From a virus: DNA of 29,958 nucleotides. The stretch covers positions 1-29,958 of the IMG/VR virus record IMGVR_UViG_3300014493_000019. One strand, 5' to 3'. Both the position numbers and the translations under genes were made by a program. Each line of letters opens with the position of its first letter. Positions within the stretch are counted from its first letter, which is position 1. Of this stretch, positions 1-29,958 are shown piece by piece. The notes below the pieces were generated by a model. The model was not told the DNA's origin. It searched no databases and saw only the letters and a list, made by a program, of their open reading frames with translations.

Positions 1-87
1 TCCTCCCCGGCGCCGAAAAGGCCGGAACCGTGTAATGGCGCTCGCTGGATCAGTAGGCGCCGGGGTAGGCAACAGGAGCTGAAAACT
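1..87 (+). other. Non-coding leader upstream of the first gene
   Basis: This short stretch holds no convincing complete gene. One frame reads a few codons and stops at TAA 33-35, which may be the tail of a gene beginning outside the window. The region is dominated by a 10-bp perfect inverted repeat (described separately). It ends with a good ribosome-binding site, AGGAG at 73-77, before the GTG at 88. It looks like a 5' untranslated leader or intergenic regulatory region of the replication operon. No sigma70-type promoter could be placed with confidence. Confidence 0.5.
5..65 (+). repeat. 10-bp perfect inverted repeat in the leader
   Basis: CCCCGGCGCC at 5-14 is the exact reverse complement of GGCGCCGGGG at 56-65, with 41 bases between. 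In RNA this makes a very GC-rich stem closing a large loop. No U-tract follows, so it is not a standard intrinsic terminator. It lies just upstream of the AGGAG of the gene at 88. It shares its core arms (CCCGGCGC and GCGCCGGG) with the inverted repeat at 2699-2746. Possible roles are an RNA processing or stability element, an attenuator, or a protein-binding site; the sequence does not decide between them. Confidence 0.6.
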
Positions 88-528
88 GTGATCATCAACG
101 AGCGACCGCCGAACTTCGAGCAGATCAAAGCCGCGTTCCCGCGAGCGGAGAACCCCGGCGTGCTGTTCGCGTTCAATGGCAACATCTATAACCCGAGCGG
201 TATCGTCGTACCGCCCGCGCTTATTGCGCATGAAGAGGTTCACCTCAACCGCCAGAGAGATGCCGGACCAACACCGGGCAGCACGACGCAGTGGAGCGGC
301 GCCGAGCTGTGGTGGCAGCGCTATCTCGAAGACTCTGAGTTCCGCTACAACGAGGAGCTGCTGGCGCATGTCGCCGAGTTCAAGGCCCTGAAGGCTGGCG
401 ACCGGAACGCGAGCGCACGCCTTTTGACCGCGACGGCGCTGCGACTGATCGCGCCGCTCTACAACTACCAACCGCCGCGCTCGATGCAGCAGGCGATGAG
501 AGACCTTCGACAGGAGATATCGAAATGA
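88..528 (+). CDS. HExxH-motif small protein, putative zinc metallopeptidase-like
   Basis: A 146-residue protein with a GTG start chosen because AGGAG lies 10 bases upstream. The sequence shows H48-E-E-V-H52, the HExxH zinc-binding and catalytic signature of gluzincin-type metallopeptidases. It is followed by a Trp-rich helix (WW-x-RYL) and an acidic helix (residues about 88-105) that could supply a third ligand. There is no signal peptide or membrane segment, so it should act in the cytoplasm. It is the first gene of the replication arm and overlaps the next gene by 4 bases. Similar small HExxH proteins occur in other phages, generally without a known substrate. Protease activity is an inference from the motif alone; a structural zinc site is an alternative. 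Confidence 0.6.
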   Translation: MIINERPPNFEQIKAAFPRAENPGVLFAFNGNIYNPSGIVVPPALIAHEEVHLNRQRDAGPTPGSTTQWSGAELWWQRYLEDSEFRYNEELLAHVAEFKALKAGDRNASARLLTATALRLIAPLYNYQPPRSMQQAMRDLRQEISK

Positions 529-794
529 ACAGCTGGCTGTTCCGTCTGATGTTTCCCCGACAGCGTGCGCTGATGTGGGACGCCGCCCGCCAGAACGCGA
601 AACAGGAACTGGGGGCGCTCTATGAGAAAAAGTTTAGCACCCTGCAGCGCTCGCCTATCGATGAAAGTAAGTGGGTTGCCAGGTTCGTGGCGCTGGACGA
701 AGACTACGAGGCGCTGGAGAAAGAGACCGCAGAAGCGCGGATCGAGAACGCGTACCTGAAGATGCAACTGCGCAAGCTGGAGGATTCGAAGTGA
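525..794 (+). CDS. Hypothetical protein with C-terminal coiled coil
   Basis: An 89-residue protein that I do not recognise. The ATG at 525 overlaps the upstream TGA (ATGA) and has AGGAG at 513-517, an ideal spacing. The N-terminus (MNSWLFRLMF) is short and hydrophobic or aromatic. Residues about 55-88 are charged with a heptad-like spacing of Leu and Ala (YEALEKETAEARIENAYLKM), so a coiled coil is likely. The gene overlaps the DUF2800 gene by 4 bases (GTGA). The spacing suggests translational coupling, and the protein may work with its neighbours, but no function can be assigned. Confidence 0.6.
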   Translation: MNSWLFRLMFPRQRALMWDAARQNAKQELGALYEKKFSTLQRSPIDESKWVARFVALDEDYEALEKETAEARIENAYLKMQLRKLEDSK

Positions 795-1996
795 GCGGCA
801 CGCATTCCATCCTCGCGCCCTCCGGATCCTCCCGCTGGCTCCGCTGCGTCGGCGCGCTGTACCTGTCGCGCGGCGTGCCGAACCCGGACAAAGAGCACAG
901 CGCGAGCGGCACGTGCTCGCACTGGCTCCTGCAGTGGCAGCTGGAGAACCCGTCGCTCGACTTGGACAGCTGGCTCGGGAAGGAGCTGACGTTCGGCGAG
1001 AACCCGCCGTTCAAGTTCGTCGTCGACGAGGAGCGGCTGGACCGCGTGCGCTCGTGCGTCGCCGTGATCAATCGCGAGCCGGGCCTCATGCTGGTCGAGC
1101 ACCGGCTCGACACGACGCCCGTGCTCGGCGTACCAGACCAGGAGGGTCACAGCGATATTATCAAGCTGTACCCGGAAGGCGGCGCGGTGATCCGCGACGA
1201 GCTGTACAAGGGCGTGCTCTCGGTGCACGACTACAAGGACGGCTACCTTTTGGTGAACGCGAAGGACAACACGCAGGGACTTATCTACCTCTGCGCCGCC
1301 ATGATCGAGTTTTCACTCGTCGGCGAGTTCAACGCGTTCCGCTTCTGCATTCACCAGCCGAAGCTTAACCACTACGACGAGTGGACCTACACGCGCGCGG
1401 AGCTGGAAGCGTTCATGGCGCTGATCCGCCCCGTGGCGAAGCTAGCGTACGACATCTACCACGAGACGGTGACGTTCGATCCGCAGCTGCACCTCGTGGC
1501 CGGCGACGAGCAGTGCACCTACTGCGAGGTGCGCGGCCGCTGCGTCGCCCGCGCGAAGCGCATCATGAGTCTCTTCGAGCCGCTGATCAAGCGGCACGAG
1601 CTGGACGACGCGTCGCTCGGTGTCGTGTACAAGCAGCTCGACGAGATCGAGGCCGCGATCACCGACTTCCGTGCGGAGGCGTTGCGCCGCGCGAAGCTTG
1701 GTGTTATCGTCGACGGCCAGAAGCTGGTCTACGGCAACAAGGGCAAGCGCACCTGGGTCGACAAGACGAAGGCTGAGGCCGCGATGCTGATGGTAGTCGA
1801 CCCCGACAAGATATACGAGCCGCGTGAGATCGTGTCGCCGACCACGGCGGAGAAGTTGATGAAGAAGGACTACGCAGTCCTAAAAGACCTGGTGACACAG
1901 TCGGACCCTCAGCTCCGTCTCGTGCCGCTGGACCACAAGGGGGAGGCGGTAACGCCGATCCAGTTCATCCCGACGCAAGAGCCGGGCTTAATCTAG
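791..1996 (+). CDS. DUF2800-family RecB/Cas4-like PD-(D/E)XK nuclease
   Basis: A 401-residue protein. The GTG at 791 is preferred over upstream in-frame codons because GGAGG (779-783) is 7 bases away and the start overlaps the previous stop. It has the layout of DUF2800 and Cas4/AddB-type exonucleases. The PD-(D/E)XK core includes E103, D122 (GHSD) and D147-Y-K149, then Q162 in the helix after the core. Four cysteines fit an iron-sulfur cluster: C19 near the N-terminus and C242-x2-C245-x5-C251 after the core. These proteins are thought to be phage recombination or end-processing 5' exonucleases. The ssDNA-binding protein follows directly, as is common for exonuclease and SSB/recombination pairs. 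The C-terminal about 130 residues are helical and less recognisable. The fold assignment is strong; the exact polarity and substrate are unknown. Confidence 0.85.
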   Translation: MSGTHSILAPSGSSRWLRCVGALYLSRGVPNPDKEHSASGTCSHWLLQWQLENPSLDLDSWLGKELTFGENPPFKFVVDEERLDRVRSCVAVINREPGLMLVEHRLDTTPVLGVPDQEGHSDIIKLYPEGGAVIRDELYKGVLSVHDYKDGYLLVNAKDNTQGLIYLCAAMIEFSLVGEFNAFRFCIHQPKLNHYDEWTYTRAELEAFMALIRPVAKLAYDIYHETVTFDPQLHLVAGDEQCTYCEVRGRCVARAKRIMSLFEPLIKRHELDDASLGVVYKQLDEIEAAITDFRAEALRRAKLGVIVDGQKLVYGNKGKRTWVDKTKAEAAMLMVVDPDKIYEPREIVSPTTAEKLMKKDYAVLKDLVTQSDPQLRLVPLDHKGEAVTPIQFIPTQEPGLI

Positions 1997-2006
1997 GAGA
2001 TTGAAA

Positions 2007-2681
2007 ATGTCAGAAGTAACTGTAAATCGTCAGATCAAATTCGACAACGTGCGGCTGTTGCGCGTCAGCTTAACGAAGCCGTACATCGGTAAGGACGCGA
2101 AGGTTGACCCGGCCACGGGCAAGCAGGACGGTAAGTTCCACATTGACGCGGTGTTTCCGCCGTCGCATCCGCAGTTCCCCGAGATCCAGTCCATCATCCG
2201 CAACATCGCGACAGCGAAGTGGAAAGAGCAGGCCCAGCAGAACCTAGACATGATCAAGGGCAACAACCAACGCTTCCCGCTGCAGCGTGGCGACCAGTAC
2301 CGGCCGGGCAAGCCGGCGTACGCGGGCATGCTGTACATCAGCGCTGGCAACAAGGATCAGCCGACGATCCTCGTGACGGAGAACGGAGTCAACATCTCGA
2401 ACCGGAACACGCCCGTGATCCTGACACCGAGCCATCCGTGCTGGCCGTACGAAGGCTGCTACGCCAACGTGCTGCTGGAGTTTTATCCGTACGTCTACGG
2501 CAACAGCCCCGGCATCGGCTGCAGCGTGCTCGGCGTGCAGTTCGCGAAGCACGGTGAGCGGTTGCGCGGCAGCTCGGTCGCGAGCGGCGGCGAGTTCGGT
2601 CTGGTTCCGATGGACGCAGACGGCACCCCCGGAGTGCTGCTGCAGGGTGCGCCGCAGACCGGAGGCGCCGGTTTGATCTGA
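2007..2681 (+). CDS. DUF2815-family ssDNA-binding protein
   Basis: A 224-residue protein. The ATG at 2007 is chosen because AGGAG sits at 1995-1999; a TTG two codons earlier is too close. The sequence matches the DUF2815 family of phage proteins, regarded as gp2.5-like OB-fold ssDNA-binding proteins. It has a beta-rich N-terminus, a segment FHIDAVFPPSHPQ around residues 45-57, and a conserved C-terminal block with GxGCSVLGVQFAKHGER (about 169-187). It would coat single-stranded DNA made by the helicase and exonuclease and support the polymerase encoded downstream. One oddity: gp2.5-type SSBs usually end in an acidic tail, whereas this one ends with a Gly-rich, only mildly acidic stretch. A hairpin-bearing gap of about 90 bases follows the gene. 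Confidence 0.8.
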   Translation: MSEVTVNRQIKFDNVRLLRVSLTKPYIGKDAKVDPATGKQDGKFHIDAVFPPSHPQFPEIQSIIRNIATAKWKEQAQQNLDMIKGNNQRFPLQRGDQYRPGKPAYAGMLYISAGNKDQPTILVTENGVNISNRNTPVILTPSHPCWPYEGCYANVLLEFYPYVYGNSPGIGCSVLGVQFAKHGERLRGSSVASGGEFGLVPMDADGTPGVLLQGAPQTGGAGLI

Positions 2682-2698
2682 GGTTGTAACGAGTCCCG

Positions 2699-2746
2699 CC
2701 CGGCGCGTAGCGCGGCCCACCAGAATAATGGGTGATACGCGCCGGG
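2699..2746 (+). repeat. 11-bp perfect inverted repeat in the SSB downstream gap
   Basis: CCCGGCGCGTA at 2699-2709 is the exact reverse complement of TACGCGCCGGG at 2736-2746. The 26-base loop can extend the structure with an inner stem (CCCA 2716-2719 with TGGG 2729-2732). No U-run follows; instead a ribosome-binding site appears 15 bases later. It occupies almost the only non-coding gap in the first 11 kb and resembles the repeat at 5-65. Likely roles are mRNA processing or stabilisation, partial attenuation, or an operator. The structure is seen directly; the role is inferred. Confidence 0.7.
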
Positions 2747-2773
2747 AGATGGGCAAATACTAGGAGATTGAAA

Positions 2774-2980
2774 ATGGCAGACTTTTTTTATGCGTGGGAA
2801 GACGCAAACGACCAGTACGCGACCCACGTCCCTGACCTGGGACGCTACTGGCGGGCGCGATGCAAGACGAAGCGCGAGGTCAGGAAAGAGTGGAAAGATT
2901 ACCTCGCGACGTTCCCCAACCTGCCGCACGAGCCCAAGCTGCGCGTGTGGAAGGCCTCGTACAAGACGGTGAAGGTATGA
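2774..2980 (+). CDS. Small hypothetical protein
   Basis: A 68-residue, Trp/Tyr-rich and basic protein. The ATG at 2774 is fixed by AGGAG at 2762-2766. The 16 bases TAGGAGATTGAAAATG are identical to those starting the SSB gene, so the two genes share a copied or selected translation-initiation region. The predicted protein is mostly helical (KREVRKEWKDYLATF). It has no recognisable motif or membrane segment. It overlaps the next gene by 4 bases (ATGA). It may be a small replication or host-takeover accessory factor, but nothing in the sequence proves this. Confidence 0.65.
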   Translation: MADFFYAWEDANDQYATHVPDLGRYWRARCKTKREVRKEWKDYLATFPNLPHEPKLRVWKASYKTVKV

Positions 2981-3300
2981 CCGAGAAGTGGCCGGGATTT
3001 CAGTACGAGCAGGTGCGCGGGCTCGCGAACCGGCACATCGCGCGCTACCTTCGCACGCAGCGGAAGAACATGCGCCGGTTCTTCCAGGAGCGCGGGCTGT
3101 ACGCGTTCGCCGACCGCATGAACCAGATCCGAAACTCACGCCAGGGCATGCTGGCTAAAAATCGATACTTTCAGGAAGTGCTCAATGACTACGCAAAACT
3201 TTCCTCCCCTCCGGTCGTCACCTCTGATGTTCCGGGAGTTCCAGAAGGTGCAGGAGAACCGTCGCAAGCTGTCGCGGCTGACGAGGCCGGTAGTCCGTAA
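2977..3300 (+). CDS. Small basic hypothetical protein with overlapped C-terminus
   Basis: A 107-residue protein starting at the ATG that overlaps the previous stop. Only a weak GAAGG lies upstream, so translational coupling is likely. Residues 1-70 are Arg-rich and helical (ARYLRTQRKNMRRFFQERG) and could bind nucleic acid. The last about 38 residues become Pro/Gly/Ala/Glu-rich and lie over the start of the next gene in another frame. There the third codon positions of this frame lose their usual GC preference, suggesting the other frame is under stronger selection. No family is recognised. A shorter ancestral protein that ran on into the neighbour is a plausible explanation. Confidence 0.55.
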   Translation: MTEKWPGFQYEQVRGLANRHIARYLRTQRKNMRRFFQERGLYAFADRMNQIRNSRQGMLAKNRYFQEVLNDYAKLSSPPVVTSDVPGVPEGAGEPSQAVAADEAGSP

Positions 3301-3415
3301 GCTGATCGGCGTCCCGACCTGGATCTGCCACATGCGCCACCACGGGATGCAGCAGCCCGGGTTCGGTCTGTCGCCAGCTGAGGCGTACAAAGACTGGAAG
3401 CGCCGCCAGTGGTGA
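3185..3415 (+). CDS. Small hypothetical protein overlapping the preceding gene
   Basis: A 76-residue basic protein. The ATG at 3185 has AGGAAG at 3173-3178, a good spacing, although the start lies 116 bases inside the preceding gene. From about 3225 on its codons show the strong GC third-position bias of this phage, supporting this frame as genuinely translated. The C-terminal half has a distinctive pattern (GVPTWICHMRHHGM, then AYKDWKRRQW) with one Cys and several His that could bind metal. It ends in a GTGA overlap with the polymerase gene, so it is probably co-translated with it. Function unknown. Confidence 0.6.
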   Translation: MTTQNFPPLRSSPLMFREFQKVQENRRKLSRLTRPVVRKLIGVPTWICHMRHHGMQQPGFGLSPAEAYKDWKRRQW

Positions 3416-5631
3416 AGCTTCTCTTCCTGGACACGGAAACTAGAAGTCGGCTCGACATCAGCGTCGGGACTGACCGCTACACGCGCGCCGCTGAGTGCAT
3501 TATCGTAACGTACGCGTTCGTTACCGGGCCAGCGAAGATTTGGTTTCCGCGCGTAGATCCGCTACCCCCACAGGATTTGCTAGACGCGATCAATGACCCG
3601 GAGTTTTTACTCCTGGCCCATAATGCCGCCTTTGATAGACTTATACTTTCCCGCTCGCTAGGGCTGCACACAGAGATCCGCCGCTGGCGGTGCACTATGG
3701 CAGCAGCTTCCGCGCACGGTCTCCCGGGCTCACTCGAAGGTCTGGGTTCGGTCTGCATGCTGACCATCGACGAGGCGAAGCTGGTCGACGACAAGTCTCT
3801 GATCCACACCTTCTGTGAGCCGCAGCCTGCCACGGGCAAGTTTATTGAGCCGGAGGATAAGCCGGAGGAGTGGGCGCGCTTCTGCGCGTACGCCGTCCGT
3901 GACACGGAGGCGCTCCGCACGATCTTCAACCGCATGCCGGCCGTGAACTACGCGGGCGTGAACCTCCGAAGCTGGATGCTCGACCAGCTGATCAACGAGC
4001 GCGGCTTCGGCTTCGACGTGAAGCTTGCGCAGGCGGCGTCCGACTTTCTCGACGCGGCGCGCGAGGCGTCGCGCAAGGTGATGCGCGCGAACACCGACAA
4101 CCAGATCGGCTCGGCGACGCAGGCGAAGCGGCTGCTCGCGTACATCCGCAACCGTTACGATATCGATATCGAATCCCTCAAAGCAGGAGATGTGCGTGAC
4201 TGGCTTGAAAGTGACGACCTGGACCCAATTCTTCGCACTGTTCTCGAAGAGCGGCTTGAAGCTGGAAAAAGTGCTGGTAGTAAATGGAAGCGGGGACTTG
4301 CTTTGGTTGGCCCCGAAGCGCGCATCCGCCACTGGTCCCGTTGGTCTGGTGCGGGCCGTACAGGCCGCCATAGTGGACGCGGGCTACAACCACACAACCT
4401 TCCACGTCCGTCTATCACCACAAGGCGCCCTCCGGGACACCCGAGAGCTGGACGAATCGAGCTGGAGCCGGTTAAAGCAGATACTATTGACGATATCATC
4501 ATCCCAGGAATCTACTCCGGCGCTGCACTGAACAACCCGCTCGTCTACGGCGGCCCGTTTGAGGCCGCCGCGATAGCTTTGCGCCACGGGATTGTCGCGG
4601 CTCCAGGTAACGAGTTAATGGTCGGCGACTTCAAAAATATAGAGAGCGTCATTACGGCATGGCTAGCTGGCGAGGCGGCGCAGCTCGAAGCATTTCAATT
4701 CTCGTTCGATAATCCGAAAGATAAATCCAAAGACCCTTACCGTATGCTAGCCGGCAAGATGCTTGGCAAGCCGCCAGCGGAGGTGAACGACTCGGAGCGT
4801 CAGATGGGGAAGGTATGCTTGCTTGCTTTTAGTTTTGGCGGCGGTGTCGCGGCCCTCGTTAACATGACCATAGCGTATCAAATGGACATCGAACCTTTGG
4901 CGGCTATCGTGCTACCAACAGCTACGACAGAGCAACTGGAGAAAGCTAATAAAGCCTGGGAGCGCGCGTTTTTAACAGGCGGGGATTTAGAGTTAGAGCG
5001 CGATGCGTACATGGCGTGCGACGTGTTGAAGCAGGCTTTCAGAGCCGCGAACCCCGCTATCAGTCAGATGCGATATGACCTAAACACCGCTATCCTTGAG
5101 GCGTGCGCAGACAAGAGCGGTACCGTGTATCACGTCGCGCGCTGCAAGGTTTGGTGTAACGCATCTTTTTTGGTTATTGAGCTACCCAGCGGCCGAAGGT
5201 TGCTGTATGCGTCACCGCAGCTTAAAGTAGAGGAAATAGAAGACCCCCTTGGGGGCAAGGCGTGGAAAAGCCGCTACGTCACATATTTAACGGTTAGAGG
5301 AAGGTCTTGGCGACGTGAACGCGCCTGGTCTGGCCTGTATGTCGAGAACGTAGTTCAGGGAACAGCGAACGACGTATTAAGAGCGGCCATGTTGCGGCTA
5401 CATGATGACACGCTGACGGTGCCGGAGATCAAGGCGTACCTCGACACGCTGGAGCCGTACGCACGGACTGCAATAAATTTACATGTGCATGATGAGGTGA
5501 GTTTGGACTGCCCCAAAGGAAGCTATTCTGAGTCTAGGTTCCGTTCAGTATTAACCGCCAAAGAGCCGTGGATGGCGGGGCTACCAGTCGCCGCCGACAC
5601 GTGGGTCCACCACAGATATGGGAAACGGTAA
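3409..5631 (+). CDS. Family A DNA polymerase with 3'-5' exonuclease domain
   Basis: A 740-residue replicative polymerase. The start is GTG at 3409 or the adjacent GTG at 3412, overlapping the upstream stop. The N-terminal proofreading domain shows Exo I (D8-T-E10), Exo II (N72-A-A-F-D76) and Exo III (Y161-x3-D165). The polymerase domain has GAGRTGR (about 314-320), motif A (G-D407-FKNIE), motif B (R464-x3-K468, ending F476-G) and motif C (H694-D695-E696). Positions equivalent to E. coli Phe762 and Tyr766 appear as Leu472 and Phe476, which may affect nucleotide discrimination. The enzyme would replicate the phage genome with the neighbouring SSB and helicase. Codon usage is patchy: the stretches around 3540-3690, 4170-5390 and 5470-5630 are much poorer in GC at third positions than the rest. 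A second well-initiated frame lies inside it at 4196-4531. Confidence 0.93.
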   Translation: MVKLLFLDTETRSRLDISVGTDRYTRAAECIIVTYAFVTGPAKIWFPRVDPLPPQDLLDAINDPEFLLLAHNAAFDRLILSRSLGLHTEIRRWRCTMAAASAHGLPGSLEGLGSVCMLTIDEAKLVDDKSLIHTFCEPQPATGKFIEPEDKPEEWARFCAYAVRDTEALRTIFNRMPAVNYAGVNLRSWMLDQLINERGFGFDVKLAQAASDFLDAAREASRKVMRANTDNQIGSATQAKRLLAYIRNRYDIDIESLKAGDVRDWLESDDLDPILRTVLEERLEAGKSAGSKWKRGLALVGPEARIRHWSRWSGAGRTGRHSGRGLQPHNLPRPSITTRRPPGHPRAGRIELEPVKADTIDDIIIPGIYSGAALNNPLVYGGPFEAAAIALRHGIVAAPGNELMVGDFKNIESVITAWLAGEAAQLEAFQFSFDNPKDKSKDPYRMLAGKMLGKPPAEVNDSERQMGKVCLLAFSFGGGVAALVNMTIAYQMDIEPLAAIVLPTATTEQLEKANKAWERAFLTGGDLELERDAYMACDVLKQAFRAANPAISQMRYDLNTAILEACADKSGTVYHVARCKVWCNASFLVIELPSGRRLLYASPQLKVEEIEDPLGGKAWKSRYVTYLTVRGRSWRRERAWSGLYVENVVQGTANDVLRAAMLRLHDDTLTVPEIKAYLDTLEPYARTAINLHVHDEVSLDCPKGSYSESRFRSVLTAKEPWMAGLPVAADTWVHHRYGKR
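4196..4531 (+). CDS. Candidate overprinted gene inside the polymerase gene
   Basis: A 111-residue frame in +1 relative to the polymerase. It has AGGAG at 4185-4189 exactly 6 bases before a GTG at 4196; an in-frame ATG at 4190 is too close to the site. Counting by hand, about 68% of its third codon positions are G or C, while the polymerase frame over the same bases has about 48%. The high-bias part of the polymerase just upstream is near 90%. The predicted protein has an ordinary composition, with a hydrophobic segment (residues about 22-40), a long helix-like middle and a Ser-rich end. I recognise no family. The polymerase frame is certainly used here because it encodes the conserved GAGRTGR motif. 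This remains a hypothesis, weakened by the polymerase staying GC3-poor downstream where no second frame exists. Confidence 0.4.
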   Translation: MTGLKVTTWTQFFALFSKSGLKLEKVLVVNGSGDLLWLAPKRASATGPVGLVRAVQAAIVDAGYNHTTFHVRLSPQGALRDTRELDESSWSRLKQILLTISSSQESTPALH

Positions 5632-6149
5632 TGGCGTACAAAGATCCAGACGAAAGTCGTTCAAAAAGTCGCGCACGATGGGCAGCGAATCGGGAAAGGC
5701 ACAGCGCGCAGCGGACCGCCGCCTACGCCGCGGATCGTGAAAATAAGCAGGCGGAGAACCGCGCGTATTACAGCGCCAACAAGGAAAGGCTGCAAGCACG
5801 TCGTCGCGAACTTCGTTTAACTAACATAGAGGCGGTACGCGCACGGGATCGCGTTTCCAATAGAGCGAAACGCAAAGCAAACCCGGAAAAGTATCGAGTG
5901 TACATGAGAAAGTTTAAAGGGCTGCCGCTACCCACCAGGCCGGCTCCGGCATCGTGCGAATGTTGTGGGCAGCCGCCGGGTAAGAAATCATTAGCGCTAG
6001 ACCATTGCCACGTGTCCGGTACGTTCCGTGGCTGGCTCTGTGGACGATGTAACCGCAGTATCGGCCAGCTAGGCGATAGCATCGAAGGTTTGATGAATGC
6101 GGTCCGCTACCTTCAGCGCGCCGCGCAGTCGGAGGTGCCGCATGGATGA
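5631..6149 (+). CDS. Endonuclease VII-like His-Me finger nuclease with repeat N-terminus
   Basis: A 172-residue protein whose ATG overlaps the polymerase stop (TAATG). Residues 109-160 form a T4 endonuclease VII-type treble-clef nuclease: zinc ligands C109-x2-C112 and C137-x2-C140, the catalytic D124-H125 and H127, and N141. This family cleaves branched DNA such as Holliday junctions or works as a nicking HNH enzyme. Residues about 19-95 are basic 15-residue repeats (for example AANRERHSAQRTAAY, AADRENKQAENRAYY) that probably form a long DNA-binding helix. The first residues, MAYKDP, and their codons match the start of the nuclease gene at 6576. Third-position GC is lower than in neighbours, consistent with horizontal acquisition. 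It may resolve replication intermediates before packaging or be a free-standing mobile nuclease. Confidence 0.85.
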   Translation: MAYKDPDESRSKSRARWAANRERHSAQRTAAYAADRENKQAENRAYYSANKERLQARRRELRLTNIEAVRARDRVSNRAKRKANPEKYRVYMRKFKGLPLPTRPAPASCECCGQPPGKKSLALDHCHVSGTFRGWLCGRCNRSIGQLGDSIEGLMNAVRYLQRAAQSEVPHG

Positions 6150-6390
6150 CGAAGAGCGCAAATTTATTCTTGGGAGCGTACAGCTCCTCACATTCACCAT
6201 CGTGCTGATGTTGCTGGCGGTGGTGTATTACTCACAACAGGAGACGAGCTGTGGAAAGAACGAAGTACGAGTTGAAAGCGGAAGTGGAGACGGCGCAGGT
6301 GCCGCCCAAGACCTTGCAGGCCGAAACGCAGCTGATGCCGATGGGCGGCGCGCAGATCCCCATGTACGCGGTCTACGGCAAGACGGATGA
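6142..6390 (+). CDS. Small single-pass membrane protein
   Basis: An 82-residue frame starting at an ATG with GGAGG at 6131-6135 (6-base spacing) and overlapping the nuclease gene by 8 bases. Residues about 9-28 form a clear transmembrane helix (ILGSVQLLTFTIVLMLLAVV) after a short acidic N-terminus, suggesting N-in/C-out topology. After about residue 37 the frame runs over the next gene for 140 bases and becomes Gly/Ala/Asp-rich, with no sign of selection. The useful part is therefore probably the membrane anchor. Similar tiny membrane proteins in phages may act in superinfection exclusion or host takeover, but no such role is shown here. Confidence 0.55.
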   Translation: MDDEERKFILGSVQLLTFTIVLMLLAVVYYSQQETSCGKNEVRVESGSGDGAGAAQDLAGRNAADADGRRADPHVRGLRQDG

Positions 6391-6574
6391 TGACCGGCGC
6401 GTGTGGTGCGCGACGTTCGTAGACTCGGACGAGGCGATGGCGTGGGTTCAGGCAAGCAAAGTTTTCGGGCGCGCGGTGCGTGGGGCAGTGATCGCAGATC
6501 AGGAGAAGAGCGAGGCGGAGAAGAGCGAGGCGGAGAAGGTCGTAGATGATACTCCGAGGATCGAGCTGAACTAG
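6251..6574 (+). CDS. Hypothetical acidic-tailed protein
   Basis: A 107-residue protein with a GTG start fixed by AGGAG at 6239-6243. Its codons show strong GC third-position bias, so this is the dominant frame in the overlap with the membrane-protein gene. The middle (residues about 36-85, with YAVYGKTDDDRRVWCATF then DSDEAMAWVQASKVFG) looks like a small alpha/beta domain. The C-terminal about 22 residues are a charged tail containing a tandem EKSEA repeat encoded by two identical 15-bp units. I recognise no family. It stops one base before the VRR-NUC gene and may be translated with it. Confidence 0.65.
   Translation: MERTKYELKAEVETAQVPPKTLQAETQLMPMGGAQIPMYAVYGKTDDDRRVWCATFVDSDEAMAWVQASKVFGRAVRGAVIADQEKSEAEKSEAEKVVDDTPRIELN
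6503..6538 (+). repeat. Tandem 15-bp repeat encoding EKSEA units
   Basis: GAGAAGAGCGAGGCG occurs at 6503-6517 and again exactly at 6518-6532, followed by a partial third copy GAGAAG (6533-6538). It encodes a charged EKSEA-EKSEA-EK tail. Identity at the nucleotide level points to recent slippage duplication, so copy number may vary between relatives. Confidence 0.85.
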
Positions 6575-6575
6575 C

Positions 6576-7091
6576 ATGGCGTACAAAGACCCTGAAAAGA
6601 AGCGCGCCTATCAGGCGGCGTGGCATGCTGCGCACCGCGAAGAAGAGCGTGCCAAAAGCGCCGAGTATCGCGCCATGTACCCGGACAAGGTGCGCGCGTC
6701 ATGCGCCGCGTACGACGCAGTTCACCGCGAAGAACGGCGCGCGTACGCCGCAGCATTCGCTGCCGCGAATCCAGAGAAAATACGAGCGCGCGCAGCCGCG
6801 TATCGCGGCAGCCATCCAACCGAAGCGAAGGTGGAAAAGTATCTGGTAGACCGCGTCGAGTTGTTGGGGGGTATGTGCCCGAAGTTCAGTGATCCTGGTA
6901 GGCGCGGCGCGCCAGATAGACTCGTGTGCCTACCAGGCCACCCTACATACTTCGTCGAGCTGAAGCGTCCGAAGCTAGGAAAGTTAGACGCGCATCAGAT
7001 TAGGTATCACGCATCACTTCGAGCGGCCGGTCAGAGAGTGTGGGTTATTTGGAGTAGCGAGGGTGTCGATGACTTCTTTGCCGAAATTTAA
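6576..7091 (+). CDS. VRR-NUC domain nuclease with 15-residue repeat N-terminus
   Basis: A 171-residue protein. Residues about 82-171 form a VRR-NUC (PD-(D/E)XK) domain: helix with E83/E87, G111-A-P-D114, then E128-L-K130, Q141 and the end VWVIWSSEGVDDFF. VRR-NUC enzymes are Holliday-junction or flap nucleases, often beside phage helicases; the SNF2-type gene follows with a 23-base overlap. Residues about 17-80 are four near-perfect 15-residue units ending in Tyr or Phe (for example RAMYPDKVRASCAAY, AAANPEKIRARAAAY). The start MAYKDPE and the repeats are shared with the endonuclease VII-like gene at 5631, although the catalytic folds are unrelated. Only a weak ribosome-binding site is visible, so coupling to the upstream gene (one-base gap) is likely. 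Confidence 0.85.
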   Translation: MAYKDPEKKRAYQAAWHAAHREEERAKSAEYRAMYPDKVRASCAAYDAVHREERRAYAAAFAAANPEKIRARAAAYRGSHPTEAKVEKYLVDRVELLGGMCPKFSDPGRRGAPDRLVCLPGHPTYFVELKRPKLGKLDAHQIRYHASLRAAGQRVWVIWSSEGVDDFFAEI

Positions 7092-8460
7092 GCCGCGCGA
7101 CTACCAGCAGATTGGTACGCAGTTCATGATCGACCACCCGCGCTGCATGATCATCGCGGAGCCGGGCATGGGGAAAACCGGCATGACGCTGTCGCTGCTC
7201 GGCGCACTGAAGCTGGTTGGATCCAACTTCCTACCCGCGCTAGTGCTCGCACCGAAGCGTGTAGCTGATGTTGTGTGGGCCGGTGAAGCGAAGAAGTGGT
7301 CGACCTTCAGCGACCTGTCGGTGGTTCAGATCACGGGCACGGAGAAGCAGCGGCTGGAGATACTCAGCGCGCCGCGGTCGGATGTGTACATTTGTAATTA
7401 TGAGCTGGTAGAGTGGCTTGTGAACTTGTGGCCGCAAGAGAAGTGGCCGTTCCGCGTCATCGTCGCCGACGAGTCGAGCCGGTTGAAAGGGTTTCGCCTC
7501 AACAAGGGTACGAAGCGCTCGACCGCGCTCGCGAAGATATCTCAGTTCACAGGTCGATGGATTTGCTTAACTGGAACACCATGTCCGCTGGGGCTCAACG
7601 ATTTGTGGGGTCAATATTATTTTCTGGACCAGGGCCAGCGGCTCAAGCGCTCGTACACAGCGTTCATGGAGGCATACTTCATCGAGAACCAGTACACGAG
7701 ACGGATCACCATGCAGCACGGCGCGGAGGCCGCCATACATGACGCAATCAAAGACATCACCATTGTCTTCCGCGCAGAAGATTGGTTAGATGTAACACAG
7801 CCCCAACTTTTACCCGTAGAGTTCGAGCTGCCGCCGGCCGTCCGCGCGCAGTACAAGCGTATGGAAAAAGAATTCTTTCTGGAGGTCGATGACGCGCAGA
7901 TCGAGGCGGGCACCGCCGCGATCAAGTCCTCGAAGCTGCTGCAAATCTGCGCCGGCAGCATCATAGATACTGAGACAGGAGAGACGCATGAGGTACACGA
8001 CTCCCGGCTGGAAGCGCTCGACGACGTCCTGGAGCAGATTGAACCTGAACCTCTACTGGTTAGTTACTGGTGGAAGTCTGACCCTCCCCGCATCCTGGCG
8101 CATCTGGCTCGCAAGAAAATTCTGGCGCGGGTATACCATGGGAAGCAGGATGAACAAGACTGGAACGCGCGCAAGTTCCGGGTGCTCCTCCTCCAGGAGC
8201 AGAGCGCGTTCGGGCTGAACCTGCACGGACCCTGCCGCGACATTCTGCATTACAGCTACACCTGGAGCGCGGAGCTGTGGCAGCAGATGGTGGAGAGGGT
8301 CGGCCCAGCGCGCCAGGCCCAGGCTGGTAAAAAGGCGGCGGTTCGTGTATGGTATGCCGTAGCGAAAGGTACTGTCGATCAGGACGTGATCGACAGCAAT
8401 TTTGGAAAGATAACCGTAGAGCAGGCGTTGAAGCGCGCCCGCGCGAGGAGCAGACAATGA
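7069..8460 (+). CDS. SNF2-type DEAD/DEAH-box helicase or translocase
   Basis: A 463-residue SF2 ATPase. The ATG at 7069 is chosen over a GTG at 7063 because GAGGG (7059-7063) then has proper spacing. The Walker A motif is A30-E-P-G-M-G-K36-T37 and motif II is V-A-D134-E135-S-S, the SNF2-like variant of DEAH. Motif III appears as LTGTPCPLGLNDLWGQYYFLD. The C-terminal RecA-like lobe contains the region QQMVERVGPARQAQAGKK, where motif VI arginines are expected. Such phage proteins move on duplex or branched DNA and support replication, recombination or repair, and often sit next to a VRR-NUC nuclease as here. The ends overlap both neighbours, showing tight translational linkage. Confidence 0.9.
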   Translation: MTSLPKFKPRDYQQIGTQFMIDHPRCMIIAEPGMGKTGMTLSLLGALKLVGSNFLPALVLAPKRVADVVWAGEAKKWSTFSDLSVVQITGTEKQRLEILSAPRSDVYICNYELVEWLVNLWPQEKWPFRVIVADESSRLKGFRLNKGTKRSTALAKISQFTGRWICLTGTPCPLGLNDLWGQYYFLDQGQRLKRSYTAFMEAYFIENQYTRRITMQHGAEAAIHDAIKDITIVFRAEDWLDVTQPQLLPVEFELPPAVRAQYKRMEKEFFLEVDDAQIEAGTAAIKSSKLLQICAGSIIDTETGETHEVHDSRLEALDDVLEQIEPEPLLVSYWWKSDPPRILAHLARKKILARVYHGKQDEQDWNARKFRVLLLQEQSAFGLNLHGPCRDILHYSYTWSAELWQQMVERVGPARQAQAGKKAAVRVWYAVAKGTVDQDVIDSNFGKITVEQALKRARARSRQ

Positions 8461-10109
8461 GAACGACGGAACTTAGGCCCAGCTGTCCGAAGTGTGGGCG
8501 CGTGATGATTCACGGGAAAGATACGCGCGGCAAGCACCGCTGGGTGTGCAGACCGGGCAAGGTGCATTGCTATTCAACCGTAGGAGATCCAAACGTGACG
8601 AAGAAACAGGATGGCTCGACACAGCGGAAAGGGTCGCCGCCGAAGTTTAAGCGACCGCTCGACTCAAAGATTTTCGTTGTCACGGCCGCGCAGAACGCGA
8701 CACCGCTGCACGACGCGTTTTGGGCATCGCTCCTGCAGTATTGCGAATTCCGCGACGCGGAGCTGATGGTGATCCCGATCCGGTACAAGAACGCGACATC
8801 GCGCTGGACGGAGTCGCAGGCGAACGCGGAGTGGTGGCTGGACCGTCCGGCGCTGCCGTACGAGGTCGCGCAGCCGGAGAACGAGACGGAGGAGCAATAC
8901 TACGCTCGCGTCTACCCGAACCGGAAATACCTGTGGAACGTCCGCAAGGATCTCAACAAGAACATCACCGTGCTAGGCGACATCAAGGTGCAACCGACCG
9001 CGGTGAGCCCGCTGACCGGCTTCGAAGGCATCACGCACGGCGAGTCCGGCATCCTGGGGCACACGAAGCTGCAGCTCAAGGTGGTCGCGACCCCGAGCGG
9101 CAAGTACCCGAAGATCCTAACGACGACCGGCGCCTGCACCGTGAAGAACTACACCGACACACGCGCCGGCAAGCTGGGCGAGTTCCATCACACGCTCGCC
9201 GCGGTGGTGGTTGAGGTCGATGGTCCGCGCTTTCATCTTCGGCAGATCAACGCGAAGAGCGACGGCACGTTCTACGATCTGGACTATCTGTACGATGGCT
9301 CTAAGCGCAAGCCGGTGCAGTACCAGGGCCTGCCGGCCATCGTGATGGGCGACACGCACGTCGAAGGCATCGACCCAGCGGTCGAGCGCGCGACGTTTGG
9401 CGACATTATCCCGTTCTTCCAGCCGAAGACCCTCTATTGGCACGATCTGGAGGACGGCGGTAGCGTGAATCACTGGGCGCAAAAGAACCCGTTCGTTACG
9501 GGCGCACGGCACTTCGCGCATCAGGATTCAGCGTCGGAGGAGTTCTACAACGCGCTCGCGTTTGTCAGCGAGCGCACGCCAGAGGGCACCCAGTCGCGCA
9601 TCGTGGCATCTAACCACAACGATTGGCTCCATCGCTGGATCCTGGAGCGAGACTGGAAGACGCTGTCGCCGAGGGACCGCGGCTTCTATCTCAAGGTGGC
9701 GAGCAAGCTGTATGAACAGTCAAAGCTACTCACGGGCGACGATGCTGAGAAGCTAAACGCTTTCATTCTGCTCGCGAAGGAACACTTTGCCAATGTCCCG
9801 AACGTCAAGGTGCTCGACTACGAAGAGAGCAGCGTGGTCGAGGGCGTAGAGTGCGGCATGCACGGGCACTATGGCCCGAACGGATCGCGCGGCAGTGCTC
9901 GCAACATGCGACGCATCGGCGTGAAGTTGATCATCGGGCACTCGCATACTCCGGCCATTGAGGAGGGCTGCTACCAGGTTGGAACCTCGACTAAGTTAAG
10001 TCGCGGCTACACGCACGGCCCGAGCAGCTGGCTGAACACGCACTGCTTGATTTATCCGAACGGCAAGCGCACTCTGATAAATGTCATTGATGGAAAATGG
10101 AGGCTTTAA
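8457..10109 (+). CDS. Zinc-ribbon metallophosphoesterase, T5 A1-like
   Basis: A 550-residue protein starting at an ATG that overlaps the helicase stop, with AGGAG at 8446-8450. The N-terminus has a zinc ribbon (CPKCG, then WVC and HC, residues about 9-38). The C-terminal half carries the calcineurin-like metallophosphoesterase signature: G-D299-T-H301, S-N386-H387-N-D389, H469-G-H471 and G494-H495-S-H497. The overall pattern resembles the A1 family of phage T5, which is linked to early host DNA degradation. By analogy it may be a DNase or phosphodiesterase used in host takeover; this is inference. A second strong start exists inside: AGGAG at 8582-8586 before an in-frame GTG at 8595 would make a 504-residue form without the zinc ribbon. 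Either or both forms may be made. Confidence 0.75.
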   Translation: MRTTELRPSCPKCGRVMIHGKDTRGKHRWVCRPGKVHCYSTVGDPNVTKKQDGSTQRKGSPPKFKRPLDSKIFVVTAAQNATPLHDAFWASLLQYCEFRDAELMVIPIRYKNATSRWTESQANAEWWLDRPALPYEVAQPENETEEQYYARVYPNRKYLWNVRKDLNKNITVLGDIKVQPTAVSPLTGFEGITHGESGILGHTKLQLKVVATPSGKYPKILTTTGACTVKNYTDTRAGKLGEFHHTLAAVVVEVDGPRFHLRQINAKSDGTFYDLDYLYDGSKRKPVQYQGLPAIVMGDTHVEGIDPAVERATFGDIIPFFQPKTLYWHDLEDGGSVNHWAQKNPFVTGARHFAHQDSASEEFYNALAFVSERTPEGTQSRIVASNHNDWLHRWILERDWKTLSPRDRGFYLKVASKLYEQSKLLTGDDAEKLNAFILLAKEHFANVPNVKVLDYEESSVVEGVECGMHGHYGPNGSRGSARNMRRIGVKLIIGHSHTPAIEEGCYQVGTSTKLSRGYTHGPSSWLNTHCLIYPNGKRTLINVIDGKWRL

Positions 10110-10112
10110 CAT

Positions 10113-10256
10113 ATGCGCTGGATCCTGGTTTGGTGGATCATCCACCCGCACCATTCGCAGGTGATACATCGTGAGGTGTACGCCACCCAAGAAGAGTGCG
10201 TGAAGACCGAATTCATTCTTCCGGCGAACAGCCGGCATCACTGCAGCGTGGAGTAA
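10113..10256 (+). CDS. Very small Trp/His-rich protein
   Basis: A 47-residue protein between two well-supported genes, with GGAGG at 10099-10103 ahead of the ATG. It begins with a hydrophobic Trp-rich stretch (MRWILVWWII), followed by His-rich and polar residues. It contains two cysteines (C29 and C44), with His next to the second. The pattern resembles small phage proteins with a short membrane-associated N-terminus. The tight fit between neighbours (3 bases after the upstream stop, 7 before the next ATG) supports it being real. Function unknown. Confidence 0.55.
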   Translation: MRWILVWWIIHPHHSQVIHREVYATQEECVKTEFILPANSRHHCSVE

Positions 10257-10263
10257 CTTGGAA

Positions 10264-10704
10264 ATGATGAAGATCTATTTGGCCGGACCGATGTCCGGTA
10301 TTCCGCAGTTCAACTTCCCGGCGTTCTTCGCCGCGGCCGATCAGCTGCGCGCTGCCGGCTTTGATGTCGTCTCGCCCGCGGAGATCGATAACTCCGAGGA
10401 TAAAGGCGCCGCGCTCGCGTCCCCGGACGGCGACAATCGCAACCTCACATCGATGAACAACAAGACGTGGGGTGACTTTCTGGCGCGTGACGTGAAGCTG
10501 CTAGCCGACACCGGCATCCAGGGGGTTGTGTTCTTGCCGAACTGGCAGAATTCGAAGGGCGCGAAGCTCGAAGCGCTCGTCGGCCTGCTCCAGGGCTTCA
10601 AGTTTTGGGAGTACGAGGATGGGGCCGCGCTCAGGATTACCTCTCGGAGTGTGATCGATGCGATCAGCGATGCGATCCGGCCGAACCTAAAGGACAGCGT
10701 ATGA
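10264..10704 (+). CDS. DUF4406-family nucleoside deoxyribosyltransferase-like protein
   Basis: A 146-residue protein (ATG at 10264 or 10267; a TTG at 10258 is also possible, and the ribosome-binding site is weak). The N-terminus KIYLAGPMSGIPQFNFPAF is the hallmark of DUF4406. It forms a Rossmann-like fold related to nucleoside 2-deoxyribosyltransferases and to other enzymes that cleave N-glycosidic bonds. Later elements are WGDFLARDVKLL (about 69-80) and GVVFLPNWQNSKGAKLEALVG, where an Asp and a Glu sit at the usual active-site positions. The family is common in phages and is presumed to act on nucleotides or modified bases. It neighbours a dATP/dGTP diphosphohydrolase-like gene, which supports a nucleotide-pool role. 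The reaction is not established. Confidence 0.8.
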   Translation: MMKIYLAGPMSGIPQFNFPAFFAAADQLRAAGFDVVSPAEIDNSEDKGAALASPDGDNRNLTSMNNKTWGDFLARDVKLLADTGIQGVVFLPNWQNSKGAKLEALVGLLQGFKFWEYEDGAALRITSRSVIDAISDAIRPNLKDSV

Positions 10705-11108
10705 GCCTGTTCCCGGATAACGACAAGCTGCGTAAGATGCTGCCGATCTGGAAGTATCTCACGGGCTACTTCCCGAAGGCGCACCGCGAGGTGACGAAGG
10801 TCTGCGTCGTGAACAACGTGCGCTATAACCCTGACCGCGAACCGGCGGACATCAACTGGGACCGCGGCAAGAGCACGGACCAGCTCGGCAGCGGCGCGCG
10901 GCACATGCTCGAAGCCGCAGTCGACGGCAAGGTGTTCGAGATGGTGCCGCCGGAAGTGGCGAAGCTCACGGGCATCGAGAAGGTGTACGTGCTGGCCGAG
11001 GCTATGTGGCGCATAGGTGCGGAGCTGGAGCTGACCATTGAGCGCGAGGAAGCTAAGGCGACGTTCGAGCTGAACGACGACGACCGCTTCCCCTTGAACC
11101 AGGAGTAG
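10701..11108 (+). CDS. dATP/dGTP diphosphohydrolase-like protein (DUF5664 type)
   Basis: A 135-residue protein starting in an ATGA overlap, with AAGGA 7 bases upstream. The pattern YFPKAHREV, then YNPDRE...NWDRGKSTDQLGSGARHML, then VYVLAEAMWRIGAEL, fits the DUF5664 family. This family is annotated as dATP/dGTP diphosphohydrolase with an all-alpha MazG-like fold that binds metal through acidic and His residues. Such enzymes reduce purine dNTP pools. In some phages MazG-like enzymes accompany purine-base replacement (MazZ with PurZ), but no PurZ is present in this window. The acidic/His residue set is not fully clear here, so activity is uncertain. Confidence 0.65.
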   Translation: MSLFPDNDKLRKMLPIWKYLTGYFPKAHREVTKVCVVNNVRYNPDREPADINWDRGKSTDQLGSGARHMLEAAVDGKVFEMVPPEVAKLTGIEKVYVLAEAMWRIGAELELTIEREEAKATFELNDDDRFPLNQE

Positions 11109-11114
11109 AACCCC

Positions 11115-11648
11115 ATGTTCGACAAGCTGATCGACATCCTTCGAGAGATCTGGAGCGAGCTGATCCCGATAGAGATCGTCCCTCCATACAACGGAGGCGT
11201 TCAGCTGCGGATGGGGAAGCTGCTGCGCGTGCTCGACGGCGGGAAGTGGTACTGGAAGATCCCATTCGCGGACCATATGGTGACTGACCATGTGGTGCCG
11301 CGTACGGAGCGGCTTACCGGGCTCGCCACGACGACGGTCGATGGGAAAGCGATTGGGTTCGATGCGGTGATCACGTACCGCATCCACAACGTGCAGACGG
11401 CGCTACTCGATGTCGTTGACCTGAAGGACGCCATCGCAGACAGCTGTGCCGGCATCATCGGCACGACGCTGAGCAACTGCTCATGGAGTGCTATCGTGCA
11501 CGGGGAGACCAGCGATGCGTTGACCGCCGAGTGCCGTAAGCGCGGTTGGAAGTGGGGAGTTGAGATTCAGCTGGTGCAGCTGACCGGCGTTGCGCCAGTG
11601 AAGAATTTGCGCGTGTCTCTGAGCGGACACGCGCATCTACCTGTTTGA
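11115..11648 (+). CDS. SPFH/Band 7 (stomatin-like) domain protein
   Basis: A 177-residue protein with AGGAG at 11100-11104 before the ATG. Residues about 26-170 match the SPFH/Band 7 fold: an N-terminal beta segment (GGVQLRMGKLLRVLDGGKWYWKIPF), the strand pair TTTVDGKAIGFDAVITYRI, a helix (ALLDVVDLKDAIADSC) and the closing VQLTGVAPVKNLRV. SPFH proteins form ring or cage assemblies on membranes and control proteases or lipid domains (HflK/HflC, stomatins). This copy is short and has no clear N-terminal transmembrane helix, though residues 5-22 are amphipathic. A phage version could interfere with host FtsH-HflKC or organise membrane sites; that is speculation. It is the last gene before the terminator. 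Confidence 0.75.
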   Translation: MFDKLIDILREIWSELIPIEIVPPYNGGVQLRMGKLLRVLDGGKWYWKIPFADHMVTDHVVPRTERLTGLATTTVDGKAIGFDAVITYRIHNVQTALLDVVDLKDAIADSCAGIIGTTLSNCSWSAIVHGETSDALTAECRKRGWKWGVEIQLVQLTGVAPVKNLRVSLSGHAHLPV

Positions 11649-11670
11649 GCGGTGAGGAGTGGAGACTTTG

Positions 11671-11695
11671 GGGGCGCTTTGGCGCCCCTCTTTTT
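11671..11695 (+). terminator. Intrinsic terminator of the + strand arm
   Basis: GGGGCGC (11671-11677) pairs with GCGCCCC (11682-11688) around a TTTG loop and is followed by TCTTTTT. It lies 22 bases after the SPFH gene. On the opposite strand no U-tract follows, so it stops the + strand transcript. The T-run overlaps the last codon of the convergent fibre gene, showing how tightly the two arms meet. Confidence 0.9.
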
Positions 11696-13976
11696 ATGTG
11701 TAGTAGAACACGGCGGCGCCCGCGTTGCCCGCCAAGCCAGAAGTGTTCGAGAGATCGTACCCTCCATCACCACCGTAGTTGATGTAGCCATTGTTGACGC
11801 CTGTCGGCGTGTGGCCGCCCTGCGAGTACGAGCCCAAGCTGTTACCGTTCGCGCCGGCCGTGCCGGTCGTGTTCGCCTGGTTACCGCCGGACGCGGTCGC
11901 GCCAGCCGTCCCGCTGCCTGGTGAATAGACACTGCCGCTGAACTGCGCACCCTGTGCGCCCGTGCTGCCGTTCGCCGTCATCGTGGTGATGGTCAAGGTG
12001 CCAGATGATACCGTGCTAGCGCTCGCGTTGCCGCCAGGGCTCGCGTTCGCAGCACCAGCGCCAGCGCCGCCACCACCGCCAGCTGCCAGCGTGTAGGTCA
12101 TCGTCTTGCCAGCTGTGCAAGCATAGGAGCTGCGCGAGTACCCGCCGCCGCCCGCCGCACCACCGCCGTAGCCCGCGTTGCCGCCGCCACCGCCGCCGCC
12201 CGCACCGAACAGTTCTATCTGTACGTTGCTGGTACCGCTCGGTGCAGTCTCAGTCGCTCCAGCCGCCGCCGACGTGTAGGCGTGAATCACCGTTAGACCG
12301 GACACCGTGAGAGCAATCGAGCCGGCGCCCAGCACTGGCGTGCCGGTGTTGCTGCTCGATATCTGATACGTGCCGTTGACCGTCACGGAACCTACGTAGG
12401 TGCCGCTGTAGCCGGAGAGGCCGATGGTGAGCCCGGAGTTCGTGATGTTGGTCCACGAGCCCTGCGCCGCAGTGAAGTTCACGCCGCTCTGGCCGCTCGT
12501 GCGCGTGATGTCGATCCAATAACCGGAACCCACGTTCGAGGTCGTTGGCGAGTACCAGTTAGAGGTGGCGACACCGTTCAGCGTCGCCGTGCCGTTCGCC
12601 GCGAGGTTCAGCGGCGATGTACCAGTCCAGTTCGGCGATTGAATCGGCGAGCCGTTGATCGTGATCGTACCAGAGCCCAGCACGACCGTGCCAGCGGAGT
12701 CGCTGGAGATCTGATAGGTGCCGGTGACGAAGTTCGTCGGCGTGCCCGTTCCCGTGATGCCTATGCTGATGCCGCCAGCCGAGATGAGGACCGGCGTGCC
12801 AGTGCCAGCGCTGAAGCTGTATCCCGCGGTGCCGCCCGTCTGCGTGATAAGCAGATAGTAGCTCGCGCCGATGCTCGCGGTGGTCGGTGCGTACCAGTTC
12901 GACGCGGAAACGCCGTTGACCGTCGCCGTGCCGTTGCCGGCATAGACGACAGGCGTTACGCCGTTGTAGGTCGGGCTCTGCACGCCATTGTTATTCGACA
13001 ATGTTATGGTGCCGGTCGCCACAATCGGCGATCCGCTGATGCTCGACGAGAGCGTGTACGTGCCAGTGATCGTCGCCTGCGCGTTTGAGGTGATCGTCAG
13101 GCCGCCGCTCGTGATGTTCGCATACGAGCCGTTCGCCGCGCTGAACTGCACGCCGGACAGACCGCTCGTCTTCGTGATCTTGATGTAATAGCCGGCACCG
13201 ATACCTACCGTGGTCGGCGAGAACCAGTTGCCAGGAGTGGCAGTGCCGCCGACGACTGTGGTGAGACCATTGCCGCCGAACGTGACCGAGCTTGCGACTA
13301 TGATCTCGCCAACCGCTGTCGGGTTCGGGGTGTACGGGGTGAAGTTGTTGCCGTGCCAGATCGGCGTGTAATACTGCACGCCATCGCAGGTTATCGGCAG
13401 CCAGCCGGCGGGCGATGATGTCGCCGTGCCAGGCTTGTTGGTGGCCGTGAACGTCGCAGTCTGCGCACCAGTGGTCGCCGAGCTGTTGATGATTATCGCA
13501 GAGTTACCAGGGAGCGTGCCGATCACTTCGAGCGCAGCGGTGCCGAGTACGCCCGCGTTGATCGTGAGCGTGACGCCAGTGCCACCCGTGTTCGGTGCAT
13601 CGAGAGTAAACTCGCCCGTCGGCGCGATCTGGAAGCCGTAAGCGCTCAGCGAGGAGGTGCCCACCGTCGACAGCTGCGAGGAATATGGATCCTGCTGCCA
13701 CTGCTGCACGCCGGCACTGTTGAAGAACCGCACGCGATAGATGATCGACGGGTCGAGATAGATCGGGGGGAACCGGCCGTACGCATCGGAGGTGACGCGA
13801 CCAGTGTTCGAGAACGGCGTCGTCAGCGTGCCATTCGTATAGACGTTGGTCAGCGTGTTGCCACCCGACAAAGAGAACAGGTAGTACGAATTCGCAAACG
13901 TAGGCGTCAGATCGACCTGCGCCTCGCGATATGGCATGCCTTCAACAGCGCGGCCAGAGACGGTCGGGTAGCTCAC
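11694..13976 (-). CDS. Tail fibre / receptor-binding protein with three repeats and glycine-rich tip
   Basis: A 760-residue virion protein whose GTG start is one base after the upstream stop (TAA-C-GTG), so translation is probably coupled. Residues 1-205 are an adaptor domain homologous to the whole neighbouring 206-residue protein. Residues about 232-565 contain three repeats of about 110 residues with the anchor [GS]NW[FY]xPTT at residues 249-255, 359-365 and 472-478. Each repeat ends in a TGTYxISS...G[ST]I pattern; a beta-rich shaft is likely. Residues about 585-760 are extremely glycine-rich (GAGGGGGGG, GGGAAGGGG) with short strands, like glycine-rich tip domains of phage adhesins that bind host receptors. 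The protein should sit at the outer end of the tail and set host range. It ends at the convergent terminator. Confidence 0.82.
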   Translation of the reverse strand: MSYPTVSGRAVEGMPYREAQVDLTPTFANSYYLFSLSGGNTLTNVYTNGTLTTPFSNTGRVTSDAYGRFPPIYLDPSIIYRVRFFNSAGVQQWQQDPYSSQLSTVGTSSLSAYGFQIAPTGEFTLDAPNTGGTGVTLTINAGVLGTAALEVIGTLPGNSAIIINSSATTGAQTATFTATNKPGTATSSPAGWLPITCDGVQYYTPIWHGNNFTPYTPNPTAVGEIIVASSVTFGGNGLTTVVGGTATPGNWFSPTTVGIGAGYYIKITKTSGLSGVQFSAANGSYANITSGGLTITSNAQATITGTYTLSSSISGSPIVATGTITLSNNNGVQSPTYNGVTPVVYAGNGTATVNGVSASNWYAPTTASIGASYYLLITQTGGTAGYSFSAGTGTPVLISAGGISIGITGTGTPTNFVTGTYQISSDSAGTVVLGSGTITINGSPIQSPNWTGTSPLNLAANGTATLNGVATSNWYSPTTSNVGSGYWIDITRTSGQSGVNFTAAQGSWTNITNSGLTIGLSGYSGTYVGSVTVNGTYQISSSNTGTPVLGAGSIALTVSGLTVIHAYTSAAAGATETAPSGTSNVQIELFGAGGGGGGGNAGYGGGAAGGGGYSRSSYACTAGKTMTYTLAAGGGGGAGAGAANASPGGNASASTVSSGTLTITTMTANGSTGAQGAQFSGSVYSPGSGTAGATASGGNQANTTGTAGANGNSLGSYSQGGHTPTGVNNGYINYGGDGGYDLSNTSGLAGNAGAAVFYYT
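12282..13283 (-). repeat. Three tandem repeats of about 110 residues in the fibre shaft
   Basis: Unit anchors are N250-W-F-S-P-T-T, N360-W-Y-A-P-T-T and N473-W-Y-S-P-T-T, 110 and 113 residues apart. Each is followed by a G-x-G/S-Y-Y/W strand, a T-x-[ST]-G-x-[ST]-G block, and a closing TGTY or NGTY strand. Units 2 and 3 are closer to each other (both have TGT/NGTYQISS and VLGxGxI). Boundaries are approximate. Repeat number may vary among relatives and set fibre length. Confidence 0.75.
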
Positions 13977-13977
13977 G

Positions 13978-14598
13978 TTACTGCCAGAGCGGAATGTAGT
14001 ACGTCGCGCCGTCGCATTGGACCGGCAACCACTTCGTCGGAGCGGTAGTTGCAGAGCCTGGTTTGTTGGTGGCCGCGAACGTCGCGGTTTGCGTGCCGGC
14101 GACCGCTGTCGTGTTGGCGATCAGCGCAGGCGAGCCCGCGCCCGAGCCGACAAGCTCCACTGCGGTGCCGGACGCGCGAGCGTTCACCGTCAGCGTGATG
14201 CCAGACCCACCGGGAACCGGCGCAGCCATCACCATCTCGCCCTGTGCGTCGATGTTGAGTTGCCCATTGCCAGTAACCGGCATCGCCGGCACGTACGGGT
14301 CCACGTCCTCGATCAAACTCCAGGACGAGTTGTAGAGCTGGACGCGATATATCGTCTCCGGGTTCAGGAAGATCGGAGAGAACGCGCCCGTACCGTCGGC
14401 TTGCAGCACGGAGTACAGCGGCGAAGATCCGTTGAGCGCAGCGGCAGGATACGGCAGCGTGAGCCCCGCGTCCTGATAGACAATCGCGGGCGTCGTGGTG
14501 CCGGACACGTAAAAGTTGTAGTACGCGCCGGGCATGGAGACACCGAGCGACGACAGCGGCCGCGGAATCGGATCGTAAAAAAGTTGACCTGTTGCCAT
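13978..14598 (-). CDS. Short fibre-adaptor paralogue
   Basis: A 206-residue protein starting right after the upstream stop (GAT-TAA-ATG) with an AGAGG ribosome-binding site. It aligns along its whole length with residues 1-210 of the next fibre protein. Shared blocks include [AR]FxPI[FY]Lx2[PS]...IYRVxx[YF]NS, GxxxTVNA/TINAGxxGTA, Q-TATF-A-ATNKPG[ST]AT, and the end WLP[VI][QT]CDG. It lacks the repeat shaft and glycine-rich tip. It may be a separate tail-collar component onto which the longer fibre docks, or the remnant of a duplicated fibre gene that lost its tip. Intact codon use and tight coupling argue that it is functional. The N-terminus DPIPRPLSSLGVSMPGAYYNFYVSG is typical of podovirus fibre anchors. 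Confidence 0.75.
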   Translation of the reverse strand: MATGQLFYDPIPRPLSSLGVSMPGAYYNFYVSGTTTPAIVYQDAGLTLPYPAAALNGSSPLYSVLQADGTGAFSPIFLNPETIYRVQLYNSSWSLIEDVDPYVPAMPVTGNGQLNIDAQGEMVMAAPVPGGSGITLTVNARASGTAVELVGSGAGSPALIANTTAVAGTQTATFAATNKPGSATTAPTKWLPVQCDGATYYIPLWQ

Positions 14599-17500
14599 TT
14601 AATCCTCTGACTCGTCTTTTGGTGCAGCCTTGCCCGCCGCCCGTCGTTCCTGTCGAACTTGCTCTAAGCGCTCGGCCGCTGAAAGGAGGTGATGTCGGAG
14701 AGACGCTGCAGCAGTCTTGCTCGCTTCGCTTGGACCGGCTGCGTTGGCGCCTTGCTGCGACCCTGCAGCCACCCGTTCATCATTTCCTGCAAAGCGGCTG
14801 GACTGGAGGAGTCCGCGGTGTTGCTCGGAGCTAAAGAGCTGGTGGAAGTCGGGGGTACTGCGGATGAGTTCATCGGTGATATCTCCATTCTTAACTAAGT
14901 CGGGAATGCTGCGGTCGCCTTTCTCTTCAGCGTGCTCGTAGGCTGTCTTCGCCCAGGACCACACGGTCTCTTGCACTTCGGCCGGTGTCCACGTCTCGCC
15001 CGTCATCCGCGAGAGCATGCTCGCCGCCTGACGCACTTTGCCTGAGAGCGCGAGGTACGTTGCCGACTTGCCGGGACCGCTCTTGGTGAGTTCGCCGGCG
15101 AGCTTCGCCGGGTCTATCTTCGCGAACGACGCCATCCACGCATCGTTCGTCACTTCGTTGACTTTGTCTGTCAGGTTGTTGTAGAAGCTATGCACTTTCG
15201 GGCCGGACAGCTTGACGTTCGACGGATCATCAGCGGTCAACGCGCGGACGCCGTTGTTCACCCACGCGTCGAGCACGTTCGAGCGGTCCGTGTTCTTCGC
15301 GCTCTTCTGCGAACTTTCTTCCATGATCCGACGGATGTCCGACGGATCGGTGGGTCGCCCTTCCTTATCCCAGTTGACGTAGGTCTTGAGCGCGTTCGCG
15401 AAGTTCGTCTGCACGCTCACCTGCGGCGACATGGCCGAGAGGAGGGCGGCGAAGCGGGGCGCCTCGTGGCCGAACGTGTTGACGATGGCCTGGGAACTTT
15501 GCTTGTACCAGCCGCGCTTCGCGGCGCCTGCCATTGCCGCCGCAGCGTACTCTTCGGTGGCCGGCGAGTTGTGGAACGCCTCCACCAGCCGCTGCGTCGA
15601 GTCAGCGCGCAGCTGCCCGCGCTCCTGATCCGTCAGCTGGTTCGTGACATGGTGCTCGTCGGCACCGACGCCCTCCTCAGCGGACTTCACGACCTTGGGC
15701 GGCAGGAGGCCGGCCTTCTGGTCCGCATAGATCGTGTCAGCACTCGATGCACCTTTGTTCAGAGCTGCTGGCGGACCGGAGTTGACCCAGGAGTTCTGCC
15801 CGAGTGTCTCGCTGTCCATAGCTCCGCGGGCTTCTGGAGAATACATCTGACGGTGGGCACGCCAAGCGTTATATTCCCCGTTGGCTCGAAAACCGTTGCC
15901 TTCAGCAGCGTGTCCGTAATAATCGTGGACCGCTCGAAATAGATCGTTGTAGGTCGCATCCTTCCCACCCATCTTGATCGGAGCCTTCTCCATCATCGGA
16001 TGATCAGAGGGCGCGGCGCCCGAGCCGAAGCCCTCATCCGACGGGAAGACGCTCATGTGATTGTTCGCGCGCACATCTTCGTGCATCTCGCGCGGGTTCG
16101 TGTACGGATAGTCCTTGTCGAGATCGACTTTCACGCCGGCCTTGACCATCTGCTTGTACTGACCCAAGGTCTCCGACTTGAACGCGTCATACGACTTCGC
16201 GACCTTCGGATTCGTCGGGTCGTGCTTCATCTCTTCATAAGCGTCGCCCACGCTCTTCGCCACCTTGGGATCAAGGTAGCGATACTCGGAGAGCGGCTTG
16301 TAGTCGATGTTGGCAGACTTCGCGTAAGCTTTTGCCGCTGCACGCGCCGCGCCGTTGGGGCGGTCGCCCTCCGGCGCACCGCTCAGCGGCTTCTCGTTCA
16401 TGACACGTACCGAGCCGCGCTGGCCTGAGAGCCGGCGCAGAATCTCATTCTGCTCAGCTGATAGCGGCCGCTTGCCACCCATCTGCTGATTGGCGACGCG
16501 CTCGTTACGCTCGTTGCGGGGGTTGATCCCTTCGCCACGTTGGAGCGAACGCGCGGCGCCAACCGAGCGGTTCAGCGCGTTGTCATTCTGGAATGAGAAC
16601 GAGCCGCGCTGACCGGACATCCGAGCACTAAGCGGCTTGCCGTCGTGATCGCGGAAATAGTCTGGATTGAATTTGTCCCAACCCTCTTGCTTCGCAATCG
16701 CCTCATGGCCGGGCGCGACGTGCATAGACTCCGCGCCAGCGTCCGTACGCTGCGGGATCGCGGACTGCTTGGTCTTCGCCAGCACCTTCTGCATTTCGGG
16801 GTTCGAGAGCGGGCGGTCTGTGCTCGCAACCAGCGTGGGCTCAGCGACGCCATGCGCGTCAGGCGTGAGCACAGAAGACTTCGTAACCTTAGCACCCGTT
16901 GATTCTACGGCGCCCGTCGCCTCTTGCTTGCTCATTTTCCGAAAACCGGGCTGTCCCTCAATCCCCTGATGCAGGCCGACGTTCAACGTGGCGCCCGAGC
17001 CGACCTGAGGCTCGCGCGTCATCGAGTTCTCAGTGCGGCCGTCAGATTCGAAGCCGTGCTGCTCGTAATATGCTTTCAAGCGCGCGGGAGAGACCTTGTT
17101 CGCCCCTTGAGGGACGGCATCGAGTGTTACCCGAGCGCCGTGCTTGTCTGCGAGATCCGTGATCTTCTTGAGCGCAGCGGTGCCGGCGCCACTGCCAGGC
17201 TTATCCGCCGTCAGCTTCTCCAGATGCACCGCGCTCGGGTCGCCCGGATCGCGATACAGCTCGGCGGTTGACTTGCCCACACGACGACCGAGATAGCCGG
17301 CAGGCGCTTCTTCAGGGTGCAGCTCGTCGAATTCGCTCTTAACGCGCGCGCCCGGAGATTCATCCGGGTTCATGACACGCACAGAGCCTCGCTGCTTGCC
17401 GGTGCGGTCCACGAGACGCGACGTTGCCGCCTTGTCACGTGCCGCTTCGCTCATCTGCCCGGTAGCTTTCTCGACACCGTGCTCGATGGCTCGGCCGACC

Positions 17501-19872
17501 ATGCGACCGCCGAGCGGTATCTCGTGCGCGATGCTCGCGGCAATGTTGCCGCCAGCTGACAGCGCGCGACTGCCAAGGCCCGTGCGTTCGATCTGAGCGC
17601 CAGCGCCAGGATAGTGCTTGTCCATGTGCAGCGTGTTGCCAGCGTCATTGATCGTCTTCAGGTTCCTGAGAACGTCGGGACGATCTTTGAACGTGTCCGC
17701 CATCTTTGGGGCGTAGCTCGACACCGCATTATAGAATTTGCGCGCGTTCCAACTGCCGTCAGCGTTCGTCGCCGCAGCGTGTGCGCGACTCACCATGTGT
17801 GCTTGAATCTCGCGAATCGCGGCGGCACTCGACTCCGCCAACTCGCCGCCACCTAAGTGAGCGCCGGCCTTGAGCACGTTCAGGACGTGCTCATGCTGCT
17901 CGCGCGGCAGATCGGCGATGTAGTCCATCACCTTGTGCTCGGGGATCGCGTGGTTGATGCCCTGACTGTCCGCGGGAGCGAGTAGCTTCTTGATGCCTTG
18001 CGGCTCTTCGAGCATCTGATAGCTGTGACGACGCATCGCACGCGCGGTCTGGAAGAGTCCAGGTCCACCGTGTTCGGCAACGTCGAGATCGAGGTGATTC
18101 TTCAGATCACCAGCTACGCCCATCGCGTTAGGGTTCTTACCCTTGTCGTTCAGAAACTCGCGGAAGCGCTCGGCCGCGTTGACGCTGCCGGGAGGTGTAC
18201 CCTTGTCCGGGTCTCCCGTCGTCCACAGCCGTTGCAGGCGCTGCTTCGCGGCGCGCTGCAGACCGATCTCAGCATCGTTGGTGAAGTTCGAGTCGTCGTT
18301 GAGATAGTCGCTGACGCGCTGGAGCTTCGCTATCGGCCGCCCACCATTCGCCGCGCGGGCGGCGTCGTAATTTTGGTCAGTAGCCTTGTCGAACCATCCC
18401 TGTATGCCTTGGATCGCGTTACGCGTCACGCGACCACGGTCAGACACCGTCTGCGGGTCGACACTGTTGTCGAATTGCGAGCCGATACTCTGATGCACGT
18501 TCTCGGTGGCAGTGTGGAGCGCATTGTTCTCGCTCGCGATCTGCTGGCGCATCGGTTGGCTGCCGGTTTCCTTCAGCTGCCAATCATCGCCCGTGGCGTT
18601 ATAGTCCCCGGCGATGGCCGAGGCGCGGCGGGTCGGGAGCATGCCGCCTGACAGCTTGTCGACGGCATCGAGGCTCGCGGCGCGCGCGTCCTGTTGTTCA
18701 GGCTGCGGTGTCTCCTGCGGGCCCTCCTCCACGGGGGAGTTGAAGAGCCGTACGGAGCCGCGCTGATTGTCCGCGGCCGCCCGGCGCGCGGCGACGCCCT
18801 CCCGCACCAGCGCGCGCTGATCGGGGGACATGGACATGTCCATCGGCGCGTTATCGGTATCGGGTAGGACGGGGGTGCTGGGAGCGGCAGGAGCTGGCTC
18901 CTGGGCGGGCGGGGTTTCGGCCGTGCCTTGGGTCGCCGGAGACTCGGACGGCGCCTGGGGCTCCGCAGGAGGCGCAGATGCACCCTCCTGCTGAGCCGGC
19001 GGGCTTCCGTCGTTAGGTGACGATGCCGGTGCCTCCTGCGGAGATAGGGACGCCGGATGCACTGCCTGGTGGATGGTGCCTTCCGGGGCGGGTATGGGGT
19101 TCGGCTGGGCGCGTAGGGAGTTGCCGCTGACCGGCTGGCCCACGTCCGGGGTGAGTGCACCAGTAGGCGCCACGGTGCCCCCAGCGGCCGTATACGTCGT
19201 GCCGGCGGGCGGTTCGGGAACCGTGAACGCGCCCTTGGCGGCGCCGGCTGCCTTGCCGGCCACCCGAGCGCCGGCCCGTACCATGCCCGGAGCGCCGAGC
19301 GCCGGGAGATCGTTGCCAACGTCCGTGGCTACATCCGCCACGGCCTGGTAGGCGTTGTCCGGCAGCGTAGCCTTCAGGGCGGCGCCCGCCGTTCCCTGGA
19401 CGACTTGGCCTGGGACCGCCATCAGTGCGTTCGCGAAGCCGGCGCCTTCCTTCGTGGCAGGCACACGGTTCGCGCGATTGTTGACTTTCGCCGCCCACTC
19501 GCGGCCGCGGTCACGGCCCTGCGCGAGATAGTCGGACGCGTTGTCTGGATCGAGCGCAGCGCCGAGCGCGCCGGTAGCCTGGCCCGCGATGCTCGCGACG
19601 CCAGCGGGCACCGCTGCCGCATAGCCAGCGGCCGCGCGTGGCAGTCCGGTTAGCATCGAGAGACCTTCGCGGCCAGACTTCGCTTTGCGCACGTCCGGCG
19701 TCGCGTCGGGGTTGCGCATGAATTCGGCAACCTCTTCCGGCGCCTGCGCATCGTAACCCTTGTGCTGCTTGAACAGCTGAGCCGGCGTCGGCATGGCGTC
19801 CGTCGGGTCAGGGTTCTTCAGCCCGATGGTCGTCGGGTCCGGCATGCTGCTGATGTCGACTGGATCAGCCAT
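14599..19872 (-). CDS. Large multi-domain ejection-operon protein (polyvalent type)
   Basis: A 1757-residue protein coupled by TAATG to the preceding ejection gene, in the position of P22 gp16. The first about 230 residues are Ala/Gly-rich with amphipathic segments that may insert in membranes, followed by a Pro/Ala/Gln-rich linker to about 365. Four copies of the motif [NKG]QRGS[VF] (residues 369, 826, 1087, 1150) punctuate the chain. Residues about 878-945 resemble a GNAT acetyltransferase (GSGAGTAALKKI, AYYEQHGFE). Residues about 1200-1390 hold a phage domain with H1316-D-x-x-G-H1321, then ExNAWRxHxxMYS and ETLGQNSWVN. Residues about 1470-1650 match another phage-associated domain (SAMSPQ, LSGPKVHSFY, VTNDAW, EVQETVW). 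The layout is that of polyvalent proteins, probably carried in the virion and injected with the DNA. Domain activities are inferred from motifs. Confidence 0.75.
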   Translation of the reverse strand: MADPVDISSMPDPTTIGLKNPDPTDAMPTPAQLFKQHKGYDAQAPEEVAEFMRNPDATPDVRKAKSGREGLSMLTGLPRAAAGYAAAVPAGVASIAGQATGALGAALDPDNASDYLAQGRDRGREWAAKVNNRANRVPATKEGAGFANALMAVPGQVVQGTAGAALKATLPDNAYQAVADVATDVGNDLPALGAPGMVRAGARVAGKAAGAAKGAFTVPEPPAGTTYTAAGGTVAPTGALTPDVGQPVSGNSLRAQPNPIPAPEGTIHQAVHPASLSPQEAPASSPNDGSPPAQQEGASAPPAEPQAPSESPATQGTAETPPAQEPAPAAPSTPVLPDTDNAPMDMSMSPDQRALVREGVAARRAAADNQRGSVRLFNSPVEEGPQETPQPEQQDARAASLDAVDKLSGGMLPTRRASAIAGDYNATGDDWQLKETGSQPMRQQIASENNALHTATENVHQSIGSQFDNSVDPQTVSDRGRVTRNAIQGIQGWFDKATDQNYDAARAANGGRPIAKLQRVSDYLNDDSNFTNDAEIGLQRAAKQRLQRLWTTGDPDKGTPPGSVNAAERFREFLNDKGKNPNAMGVAGDLKNHLDLDVAEHGGPGLFQTARAMRRHSYQMLEEPQGIKKLLAPADSQGINHAIPEHKVMDYIADLPREQHEHVLNVLKAGAHLGGGELAESSAAAIREIQAHMVSRAHAAATNADGSWNARKFYNAVSSYAPKMADTFKDRPDVLRNLKTINDAGNTLHMDKHYPGAGAQIERTGLGSRALSAGGNIAASIAHEIPLGGRMVGRAIEHGVEKATGQMSEAARDKAATSRLVDRTGKQRGSVRVMNPDESPGARVKSEFDELHPEEAPAGYLGRRVGKSTAELYRDPGDPSAVHLEKLTADKPGSGAGTAALKKITDLADKHGARVTLDAVPQGANKVSPARLKAYYEQHGFESDGRTENSMTREPQVGSGATLNVGLHQGIEGQPGFRKMSKQEATGAVESTGAKVTKSSVLTPDAHGVAEPTLVASTDRPLSNPEMQKVLAKTKQSAIPQRTDAGAESMHVAPGHEAIAKQEGWDKFNPDYFRDHDGKPLSARMSGQRGSFSFQNDNALNRSVGAARSLQRGEGINPRNERNERVANQQMGGKRPLSAEQNEILRRLSGQRGSVRVMNEKPLSGAPEGDRPNGAARAAAKAYAKSANIDYKPLSEYRYLDPKVAKSVGDAYEEMKHDPTNPKVAKSYDAFKSETLGQYKQMVKAGVKVDLDKDYPYTNPREMHEDVRANNHMSVFPSDEGFGSGAAPSDHPMMEKAPIKMGGKDATYNDLFRAVHDYYGHAAEGNGFRANGEYNAWRAHRQMYSPEARGAMDSETLGQNSWVNSGPPAALNKGASSADTIYADQKAGLLPPKVVKSAEEGVGADEHHVTNQLTDQERGQLRADSTQRLVEAFHNSPATEEYAAAAMAGAAKRGWYKQSSQAIVNTFGHEAPRFAALLSAMSPQVSVQTNFANALKTYVNWDKEGRPTDPSDIRRIMEESSQKSAKNTDRSNVLDAWVNNGVRALTADDPSNVKLSGPKVHSFYNNLTDKVNEVTNDAWMASFAKIDPAKLAGELTKSGPGKSATYLALSGKVRQAASMLSRMTGETWTPAEVQETVWSWAKTAYEHAEEKGDRSIPDLVKNGDITDELIRSTPDFHQLFSSEQHRGLLQSSRFAGNDERVAAGSQQGANAAGPSEASKTAAASLRHHLLSAAERLEQVRQERRAAGKAAPKDESED
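16396..18768 (-). repeat. Four dispersed QRGS motifs in the large ejection protein
   Basis: The ten-residue motif occurs as NQRGSVRLFN (369-378), KQRGSVRVMN (826-835), GQRGSFSFQN (1087-1096) and GQRGSVRVMN (1150-1159). Genomic positions are 18739-18768, 17368-17397, 16585-16614 and 16396-16425. Copies 2 and 4 are followed by similar Pro-rich text. They sit at module boundaries, suggesting linkers, docking sites or cleavage sites. Confidence 0.85.
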
Positions 19873-21788
19873 TACAGCCCCAGCGCTTTGCGCGTTGCTT
19901 GCTCGTCCTGGAGTCCGTGCTTCTGCATGTACATTCTCACCTGTGCATCAGTATATTTCGGGGCGGGTGCGACACCCGCGTTCGGCTTCGCCGTCGTCGG
20001 CTGTGTCTCGGTCTGCATCGGGAAGTGCTCTTGGTTCCACGAGTTGAACTGATTCGCATCCTTGCCAGCGTGCAGATATGCCGGCACGCGCTTCGCGGAA
20101 TCGAGACTGTACTGCGACATCATCGCGCCCTTGCTGATCATGTCGCGCAGCGCGCCAGGATCCATGCTCGGCGACGGGTTCAGCTCGTTGACCAACATCT
20201 TCGCTTCCATCTGCGTCATCTTGGCGAAAATTCCTTTGCCCGCCTGCAGTGCCGCGGTGCCGAGATACTTCGCCATCTCTTGATAGTCGCCGGTCATGTG
20301 GTTCTGCCAGCCGGCGGGTAGCCACTTCGAATACTTCGCCAGCTCCGCGTTCCACGCGCCGCCGTCGTAGTTACCCTTGGCGAGCACGTCCTGAGCGGCC
20401 TTGTACATCGTGAGAGCAGCGGACGCGGCACCAACACCTTGGTTCGAGGTCTTGGCGAGATCGTTGCGGGCCGCGGTCTGGTTCTTCATATCCTCCATGA
20501 CTTGCGGCGGCGGCGTGGCGCCGATGGCAGGCTTGTACGGCTGGCCGTTGTTCGTCGGCTTATAGTCGTACTTGTCATCGTGCAGCGCGTCCGTGAGCTG
20601 CGGGTCGATGTTGCCCTGAGCGTTTCGCGCGCTGCCGGTGCCGTTCTGCGACTTCGGTTGGCCGCTCGGGTTCGTCGCGGGCGCAGCGGCGTGCTGACCC
20701 TGCACGTTATCAAGTGCGGACTGAGCGGTCGCGCGCGCCTCTTGCTTCTGCGCGCTGTTGCCGCTCAATGTCGACGCAGCGCCGGGCATGCCGAGCTGCG
20801 AGGCGCGGACCATCATCCAGTCGCCAGGACCGTTGATGTTCTTCGCGCCAGACATCTGCGCTGCCTTCCACGGCGCGACCTTTATCGAGCCGCCACTGCC
20901 GTCTGGCATATCGACAGACGGCGTGATCGCTTCGTGCGCGAGTTTGATGTACTGATCGGTCGACAGGCCGACCTTCTCGACGCCGGGGATTGTGATCCCG
21001 GTGTCCTTGTCGCGATACACGCCATCGTCGCCCTTCACAGCCTCGCGGCCGGTGTATTGGTGAACAGCACCCGCGACGTGCGATGCGAACATGCGCGCGG
21101 CGGCGTCTTCGTCCATCGCAGCATCGGGATCCTTCGCGAATTGCTTGCGGATCGCGGCGACAGTCTTAGGGTGCGAGGTTTCGAGCACGTCCATCGCGTT
21201 GCCATCGGGCGCGTCGGTCACGGCGTGCATCTTGTCGAAGTCGTCGCGAGCACCCATCTGATTCTGCTGAGTCTGCGACTGGATGCGCATGTCATGCATC
21301 GCCATCACGCGCTGCGGACCCATGCCATATTGGTTTTGCGGATCGACAAGGTACGCCTTCTGCAGCGCCTGCATCTCTTGCGGCGTGTACTGCGGCACGA
21401 AATACTTCGAGCGTAGCGCGGCATCGATCAGCGCGGGCTGATAGAAATTCTGGTCAGGGTTGACCGCGGACTTATCTTCGTCCGCGATATCAGAGCCGGG
21501 CGTAGTCGGCTGGTCTCCTGGACCGCCCTGGCTCGCCGGACCTTTAAGCCCGGTAGCACCAGACTTGTCGCTCTGTCCCGAGGTCTCATCGTTCAGCTGC
21601 GACAAGATCAGCGGCATGCGTGCCGACATGATCTTGTTCTGCATCGCAGCCGCTTGAGTCTGTTGCTGGATGTTCTGTGTGTTCGCCTGCGTCTGCTGCT
21701 GATTAGCGACAGCCGTCGGCCCGAAGTTTTGCGAATTGATGTTCGCAAGACCGAGGTTGAATGAACCGTTGTCAGCAATATCGCTCAT
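19872..21788 (-). CDS. Ejection-type virion protein, second of three
   Basis: A 638-residue protein coupled by TAATG overlaps on both sides, in the position of P22 gp20. The N-terminus (residues about 25-60) is Gln/Asn/Thr-rich. The centre (about 115-310) is helical and charged, with YFVPQYTPQEMQALQKAYL. The C-terminal region (about 430-600) includes KYSKWLPAGWQNHMTGDYQEMAKYL and AKMTQMEAKMLVNELNPSPSM. A short C-terminal segment YTDAQVRMYMQKHGL looks like a small peptide-binding motif. No transmembrane helix is visible. By position and composition it should be packaged in the capsid and ejected to help DNA cross the envelope. Assignment rests on context more than on a recognised family. Confidence 0.65.
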   Translation of the reverse strand: MSDIADNGSFNLGLANINSQNFGPTAVANQQQTQANTQNIQQQTQAAAMQNKIMSARMPLILSQLNDETSGQSDKSGATGLKGPASQGGPGDQPTTPGSDIADEDKSAVNPDQNFYQPALIDAALRSKYFVPQYTPQEMQALQKAYLVDPQNQYGMGPQRVMAMHDMRIQSQTQQNQMGARDDFDKMHAVTDAPDGNAMDVLETSHPKTVAAIRKQFAKDPDAAMDEDAAARMFASHVAGAVHQYTGREAVKGDDGVYRDKDTGITIPGVEKVGLSTDQYIKLAHEAITPSVDMPDGSGGSIKVAPWKAAQMSGAKNINGPGDWMMVRASQLGMPGAASTLSGNSAQKQEARATAQSALDNVQGQHAAAPATNPSGQPKSQNGTGSARNAQGNIDPQLTDALHDDKYDYKPTNNGQPYKPAIGATPPPQVMEDMKNQTAARNDLAKTSNQGVGAASAALTMYKAAQDVLAKGNYDGGAWNAELAKYSKWLPAGWQNHMTGDYQEMAKYLGTAALQAGKGIFAKMTQMEAKMLVNELNPSPSMDPGALRDMISKGAMMSQYSLDSAKRVPAYLHAGKDANQFNSWNQEHFPMQTETQPTTAKPNAGVAPAPKYTDAQVRMYMQKHGLQDEQATRKALGL

Positions 21789-24148
21789 TACCAGTCACCC
21801 AAGAAGCTAGTTGCATCGCTGCCGCCAGTGTCGGTCAGGCTGTTCCAGGTCGAATCGCCGCTGGAGTTGAAAGTGCTATCGGTCACGCTGTTCCAGTTCG
21901 GATCAGATGTGGTCGACCCCAAGCCAGATATGCCGAGCGGATTGCTCGCATCGAAGGTCGTCGTGGTGGGCGTCGTGCCGGTGCCCGGATTCTCGATATC
22001 ATACGGGATGCCAGTCGACGGATCCACGCCACCGTTCGCCGTGTCGCCAGAGTTCGCGGACATGCTGCCGCCGCTGCTCGTGCTGCCACCACTGCCGCCG
22101 CTGCCGCCGCTGCTTCCCAGCGCCTTGCCAGCAGCGTTGATCAGGCTCGTGCCGGCGCCGTTCGCACCGAACAAGCTGCCGGCAGAATTCGCGACGCCCG
22201 TGTAGCCCATCGCCTGCGCTTGGCCGATGTTCTGCTGCAGGCCGCTGATGTTGTTCGCGGTCGTCTGGTTCGCAGTCTGCAAGCCCTGATTCGCCGTCGT
22301 GCCGAGGCCGGCCGCACCCATCAGCTGGCTGATGTAGGTGTTGTAATCCTGTGAGGCGGTGCCGGTCACATACTGACCCACAGCTGCCGCGGTGTTCGGA
22401 GTGTACGCACTGCCCATCGCAGCGGCCTGGCGCTGGACGGCTTGCGTGCCCTGGCTCACAGCAAACTGGTAGCCGGGCATGTTCTCGAAGTTCGAATAAT
22501 TAGCGGGCGTGCCGTTCGTGCCTAGCGCGCTGCCGAGCGCGGTGTCCGCGCCCTGGCCGAGCTGTTGCTGCGTAGACCAAATGTTGTTGATGTTGCCAAG
22601 GTTATTCTGCTGCGTGGTGATCGCGTTTTGATCCGCGTTCGACTCCGCATTCGCCGCAGCGAGCGAGCCGGCGGTGCCTACGCCCGCCTGCAACACGCCG
22701 GGGAGCGCGCCAGTGATGGTCGAAGCAAGACTGGTGTCTGTGCTCGTAGGTGTGGATGACATGTTGCCGTTGGTCCCCTGAGTGCTCGTGCTGCCGAGAT
22801 TACCGAAAATGTTTGGCCCTGCGGCCATCGCTGTAGAAGTCGCGCCGCTCGCCACTGCGCCGCTCGTGTTCGCGCCGCTCGGCTGCGCGACGCCGTTGTA
22901 CATGCCGTTGATCGGCGCGTTCATCTGCAGGGCGCCGCTCGACGGCACAACCTGCTGAGTCTGAGACATCGTCGACGGTTGTGACACGGCTGGCAATGTG
23001 TTCGGCTTCGCCGCGGTCGGTGAACCCATCAATGCGCCAGCGGCCAAGCCCGTAGCTCCACCGATGGCGTAGTTCGTCCCAGCTGTTGCAAGCGAGCCTG
23101 CCGCAGTGCTGCCCGTGGCGCCGGCCACGCCAGACTTGATGTTGCCGAGGACGCCGGATCCCTGCACGGCACCAGCCACGCCTCCAGAGAGCGCGCCGAT
23201 ACCGACGTTGCCGCCGGTCAGCGCGCTGCGTGCTGCGCCGATGCCGGCGCCTGCAATACCCGTCGATATCGTGCTGCCGAGGCCGGTCGCGCTGTTGATC
23301 GCGCCGCCTGCCAATGGCACGAGGCCGCCGCCAGCAGCGCCGCCCAGCGCGCCACCGAGCACGCCGCCCGCGGTTATAGGTGCGCCTGTTATCGCATCTA
23401 CGGCGAGTGTGTTGATGCCGCCCATCACGCCGCCAGCAATCGCACCGGCAGCTAAGCCAGACGCGATGCCGTCAGCTGCGAGCGCGCCAGCGAGTGCGGG
23501 CGCGGCGACACCGAAGGAGAGTGCCGTCGCAGCAAGAGCGCCGATGTCGGCGCCGTACTTGCTCAAGAAGCTCTTCGTCGGACGAGCGCCAGCGAACTGT
23601 TCTACGTTTGGCGTATCGCCGATGGACGACGCTATGTTCGCCGCGGCGTCAGATCCGCCAGTGAGCGCAGCACCCGAGCCCCACGTTCCGTACGGGTTCT
23701 TGCCCAAACTCTCGGTAGCGCCGCCGATGCCGGCTGTCGTCTTGCCGTTGTAAACCGGGTTCGTGCCGAGCGCATTGTAGAATGACGTGTCTTCGGCTGC
23801 CGTCCAGTTCTTCGTCGGATCGAGTACCTTCAGTCCGCTGGACGACTCCATCGCTTCCAGCAACGGATCAGTGGTGGCTGAGTTGTAGTTCGTTCCAAAA
23901 AGACCTGACGTAGAGAGCGCGCTCGACCACGCGCCGGAGAAGTTGTTATCAGCGATGTCAGCTTCGGTCGTTTTGACCGCGGACTGATATGCCGGATTCG
24001 CGTAGGCGGCGGTGGTCTGAGCGGATTGCTTAGCGGCAGCCGAGGCCGCGGTCGCCTGCGCCTGCGCATATTCTGCAGCGCCGGTCGTACCGTCTGCAGC
24101 GCCGGTCGTACCGTCCGCAAGACCGACTATGCCGCCCTGTGATGCCAC
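21788..24148 (-). CDS. Ejection-type virion protein with glycine-zipper membrane region
   Basis: A 786-residue Gly/Ala/Ser/Thr-rich protein with a GTG start and a weak ribosome-binding site. Residues about 196-375 are a long hydrophobic Gly/Ala run rich in GxxxG spacing (for example AGAIAGGVMGGINTLAV, GGVLGGALGGAAGGG), suited to packed membrane helices. The later part (about 535-620) has YSNFENMPGYQFAVSQGTQAVQRQAAAMGS and QYVTGTASQDYNTYISQLMGAAG, a pattern I associate with phage DNA-transfer (ejection) proteins of the P22 gp7/gp20 kind. The C-terminus is low-complexity (GGSGGSGGS, then Asp/Asn/Ser). It probably forms part of an envelope-spanning conduit during infection. The gene begins with a 21-bp tandem duplication and is coupled to the next gene by TAATG. 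Confidence 0.7.
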   Translation of the reverse strand: MASQGGIVGLADGTTGAADGTTGAAEYAQAQATAASAAAKQSAQTTAAYANPAYQSAVKTTEADIADNNFSGAWSSALSTSGLFGTNYNSATTDPLLEAMESSSGLKVLDPTKNWTAAEDTSFYNALGTNPVYNGKTTAGIGGATESLGKNPYGTWGSGAALTGGSDAAANIASSIGDTPNVEQFAGARPTKSFLSKYGADIGALAATALSFGVAAPALAGALAADGIASGLAAGAIAGGVMGGINTLAVDAITGAPITAGGVLGGALGGAAGGGLVPLAGGAINSATGLGSTISTGIAGAGIGAARSALTGGNVGIGALSGGVAGAVQGSGVLGNIKSGVAGATGSTAAGSLATAGTNYAIGGATGLAAGALMGSPTAAKPNTLPAVSQPSTMSQTQQVVPSSGALQMNAPINGMYNGVAQPSGANTSGAVASGATSTAMAAGPNIFGNLGSTSTQGTNGNMSSTPTSTDTSLASTITGALPGVLQAGVGTAGSLAAANAESNADQNAITTQQNNLGNINNIWSTQQQLGQGADTALGSALGTNGTPANYSNFENMPGYQFAVSQGTQAVQRQAAAMGSAYTPNTAAAVGQYVTGTASQDYNTYISQLMGAAGLGTTANQGLQTANQTTANNISGLQQNIGQAQAMGYTGVANSAGSLFGANGAGTSLINAAGKALGSSGGSGGSGGSTSSGGSMSANSGDTANGGVDPSTGIPYDIENPGTGTTPTTTTFDASNPLGISGLGSTTSDPNWNSVTDSTFNSSGDSTWNSLTDTGGSDATSFLGDW
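24073..24114 (-). repeat. Tandem 21-bp repeat at the start of an ejection gene
   Basis: Two identical 21-bp units occupy 24073-24093 and 24094-24114 (+ strand unit begins CTGCAGCGCCGG). They encode the peptide DGTTGAA twice at residues 12-25. Exact nucleotide identity suggests a recent duplication; copy number may differ in relatives. Confidence 0.9.
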
Positions 24149-24156
24149 CGCTTAAA

Positions 24157-24564
24157 TCACTTCTGCGTTTGTTCGTACACGTGCATGCCGCCGATACCCA
24201 GTAGCGCGAAAAGCATCGTCGTGATCGTGCTCGTATCTACTGACGGGAGCGCGATGATGTGGCCGGCGAGCGTGCAGGCCCATTCGATGGGAGCCTTCAG
24301 GGTCGCGATGGTGAAGCCTATGACGCACACCCAGCCGGCGCCGTCACGGAAACTCATCCCCGGCTTTGCTTCAGCCGCGGCGTTCGCCTTGATCTGCTCG
24401 ATCTGAACCTGGAATTGATCATCCACGGCCTTGAGGTTTCCCTCAAGCTGAGCCTGCGCGAGAGCGGCCTTCGCTTCCGCGGCCTTCGTCTTGTCCGGGA
24501 AGATCTTGTCGATGACGGTGCTCGCCAGATCAGCGATGGACCCAATGCCGGTGATGTCACCCAT
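24157..24564 (-). CDS. Holin, three-transmembrane GTA/phage type
   Basis: A 135-residue protein with GGAGAG before the ATG, overlapping the endolysin gene by 8 bases. The N-terminal half is an amphipathic helix and coiled coil (DKTKAAEAKAALAQAQLEGNLKAV). It is followed by hydrophobic segments around 76-92 (GWVCVIGFTIATLKAPI), 94-106 (WACTLAGHIIALP) and 112-128 (ITTMLFALLGIGGMHVY). This arrangement matches the three-TM holin family found in phages and gene transfer agents (GTA_holin_3TM type). It would form holes in the inner membrane at lysis time and release the endolysin encoded just upstream. It is the last lysis gene before the ejection genes. Confidence 0.8.
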   Translation of the reverse strand: MGDITGIGSIADLASTVIDKIFPDKTKAAEAKAALAQAQLEGNLKAVDDQFQVQIEQIKANAAAEAKPGMSFRDGAGWVCVIGFTIATLKAPIEWACTLAGHIIALPSVDTSTITTMLFALLGIGGMHVYEQTQK

Positions 24565-25060
24565 TCGGATACTCTCCAGTCAAAAAATAATTCGCGATGC
24601 GTGTGGCGCGGCCGGGCTTCTCGAACCCGTCAGGCTGCACTTCCTTCGCCCACTCGCTCGCGAGTAGATGGTCGTGCACGCCCTGCCAATTCTTCGCCGT
24701 GATGAGCGCGCGCGTCGGAGCAAACTGCTCCCACTTGCCGCCCATGTTGAATGCGATCTCTGTGAGTGCGTTCTTGCGGCACTCGGTGTCGCAAGATTCA
24801 AACTCCGGCCAGCGCGATGCAAGCCGCATCGCGTTCATGATGTCGGTGCAGAACCATTTGTCGCTGGTCGACTGCGGAACGGTGAACCCTTCCCACGAAC
24901 GTCCGGGCGCCGGGCGCGGCATCAGATGCCCGCGGCCACACGTCCAATTGCCACGAGTGTCGAGATATGCCGTGAGTTCATCCCTTTCTGCAGCGTCCAG
25001 ATCAACTGCCAGACGCCTATCGATAGACGGATCGAGAATGGTTTCATTGGTTATTGCCAT
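24557..25060 (-). CDS. Endolysin, GH24 (T4-type) muramidase
   Basis: A 167-residue protein with GAGGAAA upstream of the ATG. The T4 lysozyme catalytic triad is present with the exact family spacing: E25, eight residues, D34, five residues, T40, followed by GRGH. Further family signatures are RKNALTEIAFNMGG (about 95-108) and the C-terminal RATRIANYFLTGEY. It cleaves the N-acetylmuramic acid to N-acetylglucosamine bond of peptidoglycan. It has no signal peptide or N-terminal signal-anchor, so it should accumulate in the cytoplasm and depend on the holin for release. It overlaps the TM/coiled-coil gene by 17 bases and the holin gene by 8. Confidence 0.88.
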   Translation of the reverse strand: MAITNETILDPSIDRRLAVDLDAAERDELTAYLDTRGNWTCGRGHLMPRPAPGRSWEGFTVPQSTSDKWFCTDIMNAMRLASRWPEFESCDTECRKNALTEIAFNMGGKWEQFAPTRALITAKNWQGVHDHLLASEWAKEVQPDGFEKPGRATRIANYFLTGEYPNG

Positions 25061-25337
25061 GTTGCGGTTTCCTCACCTGGAATTGAATGTCGTGGACGGT
25101 GTCTTTAATATCGTCGAGCGATTGCTTCATCGCCGAGTTCTGCTGCTGGATTGTCGCTAGCTGATCGTCGTGCTTGGCGACGTGCGTCTCTGTCTGCTCG
25201 TACTTACTTTGCAGCTCAGCGATCTGCTGGTTAACCTGACCCCCATGATAGACGGTCGAGTACAAGCCGCCGGCCGTGGTAATCACCACAGCGACGGCGG
25301 CCCAAACAGACTCCATTGTCCACTTCAAGATCGTCAT
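25044..25337 (-). CDS. TM plus coiled-coil lysis-cassette protein (possible i-spanin)
   Basis: A 97-residue protein. The ATG at 25337 is chosen because it directly precedes the membrane helix and has GAGAGTGAG upstream. Residues about 8-30 form a transmembrane helix (SVWAAVAVVITTAGGLYSTV). Residues about 38-85 form a coiled coil (QIAELQSKYEQTETHVAKHDDQLATIQQQ). The topology (short cytoplasmic N-terminus, TM helix, periplasmic coiled coil) and location next to the endolysin fit an Rz-like inner-membrane spanin, though it is shorter than lambda Rz. No embedded Rz1-type lipoprotein frame was identified. A holin accessory or antiholin is the alternative. Confidence 0.5.
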   Translation of the reverse strand: MTILKWTMESVWAAVAVVITTAGGLYSTVYHGGQVNQQIAELQSKYEQTETHVAKHDDQLATIQQQNSAMKQSLDDIKDTVHDIQFQVRKPQHGNNQ

Positions 25338-25344
25338 CTCACTC

Positions 25345-25620
25345 TCACTTCGGCGGCAGTCCGCTGAAAGGTACGCCGGTCGCGGGTGCGGGTAGCGCCT
25401 GCTGCACGAACTGATAGGCCTCCACCCACGCGACAGCCTCCATGCCGGTCGACTGAACACGCCGCAAAAATTCCAGAATGTTCTTTGCGATGTGCTCCGG
25501 TATCGGCGCCTGAATGGTCGGATTCACGCGCACTTCGGCATTGGGATGATCTTTGAGCGCGGCAGCGATGTGCTGCGCCAGAGCTTCGTTCTGTACCGTC
25601 GATTCATATACATCCGTCAT
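25345..25620 (-). CDS. Small hypothetical protein ahead of the lysis cassette
   Basis: A 91-residue soluble protein. The ATG at 25620 is preferred to a GTG at 25629 because AGAGG is then 8 bases away. It has an N-terminal helix (NEALAQHIAAALKDHP), a middle APIPEHIAKNILEFLRRVQ and a Pro-rich end. There is no membrane segment or known motif. It lies 7 bases before the TM/coiled-coil gene, so it probably belongs to the same transcription unit. It may have a lysis or tail role; no assignment. Confidence 0.55.
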   Translation of the reverse strand: MTDVYESTVQNEALAQHIAAALKDHPNAEVRVNPTIQAPIPEHIAKNILEFLRRVQSTGMEAVAWVEAYQFVQQALPAPATGVPFSGLPPK

Positions 25621-25647
25621 GTTGCTCACCTCTTTTAGTTGATAACA

Positions 25648-26355
25648 TTAGTAATACGGCACCTTGCGCGCCGTCGTCCCGATACCGATTGTGAAGTATC
25701 CGGCGGGGGTGGCTGGTAACGCTCCAGCGCCGCCAGCGGCTGGTGCGGTGGTTGTGGTTGCTACCCGTAACAGGAAGAAGGCGCCGGTCCCGTCAACGCG
25801 TACCGAGCGACCCCCTCCGGTAACCATGGTCAGCCAGTCGTTGGCTGTCGACCCGTCAAGATCAAGAGCTACCTCGGTAGCGCCCCCGCCGCCGCCGGTC
25901 CCGCTTATAAAGTCCAGGTACCCGGTACGCGTTGCTCCGGTTGAGTTGTACCCCTGTACCAGCGCACCGCCGTTGGGGGCGCCTGCCCATATATCTATGT
26001 CTGACTGGCCGTTGGATGCCTTGACGGTTAGCGCGGTCAGGCCCGCGGTCCCGACAACCGTTTCGGACCCATTAACGATAAGTGCCTGCTGCCCGGCGGC
26101 GCCGTTAATCGTGACGGCTACAGTGCCGGCGGGTGTGCTGATAACTATCGGCCCAGGACCTAACGAGATAGTCGCGTACGGCGAACTGATGTTGCCAGAC
26201 ACCACGATGCCGTTCGCGCCCACCGCGTTCCGAACGTCCGCGCCCTTCAGCTGATTGCTGATAAGGTTACGGAACCACGTCGGATCCCAGTCCTTCGGGA
26301 TGTTCAGCGTGGTCGTGCTGGAGAGACCTGGCTTCGACTGAAGAACTATCGCCAC
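25648..26355 (-). CDS. Beta-rich tail-tip protein at the tail-needle position
   Basis: A 235-residue protein with a GTG start coupled to the gp10-like stop (TAA-C-GTG). In P22 the gene after gp10 encodes the 233-residue tail needle gp26; this protein has the same place and length but is not coiled-coil. Residues about 20-60 (PTWFRNLISNQLKGADVRNAVGANG) look like an attachment region. Residues 60-130 carry short beta repeats (TVAVTINGAAGQQALIVNGS) like those of the two fibre proteins. The C-terminus ends in FTIGIGTTARKVPYY. I infer a virion protein plugging or extending the tail tip; a minor fibre or decoration protein is also possible. Codon choice is more mixed than in the flanking genes. Confidence 0.6.
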   Translation of the reverse strand: MAIVLQSKPGLSSTTTLNIPKDWDPTWFRNLISNQLKGADVRNAVGANGIVVSGNISSPYATISLGPGPIVISTPAGTVAVTINGAAGQQALIVNGSETVVGTAGLTALTVKASNGQSDIDIWAGAPNGGALVQGYNSTGATRTGYLDFISGTGGGGGATEVALDLDGSTANDWLTMVTGGGRSVRVDGTGAFFLLRVATTTTAPAAGGAGALPATPAGYFTIGIGTTARKVPYY

Positions 26356-26356
26356 G

Positions 26357-27901
26357 TTACCACTTGCACGGCTCGACGGTCGCGGTCACATCGACCGTGA
26401 ACGTAGGCGACGCGTCCGTCACGCGAAACTGCATCACGAGGCTGTAATACTGGCCGATGTTCCACCACACCGCGCGGTTCGAAGTGTCGCCCGGCACGCC
26501 GAGAGTCTGCGAATCGTCTCCAGACACATCGAACGTCTCGCCCCAATTATCCGAGAGCAGTAAGCTGATGCGCGGCGCGACGCCCGGTGTCGGGCCAGCG
26601 CCGGCAGTCACCACCGCCTCTACGCGGCGTACGATCTGACGATTGTTGCCGTTGTAGAGCGCTTGCGTCGTGAAGGCGCACACAACCGGCGCGTTCGGAT
26701 TGCCAAATTCTGTCTGGACGGTGTCGTCCAGGTAGCCGATGGTGCCGCTCTCCGAATCGCCGATCAGCTGCTTGCCGAACCCGTTGAAGTAGCATAGGCC
26801 GCGGTACTGGATCTCTTGACCGTTCAGCACCGACACCAAATCAAACCATTGCTGCGTCACGCAATCGTAAACGAGCGTGCGCTCAGCGAGCGGTATAGTC
26901 AGAATGTAGAACGGGTGCCCGTTCCACGTCGGTCCGCCAGCGGGCGAGGTCAGCGCATACATGCCGGTGAGCAGACCATTCTTCGCCGCGTTCGAGAGCA
27001 CTGCTTCGATGCCTGCCGTCGAGATGCGCGTCGGCGTCTGGCCGTTACGCCGTCGCACGGTGAGGTCATTGCAGACCCACATCACCGAGTTGTCCTGCAG
27101 CGCGACGCTGTAGGGGCAGAGCGGATGCACGCCGTACGTCATGTACGTGTCGGCCGCCGCGCTGAACGGCGTGCCTGTCGGGTTGCCGGTGTTCACGAAG
27201 CCTTCCGACGAACGCGACCCGAACGCGAGAATTTCTCGGTGATCGACGCAGAGCGCGTAGAACGGGTCCGTGCCGAACTGCCGATTGAACGACGCCGCGG
27301 TGGTGAAGGTGATCTGGCCGTTGCCAGAGACCTGCCGCCCGTCGTCGTTGAAGAACGTGTACGAACCTTGGCCGTTATTGTTGTTCGCCAGAAAGACTAT
27401 GTAACTGTCGACGAACCAGCAATCGAGCGCGCCGCCGAGCGTCAGGAAGAACGAGCTGGTGAGCTGCTGCATGCCGCCGCCACCGCTGAACGGTGTGTAG
27501 GTCCAGCAAGTGTCAGTTCCCGGCACCAGGATCACTAAGCACGCGCCGTTGTCGGTCATGCGCACGAAGCCGTTACCGATGAGCCCGCTGACGGAGCCCG
27601 GCGCGAGTGTGAACGCGCCAGCGCTCGACACCGTGTAAAGATCGAAACCAACGACCGCGTACACGACGCCGGCCATCTCCCACATGCCGCGTAGCGGGTT
27701 CAACAATCCGCTCGGCGTAAACGCTGATAGTCCAGGCCAGCGCCGGAGAGATGCCGGCTGCTGATCCTTCTCGTCGTCAGGTTGCGTCTGCGGCGCCGGC
27801 TCCGGGTAGCAGCCGATCAATCGCTTCGAGCCCGCGCGAAGATCGGCGAGCTGATACGAAGCGAGCGGCAGCGGTACGGCAGTTTGTTGCGCGACGCCCA
27901 T
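26357..27901 (-). CDS. P22 gp10-like packaged DNA stabilisation protein (tail hub)
   Basis: A 514-residue protein following the gp4-like gene by 3 bases, as in P22. The N-terminus shows LADLRAGSKRLIGCYPEPAP and SLRRWPGLSAFTPSG, typical of gp10 homologues. The rest is a beta-propeller-like series of WxY and GxFVRMTDNG motifs, and residues about 300-330 include NGLLTGMYALTSPAGG. The C-terminal part (about 400-510) is a beta-sandwich-like region ending TVEPCKW. gp10 closes the portal-gp4 channel after packaging and holds the tail needle or fibres. Length (514 against 472 in P22) and context support the call. Confidence 0.85.
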   Translation of the reverse strand: MGVAQQTAVPLPLASYQLADLRAGSKRLIGCYPEPAPQTQPDDEKDQQPASLRRWPGLSAFTPSGLLNPLRGMWEMAGVVYAVVGFDLYTVSSAGAFTLAPGSVSGLIGNGFVRMTDNGACLVILVPGTDTCWTYTPFSGGGGMQQLTSSFFLTLGGALDCWFVDSYIVFLANNNNGQGSYTFFNDDGRQVSGNGQITFTTAASFNRQFGTDPFYALCVDHREILAFGSRSSEGFVNTGNPTGTPFSAAADTYMTYGVHPLCPYSVALQDNSVMWVCNDLTVRRRNGQTPTRISTAGIEAVLSNAAKNGLLTGMYALTSPAGGPTWNGHPFYILTIPLAERTLVYDCVTQQWFDLVSVLNGQEIQYRGLCYFNGFGKQLIGDSESGTIGYLDDTVQTEFGNPNAPVVCAFTTQALYNGNNRQIVRRVEAVVTAGAGPTPGVAPRISLLLSDNWGETFDVSGDDSQTLGVPGDTSNRAVWWNIGQYYSLVMQFRVTDASPTFTVDVTATVEPCKW

Positions 27902-27904
27902 GAC

Positions 27905-28336
27905 TTACAGCCAGTTCGGGCCGCCCCACGGCCCGCCTTGCGGACGCGAGAGTTCTCCGAGATCGCACTCGGTGTATCGCAGGTAGCGTTTGGTCAAGCG
28001 ACGCATCGCTTGCTTGATCATGCTACCCAAATCGAAACCGTCCGGGTCCGGCGACGGCGGAATCGTCACACCGTAGTGCGACGACAGCCATCCAGCGAGA
28101 ACCCACTTCACGTCGGCGATGTCTTCGTCTTTGAGAGGCGCGTTGGTGTTCAACTGCGCAATGGTCTGCGGGTACCAGCCGATGTTCCCCCAACCGTCGC
28201 GCATCTGCGTTAGAAGGTTGTCGTTGAGAATGGTCATCCCGTTGGCAGACTGCGTGGCGGACGGTTGTCGGCCCTCGCGTACGACGCCAAGCTTCTGGAA
28301 AGCTTCGGTGATGATCGCCTGGTTGGTACTTGTCAT
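27905..28336 (-). CDS. P22 gp4-like head-to-tail adaptor (tail accessory factor)
   Basis: A 143-residue protein with GAGAGG before the ATG. It matches the P22 tail accessory factor gp4: helical start ITEAFQKLGVVREGRQPSATQS, then MTILNDNLLTQMRDGWGNIGWY, and the block LKDEDIADVKWVLAGWLSSHYG (about 68-89). gp4 joins the portal ring to gp10 after DNA packaging. P22 gp4 is also reported to have muralytic activity; no lysozyme triad is visible here, so that activity should not be assumed. It is followed after 3 bases by the gp10-like gene, the expected P22 order. Confidence 0.85.
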   Translation of the reverse strand: MTSTNQAIITEAFQKLGVVREGRQPSATQSANGMTILNDNLLTQMRDGWGNIGWYPQTIAQLNTNAPLKDEDIADVKWVLAGWLSSHYGVTIPPSPDPDGFDLGSMIKQAMRRLTKRYLRYTECDLGELSRPQGGPWGGPNWL

Positions 28337-28446
28337 GCGCCTCTCTTAAAATTCAGTGCCCGTCTCTCCGGACCTGTCACGTCTAACTTAAAGTGGTGGA
28401 CGTTCACCAGCGCGCCTACTGGGTGAGGGCAGCGGCGCTTTTCTTT
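28337..28446. other. Intergenic gap with a + strand hairpin and T-tract
   Basis: This 110-base gap separates the small virion-like gene from the gp4-like gene, both on the - strand. On the + strand, GCGCC (28412-28416) can pair with GGCGC (28434-28438), followed by TTTTCTTTTT (28439-28448), a terminator-like pattern in the opposite direction to the genes. On the - strand no U-tract follows the hairpin. The part near 28380-28395 (- strand TTTAAGTTAGAC) is AT-richer and might hold a promoter for the downstream genes, but no clear -35/-10 pair is seen. Confidence 0.35.
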
Positions 28447-28878
28447 TTATTGCACGCGAAACCAAGTACGCGGATTCACAGCCGCTCCCGACGCCGGCTG
28501 GAAGCCGTTCAGGGTGTACTTGTACTTGACCGTCGCCGCTGCGCTACCGCCAGCGGTTGAAGCCGCCACGGTGATGGTCGCAGGGACGCCAAGTCCTGAC
28601 GTTGCAATCACGTCGCCAGTGTTGGCGTTGATCGCAGTGATCGTCAGCACATCAGCCACAGCCGGAGACACGTTGCTGATCTCAGCGCAGCAACCATCCA
28701 CCGGGTTCAGCGGAAGGTTGATGGTGACGGCGATGGCGCCGCCAGTCGTGTTGCTCAGGAGGAGCTGGTTCGTCTGCATGGTGATCGTCGAACCTGTGAC
28801 CAGGGTCGCTCCACCGTAGAAGTCGAACGGAATGCCGACAACGTCGCCGTGCCCATATCCAACTTGAATGTTAGCCAT
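28447..28878 (-). CDS. Small virion-like protein, possible head decoration
   Basis: A 143-residue protein with AGGAA ahead of the ATG, 18 bases after the coat gene. It is beta-rich and low in charge, with many Thr/Val/Ala/Gly (residues 25-110) and a likely sandwich fold; a CC pair lies at about 63-64. It is dissimilar to P22 proteins. Placement directly after the coat gene and an abundant-protein composition suggest a capsid decoration or head-fibre component. That is context inference; no family is recognised. Confidence 0.6.
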   Translation of the reverse strand: MANIQVGYGHGDVVGIPFDFYGGATLVTGSTITMQTNQLLLSNTTGGAIAVTINLPLNPVDGCCAEISNVSPAVADVLTITAINANTGDVIATSGLGVPATITVAASTAGGSAAATVKYKYTLNGFQPASGAAVNPRTWFRVQ

Positions 28879-28896
28879 TTTCTATATTCCTATGGG

Positions 28897-29958
28897 TTAG
28901 GCAGCCGACGCGACTTCGATGTTCCGCACAGCCAGCTCGGGGTAAGCGAGCACGGCGCCGACAATCGAATCGAGACGAGCCGGGAGCACGTCGTTGGACG
29001 GATCCCACTGTTGCGCGAAGCGGATGTTGTACCCTTCGAACGCTTCCGCAGCCGTCATCTTGACGAGGGGGCTGAGGTCGAGCATTGGGGGGTTCGCAAA
29101 CACAATCGCGTCCCGGTACCAGCCGAGAGACTGCTTGATCAACGCGCCGTTGAGCGAGGCAAGCGCGGCCGCACCGCTCTGGCCGAAGACGCTGATCGCT
29201 GCGCCAGTTCCCGGGACGTTGTCCACGTTCTGGTAAGCGCCGCCAGTGATGATGCCCGGAGCAATCGGGATCGAGATCGCACCAGCGGTATCGCTGATGG
29301 TCGCGGTCACAACGAACTGCTTGGGTCGGCCCAGGGACGCCTTCGTCTCGGGATCGACTTCGTTCACGCCCGCAATGCTGATGATATCGCCTGCGTTCAG
29401 GGTGGTGGCACCCGACGCCCAGCCGTTGGTGTTCAGCGTGAAGGTGGAGACGAACGCGTTGCCCGCGCCGGGGTTGGACTGACCGGCACCGTTGACGACC
29501 GGAGCCGCCGTGGTGCTGAACGATCCACAGACGTGCGTCGGCAGCTTCGTGTTACGGAAGCAGACGTAGCCCGCGGCCTTATCCGAGATCACGCCTTCCA
29601 ACCACTGGTCGGAAACCGTTGACTCGGGCTGGAACAGGCCCTTGTTGTCACGCACGAAGTACCGCGAGGTTTGCGGGGTCGCCGTAAAGGTGCGACGGTC
29701 GTCTTCCGGCGCCAAGGCTTCCGTCAGGTACTGCTCGTTCTGGAGCAGCTGATCGTAGGTTGCCGTGGTGTTGAAGGCGCCCGTGAACTTCGGGACGTTG
29801 TTGACTTGCCCCGTGGTGAAGTTCTCGATGCCGGCCGCGAGACGCGCCATGGCGGGTTCGAGCACTTGCTCCTCAAAGTTGTTCAGCAACATCGCGCGCT
29901 CCACCGAAGTGAAGTTGATGTCGACGCCGAGCTGTTGGTTGACCAACAGGGTGGCGAA
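28897..29958 (-). CDS. P22-type major capsid (coat) protein, partial at its 5' end
   Basis: At least 353 residues are encoded. The open frame runs to the window edge; a TTG at 29946 is probably not the start, because upstream codons FATLL continue the frame. The N-terminal part NFTSVERAMLLNNFEEQVLEPAMARLAAGIEN and the later TVSDQWLEGVISDKAAGYVCFRNTKLPTHVCG match the P22 coat family (HK97 fold with an inserted domain). A variable Thr/Gly/Ala-rich region (about 140-240) may be the inserted domain. The C-terminus reads FAQQWDPSNDVLPARLDSIVGAVLAYPELAVRNIEV. It assembles the procapsid with scaffold and portal proteins that should be encoded just outside the window. Confidence 0.85.
   Translation of the reverse strand, partial: FATLLVNQQLGVDINFTSVERAMLLNNFEEQVLEPAMARLAAGIENFTTGQVNNVPKFTGAFNTTATYDQLLQNEQYLTEALAPEDDRRTFTATPQTSRYFVRDNKGLFQPESTVSDQWLEGVISDKAAGYVCFRNTKLPTHVCGSFSTTAAPVVNGAGQSNPGAGNAFVSTFTLNTNGWASGATTLNAGDIISIAGVNEVDPETKASLGRPKQFVVTATISDTAGAISIPIAPGIITGGAYQNVDNVPGTGAAISVFGQSGAAALASLNGALIKQSLGWYRDAIVFANPPMLDLSPLVKMTAAEAFEGYNIRFAQQWDPSNDVLPARLDSIVGAVLAYPELAVRNIEVASAA

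Follow-up and report, generated by a model that had tools for sequence, protein, structure and literature searches.

The sequence analysed here is an IMG/VR virus record of 29,958 bp (the window), which carries a family A phage DNA polymerase gene whose product matches annotated phage DNA polymerases over its full length at about 29–34% identity (tblastn). Wholly within this gene lies a second open reading frame (ORF), offset by +1 and terminated by the TGA at 4529–4531 (Table 1). The Endonuclease VII-type gene downstream begins at a TAATG on the polymerase stop; copies related to it occur near the polymerase in L002, L003, L004, L006 and L118. Also located beside the polymerase are genes for a DUF2800 protein (possibly PD-(D/E)XK; 671–1996), an Enc34-type ssDNA-binding protein (2001–2681) and an SNF2-related helicase (7063–8460).

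Table 1. Features of the polymerase locus, in window coordinates.
Feature	Position	Strand	Remarks
Family A phage DNA polymerase, 740 aa	3409..5631	+	ORF and full-length tblastn matches
Putative overprinted gene, 111 codons, +1 relative to polymerase	4196..4531	+	
Shine-Dalgarno-like AGGAG	4185..4189	+	6 nt before GTG; GGAG core in 9 of 12
Alternative in-frame ATG, abutting AGGAG	4190..4192	+	Window, L007, L025
Likeliest start codon, GTG	4196..4198	+	Retained in 10 of 12
Possible secondary start, GTG	4211..4213	+	ATG one codon later in five relatives
Most constrained core of the overlap	4219..4353	+	Synonymous observed/expected 0.43
Endonuclease VII-type gene	5631..6149	+	Pfam Endonuclease_7, E 7.9e-16

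All relatives used for comparison are metagenomic. Ten of them have polymerases of roughly 79–89% identity (L002–L007, L025, L027, L028 and L029), L030 follows with 62%, and L026 and L117–L119 with 56–61%; L114 is a partial sister of L030 and derives from the same contig as L116. Since the window, L002 and L007 are near-identical over the block around the ORF, they were counted as one, and the distinct ORF sequences number only ten. A search of genome contigs for further relatives returned distant polymerases only. The near-identity of the window with L007 and L002 spans about 4175–4600 and gives way to about 66–80% identity further downstream, the pattern of a recombination mosaic. Additionally, at about 4429–4443 the polymerases of the window's clade are about five residues longer than those of L026 and L118, near the point at which the L030 polymerase is interrupted.

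The +1 frame and its start signals

An earlier note on this DNA, made from the letters alone, had proposed that a GTG preceded by a well-spaced AGGAG opens a frame of 111 codons and that the signal covers the conserved polymerase motif GAGRTGR. All of these elements are present, and the motif lies inside the ORF. The codons underlying the start signals are unusual for these genes. The GTG at 4196 requires CGT for Arg263 of the polymerase, a codon with a mean usage of 0.125 elsewhere in these genes, whereas the Shine-Dalgarno core is formed by GGA (in 9 of 12 sequences), with a usage of 0.098; GCA and GGA, which underlie the AGGAG, are both rare codons in these polymerases. The start and Shine-Dalgarno codons are thus used elsewhere in these polymerases at only 8–13%, yet they are conserved here.

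The earlier note had also named loss of the AGGAG/GTG pair in relatives as an outcome that would speak against the gene. Most sequences keep its elements (Table 1), but the pair is missing in L003 and L030. L003 has an in-frame TTG with a GAGGG six bases upstream of it, and L030 has only the downstream ATG as an in-frame start; both exceptions are compatible with turnover of the start site, of which they are no proof. This downstream ATG, one codon past 4211, arises in L004, L025, L027, L029 and L030, in which TCC GAT replaces AGT GAC, and the ATG at 4190 is replaced by ACG in most relatives.

The base composition first described by hand count was reproduced by measurement, with a third-position GC content (GC3) of 0.68 in the +1 frame against 0.48 in the polymerase frame over the ORF, and the polymerase just upstream, put near 90%, reaches 0.94–0.96 at 3859–4158. 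The accompanying caveat, that the polymerase remains GC3-poor downstream, is true of the window but is specific to its lineage: in most relatives, polymerase GC3 is about 0.7–0.97 on both sides and 0.33–0.67 over most of the ORF. The dip is therefore local and shared in most relatives, which resolves the caveat. Outside the block shared with L002 and L007, the window's polymerase is GC3-poorer than those of most relatives.

Synonymous constraint and conservation of the +1 amino-acid sequence

The +1 frame is uninterrupted over the ORF in all 12 ORF-clade sequences, whereas the +2 frame contains 3–9 stops. Summed over eight distinct sequences, +1 stops number zero inside the ORF, 9–32 in each 54-codon window clear of it, and 6–32 when all windows not wholly inside it are taken, including those that straddle its ends. 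Under synonymous resampling with codons drawn from the remainder of the polymerase, the frame stayed open in only 0.6–10% of trials per sequence; shuffling the codons present in the region itself kept it open in 6–87%.

Synonymous change in the polymerase is most strongly reduced within this region, and the limits of the reduction follow the ORF. Over 4207–4530, the ratio of observed to expected synonymous divergence is 0.60, while none of 429 windows of equal size elsewhere falls below 0.83; L002 and L007 were left out of both this statistic and the stop counts in windows. The constraint is concentrated in a core at 4219–4353, with 0.43 against a minimum of 0.76 among 45-codon windows in the rest of the gene. 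It is weaker in the second half (4354–4530, 0.72), and divergence is back to normal at about 4470–4530, so that the C-terminus of the putative protein is less certain.

Conservation is also evident in the +1 amino-acid sequence itself, beyond what the conservation of the polymerase predicts. When the codons of L030 were freely resampled among synonyms, the similarity of its +1 product to those of the window's clade stood above the null with z of 4.6–6.6; the outgroups L118 and L026, treated in the same manner, gave z of −0.1 to 1.4. Under a null that preserves how many nucleotides change in each codon, the +1 frame remains positive in 12 of 12 ORF-clade pairs (z 0.6–3.5), which share sequences and are not independent, whereas the +2 frame scatters about zero (z −1.6 to 0.8). 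Furthermore, at about 4141–4380 L030 resembles the window's clade more than L118 in its nucleotides, while its polymerase amino acids are closer to L118, a discordance as expected if a +1 protein holds the synonymous sites. One antisense frame is positive in some pairs; it was rejected, as its codons are those of the +1 frame in reverse complement and 2–10 stops interrupt it in each ORF-clade sequence. The other two antisense frames, which are broken in most relatives, were rejected as well.

Nuclease genes at the ORF stop

In two relatives, a gene for a homing-type nuclease begins exactly where the ORF ends, at a TAAATG junction formed on the ORF's stop, and the two nucleases belong to different families. 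L029 carries there (3146–3505) a gene for a NUMOD4/HNH_3 endonuclease that lies inside the polymerase gene in another frame. The polymerase frame itself nevertheless remains open over 854 codons, an outcome reached by chance in 0.2–1% of synonymous versions; only one carrier of this type of insert was found. The junction suggests that translation of the L029 nuclease is coupled to the overprinted ORF. A hidden, out-of-frame HNH endonuclease has been described in ShiLan (PMC11855218), and the L029 insert, as distinct from the window's ORF, resembles it in that an HNH gene lies out of frame, the polymerase frame is intact and no intron is matched. However, the ShiLan nuclease has no detectable ribosome-binding site, whereas that of L029 starts at the TAAATG on the stop of the overprinted ORF.

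In L030 (3888–6545), the polymerase is interrupted, and thereby split in two, by an Endonuclease VII-type gene (4984–5364), 38% identical to the one downstream of the window's polymerase. The polymerase frame stops shortly past the GAGRTGR region, while the +1 ORF continues to the TAAATG at which the endonuclease gene begins; the second polymerase ORF follows, starting at an ATG that overlaps the endonuclease stop. No Rfam match to an intron was found in L029 or L030. The C-terminal polymerase ORF, compared between L030 and L116, shows dN of 0.037 and dS of 0.18 (dN/dS about 0.2), which indicates purifying selection, and the split polymerase is thus probably functional. In L114:1-313, 99% identical to L030 over the ORF, most of the endonuclease has been deleted, the polymerase is still split and the ORF is kept. 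Genes split by homing endonucleases are known, and PMC10448857 mentions a split ribonucleotide reductase gene. The L030 polymerase is similar in being split into two ORFs through an Endonuclease VII-type gene; the likeness concerns only L030 and L114, where, as a difference, an overlapping ORF bridges the junction.

The insertion in L030 amounts to a natural experiment, in which two overlapping coding roles have been separated. The C-terminus of its ORF lies outside polymerase coding sequence, and the displaced second polymerase segment contains many +1 stops. This C-terminus resembles those of L003 (p <0.0005), L005 (p 0.0045) and the window (p 0.019); with L004, L025 and L027, three of the nine pairwise tests, the similarity is not significant. 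Its score against the profile ranked second when placed among 2000 shuffles, a modest similarity, and a helix is predicted in the last part of the L030 ORF at the same place as in the model for the window's clade. It appears that each copy has kept one of the two frames, which is supportive rather than decisive.

Predicted product, origin and interpretation

AlphaFold2, given the window's sequence as query, predicts a compact domain for the product (pLDDT 79, pTM 0.70), with elements in the order helix-strand-strand-helix-strand-strand-helix, and the same order is obtained with the L030 sequence as query (pLDDT 81, pTM 0.72), both models having used the same 10-sequence alignment. Predicted tryptic peptides of the product, in the window's sequence, include VLVVNGSGDLLWLAPK. 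Pfam, PHROGs and NCBIfam gave no credible match, the best E-values of 0.02–0.2 each being obtained for a single member, and a sequence search of the PDB returned designed alphaRep repeats only (E 0.02 or weaker). Using tblastn, no match to the ORF product was found in 50,697 phage records; family profiles, phage records and scans of relatives together yielded no homologue outside the clade, and Foldseek found none at E 0.001 or better in the PDB and BFVD. The VIA list obtained with the window model was headed by T7 gp1.2 (Z 4.4, rmsd 4.3 over 80 residues), which is below the level of trust; this dGTPase inhibitor was not among the matches listed for the L030 model. hhalign against the single T7 sequence gave a probability of 0.4% and an E-value of 0.14 over 11 columns, and the candidate was dropped. 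A literature search found no report of this overprinted gene; it did turn up papers on Rz/Rz1 (PMC5295617) and on viral overlapping genes (PMC8227390).

In the polymerase tree, the ORF carriers are separated from L026, L118 and L119 by one branch (support 95/86); with the ORF columns removed, the tree does not resolve where L030 belongs. The ORF is absent from L026 and L118/L119, which serve as outgroups, and the polymerase itself is widespread, so that the ORF would be younger than the polymerase frame, by a single change on the tree; the simplest interpretation is that it arose once. The possibility that L030 acquired the ORF by mobile transfer, together with its nuclease, was considered and rejected: in this block its polymerase amino acids lie nearer to those of L118, and one branch sets the carriers apart, and vertical descent is therefore preferred.

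Taken together, the open frame, the coextensive synonymous constraint, the start signals and the conservation of the +1 amino acids support the earlier proposal of a gene overprinted within the DNA polymerase gene. On this comparative sequence evidence, we consider it very probable that one phage clade carries, in the +1 frame of its polymerase gene, an independently translated gene. The constraint could instead act on the nucleic acid, through an RNA structure, an origin or a regulatory site, with the open frame as a by-product. Such a reading could draw on the peak of constraint in the 135-nt core, which is not uniform over the ORF, and on several identical stretches. However, RNAalifold on nine sequences gave a covariation of +0.17, which is effectively none, with both sides changed in only 4 of 87 pairs; no carrier has a stop anywhere in the frame, the +1 similarity exceeds a null that preserves counts of nucleotide change, and the start and Shine-Dalgarno codons are conserved, all of which make this account improbable. 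Even less credence is given to the ORF as a mere translational leader, or relic, for the endonuclease genes at its stop, with its amino acids irrelevant: the two TAAATG junctions fit that role, but most carriers have no nuclease there and still conserve frame and amino acids, L114 retains the ORF after losing most of its nuclease, and a globular fold is confidently predicted.

Entry into the +1 frame by ribosomal frameshifting, which would produce a fusion to the N-terminal part of the polymerase, is compatible with the window, L004, L007 and L029, whose +1 frames are open well upstream of the GTG. L002, L003, L006, L027 and others, however, have a +1 stop only a few codons away from the GTG, which would confine any shift site to that short stretch; the conserved Shine-Dalgarno sequence and start codon account better for entry, and frameshifting is accordingly rated as highly unlikely. 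Least likely of all is that recent recombination or gene conversion has homogenised the block, so that low synonymous divergence would be unrelated to a second protein. The window, L002 and L007 are indeed 99–100% identical over about 4219–4580, with the window 20–35% different from both downstream, and homing nucleases are known to co-convert the flanks of their insertion sites. Yet L030, which is too divergent for recent exchange, has the same excess, its polymerase amino acids in the block remain closer to L118, and L002 and L007 had been excluded from the constraint statistics.

For the preferred reading, an overprinted gene, we propose that ribosomes on the polymerase mRNA would initiate internally at GTG 4196 after the AGGAG and synthesize a soluble alpha/beta protein of roughly 111 residues. 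The protein would have been born de novo. The simplest placement of this event is in the common ancestor of L030/L114 and the window's clade, once the lineages of L026 and L118/L119 had branched off, and selection would have maintained the protein from then on. Because it shares the polymerase transcript, it may act at the time of DNA replication; most likely it would serve as a small protein with an accessory or host-takeover role, binding some protein of replication or nucleotide metabolism, with no specific target supported. As ribosomes would terminate at the ORF stop inside the polymerase gene, the nuclease genes at the TAAATG in L029 and L030 could be translated by termination-reinitiation. 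A wider and rather doubtful extension is that the ORF serves as a translation platform within an essential gene and its stop as a recurrent landing site for homing endonucleases, expressed by reinitiation; the polymerase gene could thereby be occupied without intron or intein, and a functional split polymerase may have been enabled in L030/L114.

Complete genes in another frame inside a longer phage gene, with starts of their own, are familiar from lambda Rz1 within Rz and phiX174 E within D. The present case differs in its proteins and role: a DNA polymerase gene serves as host, and the ORF is predicted to encode a soluble alpha/beta domain for which no relatives are known. Overprinted phage genes being already known, what is unusual here is the host gene and the relation to homing endonucleases. 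The authors of PMC11855218 ask how out-of-frame homing endonucleases inside genes come to be translated, and the insertions in L029 and L030 bear on this open question. If the interpretation is true, the locus would illustrate well how a protein is born de novo within a conserved part of a replicative DNA polymerase, here with a predicted globular fold and no known relatives, and would be an example of the genes that annotation misses.

Follow-up and report, generated by a model that had tools for sequence, protein, structure and literature searches.

A short QRGS motif, conserved as DNA, marks the joints between shuffled modules of a large phage ejection-operon protein

Here we report that a short motif, QRGS, recurs at the joints between dissimilar modules of a 1757-residue phage protein, that modules have been shuffled at this motif among related proteins, and that its core is identical and frozen at the DNA level. 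The analysis covered a viral stretch of 29,958 nt (IMG/VR record IMGVR_UViG_3300014493_000019; hereafter the window), whose contig is probably a genome fragment, together with 14 relatives. The reading that we favour, at slightly better than an even chance, is that the motif is a short in-frame coding joint heading interchangeable modules that are exchanged by recombination.

A multidomain protein in a P22-type virion operon

The minus strand of the window carries, in order, genes for a P22-type coat protein (Pfam, E=3e-22), a gp10-like head closure protein (Hc3; phrog_578, E=1e-57), a lysozyme and a holin, followed by three ejection genes and then tail genes. The ejection genes are:

21788..24148, minus strand: gp7-like "DNA ejection" protein (phrog_598, E=1e-17)
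19872..21788, minus strand: gp20-position ejection protein, named by position only
14599..19872, minus strand: gp16-position ejection/polyvalent protein of 1757 aa, an open reading frame with an ATG start; third gene, after the gp7-like and gp20-position genes

The gp20-position protein had no family match in Pfam or PHROGs. With a P22 coat, a gp10-like Hc3 and a DNA ejection protein alongside, the 1757-aa gene takes the last place in the gp7-gp20-gp16 order of a P22-type virion operon, and its position suggests that the product is probably injected into the host with the DNA. It unites several unrelated domains within a single phage polypeptide, as polyvalent proteins do. A preliminary description of this DNA had proposed a multidomain protein of the ejection operon, and gene position and the several unrelated domains support that assignment. 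The plus strand encodes early functions, comprising a DUF2800/PD-(D/E)XK protein, an Enc34-type ssDNA-binding protein, DNA polymerase A, endonuclease VII and an SNF2 helicase. The two tail genes that follow the ejection gene (13978-14598 and 11694-13976, minus strand) have in common a paralogous block, TQTATF.ATNKPG.AT....WLP..CDG..YY.P.W, which in its sequence suggests a duplicated fibre-attachment domain.

Modules and motif copies of the 1757-aa protein

From its N-terminus to its C-terminus, the protein is composed as follows, with the motif copies read from the sequence:

18769..19872, minus strand: N-terminal region (residues 1-368), variable in relatives, about 32-53% identity where alignable
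18739..18768, minus strand: motif copy 1, NQRGSVRLFN (residues 369-378), with the frozen 12-mer CAGCGCGGCTCC at 18765-18754
17407..18738, minus strand: helical ejection core (residues 379-822), 66-82% identity in relatives, then differing modules
17368..17397, minus strand: motif copy 2, KQRGSVRVMN (residues 826-835)
17008..17337, minus strand: GNAT-like module type a (GNATa; residues 846-955), assigned from a sequence pattern, common only to the window and L009
16648..16992, minus strand: LNVG module (residues 961-1075), phrog_11722-like, uncharacterised
16585..16614, minus strand: motif copy 3, GQRGSFSFQN (residues 1087-1096)
16429..16596, minus strand: short low-complexity module (residues 1093-1148), whose position differs between relatives
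16396..16425, minus strand: motif copy 4, GQRGSVRVMN (residues 1150-1159)
15673..16368, minus strand: C1 module (residues 1169-1400), phrog_3170, present in many unrelated phages
14956..15537, minus strand: DUF7178 / phrog_3842 domain (residues 1446-1639), a family match

The four xQRGS[VF]xxxN copies previously placed at residues 369, 826, 1087 and 1150 are exactly there, and copies 2 and 4, described as nearly identical, differ in the first of their ten residues only. QRGS is the most repeated 4-mer in the protein, occurring four times against an expectation of 0.033 in shuffled versions, and none of 20,000 shuffles contained more than one QRGS[VF]. Copies 1 and 2 lie within or adjoin segments with pLDDT below 50 in the AF2 model, placing both in predicted flexible linkers.

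The AF2 model of residues 1-845 comprises a helical core with confident regions, preceded by an N-terminal region (residues 1-368) of mostly low confidence. Residues 441-827 match the last (third) ejection-operon proteins of two uncultured Manatee Spring podoviruses at 25-27% identity, and both of these proteins stop shortly past the matched core. The closest predicted viral folds to the residues 1-845 model were phage proteins, those with annotation being lysozyme-like-domain, injection ("Injection protein") or large polyvalent proteins. The core had no gp16 match in Pfam or PHROG, and a PDB fold search with the model of the N-terminal region plus core returned no match. The GNAT label is tentative, being drawn from a sequence pattern and sub-threshold scores (for GNATa, Pfam Acetyltransf_1 at E=0.19), and the AF2 model of the C-terminal half, of low quality at pLDDT 41.7, gives only a weak hint. 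The C1 module is uncharacterised and widespread in phages, with FRAVHDYYGHA as a conserved motif; giant proteins of cyanophages have it at ∼40% identity, and proteins of actinophages (Mycobacterium, Rhodococcus, Gordonia) at 32-39%.

Module trains of relatives change at the motif

The 14 relatives come from viral contigs plus a single bog MAG contig, with L013, a near-duplicate of L012, omitted; they are few, mutually related and mostly genome fragments. Their proteins have the N-terminal region and core in common and then diverge into differing module trains, with the motif recurring at module joints in all 14, usually several times per protein (copy number 1 to 5). The 47 copies, including those of the window, have the consensus [Q/E/M]RG[SA]V. 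Ten module types follow the motif in the 15 proteins (core, GNATa, GNATb, LNVG, short, amphipathic, C1, EELQ and two ParB-like types), which agrees with the earlier view that it separates dissimilar modules and excludes its confinement to one conserved domain. Seven architectures illustrate how module order and content change at the motif:

Window: core, GNATa, LNVG, short, C1, DUF7178
L008: core, GNATb, LNVG, C1, DUF7178
L009: core, GNATa, LNVG, short, ParB-like
L010: core, GNATb, LNVG, short, amphipathic, C1
L011: core, short, GNATb, ParB-like, LNVG
L014: core, short, GNATb, EELQ, LNVG, C2
L016: core, LNVG, C1

The ParB-like label is tentative and derives from PHROGs matches to phrog_1033 (E=1e-5 and 4e-8 for L009 and L011, with a weak match for L046). 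Some joints lack the motif, namely GNAT|LNVG in most members, C1|DUF7178, and the junction of N-terminal region and core in L012, L032 and L046. Two further irregularities were seen in individual relatives. The L010 reading frame shifts soon after the last motif copy (L010:13643-13837 onward), leaving the C1/DUF7178 part in another frame through either a sequencing error or a real break. The C-terminus of the L024 protein, FPAKIVVGKFDHEEE, is nearly the same as that of the L009 ParB-like module, the remainder of which is absent, and by its sequence is likely a deletion remnant of such a module.

For each of the 47 motif copies we asked whether the 30 residues on each side were still neighbours in every other protein. 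Neighbour relations were broken in 56% of testable motif cases compared with a control mean of 10% (maximum 21%, 200 replicates). Since control positions were drawn at random from the same proteins instead of from linkers without the motif, and since these proteins are related to one another, the difference measures association rather than independent events. In 821 copy pairs, neither flank of one copy is related to that of the other; here identity is essentially limited to the residues Q to V and tails off towards N. Third positions of the R and G codons agree in 70%, where codon usage predicts 34-36%, and agreement over the 14 nt upstream of the motif is 31%. Identity over the 14-mer is 0.875 when the downstream module is common to both copies and 0.784 when the upstream module is, which means that the motif moves together with the downstream module, at its head. 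Around copy 1, the 60 aa upstream average 40% identity and the 60 aa downstream 70%. Of the roles first suggested for the motif, scars of module shuffling is thus the one strongly supported, by broken adjacency, unrelated-flank pairs, the architectures of relatives and the DNA-level signature described below.

Within the family of the 1757-aa protein, the motif falls between modules. The strict patterns QRGSV[RQ]VMN, QRGSV[RQ]xFN and QRGSFSFQND matched nothing outside this family in 2.9 million viral contigs, and on that ground we reject the possibility of a general phage motif. It was likewise absent from the other genes of near-complete relatives; a tblastn search of GenBank phages with a 21-aa motif peptide gave no match, and other giant phage proteins with C1 or core modules contained no analogous repeated short motif.

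The motif core is conserved at the nucleotide level

The site of copy 1 (slot 1) is orthologous in 12 genomes, in all of which the codons CGC GGC TCC are invariant, as is CAG in the 11 that have Q. In the slot-1 alignment, 108 four- or six-fold columns are conserved, of which only six keep a single codon: the R, G and S of the motif and three others (3/3 motif columns against 3/105 others, with a probability by chance of about 1e-4 on simple counting). The motif columns form the longest run of identical codons in the alignment, while the V codon beside them is free to vary. QRGA before GNATb likewise has fixed codons for G and A (GGC, GCG), and freezing is weaker in the short-module and C1 slots. 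Taken with the third-position agreement of 70% against ∼35%, the frozen codons of slot 1 indicate that the motif core is constrained or homogenised as DNA. Concerted evolution between slots was considered and rejected, given that each slot has its own codons (TCC in slot 1, GCG before GNATb), and it follows that copies travel with the downstream module.

Past the 12-mer the pattern V.[VLI][MF]N (hydrophobic V, V/L/I and M/F, plus N) is retained even as its codons vary, a sign of some constraint on the protein in that part. L012 and L032 have lost QRGS at slot 1 but keep LFN, which therefore belongs to the core module. A search for RNA structure at copy 1 gave no hairpin that was convincingly conserved (z = -2.2, three pairs).

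Explanations for the motif

If the motif acts as a coding joint, it would stand at the head of exchangeable modules, in flexible linkers of a large and probably injected protein, and its 12-14 bp of DNA (CAGCGCGG[C][T/G]C[C/G]GT), sometimes extending to about 27 bp (QRGSVRVMN), would provide a same-frame stretch of identity between co-infecting relatives, at which modules might be exchanged, inserted or deleted via phage or host recombination. The window phage encodes an exonuclease-like protein, an ssDNA-binding protein, a DNA polymerase and endonuclease VII. The account is illustrated by L010, in which two direct motif copies enclose an extra 104-aa cassette at a point where L009 and the window have a single copy. 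We infer that recombination at the motif sequence causes the shuffling and that maintenance of the motif reflects recombination rather than solely a protein-level role. Against this, 12-14 bp is short for ordinary homologous recombination, some joints are without the motif, and the retained V.[VLI][MF]N points to constraint on the protein; the frozen codons could also serve another nucleotide-level function. A bolder version, in which P22-like phages shuffle injected domains as cassettes by hot-spot or recombinase-driven recombination at a dedicated in-frame exchange site of 12-14 bp, kept as DNA and heading effector-like modules, we regard as unlikely.

Two protein-level roles are possible but less well supported than a coding joint. 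A host or phage protease might cut QRG[SA] in the linkers and free the modules during assembly or after injection, as would suit a motif that lies in disordered linkers ahead of many modules and keeps its residues while the surrounding linker varies. Precedents exist in the removal of 20 N-terminal residues from P22 gp7 by a host protease (PMC4992974) and in the zincin processing proposed for polyvalent proteins (PMC5512222). However, the 14 relatives contain no S78 prohead protease, the 1757-aa protein has no MPTase domain match, and Pfam and PHROGs revealed no peptidase in the subset of G006 proteins scanned, a scan with host proteases outside its scope. The motif is also missing at GNAT|LNVG and C1|DUF7178, and slot 1 has been lost in three relatives. 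With no protease in the proteins scanned and several family boundaries lacking the motif, the earlier suggestion of processing sites is unsupported so far, and we rate it as doubtful. Equally doubtful is docking, in which QRGSV[RQ][VLI][MF]N would form a short beta-strand, bind a partner (such as a chaperone, the portal or a different ejection protein) and tether the modules in packaging or ejection. The motif is an island in a variable linker, is limited to this family of ejection proteins, and keeps a conservative hydrophobic pattern past the 12-mer despite codon changes, all consistent with such a role; yet GNATb-type copies (QRGAVGDLSQ) lack that pattern, LFN at slot 1 belongs to the core, and copy number ranges from 1 to 5. 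Neither role explains the frozen synonymous codons.

We consider very unlikely a coding cassette system in which the 12-14 bp are recognised by a small serine recombinase (invertase/resolvase) of the relatives. Such a recombinase, of 181-220 aa, is encoded by six relatives, including all five records of at least 50 kb, and is absent only from records of at most 40 kb, and it is not in the window fragment; that of G006 matches the DNA invertase family phrog_125, and the joints are precise. Serine-recombinase crossover sites are about 26 bp long. The conserved motif block is shorter than these, there is no clear dyad symmetry around it, and no copy lies near the recombinase gene. Least probable of all is that the motif is a neutral leftover, a linker duplicated with its modules and inherited with no present role in DNA or protein. 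The copies are homologous by descent, with Ser always encoded by TCN and never AGY, and the motif can be lost, but slot-1 synonymous sites are invariant beside diverged codons and the motif is retained in a hypervariable linker.

The small serine recombinase genes (Resolvase, PF00239) fall into two score groups and are located at G001:44446-44883, G003:2480-2917, G004:1363-1791, G005:1486-1914, G006:22942-23370 and G007:9485-9919. In G006 an HNH endonuclease gene (L065:4373-4837) directly adjoins the recombinase gene.

Comparison with known systems

As in P22, the gene order runs from coat through gp10-like, gp7-like and gp20-position genes to the 1757-aa gene, and the helical core of its product has matches at 25-27% identity in other podoviral ejection proteins; P22 gp16 has 609 aa (PMC4992974), whereas the 1757-aa protein adds a C-terminal train of modules. 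The polyvalent proteins of Iyer et al. (2017, PMC5512222) are likewise very large, mosaic and likely injected, and they carry modules of the GNAT and ParB types that are tentatively assigned here; recombined cassettes have been suggested for them (PMC5512222). The text of that paper contains no repeated punctuating motif, and the 1757-aa protein differs in lacking an MPTase. Among open-licence literature we found neither a published description of the QRGS motif in phages nor one of a joint with frozen codons that recurs inside a single polyvalent protein.

Another parallel is offered by enterococcal phage endolysins, in which domains are shuffled around a conserved interdomain linker (PMC10630273). 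There too, differing domains are swapped on one side of a conserved linker; however, that is a single Pro/Lys-rich linker between two domains, whereas here a non-repetitive QRG[SA]V head precedes ten module types in a protein of ∼1700 aa. If modules are exchanged at the motif, as a coding joint would allow, phages may renew their injected enzymes in this way.

Whether phage mosaicism arises from targeted boundary sequences or from random illegitimate joining followed by selection is an open question, and the boundary-sequence model, one of two models of mosaicism, holds that short conserved sequences at joints target recombination (PMC3233612). The QRGS motif likewise places the same short DNA at the joints of unrelated modules, with module changes there and conservation at the nucleotide level. 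The boundary sequences of that model lie between genes (PMC3233612), whereas the QRGS joint lies inside one gene, in frame, is repeated up to five times and is codon-frozen. One small, countable sequence thus marks joints inside a single gene in 15 genomes, and since its codon-level signature separates constraint on DNA from constraint on protein, both models of mosaicism become directly testable.
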